A DNA stretch of 64,000 nucleotides from Histomonas meleagridis (taxonomy: Eukaryota > Parabasalia > Tritrichomonadida > Dientamoebidae): contig WSYJ01000186.1 of assembly GCA_020186115.1 (NCBI GenBank), positions 2,773,501 through 2,837,500 of the forward strand, in the 5' to 3' direction. The translations under genes and the position numbers were made by a program. Below are positions 1 through 64,000 of the stretch, piece after piece (the first letter of the stretch is position 1; every line of letters begins with the position of its first letter). The notes beneath the pieces are model-generated. The model made no database searches. It was not told the DNA's origin and worked only from the letters and a program-made list of their open reading frames with translations.

Positions 1-1541
1 AAACTTAAATTCTCTGTAGAATTATCATAAAAAGAAATGTAATAAGTAATCATTGATTGATCAATTGATGTAATTTTTGGAACATTAACAAAAGAAAGAA
101 ACTTTTGAAAGTTTTTATGTTTCTCCCATTCAAATGATATCTCAGGAATCGACATAAGTAATTGTTCGGTATGAATTTTTTTGAAACTTATAAATAGCCA
201 ATCTTTTTTCGATGATATTTCTTCGCTTTTCTTAAGATGGAAATATTTATTACAATATTCGGCTGCTTCATCTAATGACAAATCGATAATTGTTGAAAAT
301 GATTCGATTGCAAAATATTGCGAATATTTACATGCAACTGCTGAATAAATTATATTACTATCAATGATTGTTCGTATCATTTTTTGTAATTTGATTTTAT
401 TCGATGTGAAAAACTGTAATAAAAACCCAAAGAAAAATGAAATTCCGACTTTTTTATCAACAAAATTCTTAAATATCATTGTAAAAAACTCTTCAATCTT
501 TTCATTTTCAAGCGTATCAAAAATGGAATTAAAAAATGCAAGAACAAAACGCTCAGCAATTTTTAATACAATTGTATTCTCAGGATCAGGATTATCCAAA
601 ATTAACAACAAAATTTTAATCACTTCAACGATACTATCGATAGATGTTATAAATAAATTCGTTATTTTCACAAGAGATGTTAAAAATTTCAACACAGCTA
701 TCATTCCACGTTTGTTTAAATTGGGTATAGTTTCTTCAAAGAAGAATAAAAAAATCGAAAGCATCGGAATCGATTGTGAAATTGGCGTTATGTCATTTTC
801 AATGTCATTAAATTGGATTATAAAGGAATAAAGATGAGCTACAAATTGCTCCGGTGGTGGACTATTAAAGCCAACACCTAAAACAGAACTTCGAAGTTTA
901 TCTACTGATACATGAAATGTAATTGAAAGAATATATTTGGAAAGAATATGTACACAGATCTTAGGAAAAGCAGACCAGTTATTATTAATGAAATTTAATA
1001 TCATTTGGAGTTGTGATTCTGCTGATTCTAATGTGGAAGTATTAGGATCAAAATTATAAATGGGTTTGACATTACGTGAAAGAGTCAAAAGATTCCCTTC
1101 TTCAACAGAATCACGTGAAAACCTATTATATGGAATCATGAATGTTAATGGCTCATGAAATAATGTTAAGTTAGGTTCATCAACAAGAACTATCATTTGG
1201 AGAAATAAATTTAATGCTGTGTTGCGAATACTTTCGGGAGAAAATGGATGAATTAAAATTGAAAAAATAGAATTTAATGAAAGTGCATTATTAAGAATTG
1301 AGCTTTCTGTAAGAGAAGGAAATATCTTTGAAAATGTTTTAAAAATTTGGTTCAATGTTTTTTCTCTTTCTTTCTTAGATTTTGATTTTTGCGTATTTAA
1401 ATCAGTTGTGTAACTATTTAAACAATCTAGTACTTGATGAAGGTATTCACTAAAGCCATTTCCAATGAATGCTTTTGGTGAAAATGATTTGTCCTTCAGA
1501 ATATATTTGAGTTTGCTCTTGAGTGACTGTGGAGAAGGCAT
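1..1541 (-). CDS. Large helical protein, N-terminal part (possible RalGAP-alpha/tuberin-like), cut by window edge
   Basis: An open frame runs from an ATG at 1541 down to base 1 with no stop, giving about 513 residues of a longer protein. It starts MPSPQSLKSKLKYILKDKS and is almost entirely amphipathic helix, with hydrophobic stretches resembling HEAT/ARM repeats. The segment around residues 95-120 (SPESIRNTALNLFLQMIVL) resembles the N-terminal helical region of RalGAP-alpha/tuberin GTPase-activating proteins, but the diagnostic Rap-GAP domain would lie outside the window. An Inr-like TCACTA lies about 20 nt upstream of the ATG. The RalGAP assignment is inference; the existence of a real gene is well supported by the long stop-free frame. 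Confidence 0.7.
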   Translation of the reverse strand, partial: MPSPQSLKSKLKYILKDKSFSPKAFIGNGFSEYLHQVLDCLNSYTTDLNTQKSKSKKEREKTLNQIFKTFSKIFPSLTESSILNNALSLNSIFSILIHPFSPESIRNTALNLFLQMIVLVDEPNLTLFHEPLTFMIPYNRFSRDSVEEGNLLTLSRNVKPIYNFDPNTSTLESAESQLQMILNFINNNWSAFPKICVHILSKYILSITFHVSVDKLRSSVLGVGFNSPPPEQFVAHLYSFIIQFNDIENDITPISQSIPMLSIFLFFFEETIPNLNKRGMIAVLKFLTSLVKITNLFITSIDSIVEVIKILLLILDNPDPENTIVLKIAERFVLAFFNSIFDTLENEKIEEFFTMIFKNFVDKKVGISFFFGFLLQFFTSNKIKLQKMIRTIIDSNIIYSAVACKYSQYFAIESFSTIIDLSLDEAAEYCNKYFHLKKSEEISSKKDWLFISFKKIHTEQLLMSIPEISFEWEKHKNFQKFLSFVNVPKITSIDQSMITYYISFYDNSTENLS

Positions 1542-1824
1542 TTTCCCGCTTTTTGCAGTAAAGTAGTGAAAAGTTCAACTTGTTTTACGGACATTCACTT
1601 TTTAAAAAACCATTCAAATTGAATTAAAAATGTTCGGTACGCTCACAATTTTTTTTGATCAGTTTGAACTTGAAAGAGACCGACGATAGGATTTTCTATT
1701 GGAAAAAACGATTTTTTACGCCAATAAATTTCCTATCGGTTTGTATTGTTTAAAAGTCATCTTGTAAATAATAATGTTTTAAACAATAAAAGAGCAGAAT
1801 TAAAGTATCAAAGAATTGAATTGT

Positions 1825-2448
1825 TTAGTCCATACGTGTTTTGATCTCTTTTGTGATAATCTGATCTGGCGTCATAATATAAACAATTCCACCCCAACCA
1901 CTAAGACCATCACGTTCAATCGCAGAAATTAAACAGGTAGAAATAGTCTTGAATAGTTCATCTGGGTTCATTCCTGGTCTCCAAAGGCTTTCGCAAATAC
2001 CATAAAGAGAATCAGATGAAGTTCCTGCTACAGCAAAATCATTTGGCTCTGTCATAGCGCCAATGCTATCTGATGTTGCAAGAACTGGATTATTAGTTCC
2101 TGGTTCAAGACCGGCAATGATTGGCTGTACAAAGTATGGACCAAAGCGATGCTTGTAAAGAAGAGATTTTACAAGATTAATGAAACGTTTTGGATCTAAT
2201 TGGCGTTCTTCACGTAATTCAAGAAGATTTACTTCGTGCCTTAATTTTTCATGTACAGTGTCAGTATCAGTCATAAGTCCACTTAATCCAATGAATATTA
2301 AGTCATTAATTTGAAATATTTTCTTACAATTCGTTGAAACTGTCTGCATTTGAGCGCCAAGCCTTTTATCTGCAGCAATGGCAACACAATGATCACCTGC
2401 CATTGCAACCATTGTAGATCCATTCTGTGTATCAATTGATCCTGACAT
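1825..2448 (-). CDS. PSMB3: 20S proteasome subunit beta type-3
   Basis: The 207-residue protein aligns end to end with eukaryotic proteasome beta3 (Pup3/PSMB3). Visible matches include VAIAADKRLG, IGLSGLMTDT, the KHRFGPYFVQPIIAGLEP segment, GTSSDSLYGICESLW and the typical C-terminal KTRMD. Beta3 is a structural subunit without protease activity; it sits in the beta ring of the 20S core and helps form the chamber. Family length is about 205 residues, so the gene is complete. An Inr-like TCACTA (2455-2460) precedes the ATG by about 7 nt. The stop overlaps TAAA, a typical trichomonad polyadenylation context. Confidence 0.95.
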   Translation of the reverse strand: MSGSIDTQNGSTMVAMAGDHCVAIAADKRLGAQMQTVSTNCKKIFQINDLIFIGLSGLMTDTDTVHEKLRHEVNLLELREERQLDPKRFINLVKSLLYKHRFGPYFVQPIIAGLEPGTNNPVLATSDSIGAMTEPNDFAVAGTSSDSLYGICESLWRPGMNPDELFKTISTCLISAIERDGLSGWGGIVYIMTPDQIITKEIKTRMD

Positions 2449-2454
2449 TTGGTA

Positions 2455-2460
2455 TAGTGA
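2455..2460 (-). promoter_or_regulatory. Inr-like initiator of the proteasome beta3 gene
   Basis: TCACTA on the minus strand fits the trichomonad initiator TCA-pyrimidine-(T/A), with the A as likely transcript start, leaving a leader of about ten bases. The motif class is known from Trichomonas vaginalis; its use here is inferred. Confidence 0.6.
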
Positions 2461-2790
2461 TTAACTATGTTTGTTTGGCCAACTATCGGCTTCTTTGCTG
2501 TCGGAAAAAGTGAAATGATTTAACGTATTCAGGGTATTCCACTTTTAATGTAAAACATTCATTTTAATCATAACTTATGATCTCTAAAACAAAATTAACT
2601 ATTTGAGATAAAAATAAACAACAATTCTGCGTTATTTTGTTAATTACACATTCTATAAATTATTTTTGTTCTGAAGGTTATAGATCATGTTTTATACTGA
2701 TTTTTTTTTTATCTCCATTTGATGATGGCTCAGAATGAGATTCACTTTCTTTATAAAAATAAAGAATAAAATAAAACAAAATAATGATAT

Positions 2791-3177
2791 TTATTGTGGT
2801 TTACATTTAACGTTATCTTCAACTGTTGTAAGAAGATCAGAAAGCAGAAGAATTTCGTTTTCTAGAGAATCAAGACTTTGAAGTTCTTTTGTGATTTCCT
2901 CAACCTCGGCAATAATTTGATCTAATTCTTCTGAATTCATTTTAATGAGGTTATTTAATGATTCTCTAGATGACTCGAGCATATTGAGCTTGGCTATTGC
3001 AGATGATCCGGAATTATTCAGCTTTGTATGAATTCTTGAAGTAACTTCTTCGAAAGATCTTACAATTGATTGTGAATAAATTTCCAAATTTGTAACAACT
3101 TCATCGAATTGTTCATTATTTCCGAGATTTGCTTCTGTTATTTTAATTCCTGCTGCTCCTGTTTTTTGATCTGACAT
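2791..3177 (-). CDS. Small coiled-coil protein, unknown
   Basis: A 128-residue protein starts at the ATG at 3177 (MSDQKTGAAG); an in-frame TTG five codons upstream is not needed. After a short N-terminal arm it is helical and heptad-like throughout (LEIYSQSIVRSFEEV, then SLENEILLLSDLLTTVEDN), ending in KCKPQ. The size and helical build resemble small subunits of BLOC-1/BORC-type complexes, but no motif settles this, so no function is assigned. TCACACC lies just before the ATG and TTAACGG, with a Myb-type AACGG core, lies about 20 nt further upstream. Both support a real promoter. Confidence 0.65.
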   Translation of the reverse strand: MSDQKTGAAGIKITEANLGNNEQFDEVVTNLEIYSQSIVRSFEEVTSRIHTKLNNSGSSAIAKLNMLESSRESLNNLIKMNSEELDQIIAEVEEITKELQSLDSLENEILLLSDLLTTVEDNVKCKPQ

Positions 3178-4013
3178 TTGGTGTGATTGCAATCAACCGT
3201 TAATTCGACTTTTTAAATGTAAATCATCGGCTTAGAAATTGGGGTGGTCCGGATCACAGCCAGTGAAACACCATTCCGCAAATAAGATCAACAATAATTG
3301 TTTAACAATTTAATAAATCATGACAGGAACATAATTTAATTTCTTAAAATTTTAAATGTATTTCATCCAACAATTCCAAAAAAAATTTAAAAACCAATTT
3401 GGAAAGTTTATAATTACAGTTAAAAATTATAGAAAAAGATCGTTTTATGCATCTACAAGGAAGAGACAAAAAGTTTCATTATTATATAGAATAACATGAA
3501 AATCTAATTGCTTACAAATATGAACAATTTTTACTTTGTATATTTTTTTTCAATTCAATTAGTAATTTCTTGATTTTTTCGTAACCATTCTCAGAAACGT
3601 TCATAAATGCTGTTTAAGTCATCACCTATTTAAATCATTATTAAATAATAAAATTCAACATTTTTGATATTAGTATCAATTTTTTCTTGTTGGAAAAACA
3701 ATTTAACTACTTCTATATAACCATATTTAACAGCATACATAAGTGCAGCGTCTGCTACACAAATGTTTCAAATAAATTTGAAGTATATCAATTTCAAATG
3801 GGAGCAATTCTTAAAGGTGAGTCGATTTAATAAAAGATTAAAAGTCTGTAATTAAAAGTAAAACATTTGAAATGTGAAATGTCTTATCGGAAATCAAAAA
3901 CATTTTCATCAAATTCACAAAAGAAATAAATTAACTAAAAATTATTAAGGCATATTCATTTTGTTGATACAGTTTTCAGATTGTGTATCTTTATTTTATT
4001 ATAAAATTTGTTT
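3178..4013. other. Intergenic stretch with an ankyrin relic
   Basis: Between the small coiled-coil gene and frataxin there is no credible gene. The only recognisable content is a decayed ankyrin fragment (3550-3755); the remainder is AT-rich sequence. Confidence 0.6.
3550..3755 (-). pseudogene. Ankyrin-module relic, two modules with a 46-nt spacer
   Basis: On the minus strand the first module reads AALMYAVKYGYIEVVKLFF, followed after one frame slip by EKIDTNIKN. Then come 46 nt of AT-rich sequence and a second module TAFMNVSENGYEKIKKLL. Both match the trichomonad ankyrin consensus (TALxxASxNGHxEIVKLLL). There is no start codon or long frame, so this is a relic. Its module-spacer-module layout mirrors the large interrupted array at 53-55.5 kb. 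Confidence 0.6.
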
Positions 4014-4385
4014 TTATTTTAAGGAAACAGCAATTTCTTTTTCCAAGCAAGTATCCAGATCTAAGTGCTTATTTTTGTTGCAAACCCACTTTTGTGCATC
4101 AGAGTCAAAGTCAAATTTTAGCGAACCCGAAATTGGTGTTGAAAACCAGATTTGATGGTTTGGCGTTTGTCTGCTTAAAAGAAAGTTACAGTTTTTGACT
4201 TTTATTGTTAGTGCTTCATCAGTTGCATCCACATAAAAGTTGTCTCCTAAATTTTGGTATTTATCTGATAAAATATCGCTCATATCAGAAAACAACTGAG
4301 CAGCTTTTTCTTTGAATTCCCCATCGTTAACAAATGCAGAGTACCCGACAGGGAAAAAACGATGATAAGAAGAAAAGGCAAGCAT
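4014..4385 (-). CDS. Frataxin, probably hydrogenosomal
   Basis: The 123-residue protein carries the frataxin/CyaY fold signature: an acidic N-terminal helix, then DEALTIKVKNCNFLLSR, the hallmark QTPNHQIWFSTPISG, and WVCN before the C-terminal helix. Frataxin supports iron-sulfur cluster assembly; in trichomonads that occurs in hydrogenosomes. I choose the ATG at 4385, giving MLAFSSYHRFF, a short Met-Leu start with a basic residue typical of hydrogenosomal presequences. An earlier in-frame TTG is not needed. TCATAA about 35-40 nt upstream may be the initiator. Function and fold are well supported; the organelle is inferred. Confidence 0.88.
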   Translation of the reverse strand: MLAFSSYHRFFPVGYSAFVNDGEFKEKAAQLFSDMSDILSDKYQNLGDNFYVDATDEALTIKVKNCNFLLSRQTPNHQIWFSTPISGSLKFDFDSDAQKWVCNKNKHLDLDTCLEKEIAVSLK

Positions 4386-4464
4386 TTCTAAAATAAAATC
4401 ACGACCAACCAAACTTTTATGAAAAAGTTAACAACAAAATTTTTGAAAAGTTAATTTGAACTTT

Positions 4465-4474
4465 TTTAAACGGC
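4465..4474 (+). promoter_or_regulatory. TTTAAACGGC motif upstream of PRMT5
   Basis: The motif holds a Myb-type AACGG core and lies 20 nt before the PRMT5 ATG. Nearly the same string occurs upstream of two other genes (19263-19272 and 34543-34552). A role as a Myb/M3-type promoter element is inferred. Confidence 0.45.
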
Positions 4475-4494
4475 TAATTTTGCCGGCAAAACTA

Positions 4495-6075
4495 ATGTTG
4501 TTTGGTGTTATATGCCAAGAAATATCGGAATATCCGAAAATATCACATCTACTAAAAAGTTTTACTCAAGCTTTATGCAGAACAAATATTGATTCGATTA
4601 GAACCTCGTTGAATTCACCTACTTTATTAAAATCAAGTCAAATTCCAGAATTAGGAATAGAAATCAACCAAATAAACTATGAAGATATTAGCTTATGTGA
4701 TTATCTTTCAGCAAAAGTTATATATTTTAATATTGATACCTCAAATATTTTCAAATTTGCTTCTGATCTTCTAACACAAATTGTAAAATTCCCGCACATA
4801 AAATTCTCTGCTTTAACAAGCAACTTTGGGTTGTGGCTTAAGTTTTCAGAAATTTGTGGGAATCCTCCAAATCTTTTTGTTTCACCACAACTTGAACTCA
4901 ACATTGAAGCTGCATCATTATGGATGACTGCAAACACATACTCAGTATCACTTACACAAGACCATTTTTTAGCAGATTATTCATTGAATGATGTATTCCA
5001 AAATTTATTAATTATGTTTTTTGAACGCTCTATTCCTGTCTTTATCAAACCTACAACTACAGGTTTTCCAAGTATATTTGCTTCATTGTATTCTCTTATT
5101 TCAGCAACACCAAAATCAAAAGCAAATAATTTATTACAAACTCCAATTCAAACAACAAGCATAAACTTAAAATCATCATTTTATGAGATGTTTGAGTCAG
5201 ATAAAGTTAAATATTTCTCATATCAGCTCGCAATCCAAAAAGCACTCGAAGCAAAAAAAAGTCAAAAAGATTCAATACAATTGGCGGTTGTTGGGGCGGG
5301 TCGTGGACCTATCGTTGACTGTGCAATTCGAGCTGGTGCTAAGCACATTTTTGTGATTGAAAAGAATCCAAATGCTTTTAAACTTCTTCAATTGCGAAAA
5401 GAAAAAGAATGGCCAAGTACTGTTGAAATATTTCTTGGAGATATGCGGACAATTCAATTACCACGCGAAGTTGACATATTAGTTTCAGAATTACTTGGCG
5501 GTTTTGGGGATAATGAGCTCTCGCCTGAATGTATTGAAGGTTGTGAACGATTTTTATCATCTGATTCAATTTCAATTCCACAAAAATATACATCTTATAT
5601 TGTTCCACTTATGTCACAAAACCTTTGGTGCAAATCATTTCATGAAGGAAAATTACAACAAATGCTTGTCACCCCACTTAAGACGTCAATTCTCTTATCT
5701 TCACCACAGCCATTTTTAGAGTTTTCACATCCAGGCCATAATGAAAAGTACAAGAAAAAGGAGTTTAGTTTCACCATTGCTGCCACTGGCGAACTCTCTG
5801 GGTTTGGCGGATGGTTTGAAACAGTACTTTTCGATGATGTTATCCTATCAACATCTCCATATAATGGGACACAAAACCTCGAAAGTTGGCTTCCGGTGTA
5901 CTTTCCGATTAATCGGCAGATAAATGTAACCGAAGGCGAAGTGCTGAAGGCGATTTTCGCAAGAAGAACCGACAACAAAAAAGTTTGGTACGAATGGGCA
6001 GTAATGAGCCCGAAGATATTGCCGATGCAGAATGGCGGGGGAAGCTTCTTTTCGTTTGATATTGGTTTGGAATGA
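4495..6075 (+). CDS. PRMT5: Protein arginine N-methyltransferase 5
   Basis: The 526-residue protein has the PRMT5 order: an N-terminal TIM-barrel-like half, then the methyltransferase core with AdoMet loop VGAGRGP (about 266-272). The double-E loop follows as SELLGGFGDNELSPEC (about 331-346), then a beta-barrel with PQKYTSYIVPL. PRMT5 makes symmetric dimethylarginine on proteins such as Sm proteins and histones. The ATG at 4495 is preferred over a TTG 39 nt upstream. The protein is shorter than human PRMT5 (637), mainly in the N-terminal half. Assignment is strong on the double-E loop and C-terminal motifs. Confidence 0.93.
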   Translation: MLFGVICQEISEYPKISHLLKSFTQALCRTNIDSIRTSLNSPTLLKSSQIPELGIEINQINYEDISLCDYLSAKVIYFNIDTSNIFKFASDLLTQIVKFPHIKFSALTSNFGLWLKFSEICGNPPNLFVSPQLELNIEAASLWMTANTYSVSLTQDHFLADYSLNDVFQNLLIMFFERSIPVFIKPTTTGFPSIFASLYSLISATPKSKANNLLQTPIQTTSINLKSSFYEMFESDKVKYFSYQLAIQKALEAKKSQKDSIQLAVVGAGRGPIVDCAIRAGAKHIFVIEKNPNAFKLLQLRKEKEWPSTVEIFLGDMRTIQLPREVDILVSELLGGFGDNELSPECIEGCERFLSSDSISIPQKYTSYIVPLMSQNLWCKSFHEGKLQQMLVTPLKTSILLSSPQPFLEFSHPGHNEKYKKKEFSFTIAATGELSGFGGWFETVLFDDVILSTSPYNGTQNLESWLPVYFPINRQINVTEGEVLKAIFARRTDNKKVWYEWAVMSPKILPMQNGGGSFFSFDIGLE

Positions 6076-6395
6076 GATATATTTATATTTTTAAAATATA
6101 TTTGTTGAAACTTTTGTATTGAAATTATTATAAAGTATTTTCCAATGAGTTAATGTGCTTTTGCTTTATACTTAATTTGATGATCAAATATATTAAAATA
6201 AGAAAATTTTTGAATTTAATAGTATTCGTTTAGAAATGTTCTTATTTTATTTTGAGGAAACAAAAATTTTATCAAATTTTGATGTTATTTATCCTATTTA
6301 TGATAAATGTATAAATTATTTAAAAAATTTAAAGATATAAAAAGAATTTATACAAGTAGAAAGAAAACATATTCTATTTTTTAATAAAAATAAAT
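6076..6395. other. Intergenic region between convergent genes
   Basis: This stretch separates the 3' ends of PRMT5 and the AAA+ gene. It is AT-rich; I see no coding frame, RNA gene or repeat in it. Confidence 0.5.
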
Positions 6396-7829
6396 TCAAA
6401 AACGACTTTTCCGAACTTTTTTTGTCTGATTTCCCAAATTTAATTTGTTTTCTTCGTTCTTCTTCTTGTACCTTTCCAAAGACTTTTCGAAAGAACTCAA
6501 AGGAATCGACAACGAATTCAAGTCATTCCTCAAAGTGATCAAAGCTGCCTCTCGAATTATTCCCTCTATGTTTGCTGGAGACAAATTGTTTGTACATTTC
6601 ACCACTAATTCGCGCGTTTTCTGTGGTTCGTCTAAATGTATATCCTTTGTATACAGATCAAATATTTGTCCTCGAGAATTCTCGTCAGGATATGGGATTT
6701 CGATTATATAATCGAACCTCCCTGGCCTTAGCAATGCGGGATCGATTGAATCGATTCGACTTGTTGTTGCTAAGATAATTACTCCATCATCTCTTCCGTT
6801 TAGTCCATCCATTTCAACAAGTAACGTAGTTAAGAGTCGGTCAGATGCTTCTGATACAGATTGCCCAAATGTCCGACATGGAGCAATAGAGTCAATATCA
6901 TCAAAAAGAACAATTGATGGAGAAGACGATCGGGCCTTCTCAAAAATTGAATGCAACCGTTTTTCGCTTTCGCCAAATTCTTTCGAAATGATTTCAACTC
7001 CAGAAATGTCGAAAAACGAAATTCGTGACGCATGGCCAAGTGTGCGGGAGATAATTGATTTACCACAGCCTGAACGACCGATTAATAAAATGCCTCGTGG
7101 TGATTTTACTCCAATTTTATCAAAAAGAATGCGCTCTGTTAATGGTTTTAAAACAAGAAAATCAAGCTTCTGGAGAATAGAATCAACTCCAGCAAGTTGT
7201 GAATAAGAATCTCGAAATTCATATGAATTGCTAAGAAGAAGTTCTGATGGTTGAAGTCCTGCAAACTGTTTAAGAACTTCAATACGTTGTTCTTCGGAAA
7301 GAGATTTGATTTGTTTAGAAAGAGGACAATCAAGATCTGGAGGAAGATTCATAAGAAGCGAAAGACGCCCTTCAATGTCAGGAGGTTTAAGGTAGAAACG
7401 AAAATCAAATTGTGATAGTATTGATGCATCAATATCTACAATATTTCTAGATGTTGCGATTACAAAGTTTGCTTTTTTGAGATTATTTGATAGAACCACT
7501 GTAAGCCTTAAATCTCTTGGTGTGAGTTTCATTGAAAAATCTTCAATTTGTTCTATTAAAATTGATTTAGACTTCATTTTTGTTATAATTTCATGAAGTG
7601 ATGTTCTTTCATCGATTCCGTATCCATCCACTGATGAAATCTCTGTAAACTCTCCAAATAAATGCATCAAAATTGATTTTGCAAGACGTGTTTTTCCAGA
7701 TCCTGATGATCCAATCAATAAAATCAAGTGAGTCTTTTTTAGAGATTCCACGATTTCTTTGACAAGCTTTGGGCGACAACAACAGTCTTTACATACTGCT
7801 TGAACCAAAGAATCTTGGTCAATCTCCAT
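6396..7829 (-). CDS. Tandem AAA+ ATPase (CDC48/AFG2-like)
   Basis: The 477-residue protein has two AAA modules. D1 has Walker A GSSGSGKT (40-47), but its Walker B is ILIEQIED, replacing the usual DE with EQ, so hydrolysis there is doubtful. D2 has Walker A GRSGCGKS (251-258), Walker B IVLFDDID, an SRH-like segment and LRPGRFD, so it should be active. The C-terminus is lysine-rich (KKNEENK, TKKVRKSRF). The order matches type II AAA proteins such as CDC48, AFG2/SPATA5, NVL or PEX1/6, but no CDC48 N-domain is present. The ATG at 7829 is clear. The exact subfamily cannot be fixed by eye. Confidence 0.85.
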   Translation of the reverse strand: MEIDQDSLVQAVCKDCCCRPKLVKEIVESLKKTHLILLIGSSGSGKTRLAKSILMHLFGEFTEISSVDGYGIDERTSLHEIITKMKSKSILIEQIEDFSMKLTPRDLRLTVVLSNNLKKANFVIATSRNIVDIDASILSQFDFRFYLKPPDIEGRLSLLMNLPPDLDCPLSKQIKSLSEEQRIEVLKQFAGLQPSELLLSNSYEFRDSYSQLAGVDSILQKLDFLVLKPLTERILFDKIGVKSPRGILLIGRSGCGKSIISRTLGHASRISFFDISGVEIISKEFGESEKRLHSIFEKARSSSPSIVLFDDIDSIAPCRTFGQSVSEASDRLLTTLLVEMDGLNGRDDGVIILATTSRIDSIDPALLRPGRFDYIIEIPYPDENSRGQIFDLYTKDIHLDEPQKTRELVVKCTNNLSPANIEGIIREAALITLRNDLNSLSIPLSSFEKSLERYKKKNEENKLNLGNQTKKVRKSRF

Positions 7830-7857
7830 CTGTAAGCGTGGATAAACGGTCTACAAC

Positions 7858-7875
7858 AAAACAGGGCCCTGTTTT
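7858..7875. repeat. Perfect 18-bp palindrome
   Basis: AAAACAGGGCCCTGTTTT is a perfect inverted repeat with a GC-rich centre in an AT-rich intergenic region, about 30 nt upstream of the AAA+ gene start. It could be a dimeric protein-binding site; no function is shown. Confidence 0.5.
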
Positions 7876-8175
7876 CAACATTAGAATTATCTTATTTTCT
7901 TCTTCAATCTGTTTATCAGTTAAATCGGAACAACTATGTAGATAATCAAAATTCATAAGAAAATAGTTTTTAAATTAGTAATTAATATGATGATCATCTT
8001 GCTCAAATTCGAATATGTTCCTGCTTTTTAAGCTAGCTGGAAAAACTCGGGGAGGCTATAGATATCTCATGACAAAGAACAAAAAAATAAAAGATGGAAT
8101 AATTTTTGATTAAATCAAAATTTATGAAAAATTATACAAACTTTTAAATGGCAGAGTATAACACTGTACAATGGT
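7876..8175. other. Intergenic region upstream of the AAA+ gene
   Basis: About 300 nt separate the AAA+ gene's 5' end from the 3' end of the small zinc-finger gene. I see nothing coding beyond the palindrome next to it. Confidence 0.4.
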
Positions 8176-8343
8176 TTAATGCTTATAGGATTCATATGAT
8201 GATCGAGTTGTTTGACTAGTATATTGTGCATCTTTACATAATTTTTCATGAAAAGGTAGGACACCTAGCCTCACCTCGACACCACAATACCGGCATTTAA
8301 TTAATTGATCTGGTATTTCCGAGACGTGCATGGATTTCTTCAT
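8176..8343 (-). CDS. Small C2HC zinc-finger protein
   Basis: A 55-residue protein starts at the ATG at 8343 (MKKSMHVSE). It contains one finger, CRYCGVEVRLGVLPFHEKLC, with Cys-X2-Cys, His and Cys in C2HC spacing, and a polar Ser/Thr/Tyr-rich tail. Such fingers occur in TRAF-type and related small proteins; no partner or function can be named. It is divergent from the next gene, with starts about 70 nt apart and an inverted repeat between them. The short length leaves some doubt, but the finger spacing is not expected by chance. Confidence 0.55.
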   Translation of the reverse strand: MKKSMHVSEIPDQLIKCRYCGVEVRLGVLPFHEKLCKDAQYTSQTTRSSYESYKH

Positions 8344-8380
8344 GATATAAATTTGATTCACCAGTTTTTGAGAACTTTAC

Positions 8381-8403
8381 ATAAACGTCATATTAACGTT
8401 TAT
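8381..8403. repeat. Inverted repeat in a divergent promoter
   Basis: ATAAACGT and ACGTTTAT form an 8-bp inverted repeat around a 7-nt loop in the short region between the zinc-finger and TMEM138-like genes. It could be a shared regulatory site; this is inference. Confidence 0.4.
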
Positions 8404-8411
8404 GCTTTAAA

Positions 8412-8867
8412 ATGGCACCTCAACAACTTAAAACAATTGCATCACTTGTTATTTTGACGTGTATACTAGATTTCAGCATAAATATTATTTATGTTCCATA
8501 TGTAAGTAATTCTTCTTTTACAAATGTAATTTTTTGGATGATTCAAATAGTGACAATTCTTCTTCAATTCTTCTCTTGGTTTTTCATGCTAACAACGCTT
8601 AGGGAAGTTAGGTTTGGAGGGTACAACGGTGTGTTTCGGAAGTATTGGCCATTATTTGTTTCCATTGGTATTTATCTAATTACATTTATTATCAATATTA
8701 TTATACAATTTGCACATATGGGAAATGAAAATGACATATATGATTTGTGGAATAATGGAGTTTCTCTGACATTTTGGGCATTGCAAAGATTTGCATCAAC
8801 AATTCACTATTCTTTTTCCATATATTATGTTATAAAAGTCCTAGCTAATACATCACAAATTGTTTGA
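8412..8867 (+). CDS. Four-pass membrane protein, TMEM138-like
   Basis: The 151-residue protein has about four hydrophobic segments (residues 8-30, 38-62, 78-102 and 120-145). The last one contains WALQRFASTIHYSFSIYY, which resembles FVFQRLAAVLYCYFYK of TMEM138, and the length and segment order also fit. TMEM138 acts at the ciliary transition zone/vesicles in animals, plausible in a flagellate. The similarity is moderate, so other small tetraspan families remain possible. The ATG at 8412 is the first in frame. Confidence 0.6.
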   Translation: MAPQQLKTIASLVILTCILDFSINIIYVPYVSNSSFTNVIFWMIQIVTILLQFFSWFFMLTTLREVRFGGYNGVFRKYWPLFVSIGIYLITFIINIIIQFAHMGNENDIYDLWNNGVSLTFWALQRFASTIHYSFSIYYVIKVLANTSQIV

Positions 8868-9137
8868 TATATTTATCTTTTTTGTTTTAAATAAATTTTT
8901 ATAATAAATTTTTTTATATTGAAAAATTACTTTGCTAATTTATAGTGGCTTCATGTGAGATATTTATAGCTATATGACTTAATGATATAATAATTCAATG
9001 CTTAATAATTGTTAATAATACTAATTTACATAATATTTGTAAGCCTATAAAATTTAATTCTTGTGTAAGTTGTTGGTCACTGGGTAGTTAGTAATATTAA
9101 AATTTGCTTTTCAATGATGGAATTTTTTTTTCTTCAA

Positions 9138-9143
9138 TCACAC
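9138..9143 (+). promoter_or_regulatory. Inr-like initiator before the hairpin leader
   Basis: TCACAC fits the initiator pattern. A start at its A would place the 9144-9164 hairpin within a few bases of the mRNA 5' end. Confidence 0.5.
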
Positions 9144-9164
9144 ATGTTAGGGGCACCCTAACAT
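9144..9164 (+). promoter_or_regulatory. GC-rich hairpin with a five-codon upstream ORF
   Basis: A 21-nt perfect inverted repeat has nine-base arms (ATGTTAGGG and CCCTAACAT) around GCA. It ends directly against the ATG of the downstream gene. It also reads ATG TTA GGG GCA CCC TAA, a five-codon upstream ORF. Both features could lower or gate translation. Confidence 0.5.
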
Positions 9165-9929
9165 ATGAACCAAAAAAAAAGCCAATACGAAGACAAAGTC
9201 AAAAGTCTGAAAAAATTTTTGAAAATAGTATCTGATCCTGCTAAGTGGAAGCCAAATCAAGTTGAGCAAATATTAAAAATATCAATGGAATATTCGAATT
9301 ATTTTCAAAATCCCCAAATATATCAAAGATATCTTCCTACTGTTGCAGAATTTATTCATCCACCTCATTTAGCAAAAGAAATGCAAGATTATTTATTAAT
9401 AATCGCTCTTAATAAGCGCCCACGAAGAGAAACTCTAATTTCTGTATTTAGAAGCTATGTTAAACTTGTACCAGACGGAAGGCTAAAAGCAAAATCCATT
9501 GTTTCTTCCTTTATTCGTGATAATTCAATCTCAAATATCTTAAATTCATACACAAATGAAACATTTCTACCTTACGTGATTTCTTCTCAGATATTAGATG
9601 GTGATGACGTTTCTACAGAAGTAACAGAATCCGAACTAGCAAAAGGTTCAATTCTTGCGTTAGCAAAAAATCCTTCGCTTTTACCAACTGTTCAAAGCCT
9701 GATTTCAAATCACTTTAGCGAGTTGCCTATAGATCATATTGTAATTGCAGCAAATGCATCACAAGATATCATGAAATTTGTTCTATCAAAAATTGTCCCA
9801 ATGATAATAGAAGGCGATCGCTTTGGCTTTGAGATAATTCAGAGACTTTCTGCCACACCAAATGGAAAACCAGCATGTATTGTAGCCAAGGCTCTTAGAG
9901 AGAAACAAAATATTAAATGTTTGTTATAA
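9165..9929 (+). CDS. Helical protein, unknown
   Basis: A 254-residue protein with no recognised motif. It starts with a basic segment (MNQKKSQYEDKVKSLKKFLK) and is then mostly helical, with HEAT-like pairs such as LPYVISSQILDGDD and SILALAKNPSLLPTVQSLI. No signal peptide or membrane segment is seen. The ATG directly abuts the hairpin leader at 9144-9164, with an Inr-like TCACAC just upstream, which argues for a real gene. No function is proposed. Confidence 0.7.
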   Translation: MNQKKSQYEDKVKSLKKFLKIVSDPAKWKPNQVEQILKISMEYSNYFQNPQIYQRYLPTVAEFIHPPHLAKEMQDYLLIIALNKRPRRETLISVFRSYVKLVPDGRLKAKSIVSSFIRDNSISNILNSYTNETFLPYVISSQILDGDDVSTEVTESELAKGSILALAKNPSLLPTVQSLISNHFSELPIDHIVIAANASQDIMKFVLSKIVPMIIEGDRFGFEIIQRLSATPNGKPACIVAKALREKQNIKCLL

Positions 9930-10048
9930 TAGTTTTATTCTTTTTATAATTTTTTATTCGTAGTTACGAATATGAGTCTTGAGACTGTTCACAACTTTGA
10001 AGAAATACGTTAATATACGTTATTGTTGGTTGCTGATCTGTGGAATCT

Positions 10049-10840
10049 ATGAATTGGAGAGCAAACTCTTCAAGATCATATAAAACAACGAGTTCGAGTC
10101 GTAATATAACGCCCCGCCAAATTACGATTCAAACTACAGGGAATTTACGAAACCGTTCAAATAAAAAAAATTCTCAGTTTTCCAATTCAACAGAACAAAC
10201 AACTTTGTGGAATGAGTATGTTCAACTATCACAGGAAATTGCTGAATTGCAATGTGAAATAAAACCATTACGAAAAAAATGTGAACAGATACAAGAAACA
10301 TTATCAAAGAAATCTCGTATAACAAACAAAGAAAAATTCACATCTGCTCAAGTTAATTATCAAAATGAAAGCGAATCATTAGAGCATCAAATTTATTATC
10401 TTGAACAAATTTATTCTCCAAATTCAATTCATATGCTTACAAATGAGGTTCGTGAAGGCGAGAGAGTTGCGCAACTATTAATGACATCATGTCAAGAAAC
10501 ACAAGAAGAAATTGATCAAATTCAATCACAAATTGATTCATATAAATTTTCTTGGAAATACCAAGAAATACAGGAACAAAAGGAGCGAATTTCAAAACTA
10601 AAAGCCAAATTAAAATTAAAAATACAAAAAAACAACAAATTAAAATATGAAGCAGAAATTTACAGCAATGAAGAAGAAAAAAAGGAAAATCCAACAAACG
10701 AAAGTATAATTATCGGAAAACTAAGTCGAAAACTCAACCAATTAAAAATAGCTCATACAGAAAAATGTGAGTTATTGTTGACACTTAGAAACAAGCAAAT
10801 CAAAGAAATCGAAACAATCAAAGAAGCGTTGGAGAGCTAG
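10049..10840 (+). CDS. Coiled-coil protein, unknown
   Basis: The 263-residue protein starts at the ATG at 10049 (MNWRANSSRSYK). The first 50 residues are Ser/Thr/Arg/Asn-rich and probably disordered. Residues about 60-260 form a long coiled coil (LSQEIAELQCEIKPLRKKCE, then EIQEQKERISKLKAKLKLK). No domain beyond the coil is recognised; a cytoskeletal role is possible but unproven. It lies downstream of the unknown helical gene in the same direction, separated by about 120 nt. Confidence 0.7.
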   Translation: MNWRANSSRSYKTTSSSRNITPRQITIQTTGNLRNRSNKKNSQFSNSTEQTTLWNEYVQLSQEIAELQCEIKPLRKKCEQIQETLSKKSRITNKEKFTSAQVNYQNESESLEHQIYYLEQIYSPNSIHMLTNEVREGERVAQLLMTSCQETQEEIDQIQSQIDSYKFSWKYQEIQEQKERISKLKAKLKLKIQKNNKLKYEAEIYSNEEEKKENPTNESIIIGKLSRKLNQLKIAHTEKCELLLTLRNKQIKEIETIKEALES

Positions 10841-10955
10841 AACTGGTTCTCACTAATTATTATTATTAAAATATATGTAAATTTTTTATTAATTTAACAT
10901 GTTAAATTACAAATATTAATGCAATTATTTTGCATGTTTATAGGAAACGTGATTT

Positions 10956-11174
10956 TACAGCGGACTCAAAAACGGTTGAAACGATGGGATTTAAAAACTT
11001 GTGCTTTACAATATGAAGCGGTTTATCATTTGACTTTTTCTATGATATCGTCTAAACAATTCAATATTTGAGAACTGTATTTCCTTGGTTGGAAACACAT
11101 GCTTTTAGTCTTTTTGGCATTGATTTGATTAGACGATTGATAGTTTCTATGGATAAATTGTTCCAAACATCCAT
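10956..11174 (-). pseudogene. Tc1/mariner transposase 3'-end relic
   Basis: From the ATG at 11174 to a TGA at 11061 the minus strand reads MDVWNNLSIETINRLIKSMP followed by KRLKACVSNQGNTVLKY. This matches the C-terminus of Tc1/mariner transposases, where a helix with SMPKRL and a final Gly...Lys-Tyr precede the stop. The catalytic DDE/D core is missing. After the stop, the stretch down to TACAGCGGACTC (TA at 10956) may be the 3' end and terminal inverted repeat at a TA target. No partner repeat is seen upstream, so the copy is truncated and dead. Confidence 0.65.
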
Positions 11175-11575
11175 TTAAAATTTGGGAAATTCTGAAAAAC
11201 TTGATAATAAATTCATTTTTATCCAACTGCTATTGTTAAGATTCTTATACATGTAATAAAAAAAAGATATACATATCCTATAAAAAGGGAACCATCCAAA
11301 CAAACGTACAAATTTTGTTCGTTTTTAACGGTTGAATTTTCACTGTTTTACAACAGAAATGTTATTATTGCTCAAATGATTTGTTTTGTAATTGGAAATA
11401 AATGTTTTGAGATTCATTTAGAATTTTAAAAAGAATTTGAAATTTTTGAAGAGAAGCAAAACAAAAACAAAATTATGAACGCACTTACAAAATTCCTTAA
11501 TATTCGGAAATTTCCTAAAGATATATTTTAATATTGTTCTATGTGTATTATAATAATTTGATATATTAAAATATT

Positions 11576-11680
11576 ATTCGGAAATCATTCAAATCATTTC
11601 GAACAGCAGGAATTATTGCAAGCGAAAATGGAAATAATGGAATTGCTAGATTAATTCAAAATAATAATTGTAAATAAAGA
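11576..11680 (+). pseudogene. Ankyrin-module relic (plus strand)
   Basis: The plus strand reads TAGIIASENGNNGIARLIQ, a clear ankyrin module start. It is preceded by an AT-rich stretch whose ATTCGG begins exactly 27 nt before the Thr codon, as in the interrupted array at 53-55.5 kb. There is no start codon and a stop follows soon, so it is a relic. Confidence 0.55.
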
Positions 11681-12070
11681 AATAATTTATTGGAGGTAAA
11701 TGATAACACACAATATTGAATTTTTAAAAATTGCGAAACAATATCTTAATTTCATCGAATTTTTTTCTCGATTAATATAAGCTAATTATGGAAAAAATTC
11801 ATAACTATAAAAGCTATCATAGTAGTGAATCACGTTTTTAATTACACGCCCCTCCATATTAAAATCTGAATAAAAATATCATCTTTAACTATTTTTTTAA
11901 GTTAAATAAAAATTATGAAAATAACATTTCGTTGGCAATTTTGTCACAATAAATGAAATTGATCAAAATAAGAACATTATTATTGTCTATACTTTATTTT
12001 AATGAATAATTAATTATACAGATGTCAAACAGTTATATAAAATGCTTTCAACATATACATTATTTACATA

Positions 12071-12961
12071 TCAAAAGAAAATGGGTTCTTTCGGTTTCAT
12101 TAATGGGTAATCGCCAAGTTCTGCAAGTATTTCTCTGTTGTTTTTTGTATCCGTTTGGTTATTTCCGCTTATTTCGAATTTAATTGATTCTCTTGACCAC
12201 AAATCGAGCACATGTTCTCCCCATGCATTTAACATATCGATTCTTTTTTGTGCATCAGCGGTATATAAGCCAAAGAATGCTTGTGTTCGTAGTGGCGTAA
12301 AGCCGCATTTAGCAAAACATCGAAATGTTAACGGATACATTAATTCTTCAATCGAAATGTTAAGTGAATCTTTCCCATAATACATCTGCTCTTGACCCAC
12401 AGTAACTATAACCATTGCTTTTTTGCCTGCCATAAACCCTTTGGTATATGATTGACTTTCTGTAAACGCCCATCCTTCACCAAAAACTTTCTCCCAAAAG
12501 CTCATAAGAGCCGCAGATGGTGAAAGCCAATGAAGTGGAGTGAAAAGAAGTAAGTGTGTGCACCATTCAATTCGAGATTGATAACGAAGAATTTCTTCAT
12601 TGTATAATCCGCGCTTTTGATGGTCTTGATATGAAAGATTTGGATCTGGTTCATCAAAATCATCAAGAGTTGGGAGTTGAGTAAAATTGCAATCATAAAG
12701 ATCTGATGTCATGACTTCATGATTATTTAAGCGTAGTGTTTCTATTGTTTTACGATATACTGCATGACAGAAAGAACGGCGGTTTGGTTCAGGATGGGCT
12801 ATTAAACAGAAAACACGCATTGGTGGTGAATTTATTTTAATTGTGATTTTCTTATTGCTTTCTCTTGGCGTTTTTCGAGGTGTCCTTTTGGGTGATCTTG
12901 GGTTTGTTCGAGTAGTTCTTCTTGTTGAATTTTGTGCTGTTGTTCTAGTAGATCTATTCAT
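12071..12961 (-). CDS. Flavodoxin-fold NAD(P)H quinone oxidoreductase with basic N-terminal extension
   Basis: The 296-residue protein has two parts. Residues 1-47 are a very basic, Thr/Arg/Pro-rich extension (MNRSTRTTAQNSTRRTTRTN). From residue 48 on it is a flavodoxin-2/NQO-type fold: MRVFCLIAHPEP, SFCHAVYRKTIETL, LLLFTPLHWLSPSAALMSFWEKVFGEGWAF and MVIVTVGQEQMYYG. Such enzymes use FMN or FAD to reduce quinones, and the P-loop HPEP and the W/F flavin-binding loop are present. The extension is not an obvious hydrogenosomal presequence. The ATG at 12961 is clear. A divergent gene starts 62 nt away. Confidence 0.82.
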   Translation of the reverse strand: MNRSTRTTAQNSTRRTTRTNPRSPKRTPRKTPRESNKKITIKINSPPMRVFCLIAHPEPNRRSFCHAVYRKTIETLRLNNHEVMTSDLYDCNFTQLPTLDDFDEPDPNLSYQDHQKRGLYNEEILRYQSRIEWCTHLLLFTPLHWLSPSAALMSFWEKVFGEGWAFTESQSYTKGFMAGKKAMVIVTVGQEQMYYGKDSLNISIEELMYPLTFRCFAKCGFTPLRTQAFFGLYTADAQKRIDMLNAWGEHVLDLWSRESIKFEISGNNQTDTKNNREILAELGDYPLMKPKEPIFF

Positions 12962-13023
12962 TTAAACAAACGAATTTTGTCACTTTTGTTATAAGCAATA
13001 TTTTAAATACTTTACATTTCCTA

Positions 13024-13848
13024 ATGGCGGCTGTTTGGGAGACGTTAAGCATTTCAAACCAAATGGAAGAATCACAAAAAATTAGTAAATTTGGTCTTTC
13101 ATTATATAAACTGTTAATTAAGGATATGAAGCAGGAACCACGGCCATTCCTTTCATATATTCTTTGCCAAGAAATTGGAATGATAACTATTAAAAATACT
13201 TTCCCAGATAGCTATGCAATCGTTGATTCAGTTGAAGACTTAAGCAAAAATCCAATTCAAGAAGTTGTTGAGAAATGCCACAAAAACGAAAAATATTTGA
13301 AGTTATCAAATGAAAAATTTGATTCAATTGGTGTATATGTTTCACCAACAACTAGAGGAGGTAAATATAACTTTGGAATTTTATTCAGAAATTTAGTTTC
13401 TTTTCTTCCAATTCCATTACCAACAGATGATTTTTCGATCTATTTCATTGATCATTTTAATTCTTTCAGAACTGCAAATAAGAAAGGTTCCCTAGAACTT
13501 CAAGATTCGATTTTGCAACCAGTAAATGATCTTTTTGATAATTTAAAAATAATCGATGAACAATTTCTTCAAACGGTCAAATCCAAATTCCATGAAAACT
13601 CAGAGCAATACATGTTTCTTTCCTTTGACAGAGATTCAACATTTTGTGAGATCATGGCAGGATGTTTTATGAATAATGAATTTGTCGAATTCATTTCTTG
13701 GGATATTGCAACTTTAATTGCTGTCAAATTCCTAAGGCTAAGACAATATGGCCAAGTGTTATTTATTGTGCTTAAGAAGAGCATTCTTACATACACAGAT
13801 AATAAGGATAGTGATGATCAATTTGGAAGTGATGATATTGATTGGTAA
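13024..13848 (+). CDS. Unknown protein with acidic C-terminus
   Basis: A 274-residue protein (MAAVWETLSISNQMEESQ) of mixed alpha/beta character. The middle has GGKYNFGILFRNLVSFLPIP and the end has YGQVLFIVLKKSILTYTDN followed by an acidic DSDDQFGSDDIDW tail. No family is recognised; no signal peptide or membrane span is present. It is divergent from the quinone reductase with a 62-nt gap, so the two may share a promoter region. Confidence 0.75.
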   Translation: MAAVWETLSISNQMEESQKISKFGLSLYKLLIKDMKQEPRPFLSYILCQEIGMITIKNTFPDSYAIVDSVEDLSKNPIQEVVEKCHKNEKYLKLSNEKFDSIGVYVSPTTRGGKYNFGILFRNLVSFLPIPLPTDDFSIYFIDHFNSFRTANKKGSLELQDSILQPVNDLFDNLKIIDEQFLQTVKSKFHENSEQYMFLSFDRDSTFCEIMAGCFMNNEFVEFISWDIATLIAVKFLRLRQYGQVLFIVLKKSILTYTDNKDSDDQFGSDDIDW

Positions 13849-14434
13849 ATAAAAATTATTATTTTTTCGTTATAAGTTTTTTTACTACAAAATGAGATCA
13901 ACACTAAATGTTGTATCCTAATTAAAAGCATTTGATATCATTTAAGGAATTTCTTATTTTCTTTAAATATATTTCTATAATTTGATGATTTTGTATTCTA
14001 TTTGGAAATATTTAAAAAAAGTAAATCCATTAGATTTGGATCAGTCGATAATTCATTCATCTGAATGTTATATAGAAGTATTTTAATTACTCCAAAAACA
14101 AGAAGAAATTGCTGTAAATGCTACAAATATATTTATTTGTTTTATATAATATTTATGTTATAATTTGATTCTTTATATTAGAAAATTATTTTTATTAATA
14201 TCATCATTATAAATGTTTCAAAATCCTTTCATATTTATGCAAATGGAATAAATTTGTTGATAAAACGATCTATAATGTATGTGAATTCTATGATGCGATA
14301 CTTATTTTTGAGTCTAAGAATGGTTAATGAATAAATATTATGAAAATTTTACTTTTTATTTTAAAATAATGTTTCTTTAAATGGAAAAATTATCTCGTTT
14401 TTATGTAAAAATTTTACTAAGTTCATATTGATAT
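13849..14434. other. Intergenic region with a faint ankyrin relic
   Basis: This AT-rich stretch separates convergent genes. The only recognisable content is the degenerate module at 14054-14133; no gene is seen. Confidence 0.5.
14054..14133 (+). pseudogene. Ankyrin-module relic (plus strand)
   Basis: The frame reads SSECYIEVF, a stop, then LLQKQEEIAVNATN, matching SENGHIEVVKLLL and the IDVNAKD end of trichomonad ankyrin repeats. The in-frame stop and lack of flanking repeats mark a relic. Confidence 0.45.
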
Positions 14435-14989
14435 TTATTGAGGAATTATCGTGCCATCGGCTGATGGTGGAATATTGACCAAATCAAAATCAAACATCTC
14501 TACATAATTTTTGTATAGAGATAATGGTTGGTCTTGCGTAAACCTACTAAACTCATCCATTATTGCGCACATGCTCCAGCTTTGAATTCTTCGAAGGCAA
14601 CCAATAATTGTACAAAGATGAAGTGCTGATGTAGATGAAATAAGAAGTGGATAATTAGAACTATCAAGAATGTATTGCAAAGTTATCTTTACCAATTCGT
14701 CTAGCTGAGTCCTCCATTGAAGATTGGACCTGGTCGAATAAATTCCAATTCTTATTGATTTAGCTCCTCTTTCTTGCCAGTAATTCGCGACCCGTTGAGA
14801 CTGAGTATCTTCACTAATAAAAAGAACTGTTTTAAAGTCATATAATGATAAAAAATTCAAATTATTTGGTGAAATTGGCCCACAGCGGGATATAGATTCT
14901 GTTACAATTCCATATCCCTCTGGTGGATCAAGAAACTGAGATTGATTTACGGATCTTACGCCACTTTGATCCACATTTATTCTTTTCAT
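14435..14989 (-). CDS. Siw14/OCA-type tyrosine phosphatase-like protein, catalytic site lost
   Basis: The 184-residue protein follows the atypical dual-specificity phosphatase family (Siw14/OCA, PFA-DSP) in order: PPEGYGIV, NLNFLSLYDFKTVLFI, then GCLRRIQSWSMCAIMDEFSRF and YVEMFDFD. In active members the loop before GCLR is HC-X5-RTG. Here residues 118-127 are SSTSALHLCT, without the nucleophilic Cys-X5-Arg. It should therefore be a pseudophosphatase, as are some yeast Oca proteins, perhaps binding phosphoinositides or partners. The ATG at 14989 is clear, the length is typical and there is no frameshift. Confidence 0.82.
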   Translation of the reverse strand: MKRINVDQSGVRSVNQSQFLDPPEGYGIVTESISRCGPISPNNLNFLSLYDFKTVLFISEDTQSQRVANYWQERGAKSIRIGIYSTRSNLQWRTQLDELVKITLQYILDSSNYPLLISSTSALHLCTIIGCLRRIQSWSMCAIMDEFSRFTQDQPLSLYKNYVEMFDFDLVNIPPSADGTIIPQ

Positions 14990-15625
14990 TTGAAACTAAA
15001 AAAACGAAAAAAAATATTACAACAAAATCTCGAACCTTGGCTGTTTAAATGAGGGTGCCCCAATATTCCCAAATAACTCTGAAGTGAATAAGGGGTGTCT
15101 CGACATTCGGAATCTTATGCACAATTGTGTATGCAAATTTGTACAAATGCTCAACTTCAGTTAAACAAAAAAATGATGCCTTATTTGAAAAAACATTCTA
15201 AATAATCAAATAATAAATGATTTTATTGAATATCTCTAAAGTTTTGTGTTAAAAAAACACTTCATTGAAGAAATATAAGTGTATATAAAACATTAAATTT
15301 CAGTTTCTATATTTCCTCAAAATAAAATTTCCAATTTAATAATTCATTTATGTTGTGAGTGTAACAACATTACAGCGTTCCATTTTTTATGAATAAAAAT
15401 TTCAAATTACATGTAATTTTATTTGTATTATAACATTAGCTTTTGGTCAATGTCTACATTTCGATTATATCTGTCAATTTACATATTTCTATTAAATTTA
15501 TTTTCTTTAAAATCAACTGCAAATGGGTCATCATCAATATCAGCAAAATTCATGGAAAAGTTATTCATTGAAAATGTACTATCATTAGTAATATTTACAT
15601 CATTCATACTGTTTACATCATTTAT
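14990..15625. other. Intergenic region upstream of the pseudophosphatase gene
   Basis: No gene is seen here. It holds one copy of a GC-rich 10-mer (AGGGTGCCCC, 15052-15061) also found, in reverse complement, at 9150 and 50902. The rest is AT-rich. Confidence 0.45.
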
Positions 15626-18542
15626 TTATTTCTTGTGATGAAAATGAATAATCATTACAATAAGAATTATAATAATTATAACTATTACTACACAAACACA
15701 AATAATAATTATAATATTTTGATTATTCATTTGATTGTTATTCGTTTCATTTTGATTTAAAACAGTACAAAAACCTGAACAATATGAAATATATGATGAA
15801 TATTCAATAACTAAATATTCATAATAAATAAATAAAGTTTCAACATAATAATAAGATGAATTAATTATAGAAAGAGAAATAGAATTAGTAAAAATAGATA
15901 TGGAAATAATTGTTTGTGTGTGTAATTGGGTTATAAATATTGTATGAATATATGTCTCATCGACACGTTTTGATTCAGTAAATGTATTACTTTGTGTAAA
16001 TGGATTTGATTTAGTGAATGTATTACTTTGTGTAAATGGATTTGACTTTGTAAATGTATTACTTTGTGAATATGTATTTGATTTTGTAAATGTATTACTT
16101 TGTGAATATGTGTTTGACTTTGTGAATGTATTACTTTGTGAATATGTATTTGATTTAGTAAATGTATTACTTTTTGTAAATGTATTTGAATCTGTGAATG
16201 TATGTGTTGGCCACGGATATAAATCACATTCGTCAATTGATGATCCTTTGGATACATTTAGTGATCCAAATGTTGTTCCCTGATATAAATCGGATGTCAT
16301 AACATATTGTGCTGGTACATTTGTAAAAACATTTGAATATAAATTATTTGGAACTTCATTACCAGTAAAATATATACAATTAAGATTACTACCATCTTGA
16401 AATGCATAACTATAAATTGCATTCACACTTTCACCAATAATAACTGTGTTTAGATTTGTACATGAACGAAATGCGTATGTTGAAATTAATGTAACTGAAT
16501 TTGGAATTATAATATTTGTTAATGATGAACAATAATAAAATGCAGAGCTTCCAATTGATGTAACCAAATTTGGTATTACGATATTTGCTAATGATGAACA
16601 ATAATAAAATGCATTGTTTCCAATTGATGTAACTGAACTTAGTATATTATAGGTTTCACTTGCTAATCCGACTGGATAACAAATGATTGATGTAAAATCT
16701 TTGTTATAAAGAATACCATTATTATCAGAATAATAATTATTTTCTTTAGATACATTAATGTATAGAAGATTTGAACACGATGCAAAAGTAAGCGATGTAA
16801 CAGATGATACAGACTTTGGAATTGTAATGTTTTTAATTGAAGTACATCCATTAAATAAATAGTTTCCAAGTGTTTCAACATTTTCTCCGATGATAACTGT
16901 TTTCAAATTGGTACAAGATTTAAATGCATAACTTTGTATGGAATATACTGAATTCGGAATTACAATATTTGTTAATGATGAGCAGGATTGAAATGTATAA
17001 CTTCCGATTGTTTGTACATTATTTCCAATAGTAATAGTTTCTAATTTAGAACAACTATAGAATGAATAACTATTAATTGTTAGAACTGAATTCGGAATTA
17101 CAATATTTGGCATTATGCATTTATAAAATGAATAAGTACCAATTGTTACTAAACTTTCACCTAAAGTTATTGTTTCTAAATTATAGCAATTATAAAATGA
17201 ATATGAACCAATTGTCAAAACATTATCACCCATAGTAAGCGTTTCTGCTTTATAACAGTAATAAAATGCATAATTACCAATTGAAATTACTGAATCTGGA
17301 ATTACTATACTTGTTAGTCCATAACAGTAATACAATGCATAATTACCAATTGAAACTACTGAATCTGGTATCACAACTTACTTGTTAAAGTATAAACATG
17401 ATAAAAAGAATATCCTCCAATTAATGTAACTGTGTTCGGTATTTCAAATGTTTTGGAAGTTAATTTTCGTGGATAACATATAATTGTAGTAAAATTTGTA
17501 TTATATAGAATGCCATCACTAACAGCATAATAAATGTTTTCATCAGATACTTCAATTGTTTGAAGATTTATGCAGTATGCCAAACAACCTTCACAATTTT
17601 TGTTAATCCACAATCTTCGAACGCATAATTTCCGATTGTATTTACATTATTTCCTAAAATAATTGATGTTAATGAAGAACAAGAAAATGCATAATTTTCA
17701 ATTGATACAACAGAATTTGGAATTGTGATATTTAGAAAAGAACATTCGCTTTATCCATAACTTTTGATTGTTATTATATTTTCCCCTAAATCGATCGTTT
17801 CTAAACCATAACAGCTACAAAATGTATAGTTTTCAATTACTTTAACTGAATTTGGTATTACAACATTTTTTAATGATGCACAATCATAAAATGCATAAAT
17901 TCCAATTAGTGTAACTGTATTTGGAATTGAAATAGATGTTAAAGTTGAGCATGAATAAAATGAATATTTTCCTATTGTTGTAACTGTACTTGGAATTTCA
18001 AATGTTGTGATGATTATCCCCCCTGGATAACAAATTATTAATGTACAATCTTTATTATATAGAACCCCATTATTTCCACAAAAATTATTGTTTTCATTAG
18101 ATACATTAATAAATTGAAGCTTTCTACAATATCCAAATATTTCATCGCCAAATGAACTAACAGATTTTGGAATGAAAATGTTTGTTATTGGCGTTAAATA
18201 AAATGCGTAACTTTCAATTATTTCCACATTATCCCCAATGTTAATTTCTTTTAATCGTGAGCAATAATAAAATGCATAACTTCCAATTGAAGTAACAGAG
18301 TTGCCAATATCGAGTGAAGTTAATATAGACCATTGATAGAAAGCTCTATTTCCAATTTCACTAATTTCACCACCTATTGTAAGATGAAGTGTTGTGCTTT
18401 TATATGTGTCTCTTTCATTATATTCTTTAAGTGTAGAGACAGAAAGAGTATGAGTTGATACAGTATATGTTTCAAAGGAATATGAGAAAAATAAAGATAA
18501 ACAACAAAGGAATAATGTTATATGGCATAAATTTTTTTGCAA
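15626..18542 (-). pseudogene. BspA-like leucine-rich surface protein gene, broken
   Basis: Three frames together encode a BspA/LRR_5 protein. 17751-18542 holds a signal-peptide-like ITLFLCCLSLFFSYSF and the first repeats. An in-frame TAA at the end of that stretch is followed by more repeats in the same frame. 17371-17613 and 15626-17374 continue in two other frames. Repeats follow the pattern SITIPNSVTSIGNYAFYYCS. The C-terminal part has a 12-residue Ser/Asn/Thr tandem repeat (SNTFTKSNTYSQ), a strong membrane span (IIIIICVCVVIVIIII) and a short basic tail HFHHKK. The frame opens at TTG, not ATG. One stop plus two frameshifts make it a pseudogene, unless they are assembly errors. Confidence 0.8.
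15950..16200 (-). repeat. Ser/Asn/Thr stalk repeat of the broken BspA gene
   Basis: Tandem copies of a unit of about 36 nt encode alternating SNTFTK and SNTYSQ or SNPFTQ blocks just outside the membrane span, forming a probable glycosylatable stalk. Confidence 0.7.
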
Positions 18543-19262
18543 TGAAATATGTGTGAAAAAAACTTTTTTATTTTTATGAATAGCTCTACAAAGAGCATCA
18601 GAGGTAAGATAATTTGTGATATAATGTTAAGTTTTTCTGTTTGATTTATATTTATATAAGATTTAAATCTTAAATTAAATTTAAACATTCGCTGAAAAAA
18701 TGAATTTATTGACATTGGTTTCCTTGGTAAGTATTGCACGATAGATAATAAATGGTTGTTCACTATAAATTCAACAAAAGCTTCATTTCAAGTATTTAAA
18801 CGTGTTTTTTTGTTTCAAAAATCAAAAGCGATCAGATAATTGTGAAGAAAGTTAAACCGTAATAATCGGTAAGAAAAACTGAGTTTTTATTTCCTTGGTT
18901 CGTAGGAGATGATCAAAAAACCCCAAAAAAGCATTTTAGTGTTAATTTATTGAAAAAGTGTAACTTGTATATGTTTAAATATTGGCTGTGTGATAACAAA
19001 ATTTTGATATCATTTAAAACAGTTCAAGCATACCACTTTTACGTTTGAAAAAAGTAAAACATGAATTTTGAAATATATGTTTTAGATTTCTCATAACCAG
19101 GACCAAATTACTAAATAAATAGTGTTGATGGCATGCATAGAATATGAATAAAAATAATGGGCAAATGATAATCAACTAGTCAAAATCGAAAAGTTCAATA
19201 CCAATAGAATTTTGATTGGTTTATAGATGATTTTTTAAAAGGTTATTTGGCCAATATGCCAC

Positions 19263-19272
19263 TTTAAACGGC
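19263..19272 (+). promoter_or_regulatory. TTTAAACGGC motif upstream of the CEP164-like gene
   Basis: It is identical over ten bases to the motif before PRMT5 (4465-4474) and lies about 50 nt before the ATG. It is read as a Myb-type core element by inference. Confidence 0.45.
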
Positions 19273-19311
19273 GTCGGCAGTTATTTCCTGCTTATTAATA
19301 AACGTACAGCA

Positions 19312-19317
19312 TCATCT
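19312..19317 (+). promoter_or_regulatory. Inr-like initiator of the CEP164-like gene
   Basis: TCATCT lies six nt upstream of the ATG and fits the trichomonad initiator; the leader would be under ten bases. Confidence 0.55.
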
Positions 19318-19322
19318 AACGA

Positions 19323-22300
19323 ATGAACTCTGGGGAATTCATCGAAATCCAGGATCCAAATTCAAACAAAAATTACACTCCAACAGATGAAGAAATTGAC
19401 GAATATTTAGAGTGGATTGGAGGTGATCCAGTCAAAGATCGTGATCTTCGCTGGATTGCGATTGAAGCCTTGAAAGTTCCATTACCAGAAGGTTGGAAAA
19501 TATTCCAAAGGAAAGATGGACAGGGCGATCCATTTTATTATAACACCAAAACTCGAGAATCATTATGGGATCATCCTCTTGATCAATACTATCAGAAGTT
19601 ATTCCAAAGTGAAAAAATGAAGAAATGCAATGGAAATGTGAATAAGCCCCAACATCTCAAAGAAATTCCATCCAAAAATGCTGATCTTAAAAAGCAAAAT
19701 GTCAAAGTCAATGATCATGTCAAAGCTAACAACATTACCGAAATCGATAAATCGAAGTTAGAACAAGAGAAAGCAAATTTTCAGGCAGAAATTCAGCATC
19801 TCCAGAAAGAAAACCAAAGAGAAATAATTAACTTAAAACTTCAAATTAAAAAAGAACAAAATAATCTTCAAGAAATCCTCAACAATTTAAGGGAGAACAA
19901 TGCCAAAGAAATTAATGCTGAAAAAGAAAAACTCAACAAAAAATTTGAATCAATGAAAAACGAAATCAATTCCAATCACAAAAACATGTTAAATGAATTA
20001 AAGCAAAAGAACCAAAAAGAAATCGATGAAATTAATATAAAAAATAAAAACGAGTTAAATGAATTAAAGCAAAAGAATCAAAAAGAAATTGAAGAAATTA
20101 AATTAAATCATAAAAATATGTTAAATGAAATTAATAATAACAATAAGAAAAACGAAATTATATCAAATCAAAAAGCAATTGATGAACTTAAGCAACAAAA
20201 TGTTAAAGAGATAAATGAAATTATAGAAAAACATAAGAAAGAAGTTAATGAACTCAAACAAAAGAATAAAAATGAAATCAAAGAAATCATTGAGAATCAT
20301 AAACAAAAAACGCAAAGATTACGTCAAAAAGTTGATGAAATCCAACAAAAAAATATGAAAGAGATTAATGAAATCAATAAAAAACATGAAGAAATTAAAA
20401 ACGAAAAATTGGAATCACAAAAAGATGAAATTGATAATATACATCAAAATGAATTAAATGAACTTAAACAAAGAAATCAAAAAGAAATTAATGAAATCAT
20501 TGAAAAGCATAAAAATGAAATTGAAAAACTAAACAAAGAAAATCAAAAAGAAAAAGAAAACTTTAAAAATATATTAAATGAACTTAAGCAAAAGAACCAA
20601 AAAGAACTAAATGAAATAATATCAAATCATAGAGAAGAAATCGGAAGAATTAAAGAAGAAAACCAAAACACTGAAAACGAATTAATTAATAATCAAATAA
20701 CAAAAATAAATGAATTAAAACAAAAGAATCAAAAAGAAACAGAAGAAATAATACAAAAACATAAACAAGAAATTAATAAACTTAATAAAAAGAATCAAAA
20801 TGAAATAAATGAAATTAATAATAAATTCCAAAACAAAATCGAAGAAATTAATTCAAATATAAATCAAAACAAAATAATAAATGAAATTCAACAAAAGAAT
20901 CAAAATGAAATTAATGAAATAATTGAAAAACATAAGAAACAAATTGAAATTCTTAATCAACAAAATCAAAATGAAATTAATTTAATAAATGAAAACCATC
21001 AAAAAGAATATGAAATTCTTCAACAACAAAACAAAACTAACATTAATTTACTTAATAAGAATTATCAAGAAGAAATCAAAAAACTTCAACAATTAAATCA
21101 AAATGAAATTACTGAAACGGAATTAAATCATAAAACAGAATTATCAAATCTTAAATCAAATTATGAACTCGAAATTAATAACTTGAAAAAACAACATGAA
21201 AAATCATTACAATTAATGAAGAAAAAACATAAAAAAGAATTACTTCAAATAAAACGTGCACAAATTCAACAAATTGATCAAATCAAATCAAGTATTAATT
21301 GTAACATACAACAAAAAGAATATACAAAGCAAAAACTTGATGACGAAATCATTGAATTAAATTTAGAATTAGAAAAAAAGAAAAAAGAATTACAAAACGA
21401 AATTGATGAAATCGAAAAGAAGAAACAAATTCAAATTGAAGAATTACAAAATGAAATTAATGAAATCGAAAAGAAAAAACAAATTCAAATCGAAGAAGAA
21501 CATAAACAAGAAAAAAAACATAAGAAAAAGCTCGAAAAAAATATCGAAATGTTTAACGATGAAATGGAATTAATGCGCGCGAAACAAGAAACAGAAAAAC
21601 TGAAACTTGAAGCAGAAATTCGACGCGAATTAATCGAAACAAGAAATGAACTTGAAATCAAAATCAAAAATGAAATGGGCGAAATTCCAAAAGATATAAT
21701 TATTAAACAAAATGAACTCGAATTAAATGAACTTAAGAAATCATTCGACGAAAAAAAGAAAATTATTATAAACGAATATCAAAATCAATTAGATAAAATT
21801 AAACAAAATGGTGAAAATGAGATTGAAATTCAAAAAGAAAAAAATAAAAGAAAAATCGAAAAAGAAAATTCAAAATTCACTCAAGAAATTGAATTATTAA
21901 AAATTAAACATGAAAAAGAAAAGTTAAAACTTGAAAATGAACAACAAAAACAAATTTGTGAAGTGAAAAATGGAAAAAAATCGATTCCTCTCAAAGCAAT
22001 TGAATACGATTCAATAGAATCAATCGAAAAAGTGGATGGGATAAAATTCAAAATTGAAAGAGTTAAGAATTTATTTGAAAGCTCATATGGTCAAATGCCT
22101 ATCGTTCTGAGAGACACATTAAATGAAATAGTTAATGTATGTAATGGATATAAAGGCATTATAATAGAACAGAATAAAGAAATGGCAAAAATGGCAAACG
22201 AGTTCCAACAAAAAACAGCTCAATTAGCAAGAAACTTTAATCAATCAATGGCAGAATTTGAAAGAGCTTATAGATCAGCGGTCATTGGATCTCTTGTTGC

Positions 22301-22415
22301 ACAACCAATTACTCCTTTCGCACCAATGTTCCCAATACATAACGGGTCAAGACATCCATTTTCAAGAAGAAGACATATGGTAAAAGAAGTGAATAATGAA
22401 ACAGACAAAAGCTGA
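19323..22415 (+). CDS. CEP164-like WW-domain and long coiled-coil protein
   Basis: The 1030-residue protein begins with a segment close to the CEP164 N-terminus: YTPTDEEIDEYLEWIGGDPV, then a WW domain at residues 53-85 (PLPEGWK, YYN, SLWDHP) followed by LDQYYQKLF. This order (Y-P-E-I, IG-DP, W, WW, D-Y) is shared with human CEP164, a distal-appendage protein that docks basal bodies. Residues about 130-900 are an Asn/Lys/Glu/Gln-rich coiled coil with repeating NELKQKNQKEINEI units. The last 130 residues are less repetitive. TTTAAACGGC and an Inr-like TCATCT lie upstream. A basal-body role is inferred from the N-terminus. Confidence 0.82.
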   Translation: MNSGEFIEIQDPNSNKNYTPTDEEIDEYLEWIGGDPVKDRDLRWIAIEALKVPLPEGWKIFQRKDGQGDPFYYNTKTRESLWDHPLDQYYQKLFQSEKMKKCNGNVNKPQHLKEIPSKNADLKKQNVKVNDHVKANNITEIDKSKLEQEKANFQAEIQHLQKENQREIINLKLQIKKEQNNLQEILNNLRENNAKEINAEKEKLNKKFESMKNEINSNHKNMLNELKQKNQKEIDEINIKNKNELNELKQKNQKEIEEIKLNHKNMLNEINNNNKKNEIISNQKAIDELKQQNVKEINEIIEKHKKEVNELKQKNKNEIKEIIENHKQKTQRLRQKVDEIQQKNMKEINEINKKHEEIKNEKLESQKDEIDNIHQNELNELKQRNQKEINEIIEKHKNEIEKLNKENQKEKENFKNILNELKQKNQKELNEIISNHREEIGRIKEENQNTENELINNQITKINELKQKNQKETEEIIQKHKQEINKLNKKNQNEINEINNKFQNKIEEINSNINQNKIINEIQQKNQNEINEIIEKHKKQIEILNQQNQNEINLINENHQKEYEILQQQNKTNINLLNKNYQEEIKKLQQLNQNEITETELNHKTELSNLKSNYELEINNLKKQHEKSLQLMKKKHKKELLQIKRAQIQQIDQIKSSINCNIQQKEYTKQKLDDEIIELNLELEKKKKELQNEIDEIEKKKQIQIEELQNEINEIEKKKQIQIEEEHKQEKKHKKKLEKNIEMFNDEMELMRAKQETEKLKLEAEIRRELIETRNELEIKIKNEMGEIPKDIIIKQNELELNELKKSFDEKKKIIINEYQNQLDKIKQNGENEIEIQKEKNKRKIEKENSKFTQEIELLKIKHEKEKLKLENEQQKQICEVKNGKKSIPLKAIEYDSIESIEKVDGIKFKIERVKNLFESSYGQMPIVLRDTLNEIVNVCNGYKGIIIEQNKEMAKMANEFQQKTAQLARNFNQSMAEFERAYRSAVIGSLVAQPITPFAPMFPIHNGSRHPFSRRRHMVKEVNNETDKS

Positions 22416-22564
22416 TAATTCTTTTGTTTTTTAACAGAGTTGTGAGTAAATGTAAATGTTTTTAGTAATGTTATATTTTAAATGTTATATTAAAAACAAT
22501 AAAAAATGTCATGATAAAAGATTCAAATGCAAGAAATTATAATTTTCAAGAATTTTTTGATTTT

Positions 22565-22789
22565 TCATCCAACTATTGAGTGTTTCCTTCCTCTTGAACG
22601 AACTTTCTTTAATCTTTTCATTACCATTTGTGATTTTCCTGTCAGTTGACAATATGCATCTAGTATTATGTCTACTAGGTGCTGCTTTCCAGGATGTGAC
22701 GATGTGAAAGCCCTTTCGAGAACATAAAGATCAACTGCCATATCTTCAAACATAGTGGAAATAAAGAAAATTTCAGTGTTTGATATCAA
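22565..22789 (-). pseudogene. Orphan C-terminal fragment of Bud32/PRPK kinase
   Basis: The fragment reads FISTMFEDMAVDLYVLERAF, continues SSHPG, and ends with KRLKKVRSRGRKHSIVG. This is the C-terminal tail of the Bud32/PRPK (TP53RK) kinase of the KEOPS complex, which in intact proteins follows the DFG motif and ends in RGRKRSMVG. The kinase N-lobe and catalytic loop are absent: the homology starts at about the DFG position, and upstream sequence is ankyrin relic. KEOPS makes t6A in tRNA, so a functional Bud32 must lie elsewhere. The fragment has no proper start. Confidence 0.75.
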
Positions 22790-23120
22790 AGTAATTTTGC
22801 AATTTCAATGTTATTGTTAGTCGCTGCTTTCATTAAAGCTGTCATTAGTTTTTTATATAAACACCAAAATTTTTATATCATATAATATAATCTTCAAATG
22901 TTTTTCATATTAACATCAATTTTATCGTTATTCAAAAATAATTTAACAATTTCAATATCATTATTCTCGGCAGAATACATTAAAGAAGTCCAACTTAATA
23001 AAAACAATTTTCAAATTATATTATCTAAATTTGAATATGCGTATAATATTATCATAAGAATTAACATCTATTTTCTTGTTCAAGAAGAAGTTTTATTATG
23101 TTTTTATTTTTATTGTTGAT
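22790..23120 (-). pseudogene. Ankyrin-module relics next to the Bud32 fragment
   Basis: On the minus strand a partial module (NIIKLLLEQE) is followed by SLMYSAENNDIEIVKLF...DKIDVNMKN. After a 57-nt AT-rich spacer comes TALMKAATNNNIEIAKLL and a stop, directly abutting the Bud32 fragment. TTTTGG begins 27 nt before the last Thr codon, as in the interrupted array at 53-55.5 kb. Stops and frame slips make this a relic. Confidence 0.6.
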
Positions 23121-23319
23121 TGTAATTATTAAATCTATTTAAAATATATTTAATCAATTTTAATAGTTAAATTTAAACAAAAATCATTGAACATTTTGTA
23201 AATTTCCAATTGGCGACCGTTTGAATAGCCAACGATGAAAAGATTGTTGTCGTATTGGGCAATTGAATTAAATTTGATCTGTTTTTGTCAAATTTCAATG
23301 TTCTGTTTTCAAGACTAGG

Positions 23320-25098
23320 ATGCTGATTTTTGTCTTGTTTTATAGTGTTTTAAATGCATCCAAACCAAACGGAACAGAACTAATAATAGAGTACACTCTA
23401 GAAGATGGTGATAGTGTTGTTGATTTTCGTGATGTTATTTATCATGATATCTTAAGATCAAACATCACAAAAATAACTATATTGGGAAATTTCACGTCGA
23501 TTTCAGAGGGCACGTTCGACTGTTGCGAATCACTCAAATCAATTATATTGCCAGATACCATTGAAAACATAAGTGAGAATTGTTTTGCAGGATTACCATC
23601 TCTTCAATCTATTCGTCTTTCTCCAAATATCAAGGTTATTCCAAACTACACATTTGCAAATTGCCCAGTCCTAACATCAATTACATTGCCAGCTAATCTG
23701 GAAGAAATCAGACATTATGCATTTCTAAATTGCCTCTTACTTACCGAAATTGTTATTCCAGCAAAGGTAACATCAATTAATTCAAACTCTTTTTATGGCT
23801 GTTCTAATCTTGCTCGTATTGATAATCAAAGTCCAAACTTTAAAATCATTAATTCCATTTTATATTCCGACAATGCACTCCTACTGTCACCCAAAGTTAT
23901 AAAAGAACCAGTGGTGATTGATAACAATATTAGAGTCATAGGTTTTTACTCATTTGCATCATCAAATATCACATCGATTCGTATTCCGCCAAATATCAGA
24001 GCTATTCAAAGTTATGCGTTTTCTCTCTCAAACCTTTCAAGTATTACATTCGACGAAGGAAATAATTTGACAATTTTTTCATTTGCATTTTCAGACACTA
24101 TTCTCACAGAATTGCATATTCCAGAAAGGGCAACTTACATTGGCGAAGGCTTTCTTGTTAACTGTGATTACTTGGCCAATTTTACTGTTGATGAAAATAA
24201 TTGTAATTATTCGGAAGTAAATGGTGTAATATATAACAAGAACAAAAACCATCTCTTTCGTTGCCCTCCTGCTTGGAGTGAGAAGATATTTGTGATACCA
24301 TCACATGTTTCTACTATTGCTATATTTGCATTTGGATCCTGTAAAAATATTGAAAAAATCGATTTTGGTAATTCAACGATCACTGAAATACCTAACCATT
24401 GCTTTGCATTCTGTTATTCGTTATCAGAAATGAATATCCCCTTTTCTGTCAACACGCTCAAGAACTGTTCGTTTATGAACTGTACGTCCTTAACGTATCT
24501 CAGAATCCATTTCAATATAACCGCCATTTTGGGTAACCCCGTTGTGGGGTGCACCAATTTAGGGTCCATTGATGTGGATGAAAACAACACAAATTTTGCA
24601 TATTCAAGTGATTCCTTGGCTGTATACAGCAAAAACATGTCAATCATATACTTTGGCTTGCCGACATCTCCATATATCCTGCTTATAAATGAAACAAAAG
24701 TTATGCCATTCGCATATTATAGATACCATGCATTGATGCTTGTCTTTATGAGAACTGATAAAATCGATTACATTGGGGAATACGCTTTTAGTAGCTGTCC
24801 GGCTTTGACTGATATCGTTTTTTGCGGAGAAGAAATTGAGTATTTGGGCGAAAATGCATTTGATAAAAAAGAGATACGAGTACGTCTTAATAACTTCCGT
24901 CTTAGTTTTGGGGATTCAAATACTACAAGAATGATGGATATTCCATGCCAAAATGCAATAATATCATATGATATTGCGACGCTCCAAAAACTTCAAACAG
25001 GAGAAAACGTGTTGATTGTGTACTTCATTGTCGTTGCTGTTGGGGTTATTTCAACAATTATATATTATTGTAAGTGGGTAAGACCAAATTTCGTATAA
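23320..25098 (+). CDS. BspA-like leucine-rich repeat surface protein
   Basis: The 592-residue protein is an intact BspA/LRR_5 family member. It has an N-terminal signal peptide (MLIFVLFYSVLNAS), then about 20 repeats of the form SLKSIILPDTIENISENCFA with conserved Cys before the Leu. One transmembrane helix near the C-terminus (LIVYFIVVAVGVISTIIYY) is followed by a short basic tail CKWVRPNFV. Many Asn-X-Ser/Thr sites suggest N-glycosylation outside. Members of this large trichomonad family are surface proteins implicated in adhesion. Cytoplasmic sorting motifs are not obvious in so short a tail. It contrasts with the broken relative at 15.6-18.5 kb. Confidence 0.88.
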   Translation: MLIFVLFYSVLNASKPNGTELIIEYTLEDGDSVVDFRDVIYHDILRSNITKITILGNFTSISEGTFDCCESLKSIILPDTIENISENCFAGLPSLQSIRLSPNIKVIPNYTFANCPVLTSITLPANLEEIRHYAFLNCLLLTEIVIPAKVTSINSNSFYGCSNLARIDNQSPNFKIINSILYSDNALLLSPKVIKEPVVIDNNIRVIGFYSFASSNITSIRIPPNIRAIQSYAFSLSNLSSITFDEGNNLTIFSFAFSDTILTELHIPERATYIGEGFLVNCDYLANFTVDENNCNYSEVNGVIYNKNKNHLFRCPPAWSEKIFVIPSHVSTIAIFAFGSCKNIEKIDFGNSTITEIPNHCFAFCYSLSEMNIPFSVNTLKNCSFMNCTSLTYLRIHFNITAILGNPVVGCTNLGSIDVDENNTNFAYSSDSLAVYSKNMSIIYFGLPTSPYILLINETKVMPFAYYRYHALMLVFMRTDKIDYIGEYAFSSCPALTDIVFCGEEIEYLGENAFDKKEIRVRLNNFRLSFGDSNTTRMMDIPCQNAIISYDIATLQKLQTGENVLIVYFIVVAVGVISTIIYYCKWVRPNFV

Positions 25099-25628
25099 AA
25101 AAATTTGGAATCTCAAAGTTTCGAATTAATAAACTTTTAATGTTTCGTTTATTCTGATATATTAAATATGATAAAAAGCATTACGCGATAATTTTATTTT
25201 TATACTAATCCCAATTTTAATTACTTTGATTTTTTTCGAAGAAATTTTTCCTGCTTCTATAATTTTTATGGTTATAAATATTATCGCTTTTGTTTTCCAT
25301 TAAAAAGGCAATTTTTTCATAAATTTTGATGTTTAATCTTTTCAATTTTCCAATGAAAAAATTTTTAAAAATAAAATCTTTCATCATTTTTGACCATAAA
25401 AACAGAAATTTTCCTTTACTAGATAGTATTATAATATGATATATAACATAACAAAATGCAGAATTTAGAAGTTGAGTTATTAAAAAATAAATTTTGGTAA
25501 CCTTTATGTCACTTTTGTTTGACGTGCCTCTTTGTCCTCCAAACCGTTTTTGTATTGAAAAATTGTATATAAGCGTCTGTAAATTTGAACTGAAAAGGGA
25601 CATTCGAAGTTCACATCACTTCCATCTA
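25099..25628. other. Intergenic region upstream of actin
   Basis: About 530 nt with no credible gene on either strand. The last 20 nt contain two TCAC motifs of the actin promoter. Confidence 0.5.
25616..25621 (+). promoter_or_regulatory. Inr-like initiator of actin
   Basis: TCACTT lies eight nt before the ATG and a second TCACAT lies five nt further upstream. This matches the trichomonad initiator and its very short leader. Confidence 0.65.
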
Positions 25629-26759
25629 ATGGCTGAAGACGAAGTTCAAACATTAGTTATCGATAATGGTTCCGGTATGTGCAAGGCCGGTTTCGCTGGT
25701 GATGAAGCACCACGCTCAGTTTTCCCATCAATTGTTGGTCGTCCAAAGTATGTCCAAACAATCGCTGGTGGTCAAAACAAGGATACATATGTTGGTGATG
25801 AAGCATGCGCTAAGGCAGGTATCCTCATCCTCAAGTACCCAATTGAACACGGTATCGTTACCAACTGGGACGATATGGAAAAGATCTGGCACCACACATT
25901 CTACAACGAATTACGTGTTGACCCAGCTGAACACCCAGTTCTTCTTACAGAAGCCCCAATGAACCCAAAGGCCAACCGTGAAAAGATGATCCAACTCCAA
26001 TTCGAAACATTCAACGTTCCAGCATTCTACGTTGGTATCCAAGCCGTTCTTTCCCTTTACTCATCAGGTCGTACAACCGGTATCGTTTTCGATGCAGGTG
26101 ATGGTGTTTCCCACACAGTTCCAATCTACGAAGGCTACTCCCTTCCACACGCCATCATGCGTATCAACCTCGCCGGTCGTGATCTCACAGCCTACCTCCA
26201 AAAGATCCTCAACGAACGTGGTTACACATTCACAACATCCGCCGAAAAGGAAATCGTTCGTGATATCAAGGAGAAGCACGCATATGTTGCTCTTGATTTC
26301 GATGAAGAAATGAACAAGGCCGCCACAACATCCGAATGCGACATCTCATACACACTTCCAGATGGCAACGTCATCACCATCGCCAACGAGCGCTTCAGGT
26401 GCCCAGAACTTCTTTTCAAACCACACTTCAATGGCTTCGAATTCGAAGGTATTGACCAAACCCTCTTCAACTCCATCATGGCATGCGATATCGATGTCCG
26501 TAAGGATCTCTACGCTAACATTGTTCTCTCTGGTGGTACCACAATGTTCGAAGGTCTCCCAGAACGTATGGAGAAGGAAATGGTCCGCCTCGCACCACCA
26601 ACAATGAAGATCAAAGTCGTCGCCCCACCAGAACGTAAGTACGCAGTTTGGATCGGTGGCTCCATCCTCGCCTCCCTTGCCACATTCCCACAAATGGTTA
26701 TCACACGTGACGAATACAACGAAGCTGGTCCAGGAATTGTCCACCGCAAGTGCTTCTAA
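25629..26759 (+). CDS. Actin
   Basis: A 376-residue canonical actin: [18 protein letters not shown], the nucleotide-binding loops ([15 protein letters not shown] and [17 protein letters not shown]), [10 protein letters not shown] and a C-terminal RKCF. Actin forms microfilaments used in amoeboid adhesion and phagocytosis in trichomonads. The ATG at 25629 is chosen because an Inr-like TCACTT lies eight nt upstream and MAEDEVQTL matches actin N-termini; the frame is open further upstream but not actin-like. Codons are strongly C-ending (TTC, AAC, CTC), unlike neighbours, consistent with high expression. TAAA overlaps the stop. Confidence 0.98.
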
Positions 26760-27196
26760 ACAATTCAATATAACTCAATTTTTATTTATAGTTTTCTAAC
26801 ACATTTTCAAGCTATTGATCACAAAGAAGTTCCATGGTTTATTGCACGTTTTATTAATATTAATTTCTCAATTTCTGTTTCTTTGAATTTACCGCTGGGT
26901 AGAAAATGTTTTCATTCACCAGCATTTAAAATTATAAGTCTATTATGAATTTCGAAATTCCCTTATTTAGTATACATTCATAAAATAAAATTACAAAGTT
27001 ATTCCAAATTTTCGAAAATTATCTTAATTACTCAACATCCAATTGTGCATTTTTATTCAAGACTGACAAATATTATTTTTCAAAAATGAATTACATTAGC
27101 CAACAATATGCCAATACATTTTGTGTCACTGATAATGTTCATAATCAACAAAAACAAAACTATAACTTATTTACAAAACAAATTATATATTTTTAC
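26760..27196. other. Intergenic region between convergent actin and Hsp70 genes
   Basis: This stretch contains only 3' untranslated sequence; I see no gene, RNA or repeat in it. Confidence 0.5.
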
Positions 27197-28696
27197 TTAT
27201 TTCACAATGCTCTCCAAGTCAATTTTGTTTGACGCGCCTGTGTTCTGGTCCTCTGCCGACACGCTTACAATTCCTTCTTCATTAATTTCGAATGTTACAT
27301 TAATTTGCGGAACTCCATTTTCCGCGTTCATAATTCCTACCAACGTAAAAGCGCCGAGGAACGTATTCTTTACCACTTCTTCTTCTTCACCCATATAAAC
27401 TCCGACCACTATTTTTGGCTGATTATTTTTAACAGTTGTAAACTTCTTCGATACTTTTGTTGGTATTTTAGTGTTTCGCGGTATAATTGTTTCCATTTTC
27501 CCGTTGTCGACCATTACTCCGAGTGAATGTGATAAAACTGATTCGATGATATGTTCATTGTTCGCTAATATCGTTGCGCCAATTGTTACCGCTGTTTGTG
27601 CATCGACTCCGCGTTTGATTTTGTCTTTGCCAAAGAAGTCTTCAAGTCTCTTGATGACAGATGGAATTTTCGATGTTCCGCCAACAAGAATTACTGAGTC
27701 GATTTTATCTTTCGTTAGTTTCATGTCGTCTAAAACTTTATGTATTGGAAGTAACATTCGTTCGAAGATTTCGCTGTTGATTTCTTCGAATTTTTCACGA
27801 GTTATTTTCATGGTGAAATCAATCCCATTATATAATGATGCACATGAGATATTGGCCGATTTAGACTTTGTTAATGTTATTTTGGCCTTTTCACATTCGT
27901 TTCTTAAGATGGACCTCGAACGTGAATTTCCTCGAAGATCGCATTGTTTTAATTGCTGGAAACAATCAGCAACATAATTAAAGAGATTATTATCAATGTC
28001 TTGCCCGCCAAGATGTGGATCGCCTGCTGTTGCTAAGACTGTGTACTTCTTTGTAATGATTTCAAGTAATGATACATCAAGTGTACCTCCACCAAAGTCA
28101 AATACTAATGCCATGGTTTGGGTGTCAATGTTGTTGTCATATCCATATGCTATAGCTGCTGCTGTCGGTTCATCAATAATTCGTATGACTTTTAATTCGG
28201 CAAGTTCGGCTGCTATACGAGTAAATTTTCGTTGTTGGGCATTGAAATCAGCAGGAACAGTAATTACGGCTTCAATATTATCTGTACTTAAAAAATCTGT
28301 GGCCATATGTTTCATTTCCCTTAATATATAAGAAGAAATTTTTTGTGGAGAATAACGTTTGACTTCGCCTTCAAAGGACACTTCAATCATTGGATAACCT
28401 TCATTATTACTGATAACTTTGAATGGCCATGAAGAAAGTTCATTTTTGATTTTGTCAAAAGTAAGACCAATCATACGTTTAGAGTCATAAATTAGGTTGT
28501 TTGGTAAATCATAGCCCATGCCTTTTGCTTCATCACCTGTAATAACCTCAGAATCATTAAAAAGAACACATGATGGTGTAATTGGATGTGAATTATTATT
28601 ATTAAGAATCTCTGCGCGATTGTTTCTATATATAGCAACACTTGAATATGTTGTGCCAAGATCAATACCAATTTTATATTTGGTGTTTCGTTTCAT
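27197..28696 (-). CDS. Hsp70-family protein lacking the helical lid
   Basis: The 499-residue protein has a full Hsp70 ATPase domain: IGIDLGTTYSSVA, IIDEPTAAAIAYG, VFDFGGGTLDVSLLE and VILVGGTSKIPSV. A beta-sandwich substrate domain (VTFEINEEGIVSVSAEDQNTG) follows, and the protein ends right after it at KIDLESIVK. Normal Hsp70s are about 620-650 residues, so the alpha-helical lid and any EEVD-type tail are absent. I take the ATG at 28696 because two TCATT initiator motifs lie within 15 nt upstream; an ATG 19 codons earlier would add MGFNRINYRRHFLTVIFIG. Without a lid, substrate binding should be fast and weak. The stop is not obviously a frameshift. Confidence 0.9.
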   Translation of the reverse strand: MKRNTKYKIGIDLGTTYSSVAIYRNNRAEILNNNNSHPITPSCVLFNDSEVITGDEAKGMGYDLPNNLIYDSKRMIGLTFDKIKNELSSWPFKVISNNEGYPMIEVSFEGEVKRYSPQKISSYILREMKHMATDFLSTDNIEAVITVPADFNAQQRKFTRIAAELAELKVIRIIDEPTAAAIAYGYDNNIDTQTMALVFDFGGGTLDVSLLEIITKKYTVLATAGDPHLGGQDIDNNLFNYVADCFQQLKQCDLRGNSRSRSILRNECEKAKITLTKSKSANISCASLYNGIDFTMKITREKFEEINSEIFERMLLPIHKVLDDMKLTKDKIDSVILVGGTSKIPSVIKRLEDFFGKDKIKRGVDAQTAVTIGATILANNEHIIESVLSHSLGVMVDNGKMETIIPRNTKIPTKVSKKFTTVKNNQPKIVVGVYMGEEEEVVKNTFLGAFTLVGIMNAENGVPQINVTFEINEEGIVSVSAEDQNTGASNKIDLESIVK

Positions 28697-28698
28697 CC

Positions 28699-28710
28699 CA
28701 ATGAAAATGA
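28699..28710 (-). promoter_or_regulatory. Two overlapping-class Inr motifs before the Hsp70 ATG
   Basis: On the minus strand TCATTT and TCATTG follow each other just before the chosen ATG at 28696. They argue that the upstream ATG at 28753 is not the start. Confidence 0.5.
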
Positions 28711-29017
28711 CAGTCAAAAAATGCCGACGATAATTGATACGATTAAATCCCATTCAATATATAAAGATTGCAAAAACTTGCTGAAAACAATATTCTTCTT
28801 TTAGAAAGCCTGCTCAAATGCTTTTACGGGTTGAATGCAATCAAGTTTTAATTAAACATTTAATGTTTTTTAAATTTAATAAAATTTATGCAATTTACAG
28901 ATTCAAATAAAACTTATCATTTCAAAAAAATTTCAAACTAATTACTCATCAGTAATTAATATTGAGCTAGATGTAATGATATTTTTTGATTTAAATTCTT
29001 GCTTCTGTTGATATGAC
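28711..29017. other. Intergenic region between divergent Hsp70 and ankyrin genes
   Basis: AT-rich; apart from the possible upstream start codon of the Hsp70 gene at 28753 I see nothing in it. Confidence 0.4.
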
Positions 29018-31708
29018 ATGTCATTCCACAAAAGCTCTGAAAAAACATTGACATTATTCTCTAACAAAATGAATTATTCTTTTGGCTTACGCCCACAACA
29101 AAGAGAACAAATAGATTTGACCATCAATGGGACAAAGACTTCTATTGATAAAACCAATGCAATTTCATACAGCAAAATGATAAAAAATATTCTTGAAAAA
29201 GATCCAAATCAGAAAACAATAGAATTAAATTTGGAAATTGAAAATCCTGATCTAGATTTTGCAATAATGATGATTAATGATATATTTTCAGGCAAACGAA
29301 TTTCATTCACAAAATCAAATACAACAATTTTAAAGATAATAGCAAAGGCTTTTGAAATCGAAGAACTCAATAGCCAAGTAGATGCTTTTCTTCAATATTG
29401 CGATGAAATACATAATGTCATAACCGAAAAAAGATCAATATTTCAATTACTTTTATTCATTAACGATATAATTTTTAATCTTACTCCAGAAAATATCGAA
29501 AAAACAGTGAAAATTTTTATTGGTGCATATGGAATTTTTGATTCTTATCTTGAAATATCATATGGCATTATATTTGGCTCATGTATAGCACGTCATGACA
29601 ACATAGAACTTTACGTTGATTTTATTAAAAAAATTACTCAAATTTCCGGATTTGAATCATATGCAAAAGACTTTGCAAATTCTCTTTTATACCGCTACAA
29701 TAGCGAAACAAACAAATCCATTCCATTTCCAAATGAAATTCATTTCATTTTACAGAAAATGCTTGAAAAAGAATTAATCGATAAATCTTTTATTACCACA
29801 AATCTCAAACCGAATCTTTTCTTTGCACATCTTTATGCTGAAGCTGATCTTGCACAATCTCTACCACAAGATTTCATTCAATCTAATGAAAAAGATAATT
29901 GGAAAACTCATAAAGAACTCATTTCAAAAGGAAGGAATCCAAATCCAATAGCTGAAGCTATTCGTAATGACGATGTTGATCAACTTCAACAACTTATTTC
30001 AGGTACATCAAATCTTGACTCAATTTATGAACGATGCACCATCGTCTCACAAAAAGTTAGCTTAATTCAATACGCATCGTTCTATCGTTCAGAGAAATGC
30101 TATCGTTTTTTGGCCAACCCCGAACAGCTCAAAACTTTTGTTACTGAAGATGGGAAAGAATTACCAATATTTTATTGTGATAATATCATACACAGCATTA
30201 ATAATAGTATTATTTATCGTAATACAGATCTATTTCAATATTTCATGAAATCAAATACTAATTTTAATTTAACAGAACTTATGGGCTTAAGCATTGAAAT
30301 GTTTAATTTTCCGATATTTATAGAACTTTTAGAGTTATATAAGAGCTTTGATGTTTCTTCAGTTCATACCAAATGCGCATCATATAATTTTCCATTATTT
30401 AAATTCTTTTCAACATTTGATTGTTTATCTTCATTTAATTTCCAAGCAGCATTTGAAGCATCATGTTCATCGGTTAATATCCAAGTTATTAAATGGCTTA
30501 AGACGCAAATTGGTGATTTAATTGATCCGACTTCATATTTAGAAATAGTATGTCATCAAAAAGATCAAAAATTATTCGAATTACTTTTAGATGGCATTGA
30601 CTTAAAGTTATTTACAAATGAATATGGAAGTACCATTTTACATTATTTCTGTGAACATGAAACATCTGAACGAATCAAATGTTTATTTAACAACAAACAG
30701 ATTAAAGAGATTTGTAATGTTGCTGATGCTGTTGGTTATACGCCATTACATACTGCATGTTCATTTGGTAAGAAAGAAATAATCGAAACGTTATTAGAAC
30801 AAGAAGATGTTAATGTTAATATCCAAAACTCATCCGGATTTTCAGCATTACATTTTGCATGTGAGAAATGCGAAGTTGGCGTTGTTAAATTATTATTAAA
30901 AGCAAAAAACATTAACGTGAACATAAAATCAAAACTTGGATTAACACCATTACATGTAGCATGTAAAAAAGATTATAAAGAAATCGTCGAAATCCTTTTG
31001 ACGAGTGAAGACATTGATGTTAACACATTAACTTCACTAATTCCTATTATAGGTGCTGATGGTAAAGTAATACAAACATTACCTGGGAAAACACCTTTAA
31101 TGATTGCATTACAACATAAGAACTTCGATATATTTTCATTGTTATTAACACATAAAAATATTAATGTGAACGTGAGAGATATTAATGAGAAAACTGTGTT
31201 ACATATGGCTGTGAGTGATAATGAGCCGAAGTTTATTGTCGCTTTGTTAAATCATAAAGACGCAAATATTAACGTGAGAGATAACGATGGGAAGAAACCT
31301 GAGGAACTTACTCAGGATAAAGAAATTATTGGATATTTCGACCAGTTTAAGAATGGCGTTCATCCAATAAATTATGTGGAAAAGCCACAAGTGAACATTG
31401 GAAAACAAATTAAAGAAATATCACAAAATGAGAACTCGTTCAATTTTAATGGGAGCGAAATGACATCAAATACATTTGGTTTTAATAATAATGAAATACC
31501 TTCAAACGCATTTGGTATGAATAATGATATGTTTGATGATGACTTCAACGACTTTAGTCCAATGATGAACATTGGATATAAGGGAGGAAGAAGTAGAAGC
31601 AAAGGAAGAAGGAATGAAGGATGGGGAAAGAGCGATTTGATGAGTTGGGGAGCGCCAAAGGTTCATAAGAAGAAAGGCTTCGATATCACAGATTTTTTTG
31701 ATGGTTAA
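29018..31708 (+). CDS. Ankyrin-repeat protein with DUF3447-type N-terminal region
   Basis: The 896-residue protein has a helical, BTB-like N-terminal region (residues about 20-330, including the family signature NWKTHKELISKGRNPNPIAEAI). Ankyrin repeats follow, e.g. VGYTPLHTACSFGKKEIIETLL and LGLTPLHVACKKDYKEIVEILL. The tail is Gly/Arg/Lys-rich (GYKGGRSRSKGRRNEGWGKS) and ends in DITDFFDG. The repeats keep the xxG-hairpin residues and are not interrupted, unlike the paralogous gene at 53-56.75 kb. The ATG at 29069 (MNYSFGLRPQQ) is an alternative start, since TCATTC follows the first ATG. A scaffold role is inferred. Confidence 0.88.
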   Translation: MSFHKSSEKTLTLFSNKMNYSFGLRPQQREQIDLTINGTKTSIDKTNAISYSKMIKNILEKDPNQKTIELNLEIENPDLDFAIMMINDIFSGKRISFTKSNTTILKIIAKAFEIEELNSQVDAFLQYCDEIHNVITEKRSIFQLLLFINDIIFNLTPENIEKTVKIFIGAYGIFDSYLEISYGIIFGSCIARHDNIELYVDFIKKITQISGFESYAKDFANSLLYRYNSETNKSIPFPNEIHFILQKMLEKELIDKSFITTNLKPNLFFAHLYAEADLAQSLPQDFIQSNEKDNWKTHKELISKGRNPNPIAEAIRNDDVDQLQQLISGTSNLDSIYERCTIVSQKVSLIQYASFYRSEKCYRFLANPEQLKTFVTEDGKELPIFYCDNIIHSINNSIIYRNTDLFQYFMKSNTNFNLTELMGLSIEMFNFPIFIELLELYKSFDVSSVHTKCASYNFPLFKFFSTFDCLSSFNFQAAFEASCSSVNIQVIKWLKTQIGDLIDPTSYLEIVCHQKDQKLFELLLDGIDLKLFTNEYGSTILHYFCEHETSERIKCLFNNKQIKEICNVADAVGYTPLHTACSFGKKEIIETLLEQEDVNVNIQNSSGFSALHFACEKCEVGVVKLLLKAKNINVNIKSKLGLTPLHVACKKDYKEIVEILLTSEDIDVNTLTSLIPIIGADGKVIQTLPGKTPLMIALQHKNFDIFSLLLTHKNINVNVRDINEKTVLHMAVSDNEPKFIVALLNHKDANINVRDNDGKKPEELTQDKEIIGYFDQFKNGVHPINYVEKPQVNIGKQIKEISQNENSFNFNGSEMTSNTFGFNNNEIPSNAFGMNNDMFDDDFNDFSPMMNIGYKGGRSRSKGRRNEGWGKSDLMSWGAPKVHKKKGFDITDFFDG

Positions 31709-31937
31709 TATGTCGAACTAAATAATAATTAATTAATTTTTTTTATATCATGAAAATTTTTCAAGTGATTTTCATTCAAAGTTCGAAAATTAAATTTTAA
31801 GTGATCATAAAAACAAAATTGTATTTATACTATTTATGACTTTATCATAACTTAAAATTAATTTTCTTTTAAACAATTAATAAAAATAATTTATAAACAT
31901 ATTTACAAAGTTATAATATTGATATGTCATTTGGACT

Positions 31938-34100
31938 TTAAGATTGAATCTTTTGATATATCTTGTTCAAAAGATCAATCGCACTTGTTTCGGAAGGTGT
32001 TTCTTCATTTATATAACATTTCTTATATAACTGCATTATTGCTGATTTTATTTTCATATTTTCATTAGTGATTTTTTGGATTTCTTCTGTTTTGATGTTT
32101 ATCTTTTTTATTAGTTCTTCTTCCGAATTGGATATCGGTGTTTTATTCTTTTTTTCTAAAATAGAATTTCGTATTGATAATGTTTCATTCTTTCTAACTT
32201 CTGATAGATAAAGACGTTGTTGTTCATATCCCCATTCAAGTGCTTCTTTATAACCGCTCATAAACGTCTTCACCTCACCTTGGAGAACGTTTATTTCATT
32301 TGACGGTTTAAAATTATTTAAATTTTTTTGTTTTTCTATTTTTATTTTAGTTTTTAAATGTATTATTTTCGAACTATATTTCTGCATTTCAAGTTGTAGT
32401 TGAAGTTGACGTAATTTTTGTGAAAAGAGAATATTTCTTTCATCGTCCAACATATTTTTTGAGTTTATTAACTCTGTTAATTGTTTCCTAAGATTTTTAT
32501 TTTTATTTTTTACTTGCGAAAGTTTCTTTGATAATTCTGCATTTTCTGTAAGTATTGAACTAATTTTCGGGTCATTTTTATCATTTTGTAATGTTTTCTC
32601 TCTAATTGTTTTATAAAATTCTAATTCATTTTTTTGAGATTGAAGTTGACCCATTAAATCGATTTTTTCTTTATGAAGAACTTCATTATCGAACAAAATA
32701 GAAAAATCATTTTTATCTTTTGTTTGAAGCAAACAATTTTGGATTTGAATTAATCTTTGCATTTCATCTTCATATAATTCTTCTGTTTCTTCATGAAGTT
32801 TAATTTGTTGAATTAAAGATGTAACTTCTTGTGAATTTACTTCGAAATTTTTATTTGCATTTCCAATATTTAATTTCTGTTTCAAACGAGCATTTTCATC
32901 AGCAAGTTTCTCAATGTTATCATATAAAAGTTCTCTATCCCTAAGTAATGAATCAACTTTTGTCTTCATATCTTCATTGATTTTCTCAATTCGTTCTTCT
33001 TCATCTTCAAATGTTGTATCGAAATTTCTTTTAAGTGGTGTTTGAACTAAAATATTTTGTAATTCTTTTACTTTATCATTAATTTCATTATTTTCTGCTT
33101 TTAATTTATTGTTCTTTTTGGTTAATTTTTTTATATTATTAATTGCTGATTGAAATTGTTCTTTAAGAAGTGAATAATCTTCTTTTAATTTTTCATAATC
33201 ATTATCTTGTAAAGGTTTGATCTGTATTTCATCTGATGGCTCAGATGAAAGTGCAAGTGAAAGATCATGAAATGTATCTGATAAATCATCATCGACTAAA
33301 AGGTTGAGAGGTTTGATTTCTGGGAGTTGGGGTGCCCTTTTTGATGTGTCAGTTTTGGGTTCAGGTGTTAACTGCACGCTACGACGAGTTGGCTTTGGCT
33401 TGGGCGGTTTAGGAAGCTTTGGTATAAGAGAAAGAAGAATTTTTTCATCTTTTTCAAGGATTTCTGGAATTGAAGATAAATCTTTACTCATTTTAGGGAG
33501 TTGTGATATTCCTTCAAGAAGATCTTTCGTGGAGGAATTAAAAGCATCCTTTTCTTTTGAAAATCGTGGGAATTTGGAGTTCATTTGATCAATAATGATT
33601 TGAACAGAATCTTTTTTGGATAGAAGGCCGTGAATTATTTGGGAATTATTGGAATTCGGACCGAATTGACTTTGTATGACATGTTGTAAGTTCTCAAAAA
33701 GAGCATAAATTGCTTGTTTTAATGTTTCTAAATTATCTGTTGATTTTATTGGAGGAGATGAAAAAGCAGAATCAAGCATATTTTTTAGTGACTCGAATTT
33801 TTCATCAAGATATGATTTAAAAAATAATGTTGCTGAAATAGATGTTTTCTTTGTTATTGATTCACGAAATCGTTGCCATTCATCCCAAAAATTTTTATTA
33901 CCCTCTTGATCTTGTTCTGATTTGGGAATTTGAAAAAGTAAATTTCGAAAACATTTATTGAAAAATAGTCGATTTTTTGAAGAAACATGAAATTTTGTGA
34001 AAGTATCTTTCAAACCTGAGATAATATTTCTTGCTTTTGCTAAGTTTGATAATTGATTTTTTTGTGATGGTGTTCTAGGTGTAGAAAGAGACTTTCTCAT
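31938..34100 (-). CDS. Long coiled-coil protein, unknown
   Basis: The 720-residue protein starts at the ATG at 34100 (MRKSLSTPRTPSQKNQL); an in-frame TTG lies eight codons upstream. The first 200 residues are helical but not heptad-rich and are followed by a Pro/Lys segment (PKLPKPPKPKPTRRS, about residue 235). The remainder is coiled coil (YEKLKEDYSLLKEQFQSAI, ENARLKQKLNI and others). The Ser-Pro/Thr-Pro sites near the N-terminus could be phosphorylated. It is divergent from the CM1-like gene with about 460 nt between them. A cytoskeletal role is likely but unproven. Confidence 0.78.
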   Translation of the reverse strand: MRKSLSTPRTPSQKNQLSNLAKARNIISGLKDTFTKFHVSSKNRLFFNKCFRNLLFQIPKSEQDQEGNKNFWDEWQRFRESITKKTSISATLFFKSYLDEKFESLKNMLDSAFSSPPIKSTDNLETLKQAIYALFENLQHVIQSQFGPNSNNSQIIHGLLSKKDSVQIIIDQMNSKFPRFSKEKDAFNSSTKDLLEGISQLPKMSKDLSSIPEILEKDEKILLSLIPKLPKPPKPKPTRRSVQLTPEPKTDTSKRAPQLPEIKPLNLLVDDDLSDTFHDLSLALSSEPSDEIQIKPLQDNDYEKLKEDYSLLKEQFQSAINNIKKLTKKNNKLKAENNEINDKVKELQNILVQTPLKRNFDTTFEDEEERIEKINEDMKTKVDSLLRDRELLYDNIEKLADENARLKQKLNIGNANKNFEVNSQEVTSLIQQIKLHEETEELYEDEMQRLIQIQNCLLQTKDKNDFSILFDNEVLHKEKIDLMGQLQSQKNELEFYKTIREKTLQNDKNDPKISSILTENAELSKKLSQVKNKNKNLRKQLTELINSKNMLDDERNILFSQKLRQLQLQLEMQKYSSKIIHLKTKIKIEKQKNLNNFKPSNEINVLQGEVKTFMSGYKEALEWGYEQQRLYLSEVRKNETLSIRNSILEKKNKTPISNSEEELIKKINIKTEEIQKITNENMKIKSAIMQLYKKCYINEETPSETSAIDLLNKIYQKIQS

Positions 34101-34559
34101 TTGAGGGTAATTTAACGTATCCAATAGAAAACTGTTTTGGAACCTGAAAATTGAATTGAAATTTTTCTTATAATTCTCATCGATATTTCTTTCTGTAACA
34201 TAGATAAAAGCCTAAAATAACTGAAAGATGATCAACTCAACAATTTTTATGTAAAACATATATTAAGATAAATATTTAGTTTTTATTAATGTCAAGTGAA
34301 TATATGAATCGTTGAAATTTGAAATTATAAAACAACTAACACTATTCTTGCATGAAACATTCAACAAAATGTGTAATTGCCATATCTTTATTTAAAAAAG
34401 AATCAATGGTTAAGCTAGATTACAGTAATTTTTGTACAGCAGATAAATAAAAAAGTTTTGGTAAAATTTATCCGTATCTAGATTAACGAATTATATAATT
34501 TTTTTCAGGGAGCAACTTTAAGTTTTGCCGCGGGGTTTTATTATTAAACGGCCTTATAC
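34101..34559. other. Intergenic region between divergent coiled-coil genes
   Basis: About 460 nt with no gene seen. It ends in the ATTAAACGGC motif adjacent to the CM1-like gene start. Confidence 0.45.
34543..34552 (+). promoter_or_regulatory. ATTAAACGGC motif upstream of the CM1-like gene
   Basis: A third copy of the TTAAACGGC string, seven nt before the ATG. At this distance it could overlap the transcription start. Confidence 0.45.
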
Positions 34560-37500
34560 ATGCTAAATCCAAAATATGAATTTTTATCAACACCCCAATC
34601 AAAAAAATCATCATTAGATCAAACAATTAACTCTCCATTCATACTTGCAAAGGAATATCAGCAGCATGTAGATGAATTAGAAAGTGAAAATTTTACTCTT
34701 CGAATGCTTCTTAGTAATTTGGAAGCAAGGTTCAATAATTTTTTAGAATCACGTAATATAGAAGAAATTATAAGGCAAGAATTTATGGATCAAGAAAGAT
34801 TAATTGCAAAATTATCACAAGATGAACAAAATTCATCAACAATGAATGAAGACCTACAAGACAAACTTTTAAAAGCTTTGGAAGAAAATCAAAGATTACA
34901 GAATGAAATTAGGGCAAATCATATAGTCAATTCTCTTACAGATGATACTTTTCAACTAGAAAGTGATGCTGAAGCCGCACTAGAAAGTACATCTTTACGT
35001 GCTAAACTTGAAAATCTTGAAAATGCGGATAAAAATAATCAAGATATCATACGAAATCTCCAACTTCAAATAACAGAACTCACTCAAAAAGTAAGCGAGC
35101 TAACTCAAGAGAATGATGAGCTGACTAAAAATAATCCTATTATTGAAAATTTACAAAATTCATTAAAATCTCTTATAGATGAAAACACAGTTTTGCGGCA
35201 AAAAATTCAAGAACTAACAAAAAACAGCCAAGCTCGTGATGATATGCCATTTATTGACTATAACGGAGTCGAAGAACTTATACAAAATCTCGAAAATGCT
35301 ACAGAAACAATTGATCAGCTCAGAGCAGAAAATGAAAAACTGAAATCCAAAATATCCAATCTCCAAAATGATAATAAAGAAAAAGCTTCTCTTCAAAACA
35401 AACTTGAAAATGCAAATAATCTTTTGTTTACTGAAAGAAATGAAAAAGAAAACCTTCAGAAGGTTATTGCATCATTGGTAATAAAATTTGAAGGCAAAGA
35501 TGTTAATTCTGCAATTACAAATCATGAAAACTTAGTTAAAGAAAACAAAGAACTTAAAATGGAAATAAATGATCTTAAAAATTCTTTTGTTCCAAATGAA
35601 AAAATTATCAATGAATTAAAAGAGAAAGTTAATCAATTAGAAAAAAACGAATCAAATTATAAACAAATGGTAAATGAAGTTAATAATGAATTAGCATCAT
35701 TACAACAAGTAAATGAAAATTTAGTTAAAGAGAAAAATGAATTACATCAAAGACTTAATCAACAAATTTTATCAAGTTCTCAATCAATAAAATCGCAGAA
35801 CTTAAATGTTACACCAAAATATATAAATCAGAAAACATTTGGTACATTTACATTATCAAGTGATGAAGAGAAAACTGAAGAAGATCTTTTAGCTTCTGAA
35901 TCAATGTCAATACTAAGTATAAAAGATTTAAGTGATCTTAAAAATATTAACCAAAAACTTCAAGAAGAAAACGATACATTAAAAAATAAACAAATATCTA
36001 ATGAAAAAATTATTGAAGAACTTCAAATAAAAAACAGAAAAATTACAGAAGAAAATGAAACACTTAAAAATAAAGAAATCAAAAATCTTCGATTGCAAAA
36101 TAAAAAACTTGATGAAAATTCATTGAAATTAAAAAAAGAATTAGAAAATCTTACAAAGCAAAATCAAGAATTAAAAAAAGAAAATGAAACAAATAAAAAT
36201 GTAAAAAAAGAATTTGAAGAATTAAATTATCAACATAATGAAAAATCAAAAGAACTTGAAACTTTAAAAATTCTTAATCAAAAACTAACAGAACAAAATA
36301 AATTATTAAGAAGAGCATTAAAGCATTCAAAGACTCGTTCTTCATATTTACAAAACGAAACAACAGAAAATTTATCATCAACATATTCAGGCTCAAGAAA
36401 AACTAATGAATTAATTCGTGAAGACTCGTTAAGTTTACAAACAGAAAACTTAAATCTTAATGAAAATTATTTAATTTTACAAAATGAAAATAAAAAACTT
36501 AAAAAACAAAATCATAAATTAATTAAAAAATTCGAAACAATTCAAAGTGAAATCGAAAAATCATCAATTTTGGAAGAAAATGAAAAATTATCTAAAGAAA
36601 TAAATAATTTAACAGAAGAAATAAAAATATTAAAGACAAAACTCAAATCACCAAAAAATAAAATAAATCGAATCAAACAAAAATCTTCAGAAATTGAGAA
36701 AAAATTAAAACTAAAACTCGAAAAACAAGAACTAATTCATAAAAAACAAATTGAACAATTTATTAATAAAGAAATTAAAACAAGGAAAATATTTATGGAA
36801 GGTTTTCAACAACTTTTAGAATTACTTATTTATCAAATTACTTTATTCATAACCAAATTTACAAATAAAATTGAACCATTATATTCACAAATTAATAAAA
36901 TAAAATATTTAATCGCACAACTTATTCAAAATAAATCACATTTCCCACTTGTTGCATTAAGATCTGATGTTGTTAACTTTATAAAAGAAACATCGGAAAT
37001 GATGCAAGATTTACATGATGCTGCAACTGCTTGTATACATGCAACAGCATCACAATCAAAAAAGAAAAAATTGCAACTCCAATTAACAAAAGAAGAAAAA
37101 AGTGGTTTTATTAGCTTACGAAATAGATATAATATTAACTTAAAAAGAGTTTCGTTTAACAATTTAAGTGATAATGAATCTTCTGAAGTTTTAAATACAA
37201 ATTCTTCCGGATTTAATATAATTAATGATTATATATCAAAGTCAAATTTATTATTAAAAAACTCGAAAAAAATCGAAAAGCAAAAAGAACAAATACCAAA
37301 AAATATATTTAATGAATACATTCAACAGTTTGAATTGTTTGTAAAATCAATTTTGGAAATATTTGGTGAAAATGAACTTTTTTGGTCAATATCATTTAAT
37401 ACATGTAACACAGAGTTCAAGCAAATGATGGCGTTAATTGTACAGAAAGTTAAAATTCATTACGAAGAACTAATAAATAAATCGATAAAAAACTCAATGA

Positions 37501-37637
37501 ATCCACAAATTATAGAATTAATTACTCAATTTTCGGAAAACGTCAATCACTATTCAGAAAGACTACATAGTGAACATGTAGAATTTATTGATATAATCGA
37601 AAAAGAGAAATATGATCACTCAAATAAAGATAAATAA
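34560..37637 (+). CDS. Centrosomin CM1-like long coiled-coil protein
   Basis: The 1025-residue protein has an N-terminal segment, residues about 27-60, reading LAKEYQQHVDELESENFTLR then MLLSNLEARF. This matches the Cnn_1N/CM1 pattern (helix with Leu, ENF-x-L, then I/L-x-x-LE), the gamma-tubulin complex-binding motif of centrosomin, CDK5RAP2 and Spc110. Long Asn/Lys/Glu/Leu heptad coils fill most of the rest, with a globular-helical region at about 740-1010. It may recruit gamma-tubulin complexes at the basal-body or attractophore microtubule organiser; that is inference from the motif. ATTAAACGGC lies seven nt before the ATG. Confidence 0.78.
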   Translation: MLNPKYEFLSTPQSKKSSLDQTINSPFILAKEYQQHVDELESENFTLRMLLSNLEARFNNFLESRNIEEIIRQEFMDQERLIAKLSQDEQNSSTMNEDLQDKLLKALEENQRLQNEIRANHIVNSLTDDTFQLESDAEAALESTSLRAKLENLENADKNNQDIIRNLQLQITELTQKVSELTQENDELTKNNPIIENLQNSLKSLIDENTVLRQKIQELTKNSQARDDMPFIDYNGVEELIQNLENATETIDQLRAENEKLKSKISNLQNDNKEKASLQNKLENANNLLFTERNEKENLQKVIASLVIKFEGKDVNSAITNHENLVKENKELKMEINDLKNSFVPNEKIINELKEKVNQLEKNESNYKQMVNEVNNELASLQQVNENLVKEKNELHQRLNQQILSSSQSIKSQNLNVTPKYINQKTFGTFTLSSDEEKTEEDLLASESMSILSIKDLSDLKNINQKLQEENDTLKNKQISNEKIIEELQIKNRKITEENETLKNKEIKNLRLQNKKLDENSLKLKKELENLTKQNQELKKENETNKNVKKEFEELNYQHNEKSKELETLKILNQKLTEQNKLLRRALKHSKTRSSYLQNETTENLSSTYSGSRKTNELIREDSLSLQTENLNLNENYLILQNENKKLKKQNHKLIKKFETIQSEIEKSSILEENEKLSKEINNLTEEIKILKTKLKSPKNKINRIKQKSSEIEKKLKLKLEKQELIHKKQIEQFINKEIKTRKIFMEGFQQLLELLIYQITLFITKFTNKIEPLYSQINKIKYLIAQLIQNKSHFPLVALRSDVVNFIKETSEMMQDLHDAATACIHATASQSKKKKLQLQLTKEEKSGFISLRNRYNINLKRVSFNNLSDNESSEVLNTNSSGFNIINDYISKSNLLLKNSKKIEKQKEQIPKNIFNEYIQQFELFVKSILEIFGENELFWSISFNTCNTEFKQMMALIVQKVKIHYEELINKSIKNSMNPQIIELITQFSENVNHYSERLHSEHVEFIDIIEKEKYDHSNKDK

Positions 37638-37697
37638 ATAATTGTTTGAATTGATTTTTACAACGTTTTCAATTGAAATTTTCAAAGAAAAATTCTA

Positions 37698-37705
37698 TAA
37701 CGATA
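37698..37705 (+). promoter_or_regulatory. TAACGATA Myb-type element upstream of MOB1
   Basis: The string equals the Myb recognition element described in Trichomonas vaginalis promoters (TAACGA core). It lies about 35 nt before the MOB1 ATG. Use here is inferred. Confidence 0.4.
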
Positions 37706-37739
37706 CATTTTTGCATACTGGAAAGTGCACTTCAAACCA

Positions 37740-38386
37740 ATGTTTAATTGGCTGTATTTTTAAATACTAATTCCAGAAATAAGAATCAAGGAACATTTAG
37801 ACCTGTCCGTGGTGCAGGCAATCCTCAAATAAAAGAAATCAGTCAAATGGCTTCATTAGGCGCAGGTGATTTAAAGGCAGCAGTAAAACTTCCAGAAAAT
37901 CGTACATTTGAAGAATGGGCAGCAGCACATGTAACTGAGTTTTTCAATCAGCTAAATTGTCTTTATTCTGCAATAGTTGATAATTGTACAACCGAATCTT
38001 GTCCTGAAATGACAGCAGGCCCTGCATATAAATATTACTGGCAAGATAATGACAAATACAAAAAGCCAACAATGATCCCTGCAAAAGAATATATTTCAAA
38101 TGTTTTGCTTATGGTTGAAAAGTATTTAGAAGATGAGTCTGTATTCCCTAGTGATCCTGCTACGCCATTTCCCAAGAATTTCAAAGAAATTTTATGCAAT
38201 ATATTCAAAAGGATGTTCAGAATTTATGCACATATTTATTACCACCATCGCGAACAGATACAAAAAATTGGAGCTGAGGCACATTTGAACACGTGCTTTA
38301 GGCACTTTGTAATTTTTGCAAAGGAATTCAATTTAATTCCAGAAGATCAATACGCACCGTTAAAGCAAATAATAAGTAAATTTTAA
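37740..38386 (+). CDS. MOB1: MOB kinase activator 1 with a predicted 23-nt intron
   Basis: The protein matches MOB1 along its length: FFNQLNCLYSAI, the zinc site CTTESCPEMTAGPAYKYYW with later HIYYHH, PFPKNF and EAHLNTCFRHFVIFAKEFNL. MOB1 activates NDR/LATS kinases in cytokinesis and polarity. The continuous frame has no ATG. A 23-nt intron at 37754-37776 (GTATTT...ACTAATTCCAG) joins an ATG at 37740 in frame, giving MFNWLNKNQGTFRPVRG, which aligns with MSFLFSSRSSKTFKP of human MOB1. Coding exons are 37740-37753 and 37777-38386 (207 residues). TAACGATA lies about 35 nt upstream. Confidence 0.9.
37754..37776 (+). other. Predicted 23-nt spliceosomal intron in MOB1
   Basis: It starts GTATTT and ends TACTAATTCCAG, where ACTAAT is a branch-point-like motif next to the 3' AG, as in trichomonad introns (ACTAAC...CAG). 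Removing it joins the only nearby ATG to the MOB1 frame in phase. Confidence 0.7.
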
Positions 38387-38704
38387 CATCGTTCATCATT
38401 TTAATAATCTTGTTGCTGAACACCTTATTGTGCGATATTAGCAGTGTTCTTGTTGAAAGAACAATCCTACTGTTATTACAAAATTAGCTGTATGGGAATT
38501 GTAACAAGATTTTTAACAAATATCAGAAATATAATCTAAGAGTAAAAATTTAATAAAATCTTTTTGGAAAAAAGTTAAAAATAACTTAAGAAAAATATAA
38601 TTTTTTTACTATATTTGTCATTCATGAATAATTTACTAAAAATCATTTCATTTGATCTATCATTACAATAAATTGGTTATGATGCTCCAAAAAATTCAAA
38701 AAAT
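38387..38704. other. Region between MOB1 and the retrotransposon insertion
   Basis: About 310 nt of AT-rich sequence. Near 38442-38463 there is a 7-bp inverted repeat (TGTTCTT/AAGAACA). No gene is seen. The part next to 38705 is the original downstream flank of the tRNA-Lys gene. Confidence 0.5.
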
Positions 38705-38723
38705 ATTCACCTTCGACGGGATT
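38705..38723. repeat. Target-site duplication, 3' copy (tRNA-Lys T-arm fragment)
   Basis: These 19 bp equal 45427-45445 exactly and consist of the last part of the tRNA-Lys gene plus three flanking bases. Allowing one mismatch the match extends to 27 bp (38697-38723 against 45419-45445). It marks the downstream edge of the retrotransposon. Confidence 0.85.
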
Positions 38724-38849
38724 TGTTTATTCATTGTCGTATGTTATTAGTGATATTATCTTTAATTATAGACGCGTCCGCCTTGTTCTACTTCACTTTG
38801 ACTCTTGTTTTATTCATAAACCAAATCTCGTCGGTTTTTTTTAAGGACT

Positions 38850-41405
38850 TTATTGATCGTCATGTTGGGGATGCCCTAACCCATCCTCAACATTTTCGTC
38901 AAGTTCTTCTTGATTTACACCAACATCTTCTTGTAAATCATCGATTGAATCTTCTTCATTTGATGATGTTGGTTGAATGTTAATAGTAGTATCATTATTA
39001 TTTTGTAGTACGTTATACTCTTTAAAACTCTTATATAATAACAACATAGATTCTCTTAAAGCGGCTACTGAACATCTTTTTGCTACTAATCTCGCTGTTC
39101 TTTCATTATTATATAATAGTTTTAATTCATGAATTGTTTCTTCAGGAATTGCACCTAACGAGGATACTACTATAACATAAAATTCCACTTGGACGTTAAA
39201 TGTATTCCTACAATCTTCAATTAGTTGTCTATACTTGTTAATCTTCTCTATTCTTCTCAACTCTAAAGTTGATTTTCTTTCATTACTATTTGGGTCGTCA
39301 GTTAATTGGCCATATGGTGACGTTACTTCAATAATTTTAAGATTTTGATAATTACTGGAAAACCACCATACATCCGGTTTAAGATTTCTGGAGTTTCCTT
39401 CTAATCTTATATTTCTTTTACTGATTGGCCTATCATAATTAAATATAATATTATTATTCGGTTTAATTTCTTTTAATATTTCTTTAATGATTGCATTATG
39501 TCGAATAGTATATTTATTTCTTAAATTAATACAACCATTTAATCTGTGCATGAGGGAATCATTGTAATTGTTATTACATTTATGACAAATTCCATCGCCG
39601 ATTCCATTTTTATACAAAATTTCGCCTGTAGGCAAATTGTTTGTTCTTGAAACTACGGCGAAATGTATAATGCAGTCAGCAGTTGGAGCTTTATAATTCC
39701 CAATGAAGAAATTGGATAACGGAGAATTTTGTAATGTGTTAAATGTGTAACCTTTGATAGGTTTTGCTCTTAATTTTTCTCCATGTCTGTTTTTAATTAT
39801 ATTATTTAATTCTTTTAATATATTTGTTTCATCAACTATTATTTTATTAATATCATTTGAATTGTTGTCCCATATTTTAGCAGTTTCTTTATTAAAGTTC
39901 ATCTTCATACCAATTTTTAATTTGGCTAAAGATTTAATTGTTCTTGAGAATAAACAATTTGTTCTGTTTTGTGTAATTATATTATTCTCATCAACTGGAA
40001 TATTTAAATAGGGTGAATTGTAATCTTTTTCGATCTTTCTATAATCTATTTCATTAATAAAAGATTGTCTGAATAATTTCCTAGAATTTGGATCAAAGGA
40101 TTTTATAATATTTAGGAAGTTCTTAATTTGTAAAGTTTTAGCTCTTTCCCATAATTTTGGTAACCCTAAACCTCCATCTCTCCATTTAGTATAAAATAAT
40201 TCTTTAGGTAAACTATTAGTTTTACATTCCTTCATAATTAATTTCCTAATCATTGTATCAATATTATTTAATTCTTTCTCTGAACAATAACCATTTAATA
40301 ATTCGAAATCTATTTCAGGAAGAATCATTCTTTTAATCGCATCTATCTTTTGATTAAATTTTGATGGGGATTTCATAATTTTAATGATTTCATTTTTAAT
40401 CTTATTTAATCTAATATTAGCATGATCAAAACTACCTTTTCTTTTAATTACTGCAGATGAACCTAAATATTCTAAAGCTTCTAATAATGGTAAATTAGGA
40501 ATATTATCATTCTGAATTTGTAAGTTATAATTTAATGTAACTCTTCGATTATTTTCTCTAATATAACTTAAAGTTTTACATTTTTGTGGAGCCATTGACA
40601 TATCATTCTTCTTACAGAACTTTTCTACTGTATTTAACATGTTTTGCATACCTTCAGGGGTTTGAGAAATCAAGACTATATCATCAGCATAAGCTTGAAT
40701 ATTAAAATATATTACCTCATTATCATTTGTATTAATTGGAACACCATCCAGTTTATGCTTAATCTGGATTTTCTTTAATAAAGGTTCTAAGCATGAATTA
40801 AATAATAAAGGTGATAAAGGACATCCTTGTCTTACACCTCTATTTATTTTAATTTGTTCAGTTCTTTTATTTCCAACTTTGATAGTAGTATAAGAATTAT
40901 CATATAAGTCTTTAATTGCTTCTATAAATTTCGTTGGGAATCCTCTTTTCTTTAAACTCCATAAAATAGCTTTATGAGGAACAGACCCAAAAGCATTAGT
41001 AAAATCTAGTGTAGTAATAATGATTGAAGAATTATTTCTTTTAGCTTCAGAAATTAATTCATTTATAGTTGCTATATGTTCTGAAATACCATTAATACCA
41101 GCTTTAAATCCTTTTTGTACATGATTAATAAAGTTACAATTTTGATTTATAATTTGGATAATCTTTGATATCTGACACATTACAATTCTATACAATGTAT
41201 TTGATATTAATATAGGTCTCCAAGATTTAATTTCTTTTGGATCACCTTTTTTATATAATAATATTGTTTTCGAATTCTTTAAAGTTTGTGGTAATTTTCC
41301 GAATTTAATTATTTGTTCATTAATCATTTTAATAATTTTAGTAGTTGATTTAATATCTATTTTCCATATAGGATTTCCAATTCCATCTGGACCATTAGCA
41401 GCCAT
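38850..41405 (-). pseudogene. Reverse transcriptase-endonuclease part of the retrotransposon ORF
   Basis: The 851-residue frame starts at MAANGPDGIG, the typical beginning of the RT fingers. It contains TTLDFTNAFGSVPH (about 132-144), RGVRQGCPLSPLLF (189-202) and the catalytic AYADDIVLIS (238-247). A CCHC knuckle follows at 607-625 (CHKCNNNYNDSLMHRLNGC). The endonuclease has KPDVWW (676-681) and KIIEVTSPYG (catalytic E about 693), then RRIEKINKYRQLIED. All RT and nuclease key residues are present, so this half looks intact. It joins the upstream fragment by a one-base frameshift near 41440. The tail is acidic and Asn/Gln-rich. Confidence 0.9.
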
Positions 41406-41461
41406 ATTTGATCTTGATCTTATTGAATTTCTAATTAAATGTTTATCTAATAGATTATTTA

Positions 41462-42154
41462 CTAAAAAATCTCTATTTTCTTCTCAATCATTTTTTTTGA
41501 GTCCCATAAACTATTTTCTTTTGGTTCTTCAAAATTCGCAATTCTCTCAAATTGTATTTTATAATAATTCTCAACTTCTTCTATATTTGAATCACATTCT
41601 GGTGTAGGATCATTTAATATATACCATCTGATAGCTCTAACTGGATCTTCTCGATACATGTTTTGAGTTATATTTTTATATTTCTTTGATATAATATTCA
41701 TATTATCTTGTTGAATATTTTCTAATGTAGCTGAAATATAATTTAATTCATTTTCTCTATGTTCTGGATTATCATTAATAATGTTTCGAATATGTTCAAT
41801 GTTATTTCCTCCAATTATTTTATTTAATATATCATTATTAGTATTCTTTAAAATATTTTCTATTTCTATTTCGATACTTGAAATAGTATTTAATATAGTT
41901 TGTGTAGGTGTTTTATCTTTTAATTCTATAATCCTTTTAATATAACTAGTAATTTCTGATAAATTTCTAATTATATTGTTTTGTCTTCTAATTGTATCTT
42001 TTTCTCTATCTGTGATTTTATTCTTCTTAATAGATTTACCTAACAATTTTTCTAAAGAAATATGTAAAGTTTTTCTAATAGATAAATTCATTTTGGCTAA
42101 TCCTCCTTCAAAGATTATCCATTCTGTTTCACTTTCATTTATTGGATTAAACAT
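41462..42154 (-). pseudogene. Retrotransposon ORF, linker fragment before the RT
   Basis: This 230-residue frame (MFNPINESETEWIIFEGGLA) overlaps the zinc-finger fragment by 16 nt in another frame and ends shortly before the RT fragment. Around 42140-42155 the two frames cross at an A-rich run; at about 41440 the next crossing also lies in an A-rich run. It has no recognised domain: helical, Asn/Ile/Lys-rich, probably the linker between zinc fingers and RT. Programmed frameshifting is possible, but simple decay or homopolymer error is likelier. Confidence 0.7.
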
Positions 42155-43992
42155 TTCTTTAATATTGGAATTATTTTATTTTTCATACATTCTTTAATTG
42201 AAATAATAAGTTTTTGTCTGATATTTTTAGTAAGTTTAGGTAAATGAATCTCATTTTGTTCTTCTATTTCTACCCTATTTAACCATTTTCTACATTTTAT
42301 TAGTAAATAGTTTCTTTCTTCTATAATAATTTGTTGTTCTTTCTGAGTCATTCCTATATTTTCGACTTGTTGTTGTTCCTGATTATTATTTTGTTGTTCT
42401 TCTTGATTATTATTTAGTTGTTCTTCTCGTTGTTGTTCTAGATTATTATTTTGTTGTACTTCTTGATTATTTGATTGTTCTTGTTGAATGACTCTTTGAT
42501 CTTGATCTTGTATAATAATATTATTATTTCTATTAATTTCTCCATTAATTTGTTGATTAATAATAATATTTCTATCATTGAAGTGATTATTATTGTTATC
42601 ATCTGTTGATTGCTCTTGAACTTTAATTTCATTAACAATTTCATCAATTTGTTCTTGTAGCAGGATTCTAAATATTGTGGATTTAATCTTAATCTTTTGT
42701 TTTGGGATAATTGTTCCTTTTATTCTTGAATCACTATGCATTGAAGATGCATGTAATTTTAAGTTTCCTTCATTAGCTGTAATTGTCTTTTTACAATAAC
42801 CACATAATAAACCATATCTTTCTTTCATCAATTTGTTAATATTTGGTGTTCGGTTAACTTGATTAATCCAATATTTAATAGTCGCCCAAATCCATCCTAT
42901 TTCTGATTTTTTATCAACTATATATTTGTGTTTGGTTTTCATATGTGAAGAAAATGAACCCTGATTCATAGTAAAATAATCACAATTTGGACAAAAGCAA
43001 AAATAAAGATTCTTATGATAACTTTGATGTTGGTCTTGTAAATTAACTTGTTCCCAATAATTTTTTCTTAAACTTAAAAAGTTTAAAAATTCTAACATCG
43101 TACAATATGGAAATGTTTTAAAATGTACTTGTTTCTCATGATATTTCAAATGAGGTACACATGTAAATGCTTTTCCATCTCCTTGTGTACATACAAAAGG
43201 TCCTACACCTGGCCAACTTTTTTCGAATGCTATAATATTTAAAATTGGTATTTTAAATCTATTATTATTGCAGATGAATAAGTTCTCGTTTAAATCTTTA
43301 TTCTTCCATTTATTAATTACTAATTTAATTTCTTCTTTAGTATTCGCATTTCTAATATCATTCAATAAATTTTCTGGTGTATAATCTCCTTCATCATTAA
43401 TATTATTATTATTTTCATTATTGTGATTATTATTATTATTTAAATTGATGTTATTGATTTGATTTTGAATTTGATTTTCTTGTGGAATATTATTGTTATT
43501 GAATCCTAAGGATGTAATATTTGAGTTTAGTTGATTTTGATTATCATTGTTATTTTGATTTTGAGTTTCGTTATTATTTAGATTTATATTGATATTAATA
43601 TTTGATAAATTATAGTTTGGCATTGAAAAATTGATATCTTTTTCTACAAATTTAATTTTTGGTACTTCTATAATTTGTTCATTAACTTTAATCTGTGGAA
43701 TATTAACTGGTACAATTTCTTTATTGTAATACGGAATAGGAATATTAATATATTGTACTTGATTTTGATAGTTTGGTATTGGAATATTAATGTTTTGTAT
43801 TTGATTTTGATAATTCGGAATATTAACTAAAAAATTTTCTTGATTGTATTGAGGTATTGGTATTATATAATTTCGTAAATTTTGTTGGTAATTCGGTATG
43901 TCTATTTTGAAATCTTCTTGTTGATTATTAGGTATTGGAATTATAAAATTTTCTGTTTGTTTCTCATACTCTGGTATTTTAATAGATACCAA
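42139..43992 (-). pseudogene. Retrotransposon ORF, IP-repeat and zinc-finger fragment
   Basis: The fragment has two parts. The first holds repeats of the form NIPIPNYQNQVQYINIPIPY, alternating hydrophobic and polar residues every 14-15 positions. The second holds C2H2-type fingers: CPNCDYFTMNQGSFSSHMKT then KH, and CGYCKKTITANEGNLKLHAS then MH, plus a less regular one near FVCTQGDGKAFTCVPHLKYH. Such fingers bind the target DNA in R2-type elements. Asn/Gln-rich stretches separate them from the next fragment. The frame continues upstream of 43992 into the same repeats before shifting near 44095 at a six-T run. Confidence 0.82.
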
Positions 43993-44060
43993 TTTTTTCT
44001 TAAATTTGAGAATTGGTATTAAATAATTTTCTTTATTAATTTTAATATCAGGAATTGTAA

Positions 44061-44652
44061 TTAACTTGTCTTCTTTGTTGTAATAAGGTATAACGATATT
44101 AATTTTTTCTCATTATTGATTTTGAAGTCTGGAATATCAATAATTTTTTCTTCAACTTTTACTACTGGTAAATCACAATTTATGTTTTTCTGTGTAATAG
44201 AGAAATTAGGAACATTAATTGGATATTGTTTAACTTGTGTAACATGAGAAATGTTTTTATTTGGTCTAATTTTGTTATTTAAGACTTGTAATGTGTCAGG
44301 TCTGATTAATAATGTTTTATTTATAATTCGAAAAGTATCTGGTGGTAATATTAAACCTCGATAAGAACATATATTCGTAATCTCAATATTGATGTTATTT
44401 TGTTCGATGATTAATATCCAATATGGTAAATCAATTTCAGTAAAATCTTTGTTTTCATAATGTTCATTAATCAAATAAATTTCTCTCCAAGCATCTGGAT
44501 TAATATTATTAAATATTCCAAAATCAACTTGTGTTTTTAATAAATTTAATGATGTAATTTTCCGTAAGTTTTTGTCCATGAAAAGATTAACGTCCAAAAT
44601 AACCCGACGGTTTGTAAAGAATTTATAATTATTTCTGAACTGTGGTCTTGAT
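44061..44652 (-). pseudogene. Retrotransposon ORF, fragment between frameshifts
   Basis: This frame is open from just below 44652 and reads RRVILDVNLFMDKNLRKITS through to KQYPINVPNFSITQKNINCD, where the IP-type repeats begin. It is linked by frameshifts to the zinc-finger frame on either side (near 44645 and 44095). No domain of its own is recognised. Confidence 0.65.
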
Positions 44653-45411
44653 TAATTCAAAATTGTTAGAAATAATTTTATAACAATTTGGAAACGGACA
44701 GAATCTTTTATAATTTTTTGATTTTATAATATATTCGTTTTTAGTCAATAATCTTTGTATGATTCTTTCGTGAAAGAGTAATTCTTGATTAGGGTCAATA
44801 TCATGTTCTTCTGATAAATGTTTTGATAGTATTTGAAAATTTTTTGTGAAAAAATTACATTCTGGAACTGATGAACAACAAAATGGTTCGGGTAATGGAA
44901 TTTCACGAAACTCATTTAATTTGAATAATTGAGAAATTGGGAAATTTAAAAAATTATAAATTAATTAATTCTGTTGTAACCAAATGTTAGGCTTTGGTAT
45001 TTGTTTCTTGATTGTATCGCTAATAATTCTTTTAATTTCTTCCTTGTTGGGAAAATCTTTATTAATTATATAATTTTGTAAAAAGTTTTGTAATGTTCGA
45101 TCTGTAATAATTTCTTTGTTATCTCTATAATAATTTTCATTAATATCCCATTTATTAGTCTTATCTTGTAGTACATGGTCGAACTTTAAAATATAAATAT
45201 CTTCATAATTATTCGTAATTAAAGATTCGTTTTCTGTTGATCGTAATTCAGATGTATGACCCTCTATTCCTGTAAAATTGTTCGTATGAAGTTTTGAATT
45301 TCCAAATAATCTATCTGATAAAAATTTGAATTTTGAGAAAAAAGTATCATTCGATTCCTCTCCCTGTAACGAAGCTAAAGGCGAATTCTCAGCAAAAATA
45401 GAACTCTCCAT
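44653..45411 (-). pseudogene. Retrotransposon ORF, N-terminal fragment
   Basis: From the ATG at 45411 (MESSIFAENSPLASLQGEES) this frame runs to a TAA at 44965-44967 and then stays open to about 44645. The part after the stop holds a C2H2 finger (CSSVPECNFFTKNFQILSKH, then LSEEH) and half of another (RFCPFPNCYKII). The stop is therefore a nonsense mutation inside the ORF and not its end. The frame is also open upstream into the tRNA gene, which is probably incidental. Confidence 0.72.
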
Positions 45412-45419
45412 CAAAGAAC

Positions 45420-45427
45420 AAAAAAAA
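45420..45427 (-). terminator. T8 run after tRNA-Lys, probable Pol III terminator
   Basis: On the tRNA strand eight T residues follow three bases after the mature 3' end. At the 3' copy of the target site the corresponding run is TATTTTTT. The run lies at the junction with the element and would end Pol III transcription before it enters the retrotransposon. Confidence 0.65.
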
Positions 45428-45445
45428 TTCACCTTCGACGGGATT
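45427..45445. repeat. Target-site duplication, 5' copy (inside tRNA-Lys)
   Basis: 19 bp identical to 38705-38723. It covers the 3' side of the T-loop and T-stem, the acceptor 3' strand and the flank, so the insertion point is inside the B-box/T-arm of the tRNA gene. Confidence 0.85.
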
Positions 45446-45502
45446 CGAACCCGCAACCCCAGGATTAAAAGTCCTATGCTCTAACCGTTGAGCTACGAAG
45501 GT
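45430..45502 (-). tRNA. tRNA-Lys (anticodon UUU)
   Basis: The 73-nt gene folds into a full cloverleaf. The acceptor is ACCTTCG/CGAAGGT with discriminator G, the D-stem is GCTC/GAGC, the anticodon stem is TAGGA/TCCTG (last pair G-T) with loop CTTTTAA and the T-stem is GCGGG/CCCGT with TTCGAAT loop. The anticodon TTT reads lysine AAA/AAG. A-box and B-box (GGTTCGAATCC) are present. No CCA is encoded and there is no intron. The retrotransposon lies immediately downstream but leaves the gene complete. Confidence 0.96.
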
Positions 45503-46279
45503 ATTCAGGAAATAGGAAAGATTAAGTCATTCAAAGGTTTTTCAAGATCTCTGTAGACAGACGAACATATTTTTTATATAAAAAACATGTAAACATTAGA
45601 AAATATGCTCAAACACCTTGAAACCCTAAAGAGTAAAAGATTGGTTTCACTTTTCTAAAAGTTTTGCTGTGATTCAATAAAAAAAAAAAAAAAAATGATC
45701 GATAGCTTTTTTTGAATTGTTTATCAATGAAGATTAAACTTAGGTGAATGTTGAGTTTCTTCAACAGTTATTTTTTGTTTTTCATTTTGGACCAATCTAA
45801 TATATTTGTATATATGTAGATCAATATAATCATTGGTTTTCGAAAATGAGAGAAAATCAATAAATTATGCAATTGAAGTGCTGTTTCAAATGATTAAAAC
45901 ATATTCCAAATTATTCAAATGAATTCTTTTTACATTAACATCAATTCCTTCTTTATCAAAAAGTAATTTTACTATTTCTAAATCATTATTTCTAACTGCT
46001 ATATGAAGTGCTGTTTCAAATGATTAAAACATATTCCAAATTATTCAAATGAATTCTTTTTACATTAACATCAATTCCTTCTTTATCAAAAAGTAATTTT
46101 ACTATTTCACTGAGTTTGCATATTAATATTCATCTTTTACAAGAGACTTCGAAGGTAATTTATTTTCTTTTGGGTTATAAAAATTGTTGGTATCAATCAA
46201 AAATGACTATGTTATCATATTATCAATTTTGTGGGTTTAAAACAAGAAATACAACAAACAGTTTACAAATTACTTTATT
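45503..46279. other. Intergenic region between tRNA-Lys and the RhoGEF gene
   Basis: The stretch holds a poly-A run near 45680 and the duplicated ankyrin relic (45875-46108). No gene is seen on either strand; an apparent serine-rich frame on the plus strand from 46116 is the antisense of the KEE repeat. Confidence 0.55.
45875..46108 (-). repeat. Ankyrin relic with a perfect 104-bp tandem duplication
   Basis: 45875-45978 and 46005-46108 are identical over 104 bp, offset by 130 bp. Each copy encodes the EIVKLLFDKEGIDVNVKR end of an ankyrin module plus a 40-nt spacer and the next TAL. The single complete module reads TALHIAVRNNDLEIVKLLFD. ATTTGG stands 27 nt before the Thr codon. The perfect identity suggests a recent duplication. 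Confidence 0.7.
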
Positions 46280-49200
46280 TCATTTGAATGTATACCATAC
46301 AATAGCAACTAAAAGTGATACAACAGCAAATGCAATTGTAATGTTGCGCGCTGTGAGTTTGGATTTGATACCTTTGGAAATGTTTTGCGTTTTGTTGTCA
46401 ACAAAGTCCGTTATTTTCTCTGATTTGGCTTCTGTTTCTTCTTTAGTTTCTTCCTTAATTTCTTCCTTAACTTCTGTTTCTTCTTTAGCTTCTTCCTTAA
46501 TTTCTTCCTTAACTTCTGTTTCCTCTTTAGCTTCTTCCTTAATTTCTTCCTTAACTTCTGTTTCTTCTTTAGTTTCTTCCTTAATTTCTTCCTCTTTAAC
46601 TTCTGTTTCTTCTTTAGTTTCTTCCTTAATTTCTTCCTCTTTAATTTCTTCCTCTTTAACTTCTGTTTCTTCTTTAGTTTCTTCCTTAATTTCTTCCTCT
46701 TTAATTTCTTCCTCTTTAACTTCTGTTTCTTCTTTAGTTTCTTCCTTAATTTCTTCCTCTTTAACTTCTGTTTCTTCTTTAGTTTCTTCCTTAATTTCTT
46801 CCTCTTTAATTTCTTCCTCTTTAACTTCTGTTTCTTCTTTAGTTTCTTCCTTAATTTCTTCCTCTTTAACTTCTGTTTCTTCTTTAGTTTCTTCTTTAAC
46901 TTCTTCCTCTTTAACTTCTGTTTCTTCTTTAGCTTCTTCTTTAACTTCTTCTTCTTTAACTTCTGTTTCTTCTTTAACTTCCTCTTTAGTTTCTTCCTTG
47001 ACTTCTTCTTTAACTTCTGTTTCTTCTTTAGTTTCTTCTTTAACTTCTTCATCCTTAACTTCTGTTTCTTCTTTAACTTCTTCTTTAGTTTCTTCTTCTT
47101 TAGTTACTTCCTTGACTTCTTCTTTAGTTTCTTCCTTAATATCTTCTTCCTTAACTTCTGTTTCTTCTTTAACTTCTGTTTCTTCTTTAGTTTCTTCTTT
47201 AGTTTCTTCCTCTTTAACTTCTGTTTCTTCTTTAGTTTCTTCCTTGACTTCTTCTTCTTTAACTTCTGTTTCTTCCTTAACTACTGTTTCTTCTTTAACT
47301 TCTTCTTTAGTTTCTTCTTCTTTAACTTCTTCCTTAACTTCTTCTTTAGTTTCTTCTTTAACTTCTTCTTTAGTTTCTTCTTTAACTTCTTCTTTAGTTT
47401 CTTCCTTAACTTCTTCTTTAGTTTCTTCTTTAACTTCTTCTTTAGTTTCTGCTACCTTGACTTCTTCTTTAACTTCTTCTTTAGTTTCTTCTTTAACTTC
47501 TTCTTTAGTTTCTTCTTTAACTTCTTCTTTAGTTTCTTCTTTAACTTCTTCTTTAGTTTCTGCTACCTTGACTTCTTCTTTAACTTCTTCTTTAGTTTCT
47601 TCTTTAACTTCTTCTTTAGTTTCTTCTTTAACTTCTTCTTTAACTTCTTCCTTAACTACTGTTTCTTCTTTAACTTCTTCTTTAGTTTCTTCTTCTTTAA
47701 CTTCTTCTTTTCTTGTTCCTTCGTTTTCTTTTCCACGATTAACTTTATTTTCATATATTTCCACCATCGATGGTGGCTGAAGTTCATCCAACAAATAGCT
47801 GTCGGACTCATTCAGATCAGTGTCTGTTTGACTATAATCCAATGAATTAAATGACACATCGTCGACCGATTTCCTATCAGCTCTTCTTTGTTTTTGAGTT
47901 TTTCTTCTTTTTCTTTTCAATGGGTTATGTTCAGATTCGTCATCTTTATCGAGCGTTTTCCTAATAATTTTTGGCAATTCAATTACATACAAATTTGTGG
48001 GCGTAACCGCCACAATTGAAATCCCATTGAAACAGACGTCAAAATCTGACATGCTATCGGGGACGTTACCGAATTCAGAGCAATTGAATACTTCGTTCTT
48101 TGACAAATCCAACAATTGTGTAACGTTCGGTTTGCCGCCGATAATTAAAGCGAATTTGTTCAAAATGAGAACTTTATGTCGTTTTCTTTGAGGTAATTCA
48201 GGGATTTGTATAATGTTCCAACAGTTATTCTTCAAATCCATAACATGTACAGAATTTAAGCAACAATTTGAGTTCTTTCCACCGTAAACATATAATTTGT
48301 TTTTGGATGCAAATATTGAACTTTTACATCGTGCAGAAGGCGAATTTTGTGATGCAGAAATCACCGAAACTTTTGCGGTGTTTTCTTTAATAGTTTTCAA
48401 GTCGATGATAATTAACTCGTCTAAAAACTTTCGATCTTGCTTACCACCAAAAATATATAACTTTCGATGATAATATGTCGCAGCATAATCGATTCGACCA
48501 CTTATTACTTTATCCAAATTAACTTTATGGAACTTCTTATCAGCAACATGGAACCTGTACAATGAATCATAATTAAATATGAATAAATCATTAGAAGCAT
48601 TAAAGAAAAATGGGCTTTTATATTGCGAAATAGTAATTTCCGAATATTTCATTTCGCTATTTTTGATATTAATTTGAAACATGTCGATTTTCGTTTTACG
48701 TTGTGAAAGAATATAAACATCATCGGATATCGTTAAACATTTTGGTAATGTAAACCCTGGAAATGGACATTTAAGTTTAAGTGACTTCCATTCGAAGATA
48801 TATTTGTTTTCATGTGAGAGTTGTTTCCGAAGATTTTGTTGAAGTTTGGATAAATTATCAAAAAATGCGTCTTCGTCTGTTTCCGATTGGAAATTAATTA
48901 CAAATTTTGTGGTTGATTTAAGTCTTTTTTTGGGAGCATACGGTTTTTGTGTTGAATCAACAACGATGGAGAATAACCGTGGAAATTGATACTGGTATTG
49001 AAATTTTTGAATGTTGCTATCAAAAAGTGCTTTGGTTTCTTTTTTGTCAACGGTCTGAAGAAGAAGAATTAAAGTGTTCATCAGATAAAGTTTACCTGGA
49101 CGGAGCTTGTTCTTTCCGATTGTAATGTCGGTTTCGGAAATAAGTTCCCGTTGGACATCAAGAAAAACAAAGTTGTTCGAAATCGATTTCTGGATTGGAA

Positions 49201-50311
49201 AAAGAGTAGATTGTAATCTGTTAAAAGCAGTAGAAGAATCCATGTGCCTTGTGACTTCTTCGATTTTGGTCATGGCAAGTGTAAGAAGCTCATAATCTGG
49301 ATGTGAAATAGGAGTGGCTTTCAAAAGATCACGAAGGAAAAGGACATAACGAGGCATACGCTGAATGGGAGTGATCAAATACGATTGTAAGTCTCTATTG
49401 TTAACTAGACTTGATACTTCAGTCAATACTTTGGCAAATTTGGGATTCTTATTATATTGCGATACTTTATTGTCAATTGCGGTGAAATTTGATATATAGT
49501 TCTGGCTTACTCCAAAAAACTTCGAAAAGTCGAGAAATGTTGTTGCAAGTTGTGACGAATACGATGTTCCATTTTCCTTGAGTCCAGATAAAAACTGGTT
49601 GTGACATGCAAGAATTCCAGGAATATCTCGAAAGATAAGAGTTCTGTCGTCGTTGTTGAGTATTGGTGATATTTTTGGCATAAATAAATCATTTATTGTG
49701 GTTAGATCATTGATGTATGTTTGTTCTGTCGACATTATTTCTTCAACAATGTGCTGTCTTTTGTTGAGCTTCTTTTGTGTTGAATCATTGATTTCAAAAT
49801 TGATAATAAGATTTCCTTTTTTTGCTCTTTCTATGAGTTTAGTTGCATTTGTGTCATTTGGAATTTGTTCGTCATCGATGGTGATATTTGCATCATGAAC
49901 AGAAAAACCTAAAGAATCAATAATTTGCTGTTTGACATCTTGAGCAGTAAGATTTTCAAACTTAACTAAGTTAAAAGCTACATAAAATGCTGGTATTTGT
50001 AGAGTAGTTTGATTTTTCGGTGTTACTAAAATTGATTCTGTTTGTTTTTCAGATTCAAGAAGAGTTGTTAAAAAATATTCTGGTCGATCATATTTTGAAT
50101 ATCTTTTATTAACTTCAAGCTTTGGATATTCTTCAACGGGTATGATATCTGACTGTAATGCTGAAATGAAAAATGGAGTATGAATTGCTAAAATTTTTTG
50201 CGATATCTTAAATTTTTCTGTTAACTGCGATGTGTTACATCCCTTTATTTCCTCGTATTTGTAAGATATTGTTGTAGACTTGCTTTCAGCAAAACAGACG
50301 AATGTTGACAT
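46280..50311 (-). CDS. RhoGEF (DH domain) with kelch-like repeats, KEE repeat and C-terminal tail anchor
   Basis: The 1343-residue protein has several parts. Residues about 105-172 look ubiquitin-like/Ras-binding-like. A DH domain covers about 182-370 (QHIVEEIMSTEQTYINDLTT; LITPIQRMPRYVLFLRDLL), followed by a PH-like region to about 500. Kelch-like blades with YIFGGKQDR, YVYGGKNSN and ALIIGGKP lie at about 600-760, then a basic KRKRRKTQKQRR segment. About 430 residues are KEE/KEET repeats. The end is a hydrophobic NITIAFAVVSLLVAIVWYTF plus K, a classic tail anchor. It should activate a Rho GTPase on a membrane held by the C-terminus. The ATG at 50311 is clear. Confidence 0.88.
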   Translation of the reverse strand: MSTFVCFAESKSTTISYKYEEIKGCNTSQLTEKFKISQKILAIHTPFFISALQSDIIPVEEYPKLEVNKRYSKYDRPEYFLTTLLESEKQTESILVTPKNQTTLQIPAFYVAFNLVKFENLTAQDVKQQIIDSLGFSVHDANITIDDEQIPNDTNATKLIERAKKGNLIINFEINDSTQKKLNKRQHIVEEIMSTEQTYINDLTTINDLFMPKISPILNNDDRTLIFRDIPGILACHNQFLSGLKENGTSYSSQLATTFLDFSKFFGVSQNYISNFTAIDNKVSQYNKNPKFAKVLTEVSSLVNNRDLQSYLITPIQRMPRYVLFLRDLLKATPISHPDYELLTLAMTKIEEVTRHMDSSTAFNRLQSTLFPIQKSISNNFVFLDVQRELISETDITIGKNKLRPGKLYLMNTLILLLQTVDKKETKALFDSNIQKFQYQYQFPRLFSIVVDSTQKPYAPKKRLKSTTKFVINFQSETDEDAFFDNLSKLQQNLRKQLSHENKYIFEWKSLKLKCPFPGFTLPKCLTISDDVYILSQRKTKIDMFQINIKNSEMKYSEITISQYKSPFFFNASNDLFIFNYDSLYRFHVADKKFHKVNLDKVISGRIDYAATYYHRKLYIFGGKQDRKFLDELIIIDLKTIKENTAKVSVISASQNSPSARCKSSIFASKNKLYVYGGKNSNCCLNSVHVMDLKNNCWNIIQIPELPQRKRHKVLILNKFALIIGGKPNVTQLLDLSKNEVFNCSEFGNVPDSMSDFDVCFNGISIVAVTPTNLYVIELPKIIRKTLDKDDESEHNPLKRKRRKTQKQRRADRKSVDDVSFNSLDYSQTDTDLNESDSYLLDELQPPSMVEIYENKVNRGKENEGTRKEEVKEEETKEEVKEETVVKEEVKEEVKEETKEEVKEETKEEVKEEVKVAETKEEVKEETKEEVKEETKEEVKEETKEEVKEEVKVAETKEEVKEETKEEVKEETKEEVKEETKEEVKEETKEEVKEEVKEEETKEEVKEETVVKEETEVKEEEVKEETKEETEVKEEETKEETKEETEVKEETEVKEEDIKEETKEEVKEVTKEEETKEEVKEETEVKDEEVKEETKEETEVKEEVKEETKEEVKEETEVKEEEVKEEAKEETEVKEEEVKEETKEETEVKEEEIKEETKEETEVKEEEIKEEEIKEETKEETEVKEEEIKEETKEETEVKEEEIKEEEIKEETKEETEVKEEEIKEEEIKEETKEETEVKEEEIKEETKEETEVKEEIKEEAKEETEVKEEIKEEAKEETEVKEEIKEETKEETEAKSEKITDFVDNKTQNISKGIKSKLTARNITIAFAVVSLLVAIVWYTFK
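46430..47720 (-). repeat. Minisatellite coding the KEE/KEET tract
   Basis: About 1.3 kb of nearly pure purine on the coding strand is built from short units encoding EEVKEETK and ETEVKEEE. It is fully in frame. Several longer blocks (for example EEIKEETKEETEVK) are repeated almost identically, a sign of recent slippage. Confidence 0.85.
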
Positions 50312-50980
50312 TTTTCTTGAAGGTTAATTTCATTCAATTTTGAAAAGACACAGAAAAATAACATGTCTGGCCGATGACGGTACACTTTTTCAAACAGAAT
50401 CGCAGCTCAAATGGGCTTGGTTTGATTACTTTTTGAAAAACTATGTGTCCAATTGCTTTTATTTAAGATTGTTAATGAATTGCACGCTATATTTTAAATA
50501 AATTCATCGTATATGATATCTCATTTTATTTTTTTGATTCTGGATGCAATGAGCGGGAAATAATCGTTTCGCATACAAAAATTGAATATAACATACAACG
50601 GCAGGGTATCCCAAATACCAAAAGCGTTCATTATTGAAAGAACATGATTTTTTTTCTACATTCATTTATATTAGATATATTGAATATTTTTACATGTGGA
50701 AATAAATTTGTTTAACTATCTTTGTTGAGTTATATATTTAAAAATAGAATATTTCAATAAAAGATTATTCGACTCACAATCTTCTCAATAAATAAGTTTA
50801 TGAATAAAAAATCACCTGGCGCACCATCATTAAAAGAGATCACTCTTCAAATGCTCTCTTACATCTCATTTTTGGAGAATAAAGCTTTATTCCGACAGAA
50901 TGGGGCACCCTTAAGGGTGCTAAACCATTCAAAAATCAATTGCGACTCAAATTCAAGTGGAAGTGAAGTGCTGCTTTCAA
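50312..50980. other. Region upstream of the type II membrane protein gene
   Basis: A 62-codon frame at 50800-50988 (MNKKSPGAPSLKEITLQMLS) overlaps the next start by eight bases. It could be an upstream ORF or a frameshifted start, and it contains the inverted repeat at 50898-50930. Nothing else is recognised. Confidence 0.4.
50898..50930. repeat. GC-rich inverted repeat upstream of the type II membrane protein
   Basis: A 33-bp imperfect inverted repeat has a perfect 16-bp palindromic core (GCACCCTTAAGGGTGC) and outer GAATGG/CCATTC arms. It contains the 10-mer GGGGCACCCT also seen at 9150 and, reversed, at 15052. Confidence 0.55.
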
Positions 50981-52588
50981 ATGGGTGATCTTCCACCTCG
51001 GTTTCAAAATCGGGAAGGTGGGAACTGGTTTTCATATCTTTCTCGTACTCAACCTTTTGTTCGAGCCTGGAAGTACTTCAAGTTTATATTTCCAATTACA
51101 ATTATTACATTTATCATTACATTCAACAACGCCGCATACATGAACCCTCAAATCCCAACAGCGGAGAGCACAACAACAACCAATAATGTTTCAATTAAGA
51201 CAAATTGTACTTTATCCATAACGTTTGATCTTAATGAAAATATGCCTTTAAATTCCTACAACGATCTTTCAACATGCGCCATTCAACAACGCTATGCTAT
51301 TGTGCGTGATCTTTCTATGCTTTCTAACACATATAATAACACTCGAGTAATATATACAACTTTTCCAGATTCTGGCTACTTATCACTTCAAGCCTCAATA
51401 TACGCACTTACCATGCCCAAATATGTGTTATACGTCAACAGCACAGAAGTCAAATCATTACCATCCACAGAATGGATCGAAGAATCCCTCAGCCGCATCC
51501 AAAAGAAACACGCCGATATACTTTTTGGGGGCTTTACGGAATTTCGCGGCCAAAAAGTAGGGATTGGTCCAAGTATCATCTCATCTGATTTAGTTCGTGA
51601 ATTATTATATTATACGAATTCTACTTATTTATCGATTCCTCCGTTGTTAGCCATATCACTAATACGGAGCAAATCGTTAAAAGTCATCTGGAATTCATAC
51701 CAACAAATGAAGCCTAATATTAATTATAATTACATTAAAGGATATCAAAGTATATCATATCAAAAATGTCCAAATGTTAACAACACAAATGAAAATTCAT
51801 TTGCAGTGTTATTACCATTGTTCAAACGTCAATACATTTATAAATATATGGACACATGTTATGAGAACCAAACATTGTTACCTAAATATTACGTTTTAGT
51901 TCAATGTGAAAATCGATTTCGCTTAAATTTAACCAAAATCAAGACGAAATTTTCGAATGTTCATCACATTTGGTGTTATAACTGGAGTCCGATGTTTATG
52001 TTTCCGACTTATATCTCCGGCATGATACCTGTTGACTTTATCATGCGTTATGATGATGACCATTGTCCATTCAACAAGAACTTTAATTATAATTACGTAA
52101 ATCGATCAAAGAATAAGAACATAATAATTGGCACTTATAAATACACTCATTTATTATCAAATTGTAATAATAACAATAAAAATAAAATTAAGGGTTGTAA
52201 AGGTAATGATCACGTGGCATCACCAATAATGTATAGAACATTACACTCAAAAATATCGGCAAGAATTAGGCCCCAAGACTTCACGCACGGAGAAGACATC
52301 GCAATGTCAGTAACCGCTAAGTTGGAGTGCGGAACGTTAAGCGTGTATCGACCGTTTAAAGTGTATATGGATTTGGCCGACGGTTTGGGGCACGCCAGTG
52401 ATGATGAGTTTAAGGAAATTAAAAAGGTGGAAACAAGTGAATTGGTGAGCGACATTTATTGCTACTATAGAAATAAATGCGGATATATCCCCGAATGCTT
52501 CGTAAATGAGAGTACGAAATCGAGAGGAGATATTGATAAGATAAAATTCCACCACTCGGAATTTATAAAAGAGAATATGATAATGTGA
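50981..52588 (+). CDS. Type II membrane protein, possible GT-A glycosyltransferase
   Basis: The 535-residue protein starts at the ATG at 50981 (MGDLPPRFQNREGGNW). A short cytoplasmic part is followed by one signal anchor (FIFPITIITFIITF, about residues 36-50) and a lumenal domain with many Asn-X-Ser/Thr sites. FIMRYDDDHCPFN holds a DxD-like acidic cluster, and FTHGEDIAMSVTAKLECG lies further on. This layout fits a Golgi/ER or surface glycosyltransferase, but no family signature is certain. Paired Cys residues suggest a lumenal fold. A 62-codon upstream frame overlaps the start. Confidence 0.72.
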   Translation: MGDLPPRFQNREGGNWFSYLSRTQPFVRAWKYFKFIFPITIITFIITFNNAAYMNPQIPTAESTTTTNNVSIKTNCTLSITFDLNENMPLNSYNDLSTCAIQQRYAIVRDLSMLSNTYNNTRVIYTTFPDSGYLSLQASIYALTMPKYVLYVNSTEVKSLPSTEWIEESLSRIQKKHADILFGGFTEFRGQKVGIGPSIISSDLVRELLYYTNSTYLSIPPLLAISLIRSKSLKVIWNSYQQMKPNINYNYIKGYQSISYQKCPNVNNTNENSFAVLLPLFKRQYIYKYMDTCYENQTLLPKYYVLVQCENRFRLNLTKIKTKFSNVHHIWCYNWSPMFMFPTYISGMIPVDFIMRYDDDHCPFNKNFNYNYVNRSKNKNIIIGTYKYTHLLSNCNNNNKNKIKGCKGNDHVASPIMYRTLHSKISARIRPQDFTHGEDIAMSVTAKLECGTLSVYRPFKVYMDLADGLGHASDDEFKEIKKVETSELVSDIYCYYRNKCGYIPECFVNESTKSRGDIDKIKFHHSEFIKENMIM

Positions 52589-53008
52589 TTAATAAAGATG
52601 TGTTTAGAATGTTTGAAATGAAGTTTGTATGAATCAAAGATTTGATATTTATGATTGTTATATAACAATATTATGGAAGAAGAAGCGAATATTTCCTTGG
52701 AGCATTACTGGGAGAGGATTCTGATCCAATATTTTGTCTATCGGCTAGCTGATGCCCATTTAGGAAAGTATCTGATGACGACCCGCTCATGTTTTTGGTC
52801 TTTTCTTTTATCTTTCAAAATTATAATTTTTTCAAGCATTTTTCTATATTAAACATATTTTATTTTCATTTAAAATATCAAAAGATAACATTAATATATT
52901 CATTAATTACGTTATCTTGGCATAAAATAATAACATATAAGTATATTTGTTTTATTAGAATTTTATAATTATGTTAAAATATCAAATATTTTAAGTAGAA
53001 ATTTATTT
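52589..53008. other. Intergenic region
   Basis: A small frame (52673-52852, MEEEANISLEHYWERILIQY) is open but has no recognised relative; I do not call it a gene. The rest is AT-rich. Confidence 0.4.
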
Positions 53009-56000
53009 TTAGCAATGAATACATCTCGAATTATCTTTTGCATGCAAGAAGTTATCTGTATCAGTGGAACTATCTTTGGATGCTTTTGTAAGTGATACTT
53101 CATTTTTCCTATTAAGTAATTTAACTATTTCATTATGACCTTTGTTTGTTGCGAAAAGAAGTGCTGTTTTAAATTAATCACTTAAATTCCAAATGTTTTT
53201 TAAACGCATCAAATCTTTATAACAAATTTCTTATGTCACAAGAAAACATCCTTTAAATTGGTATCAATTTTTTGCTGGAGTAAGTATTTAACAATTTGAA
53301 TATTTCCATTTGAGGCTGCAATAATTAGTGCCGTTTTATATAAGTTAAATAAACTCCAAATTTTTTTTTTGAGACATAAAATTTTCAATTTAAACTTTAA
53401 ATATTATAAAAAAACATCTTTATCATTTACATCTATTTCTTTTTGTTCAAGAAGTAATTTAACAATTTCTGTAAAATCTTTAAGCGAAGCCCAAATAAGA
53501 GCTGTTCTTTATAAATTAAATTAACTCCAAATTTGATTATTATACATTAAATAATTAAAATTAACATTAATTCAAATAAATATATATCTTTAGCATTAAT
53601 ATCAATCCCTTCTTGAATAAGAAGTAATTTAACGATATCAATTGATTCATTCCAAGAAGCTTTAATAAGAATTGTTTGATATATTATGAATAAATTCCAA
53701 ATAATATTCACAAATATAAAATATTTTATAATAACCTTAAATTAAATAATTTAATATTTTTAGCATTTAAATCAATTCCCTTTTGCCTAAGAAGTAATTT
53801 AACTATTTCAATGTGATTGTTATCAAATGCAAACATTAGTGCTGTTTCAAATATCTTGAACAAAATTTAAAATTTAATTTAAAATAAAAAATTTTAAGAA
53901 AAAATTTTTAATATAATAAAACAATACCTCGAGCATTAATCGCAATTTTTTCATGTTTCAAAAGTAGTTGAACAATCTCATAATATCCTTCTTTTGATGC
54001 AATTATTAGAGCTGTATTAAATAATTAAAATAAAATTTATATATTATATAAAAATATTATAACAAGAAAAGATATATCAATTACAAGAAATATATATCTC
54101 TTGCGTTTATATCAATTTTTTCTTTCCTAAGAAATAATTTAATAATTTCTATTTGATTATTTATAGTAGCGACAATTAATGATGTTTTAAAATTTTTAAG
54201 CAAGTTTTAAATATTATTTACAAAAAGAAAATATTTTAATGATAATTTGAAACAAATTAAAAAACATCTTTTTCATTTATATCGATTCCTTTTTGTTCCA
54301 ATAATAATTTAGTGATTTCAACATGACCATTTTTTGATGCAATCATTAATGCTGTTTCAAAGAATTTAAAGAAACCCCTAATATTTTATTGATACAAAAA
54401 ATTAATAGCAAAAATACAAAAACAAATAAATAAACATCTTTGGCATTGATCTCAATTGCATTTTGTTCCAAAAGTAATTTAACAATTTTTATGTAATTAA
54501 ATTTAGATGCAACCATAAGTGATGACACATATAATATTATAAAATTACAAACATTATTTTAAAATATTAAATTATTTAAATAAATTTCAAATAAAACAAA
54601 TAAATATCTTTTACATTAACATCTGTTTCTTCTTGTTCAAGAAGTAATTTAACAATTTCTATGTGACCATTTTCAGATGCTAAAATAAGTGCTGTCTTAA
54701 ATAATTTAAAGTATTACCAAATGTTATTATGAAATATAAAATTAGTGAAATTAATTTTGAATCAAACAAAAATACATTTTGAGCATTGATATCAATTCCT
54801 TTTTGTTCAAGAAGTAATTTAACACAATTAACATGACCATTTTTAGAAGCACACATAAGTGCTGTATCAAATATATTTGAAATATTAAATATTTTCTAAA
54901 AATGATTTTAAATTTAATATTAAAACAGTTTTAATATTAATATCAATATCTTTAACTTCAAGAAATAATTTAACTATTTCGAAATTTCCTTTTTCTACTG
55001 CATAAATTAGAGCAGTATTATATATATTATATAAATACCAAATATTGTTTTAATGAACGAAAAATTTAAAACAAATTTTATATTAAATAATGAATCATCT
55101 CTCTCATTAATATCAATTTCTTTTTGCTCAAGAAGATATTTTACAATTTCAATATATCCATTTTCAGATGCCCTCATTAATGCTATATTAAATAATTTAA
55201 TTATATTCCGAATATTATATTGAAACCCAAATTTATTACAAAAAACATTTTATATAATAAACTAATTTTTTTAATATTAGAATCAATTTCTTTTAATTCA
55301 TAAAATAACTTAATTATTTCTATATAACCATTTTTAGCTGCATGTATAATTGCTCTACGAAAAAGTCAAAATAATTTTCAACTAAATAAAACAAATATTG
55401 GAAATTAAAAACAATCACTTAAATTATTGATATCAAAACATTTTTGCTCAAGAAGAAGTTTAACTATATCAGCAAAACCATTATCATAAGCAATCATAAT
55501 TGCTTTAATTTCTTAAATAAATAAACTCCTAATATTATATAAAAATATCAAAACAACGAAAAAAATTTAAACTCAAAACAAAGATTTTTAATATCAATTT
55601 CATTTATTTTTTCTTCAAGTATAAATTTTACAAGTTCATAATTTCCAGAAAAAGAAGCCGAAATTAAAATATTTTTTGGTATTTGATTACTTACATTCAG
55701 AAAATATTTAAATAAAAAAATATTTCCGACTTTTGCTGTTTCATTTAATATTGGATTTAATTCGATTTTATCTTCTAAAAATGATAAAACTTCATAATTA
55801 TTATATAATATACATAATTTACCTAAATTAGTTACATCTTTAGGAATACAAATTTTGTTTTCATATAAATAACGAAAAATATCATTTCGATGAAATTCAA
55901 TTGCTGATTCATATGCTCCAGTAAAATATTTATTATTTTTCTCACATAAATGAAAAATTTCTAAGTTTCCACCTGCAATTGCATATTTACATGTATTTGT

Positions 56001-56750
56001 TAATTTAGAATAGTTTAACATCAAGAATTTAAAACATTTAACTGATCCGAAAAATGCTGCATAATCGATTAATGTAACATTTTCTTTATTAATAAATGAA
56101 CATATTTCATAAAGCGATGGTTCGATTGTTTGGTTAAAATCAAAATTTGTTTGTGATGATATTTCTTGAAGTTTTTCTATTTCATCATTTCGAATTATTT
56201 TAGCAATTTCATTGGTATTACGTCCTTCTTTAATTAATTGTTTATGAAGTTCCCAATCATTATTTGAAAGTTTTTTAATATTTTTAGAGAATTCTTTTGT
56301 AAATTTACCAAAAATTCGAAAATCATTAATTTCTTCTTTTGTGTTGTAATGTATAAAATACAAAGATTTCTTTCTCTTTACAAAATTCTTATCAATCATT
56401 TTTTGATTAATCATGTTTTCTAAGATATAATTCGATTCTTGAGAATTCAAACTAAGCATATAAAATGTAAAAACATTAGTTATTTTGTGTTTAACTTCTT
56501 TTTCTTTTGCTTCAATTAATTGTAGAAATTGAAGATAGATATTAATGTTTTTATGTTGCGAAATATACGATGAATATATTTGTCGAATGATGATTATATT
56601 AAAAGAAAAAAGGGAATCATTATATAAACCCAATAATTCATCAACTGTTTTGTTAATATTATCTTCATTTATGTTCTGGATTATATTTTGAATATTTTTT
56701 AGATATTGCATATATAATTTTTCATTGATTTTCTCTGGTTCATACTCCAT
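53009..56750 (-). CDS. Ankyrin-repeat protein gene interrupted at every repeat by about 80-nt spacers
   Basis: The first 390 codons (55579-56750) are an intact DUF3447-type N-terminal region, paralogous to the gene at 29-31.7 kb (DWELHKQLIKEGRNTNEIAK against NWKTHKELISKGRNPNPIAE). After KINEIDIKN the gene becomes 15 modules of about 30 codons (e.g. TALMIASKNGHVEITKLLLE, then QKGIDINEKD), none with an internal stop. They are separated by AT-rich spacers, mostly exactly 80 nt. The last module runs to a stop at 53009. Because 80 is not a multiple of three, modules rotate through all frames. Spacers lack consistent GT-AG ends. Either they are removed in an unusual way, or this is a strikingly conserved pseudogene. 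Confidence 0.7.
53100..55560 (-). repeat. 170-bp tandem array of ankyrin module plus spacer
   Basis: The KLLLEQ-coding anchor (GAAGTAATTT-like on the plus strand) falls at 53281, 53451, 53621, 53791, 53961, 54131, 54301, 54471, 54641 and 54811, exactly 170 bp apart. More copies lie at 54962, 55132 and 55302. Two units are shorter by about 20 bp. Spacer sequences are strongly diverged while their length is not. Confidence 0.88.
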
Positions 56751-57361
56751 GAAACATTAACGCATTAGAAAACCGGTTTCCTTTCAAATATTGCACTTTT
56801 CTTATTTTTTGTGGTGGTTCACATTATTGCAAATAAAAAAATCAAAAAGAAATTAGATTTATTTATATCTAAATATATTTTAATTATATGGTAATATTTC
56901 ATCAACATTCCCCACTCCGAATAGGAAAATTCTCAAGTTATTGGATTTAACTCTTCCAACGTTATATAAAATGGTTTTTGGTATATATTTTAAAGTGATG
57001 TGAGAATATTCTTGAACAATTTTCAAAAGCAATAATATTTTCATTAAATTTTTAGATTATTCTTAAAAAAGGATGTTAATTTTATTGCTATTGTACAATT
57101 TGACTTTAAAGTGAAGACCGTGTCATTTGAACGACCGTTTTGTGGCAGTTTTTGATATTTCAAACTGCTTTTTTCTTTATAAATTATATAATTTTTGCCA
57201 TTTAAATTTCGCTTGTATTGATTCGTATTGGAGTAATAAGCGTTTTTTTGTTGTTCTTTCATCATTATTGATAAAAATGTGTTTTTTCTTTCATTAAAAT
57301 TATTGAAAAAGTTGATTTAAAATATTGAAAAAGTTGAGTGAAAATATTCTCTTCACTTTTC
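56751..57361. other. Intergenic region between divergent genes
   Basis: About 600 nt, AT-rich, with no trusted gene. It ends in the TCACTT initiator of the EF-hand gene. Confidence 0.45.
57353..57358 (+). promoter_or_regulatory. Inr-like initiator of the EF-hand gene
   Basis: TCACTT lies three nt before the ATG at 57362 and matches the actin initiator. The leader would be only seven or so bases. Confidence 0.6.
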
Positions 57362-57820
57362 ATGTCAAAGGATATCCCAAAATACCAATTTACACAAGAA
57401 CAACTTGATGCTTTGAGGCTCTCCTTCAATGGAATTGATAGTGACAAAAATGGGTATCTCTCTAAACAAGAAATTTCTCAATTCATGCAAGCAAACCAAC
57501 TTGATCCACGTTTTGTTGAGGCAATCTTCAAGCTTTTCGATAAAAATCAGGATGGTGAACTTTGTTTCGATGAATTCCTTGAATATATTGATGCTTGCAA
57601 TAAATCAGCTATTGATCCAACATATCTTTTCAAAATGATTTTCGAAGCAATTGACGTAGATCACGACGGTTCATTAGACGCTGCAGAAATGGTTGAATTT
57701 GGAAAATTAACAGGATTCCCAATGACATTGGAGCAAGCGCAAGAAGATATCAAGGTTCTCGACAACGACGGAAACGGCAAACTTGATTTCCAAGAATTAC
57801 TTAAAGCCTTTGGATTTTAA
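57362..57820 (+). CDS. Calmodulin-like four EF-hand protein
   Basis: The 152-residue protein has four EF-hand loops: DSDKNGYLSKQE, DKNQDGELCFDE, DVDHDGSLDAAE and DNDGNGKLDFQE. All carry acidic residues at positions 1, 3 and 12 (D/N at 3) and Gly at 6, so four calcium sites are likely. The linker between lobes is longer than in calmodulin (ACNKSAIDPTYLFKMIFEA), closer to other trichomonad EF-hand proteins than to calmodulin itself. I start at the ATG at 57362, three nt after TCACTT. TAAA overlaps the stop. It is likely a calcium sensor with unknown target. Confidence 0.9.
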   Translation: MSKDIPKYQFTQEQLDALRLSFNGIDSDKNGYLSKQEISQFMQANQLDPRFVEAIFKLFDKNQDGELCFDEFLEYIDACNKSAIDPTYLFKMIFEAIDVDHDGSLDAAEMVEFGKLTGFPMTLEQAQEDIKVLDNDGNGKLDFQELLKAFGF

Positions 57821-58140
57821 ATTAAAGCAATCCATCTTTTTTATTTTTATTTTTTTTTAAATAACAAACTCTTAGTGCAACTTGTCAGCAAGCTACTGTA
57901 AAATCCCATTCAATAATAAAGACTCTTTTGGATTATTCGATCCATTTCCAAGTTAAATTTTGAAAATGAATTTTTTTAATACTCTAATATTCTGATGTAT
58001 TGAAAAACAATATATTTTATGACGGGTTTTTTGATTTTAATTTATAGAATAAATTTTTTTTCGGAGATATTTTCTTGTGAATTTTTTTGCCACATAACTT
58101 AATCGAACAAAGCTATTGAAATTTAAGTAAAACACTTTTA
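57821..58140. other. Intergenic region
   Basis: About 320 nt between two genes in the same direction; a T-rich tract follows the EF-hand stop. Nothing else is recognised. Confidence 0.45.
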
Positions 58141-58599
58141 ATGATCCATTTCTTTCTCATCTTCAACAGGCAAGGGAAAACTCGTCTTACAAAGTGGTAC
58201 GAACCTCAAACGAAAAAAGATAAAGATAAGATTATTCGCGAAGTAACAAACTCAATTTTATCTCGCCCAACAAACTTCTGTACCTTTATTGAATGGAGAG
58301 ATCGAAAGCTTGTCTACAACAGGTACGCGAGTCTTTTCTTTGTGATGTGTGTCGATGTAAATGATAATGAATCAATGATTCTTGATATTATTCATTTCTA
58401 TGTCGAAACACTTGATTCATTTTTCGGAAATGTCCGTGAAGTTGATATAATATTTGGCTTCCATTATGCATACATGCTGCTTGATGAAATAATATTAGCA
58501 GGAGAATTTGTTGAAAGTTCAAGGATTAACCCGATCCAATCTCTCATAGATCAGCGAGATGCAATTGCTTCAGAACCTGGAAAACCGTTTGAACTCTAA
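58141..58599 (+). CDS. Clathrin adaptor sigma subunit (AP-1 sigma-like)
   Basis: The 152-residue protein is a longin-type small adaptor chain: MIHFFLIFNRQGKTRLTKWY, the FIEWRDRKLVYNRYASLFF block, VDVNDNESM, FYVETLDSFFGNVREVDIIF and LDEIILAGE. The WRDRKLVYNRYASL block and the C-terminal extension are closer to AP-1 sigma than AP-2 sigma. The subunit stabilises the clathrin adaptor core for trans-Golgi/endosome sorting. The length is typical and no intron is apparent. Confidence 0.92.
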   Translation: MIHFFLIFNRQGKTRLTKWYEPQTKKDKDKIIREVTNSILSRPTNFCTFIEWRDRKLVYNRYASLFFVMCVDVNDNESMILDIIHFYVETLDSFFGNVREVDIIFGFHYAYMLLDEIILAGEFVESSRINPIQSLIDQRDAIASEPGKPFEL

Positions 58600-58955
58600 A
58601 AACAAAATATTTATCATATATCAATTTTTTAAATTATAACAATGCCTTATTTTCTAAGGCTTCTTTGAATAATTTTAGTTATTGTGAGCATGGAAAATAA
58701 TAACATTTAATTATAATTTATGATTTAATTATAAAACTTGATTTATCTTTTGGACCAACGAATTATTCGATCAATAAATCTCTTTCTCTATGTAAAAGCA
58801 ATTGATATGATATATAAGGCTTACAAAATTTTGAACGATGAAATAAGAAAAGTTTTCATTATTTTAATTTTCTAACTCTATTCTATTACTTACATTCATC
58901 CATTCACCAAGCTTTTAGTTTAAAACAGAAAAAAATTAGATCGAGTCAAAAAAAT
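58600..58955. other. Intergenic region between convergent genes
   Basis: About 360 nt of AT-rich sequence; no gene or repeat is recognised. Confidence 0.45.
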
Positions 58956-59711
58956 TTATTGAGATGACAACCGGAGATATGCCTCTTTTCCTTTCTGGTG
59001 ACCTCTATTTCCCGCCATATCATAAAACTGGATTGCCTCTTTAACACTTTTATAAGTCCCGATTCCATTTTCAAGGCATTCACCATATCTGTACATAGCC
59101 TCAACATTTCCTTGTTCAGCAGACAGACGCATATATTTTGCGTAATCTTCTATGTTTTTTTCGACTCCTGTTCCATTTAAGCAACAAAGCGCATATGCAA
59201 ATTGTCCTTCGAGATTATACTGGTCAGCAGCCATTTTGAAGTATCCTGCTGCTTCTTTTTCATTGTGAGGAACGCCGTTACCGTTCTGGAAAAGATAACC
59301 AAGATTAATTTGGGCTTCGGCGTCTCCTTGAGCTGCAGCCTTCTTATAGTATTTTATGGCTTCACCAACGTCAGGACTGACACCAACACCATTAAGACAA
59401 CATGTTGCATACGTCGTTTGTGCTTTAATATGTCCAAGATCTGCTGCTTTTTTAAACAAAGAAACGGCTTTCTGTACATCTTTTTCAACACCATTAGAAA
59501 CTTGATAACAAATTCCAAGGTTGTAGACTGCTTCTGGGTAATTCTGTTTGGCTGATCTTTGATAATATTCAAAAGCTTTTTGGGGATCGCGTGGAACACT
59601 ATCACCTGTGTCAAGAAGAACTGCATATAGAAATTGCGCCTTTGGGTCGCCTGCTTCTGCAAGTCTGAAAAGTCTAAGGTTTTCCTTTTCCTGTTCTTCT
59701 GTAATTTCCAT
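58956..59711 (-). CDS. Sel1-like repeat protein
   Basis: The 251-residue protein starts at the ATG at 59711 (MEITEEQEKENLRLF) and consists of about six Sel1-like repeats of 36 residues. An example is AQTTYATCCLNGVGVSPDVG then EAIKYYKKAAAQGD. Consensus Ala-x-x-x-Leu-Gly/Tyr and Gly-x-Gly-V positions are kept. There is no signal peptide or membrane span, so it is likely a cytosolic scaffold. Sel1 proteins serve in many complexes; no partner can be named. A TTG 11 codons upstream is not needed. Confidence 0.9.
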   Translation of the reverse strand: MEITEEQEKENLRLFRLAEAGDPKAQFLYAVLLDTGDSVPRDPQKAFEYYQRSAKQNYPEAVYNLGICYQVSNGVEKDVQKAVSLFKKAADLGHIKAQTTYATCCLNGVGVSPDVGEAIKYYKKAAAQGDAEAQINLGYLFQNGNGVPHNEKEAAGYFKMAADQYNLEGQFAYALCCLNGTGVEKNIEDYAKYMRLSAEQGNVEAMYRYGECLENGIGTYKSVKEAIQFYDMAGNRGHQKGKEAYLRLSSQ

Positions 59712-60254
59712 TTGCTGGTAACGGATTCCAATTGAAAATCCCAACTTTTTGAGAAAAACCGTATATTATGATAACAAACTTTTTTTTAAATTTTATGCAT
59801 ACAAGCAAGAATTTTAAGAATTTGCGAGTCCCAAATAATAACTATTATTTTGAAGAATTTATTAAGAAATTAATAAGTTGATGTCATTTCGATATTAATC
59901 TTTCAATCAAAATTAACAATGTTCATAATGTTGATATATTAGTATAGTAGAAAATAGAATCATATTTTAAAACATATTGTGGTTACGTTGGACTAATCGA
60001 ATTTTAAAATTTGTCTTCAGTTTGAATTTTGTTGTTTTTTATAAGATTACCAAAAGGTTTTATTCAGCAATTTCCAAGTTTTCAATTCAAATATAAATAG
60101 TTACAGTATTTTAAGCCTATATGTGTTCCATAGTATTCTTTTAAAGCATTCTAATTTTGAAATAAATTAACCTTTTCTTTTCGCTAAAACGATTTAACTC
60201 AATTTTAAATCTTCTCGATTATAGAGTCAAGTAAAACTTTAGAGAATTTTCAAA
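59712..60254. other. Intergenic region between divergent genes
   Basis: About 540 nt, AT-rich; no gene, RNA or repeat is recognised. TTTTCAAAATG at its end may contain a weak initiator for the surface-protein gene. Confidence 0.4.
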
Positions 60255-62390
60255 ATGATAGGATACATTCTTTTATTTATTACTTATACCAACGAAGAAG
60301 AATTTAAAGGAATCGAATTCAATGAAAAGAATAGATTTAAGCCAGGAGAAGGAGACATAAAAATTATTAATTGCAAATTCACTGATTACACAACAGGAGT
60401 TATAATAGATATTCAAAATCCTATCAATCTTGAAATAGAGGACTGTATTTTTAAAGAAAATCAAGGAATTGAGGGCTGCATAAATTTGGGTAATGTTAAA
60501 TCAGTAAAAATAAAAAACACAAAATTTATTAATAATAAGGGAACGAAAAATGGAATTATTGTTAACTCCATTGATTCGAATGTAAATTTCATCGGATGTA
60601 CATTTGATGGAAATGAACCAGGAGATAATGGTTGTTTTCTTTATTTAAAAAATTATGCAGGTATTATTGACAATTGCATTTTCATTGATAATTCATATGA
60701 AAGCTTTGCTGTTATATCAATAGAAGGGAATTATAACAATGAAAAAATAATTTTAAGTAATTTAAAATTTTCATGTCCGAAAGGAAAAAGTAAGAACAAT
60801 ATATTTCATCTAAAAAAAACTGGTGAATTAGAATTTTCTAAAATAACATTTGAAAATTTTTGGTGTAATGTTCATGATATTTTTAATTTCGAAGAGATTT
60901 CTGCAAAAATTTGTTTCAATCAAATCTCTTTGAAAGATATTTCAACAAATAGTATTTTCGGCCTATCAAAAATATCTAATACCATTTTAAATTTCTTAAA
61001 TTGTGATTTTAGAGATTGCTCCATGAATATCTTCAGAATTTTACAAGATGTGTCTATTGAAGATATCAATTTTCAAAAATGTTTTTTTAATTCATTTGCA
61101 ATTTTTGATGTTTATATATGTAAGAAATTTTCACTTATTGAAACTCAATTAGATAAATTTGAGATTATTGGTAGATCTTTAATGTCTTGCCAAATAAAAT
61201 CATTAATAATTGAAAATTGCACTTGTTATGGATTTGAACAAGGGGATATTCATTACATTAAATCGGATGGATTTGATATTACCATTAGAAATAATTCATT
61301 TCAACAAATATCTTTAGAAATTGAAAATATAAATTGTAATAAATTCATTTTTGTAAATAACCAAATCAATATTTTTAATTTGAATATTGAGGCTCAACAT
61401 GTAGAATTAGAAAACATTTCTTCATATTCAGATAAAAATTCATTAATTTTTAGCTCTTCCTCTTTTTTTGCTAAAAATATGAGTCTTTTTGATGGAAATT
61501 TCAAAATATCTATACCGAAATTAAATGCAAAGTATATGATTGGAAATTCACAATTTAATTGTAAATTTGAGATAGCACTCGATAAACAAATAAAACAAGA
61601 TGGAAATTCTTTTGAATTTTTGATAAAGAATTCTTCTTTTTCAAAAAGCTTTGTTTTCACTGGAACAAAAGGAGAAATTATAACCAATTCGTTCTTTGTA
61701 GTGGAAAAATCAAATTTTAATTCATGTTATTCGAATGATGAAAATGTTTTATTATTCCCATTTTCTAATATAAAAATATCAAATTCATATTTTCTAGATA
61801 CACCAATTTTAATATCTAAAGCAAAAAAGGCAGAATTTTTTAAATGTTCTTTTTCTCAAAAAAAACATTTTGTTCCAAATACATTACGCTTTATAGATTC
61901 AGAAGAAGTTGATTTATATTTTCAGGAGTGTTGTTTTAATTTTTATCGTAAAAATAATTATCATATTTTAGTCGAATCCACAGCAAAAATAAAATTTGGT
62001 CCAAAAAATTGTATCTATGGGAATAAAAAAGTTTTCTTAAAGGCACAAAATGATGAGTATAATGGGGAATGGGATTGTAATGAATGTCATGTTCCTAACA
62101 TTATTATAAAACGTAACTTCATACGATATACAGTAATAGCATTAGTTGTTCTTGGTAACTTAACAATTGCTTTAATATTTGGTTATAATTATTTAAGGAA
62201 ACGATATTGTAGTGATGAAGGAGAAATTTTTTCAAACGATTTCGAAAAGAACACATCTCCTGAAGGAAATTCGATAAATATTGGCGAAATGACACAAGAA
62301 AATCCTTTGTTTACTGCAACAGAAACTTTTGGAACTCAAGAAGATGTATTTCAACATGATTTTGATGAAGAAAGCAATGGTTTCTTATGA
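60255..62390 (+). CDS. Parallel beta-helix surface protein with one membrane span
   Basis: The 711-residue protein begins with a short hydrophobic stretch (MIGYILLFITYT), probably a signal peptide. A long series of right-handed beta-helix rungs follows (IKIINCKFTDYTTGVIIDI; VNFIGCTFDGNEPGDNGCFL), with the F/I-N-C-x-F pattern seen in Pmp-like trichomonad proteins. A transmembrane helix (YTVIALVVLGNLTIALIFGY, about residue 630) is followed by a cytoplasmic tail of about 65 residues with NPLF and an acidic end. The NPLF could act as an NPxF-type sorting signal, by analogy. It is probably a surface protein. Confidence 0.8.
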   Translation: MIGYILLFITYTNEEEFKGIEFNEKNRFKPGEGDIKIINCKFTDYTTGVIIDIQNPINLEIEDCIFKENQGIEGCINLGNVKSVKIKNTKFINNKGTKNGIIVNSIDSNVNFIGCTFDGNEPGDNGCFLYLKNYAGIIDNCIFIDNSYESFAVISIEGNYNNEKIILSNLKFSCPKGKSKNNIFHLKKTGELEFSKITFENFWCNVHDIFNFEEISAKICFNQISLKDISTNSIFGLSKISNTILNFLNCDFRDCSMNIFRILQDVSIEDINFQKCFFNSFAIFDVYICKKFSLIETQLDKFEIIGRSLMSCQIKSLIIENCTCYGFEQGDIHYIKSDGFDITIRNNSFQQISLEIENINCNKFIFVNNQINIFNLNIEAQHVELENISSYSDKNSLIFSSSSFFAKNMSLFDGNFKISIPKLNAKYMIGNSQFNCKFEIALDKQIKQDGNSFEFLIKNSSFSKSFVFTGTKGEIITNSFFVVEKSNFNSCYSNDENVLLFPFSNIKISNSYFLDTPILISKAKKAEFFKCSFSQKKHFVPNTLRFIDSEEVDLYFQECCFNFYRKNNYHILVESTAKIKFGPKNCIYGNKKVFLKAQNDEYNGEWDCNECHVPNIIIKRNFIRYTVIALVVLGNLTIALIFGYNYLRKRYCSDEGEIFSNDFEKNTSPEGNSINIGEMTQENPLFTATETFGTQEDVFQHDFDEESNGFL

Positions 62391-62468
62391 AAATATAAAT
62401 AAATGAAATCCGTTATAAATGTTTTTATTTGTTTATTAATAAAACTTGAGATAAAATTGGATAACAAT

Positions 62469-62957
62469 TTAATCTATTTTAGCATTTAATGCCCGGGACT
62501 TTATTTTAGAGCGTAATTCTTCTTTGTATAACTGGATTACTGTAAGTCCGAGTTCGGCAAAAAAGGAAATAAGACCAGCAATAATTCCAATTTGCTTAGA
62601 TTTGTTGTTTGAATATCCAAGCCAACGAGAAATTTTGTAGACTGAATAGGCAACCAATGGAACAGTAATTATTAAAATTACAATTGTTGATACAAAGTTC
62701 ATTACTTTAGCCCTTCGTAAATCATTTGGTAAAGCTCTTTGAGCTTGAGCATTCTGAAGACGCATACGCCTGTGAATTAATTTTGCTCTAACGTCGCCAG
62801 TTGGCTGAGGTTTGGTATGTGGCCATTTAATATCGAGTTTTCCACCCTTAATATGTTCTCGAAGCGAAAAATTCGGATCTTTTTCACACAGCTCGTGTAG
62901 CTCACTAAGTGTTTCTTTCTTTTGATTTGGGAGAATGATTTGGAGATCACACTGCAT
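62469..62957 (-). CDS. Vma12/TMEM199-like V-ATPase assembly factor
   Basis: The 162-residue protein has a soluble N-terminal half (SLREHIKGGKLDIKWPHTK, then RAKLIHRRMRLQNAQAQRAL). Two transmembrane helices follow (FVSTIVILIITVPLVAYSVY and IGIIAGLISFFAELGLTVIQ) and a lysine-rich end. This fits the Vma12 family (ER factors for assembly of the V-ATPase Vo sector), including TMEM199's helical KLxxRRM-like segment before the first span. The similarity is moderate. It is divergent from the adenine deaminase gene with 65 nt between starts, so they may share a promoter. Confidence 0.65.
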   Translation of the reverse strand: MQCDLQIILPNQKKETLSELHELCEKDPNFSLREHIKGGKLDIKWPHTKPQPTGDVRAKLIHRRMRLQNAQAQRALPNDLRRAKVMNFVSTIVILIITVPLVAYSVYKISRWLGYSNNKSKQIGIIAGLISFFAELGLTVIQLYKEELRSKIKSRALNAKID

Positions 62958-63022
62958 GAAATTAGCTTTAATGAACGATAGAAGTTTTGGGGCTACCCGA
63001 TTTGACCGTTAAATTCTATCCA

Positions 63023-64000
63023 ATGGAAGATTTCATCAAAGGAATTCCAAAATGTGAGTTACATATGCATATATGCGGCAACACCGAACCCGAACTTGTT
63101 TTTAAAATTGCTGAAAGAAATCACGTCAAAATTCAATATGAATCAGCAGAACAATTAAGAAAAGCCTATCATTTCAGTTGTTTGCAAGAATTCCTAGACA
63201 TTCTCAAGCTCTGTTCCTCAGTTGTTAAAAAGCCACAAGATCTTTATGATATAACATATGATTATCTTGAAAAAGCACATTCTGACAATGTTAAATACTG
63301 TGAACTCTATTTCACACCACAGAGCTTCAAGCCAGATATGACATTTGATGAAGCAACAGAAGCAGTTGTTAATGCCTGTAAAAATGGTGAAAAAGAACTT
63401 GGAATTAAATCACGTCTTATTCTTTGTCAACAAAGGTACCAACCCGAGTCTTCCACCATTGAAGTTCTTCATGAACTTTTAAAATGTCCATTCAAAGATT
63501 ATTATGTTGCAGTTGGTTTAGCAAATGCTGAATTACCTTATCCACCAAAGCTTTTTGTTAACATGTTCCAAGAAGCTAAAGCGTCAGGCTTCAAAATCAC
63601 AATCCACGCAGGTGAAGAAGGCCCATCGGACTACATCAAGCAAGCGATTGAATTGTGCAATGCCGATAGAATTGATCACGGAAACAGTGCACAAGATGAT
63701 CAAAGTGTTGTAAGCATGCTTAGAGAAAGAAAAATACCTCTTACAATGTGTCCTTTATCAAATTTAAGGCTTAAAGTTATTAATGATCTCAAAGAACATC
63801 CAATTAAAAAATTCCTTGAAAATGGTCTTTTGGTTACAATTAATTCGGATGATCCCGCATTCTTCGATGGATATTTAAATAAGAACTTCATCGAAACACA
63901 AAAAGAATTGGATTTGTCAAAAGAACATATAATTCAATTAGCAAAAAATAGTTTTATTTCTTCATTCCTTTCAGAAGAGGAAAAACAAAAAGGAATTATG
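63023..64000 (+). CDS. Adenine deaminase (Aah1-like), cut by window edge
   Basis: The visible 326 codons encode an adenosine-deaminase superfamily enzyme. It has KCELHMH (zinc His pair at 14 and 16), EPELVFKIAERN, the catalytic ITIHAGEEGPSDYI, RIDHGNSAQDD, PLTMCPLSNLRLKV and TINSDDPAFFDGY. The SDDPAFF-x-GY and CPLSN blocks are typical of adenine deaminases such as yeast Aah1, not of metazoan adenosine deaminase. It would turn adenine into hypoxanthine, useful for a purine auxotroph. The usual HLHLEG after the zinc pair is HICGN here. The C-terminal end lies outside the window. Confidence 0.9.
   Translation, partial: MEDFIKGIPKCELHMHICGNTEPELVFKIAERNHVKIQYESAEQLRKAYHFSCLQEFLDILKLCSSVVKKPQDLYDITYDYLEKAHSDNVKYCELYFTPQSFKPDMTFDEATEAVVNACKNGEKELGIKSRLILCQQRYQPESSTIEVLHELLKCPFKDYYVAVGLANAELPYPPKLFVNMFQEAKASGFKITIHAGEEGPSDYIKQAIELCNADRIDHGNSAQDDQSVVSMLRERKIPLTMCPLSNLRLKVINDLKEHPIKKFLENGLLVTINSDDPAFFDGYLNKNFIETQKELDLSKEHIIQLAKNSFISSFLSEEEKQKGIM

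Follow-up and report, generated by a model that had tools for sequence, protein, structure and literature searches.

Seventeen-nucleotide inserts between single codons in ankyrin-repeat genes of Histomonas meleagridis as candidate fixed-length mini-introns

Translational bypassing, known in phage T4 gene 60 and in the byps of Magnusiomyces, concerns gaps that lie between codons and carry no splice sites, and the tRNA re-pairs there at a landing codon resembling the take-off codon. The 17-nt inserts which we describe here from ankyrin genes of Histomonas meleagridis resemble such gaps in both respects; matched take-off and landing codons, however, are not seen with them. In designed ankyrin proteins (DARPins) the variable D-x-x-G-x-T hairpin residues form the binding surface, comparable to the loops of lamprey VLR and the CDR loops of antibodies. 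In contrast to all of these, the variable residues of the genes described here appear as separate single-codon exons.

According to excerpts of PMC9505925, the spliceosomal introns of Stentor coeruleus are 15-16 nt long and mostly GU-AG. The AT-rich example sequence given there, the near-constant length and the U-rich branch region, where position 10-11 usually holds the branch A, are points of likeness, whereas the 17-nt inserts lack the GU start and the AG end and are set apart from each other by single codons. Trichomonas vaginalis, of the same protist group, has introns of 23 nt and up with GT/AG borders and a 3′ site to which ACTAA is fused; 63 of them are active, they occur in phases 0, 1, and 2, and three ankyrin genes carry such introns (PMC12316389, in the parts available). 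H. meleagridis likewise possesses at least one intron of the form GTATGT...ACTAACACACAG, whereas both signals are missing from the 17-nt inserts, of which there are thousands. Its published annotation, obtained with AUGUSTUS trained on the transcriptome, contains 573 introns and at most one per gene (PMC8529796, in part). The nonconventional introns of euglenids have irregular borders and a stable secondary structure bringing the ends together, as far as the consulted sections of PMC6221363 describe them. The two kinds share borders that are not canonical and a mode of removal not yet explained; the inserts, however, are only 17 nt long, constant in length and in phase 0 in the aligned classes. 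We found no report of such 17-nt inserts in the PMC literature, which does not cover subscription papers and preprints.

The interrupted ankyrin gene

The window analyzed is a 64,000-nt stretch of the H. meleagridis genome (contig WSYJ01000186.1, positions 2,773,501 to 2,837,500), and all features for which we give window coordinates are on its minus strand. The gene under study extends over 53009..56750, from an ATG at 56750 to a stop codon at 53011-53009, and comprises a DUF3447 5′ exon followed by an interrupted ankyrin array. The initial annotation had placed its bounds at 53009..55620 and overlooked the uninterrupted 5′ exon (55593..56750), which encodes DUF3447 together with the first ankyrin core. 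This exon is found as an ORF of 400 aa (55548-56750) with Pfam matches to PF11929 (DUF3447; 2.7e-9, 37.3 bits, cut-off 26.9) and Ank_2 (1.9e-7), and the N-terminal position of DUF3447 places the gene in the DUF3447-ankyrin family.

With a profile of the 27-residue core (consensus TALHIASRNGNIEIVKLLLEQEGIDIN) 16 ankyrin cores were located between 55673 and 53167. All are free of stops over their 81 nt, and 13 of the 15 core-to-core steps bring a change of frame, which bears out the stop-free modules described initially, except that 15 had been counted. Ten of the 15 intervals measure 170 nt; the period reported before is therefore real, although only eight of these intervals follow one another directly (54865 to 53505), the other two standing further toward the start of the array. 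The remaining intervals are 167, 150, 151, 171, and 167 nt long. A single non-coding spacer of 80 nt had been assumed in each repeat, but the typical gap between the 27-aa cores is 89 nt, corresponding to seven codons and four inserts of 17 nt, and in most of the spacers single sense codons set the four inserts apart. The resulting length rule, 3m+17k, holds for 13 of the 15 intervals, the exceptions being 151 and 171 nt.

Ten of the hairpin spacers consist of exactly seven codons and 4 × 17 nt as judged by unit alignment and length: 55187..55275 (codons IKKNWGN), 55017..55105 (ERDKRGN), 54696..54784 (AQNKYGK), 54526..54614 (VKDENVV), 54356..54444 (AKDCFGE), 54186..54274 (EKDKSKK), 54016..54104 (ARDDNKN), 53846..53934 (ARGKFKE), 53676..53764 (AKNKYGQ), and 53506..53594 (AKDNNGR). 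The last may serve as an example, its inserts being positioned by unit alignment at 53569..53585 (site 1, after GAT), 53549..53565 (site 2, after the single codon AAT at 53566-53568), 53529..53545 (site 3, after the single codon AAT at 53546-53548), and 53509..53525 (site 4, between GGA at 53526-53528 and AGA at 53506-53508). Three further spacers agree in length. Those at 55507..55592 (86 nt, six codons and 4 × 17) and 55357..55425 (69 nt, six codons and 3 × 17) do so by length only, the inner parse of the former not being resolved; the third, 53168..53253 (86 nt), again fits six codons and 4 × 17 and received a Viterbi parse with E, D, G, and K codons. The two misfits are 54866..54935, whose 70 nt are off the 3m+17k rule, possibly through a lesion or an assembly indel, and 53335..53424, whose 90 nt correspond to seven codons, 4 × 17 nt and one base and include a run of ten A. 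Because of these two hairpins the window copy may have small lesions or assembly errors.

A Viterbi parse which allows sense codons and 17-nt inserts only, with insert profiles derived from other loci and the window excluded from training, leads from the ATG at 56750 to the stop at 53009 in one frame of 946 codons and 53 inserts. The D-x-x-G-x pattern is regained in most units; the parse is unclean in the 151- and 171-nt units and takes a different path in the unit 55105-55017. In a profile-free control on the same gene with one fixed insert length between 8 and 30 nt, 17 ranked fifth of 23 and was outscored by 22, 25, 28, and 19, which use fewer inserts. The length of 17 nt therefore rests on the aligned units of many loci, which prove it, and not on the window gene alone.

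Only with the inserts taken out exactly does a sensible protein result, and the joined array would yield peptides such as ...AKDNNGRTALIWASLK.... Nine joined window repeats score 304.8 bits with Ank_2 (PF12796, cut-off 27.3) and are thus recognized as ankyrin repeats, compared with 279.5 bits when the hairpins are shuffled, 211.2 when they are omitted and 195.4 when the register is moved by +3. The minor profiles Ank_KRIT1 and ANK_LRRK2 gave slightly higher scores with the shuffled than with the real hairpins. A search of the protein database with the joined product returned 5,043 relatives; among the 120 listed none exceeds 48% identity, few are named and there is no parabasalid among the named ones.

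By reading, the window also contains a long reverse-transcriptase-like ORF (38850-41405) with neighboring ORFs at 41462-43623, probably a retroelement, and a large ORF (46280-50311) whose body is RhoGEF/kelch-like and whose long tail is of low complexity (EVKEE).

Register, length, and abundance of the inserts

For comparison we read 20 regions picked from ankyrin matches and six from pattern matches, a chosen and not a random sample. In the arrangement which we call type II, single codons lie within the hairpin. The 170-nt unit reads GCT AAA GAT [17] AAT [17] GAT [17] GGA [17] NNN ACA GCA and without its inserts becomes NAKD-N-D-G-x-TAL, the canonical ankyrin hairpin. Units of 153 nt lack the first insert only and units of 102 nt lack all four, so that inserts are present or absent at four sites with the number of codons unchanged. 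In the column-aligned units the inserts are in phase 0 and confined to hairpin codons 3-7, with 0 to 4 sites occupied; no mechanism explains either property.

No stop occurs among the 1,001 hairpin codons of 143 type II units in the loci read, and Gly is found at hairpin position 6 in 121 of these units and in all eight uninterrupted repeats. In 62 distinct 170-nt units the single codons (0 stops in 248) specify 19 amino acids and have 30% GC. With the register moved one base to the left 112 of the 248 triplets become stops; the registers -4 and +3 are likewise stop-free, however, and absence of stops alone is not diagnostic. Registers -3 to -17, inside the inserts, have a GC content of 3-12%. 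The diversity of amino acids and this contrast in GC content carry more weight, as do 2,000 shuffles of the third bases in 124 distinct type II units: the avoidance of stops was reached by none of the 2,000 shuffles at slot 7, with P=0.001 at slot 5 and with P=0.04 at slot 4, while slot 6 gives no information and its coding nature rests solely on the conservation of Gly. At slots 4, 5, and 7 the TA- codons are TAT or TAC only and the TG- codons TGG or TGT only. Since third bases avoid stops and Gly occupies its ankyrin position, the single codons between the inserts appear to be translated. Of the cores in the loci read, 9 of 304 contain a stop.

Three other ways of dividing the type II spacers were considered. 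A single 80-nt intron per repeat is rejected, as 92 distinct spacers, those of the window among them, offer no pair of columns with GT and AG; the best GT column (74%) falls inside one of the inserts, and the best one for AG (53%) belongs to the coding AAAGAT. Canonical trichomonad intron signals are absent, as had been noted from the outset. Introns of 37 nt which skip a codon are rejected by the stop-avoiding third bases at slots 5 and 7 and weakly at slot 4, and insert borders moved by one base are excluded by the usage of TA- and TG- codons at slots 4, 5, and 7.

In a second class, type I, a 20-nt unit of insert plus one codon, usually [ATATGTTTTAATAATTT]NNN, is stacked in variable number behind a first insert ATTCATTTGAATAATTT; in locus L013 23 inserts lie within one hairpin and stretch the interval to 547 nt. 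The single codons of 63 fully parsed units in the loci read include no stop (0/304). In 60 distinct units third-base shuffling predicts 43.4 stops (minimum of 2,000 shuffles: 34) and none is observed in 296 codons, while among the genome sites listed one TGA occurs in 100 type I codons. The 296 codons are mainly GAA (82), GGA (50), TAT (36), AGA (25), TGG (21), GTA (16), AAA (15), GAT (13), ATA (12), and TTT (8); type I loops are thus enriched in E, G, Y, R, and W and use nearly one codon per amino acid. Ser, Cys, Pro, His, and Met are missing from these 296 codons (60 distinct units, e.g., of L013, L010, and L023), and a single Pro codon was seen among the type I genome sites listed. A type I relic of two near-identical units (codons VKR[17]G[17]E TAL) is present in the window at 45874-46120, and no gene was seen around it. 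A 190-nt type II unit at position 2936 of L034, in which an insert plus codon is seemingly duplicated, is a possible step between type II and type I.

Locus L004 is mixed, combining ordinary 102-nt repeats with inserts scattered across the hairpin sites, for example KD[17]NE[17]G[17]WTALH and ENG[17]NTPLH. Its longest stop-free stretch measures 451 residues as it stands and 691 once eight 17-nt stretches are taken out. Of these inserts the first six are in phase 0. The remaining two compute as phase 1, since the last hairpin has one base more than 17-nt inserts allow, and the frame is lost over the final residues.

Core distances in the loci read are quantized at 102, 119, 130, 147/150/153, 167/170/173, 187/190, and 207 nt. 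Repeats of 32-35 codons with k inserts, i.e., 96/99/102/105 + 17k, cover 219 of the 247 distances up to 260 nt in these chosen loci. When units of 10 to 30 nt were tested instead, 13 nt came second with 140 of the 247, while 16 nt covered 85 and 18 nt 87. Among the 28 misfits 12 measure 171 nt, one base over, and three (227, 227, and 250) are long type I loops beyond the tested codon range. The 171-nt units occur in L027, L035, L026, and the window (53424-53335), several of them at homopolymers, and represent either tolerated 18-nt inserts or assembly indels. With length and phase left free in 49 single units, 17 is the commonest length, yet it accounts for only 25 of 137 inserts and the phases are mixed.

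The array had been treated as one gene, but the same design recurs across the genome. The type II pattern AATAATATTTGGAAATTATTTAAATTATTT, which spans one complete insert, the Gly codon and the final ten bases of a further insert, has 3,477 genome sites with up to two mismatches (reversed control 0), and a type I insert-pair pattern has 2,249 sites, overlapping in tandem (control 74). From these two counts the H. meleagridis genome would hold at least several thousand 17-nt inserts. In the window, insert-pair matches other than those of the array and of the relic at 46 kb lie between ORFs of at least 150 codons, or antisense to them. Of 150 DUF3447 matches scored, 104 occupy open frames with a length of 370-510 codons (median 402), as expected if an array beyond the first exon breaks the frame, and the insert-pattern matches listed include seven more places with a DUF3447 match 0.3-2 kb upstream on the same strand. 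Two other families were surveyed by their best-scoring members, so that broken ones could escape. For BspA/LRR_5 (best 150 of 3,722 candidates) the matches listed are in frames of at least 154 codons, one with a TGA; for Ras/Rab (best 150 of 666 candidates) none listed has stops and two start at profile position 26.

Between type II units of the same locus (248 pairs, which are not independent) divergence is 0.138 per base in the inserts and 0.168, 0.100, and 0.170 at the three codon positions of the core. For the single codons the corresponding values are 0.73/0.39/0.40 (slot 5), 0.47/0.41/0.50 (slot 7), 0.45/0.14/0.43 (slot 4) and 0.06/0.30/0.23 (Gly slot). Even in the 178 pairs with 0-1 differences among the 34 bases of the two flanking inserts, the slot-5 codon has diverged at 0.296 per base, two or three of its bases being exchanged in 46 of them. 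Between units of the window array the core positions differ at 0.36/0.21/0.40, a mild bias only, and the inserts at 0.38 per site.

Insert signals and possible explanations

The inserts are AT-rich. Among 84 inserts from those arrays that have diverged most, R-T-T-T-N-T-T-T-A-W-A-W-T-A-T-T-T is the prevailing pattern; 36 start with AT, 25 start with GT, 53 end in TTT and none has GT..AG. Of the 464 type II inserts of the 124 distinct units, one has the GT..AG ends of U2-type introns and three the AT..AC ends of U12-type introns; the trichomonad branch site ACTAAC and GTATGT are absent from all, AATAAT is present in 165 and a GT start in 40. The organism itself has a spliceosome, as U2 snRNA (80.5 and 79.3 bits, gathering 46), U6 snRNA (43.7 bits, just under gathering 44), a canonical GTATGT...ACTAACACACAG intron in a DHHC-type gene (L030) and a canonical ACTAACACACAG 3′ end ahead of a kinase exon (L031) were found, both genes being named by reading the translation. 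The canonical intron motif has three exact genome sites compared with two in the reversed control. The inserts would be intron-like in their working, yet correspond to no intron type by any sequence signal tested, and since they have neither GT-AG nor a branch site, no known machinery could be assigned to them.

We consider it probable that the inserts are fixed-length mini-introns removed from the RNA and that the window gene is a functional member of the DUF3447-ankyrin family. The 17-nt inserts, situated in the β-hairpin between codons, would be excised from the transcript as non-canonical mini-introns, and the runs of one codon and 17 nt in the pre-mRNA would be joined codon by codon into the canonical 34-residue ankyrin repeat. 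The machinery would measure length and read the weak R-T-T-T...A-T-T-T pattern instead of GT-AG. The length and register of the inserts, the selection on the single codons, the occupied or empty state of the four sites at a constant number of codons and the genome-wide family are observed; from the coding constraint we infer the removal itself and its taking place at the RNA level. Against this reading count the core distances outside the length rule, about one in ten, the two misfit intervals of the window, the loss of frame in L004, the stops in nine cores and in one type I codon, and the profile-free control, in which the window gene by itself does not favor 17 nt. Our confidence in removal rests on the aligned units and is hence unmoved by this control. 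The initial suggestion of an unusual mechanism by which the spacers are removed or skipped finds support in this respect, while its unit has to be corrected, as each spacer holds several 17-nt inserts.

Removal could be the work of the ordinary spliceosome acting on very short introns with relaxed sites (5′ RT, as in the type I start ATATGT, which is one base off GTATGT, a degenerate AATAAT branch site and a 3′ end TT), a special case of mini-intron removal and not exclusive of it, which we regard as possible though short of probable. The canonical introns and snRNAs of the organism speak for it, as do the AATAAT and GT-start inserts counted above; in Stentor 15-16 nt are enough, as stated in the available part of PMC9505925. 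It has to contend with the near-absence of GT..AG and the lack of ACTAAC and GTATGT in the type II inserts, and long runs of 3-nt exons would leave exon-side contacts no room. Splicing would not require all inserts of the aligned classes to be in phase 0, as they are. A ribosome that skips 17 nt after each codon, with the inserts kept in the mRNA, predicts exactly this position between codons and needs no splice signals. Such programmed bypassing is kept alive mainly because strict phase 0 at four sites is unexplained by splicing; we nevertheless think it unlikely, given that TTT precedes resumption in 53 of the 84 diverged inserts while the preceding codons vary widely, so that take-off and landing do not match, and that up to 23 successive hops would be needed.

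The initial annotation had also raised the alternative of a pseudogene array. Tandem duplication and gene conversion could maintain uniformity in decaying arrays, and homogenized arrays do exist (L027 and L032), some units do not fit the length rule, and core codon positions 1 and 3 are equally diverged in the 248 pairs. Decay is disfavored by the complete absence of stops from the single codons of both types in the loci read and by the third bases which avoid them. In addition, the window inserts have diverged strongly between units although spacer length still fits 13 of 15 intervals, and conversion leaves unexplained why most single codons out-vary the surrounding inserts; we judge this origin very unlikely. 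The combination of variable codons with conserved flanking inserts might alternatively point to silent DNA cassettes that donate by recombination to an expressed uninterrupted ankyrin gene, and uninterrupted ankyrin genes are indeed present in the genome. The transfer of a codon would, however, drag the inserts along, and the window array directly follows a DUF3447 exon which is itself intact, a layout with similar counterparts at the seven other places listed. With DUF3447 upstream these arrays look like genes and not like donors, and a role as cassettes seems extremely unlikely to us.

Loop variability and meaning

Constant non-coding flanks around a variable codon are the opposite of what neutral decay would give and fit the diversification of a binding loop. 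The variable slots correspond to the variable positions of designed ankyrin proteins. The single codons would form the target-binding loop of the protein, so that loop residues could be exchanged or gained singly. We tentatively propose that the 17-nt inserts, which lack GT-AG, are removed in their thousands by an RNA excision system dedicated to this task and measuring length, and that the loops are encoded with one codon per exon; slippage of units and recombination between inserts of nearly identical sequence might then add, delete or swap single residues with the frame intact. If this is true, the arrays would constitute a codon-by-codon generator of diversity with an outcome comparable to that of CDR3 or VLR.

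If the inserts are spliced, they would form a eukaryotic intron class of one fixed length without GT-AG, with one-codon exons in runs of more than twenty, and would challenge the requirements of the spliceosome for intron recognition. The several thousand inserts estimated from two patterns would then stand against 573 annotated introns (PMC8529796, in part). Such genes would escape gene finders, and a large protein family of this poultry parasite is therefore probably truncated in the databases. Taken together, the 17-nt inserts between single codons point to a previously undescribed kind of intron.
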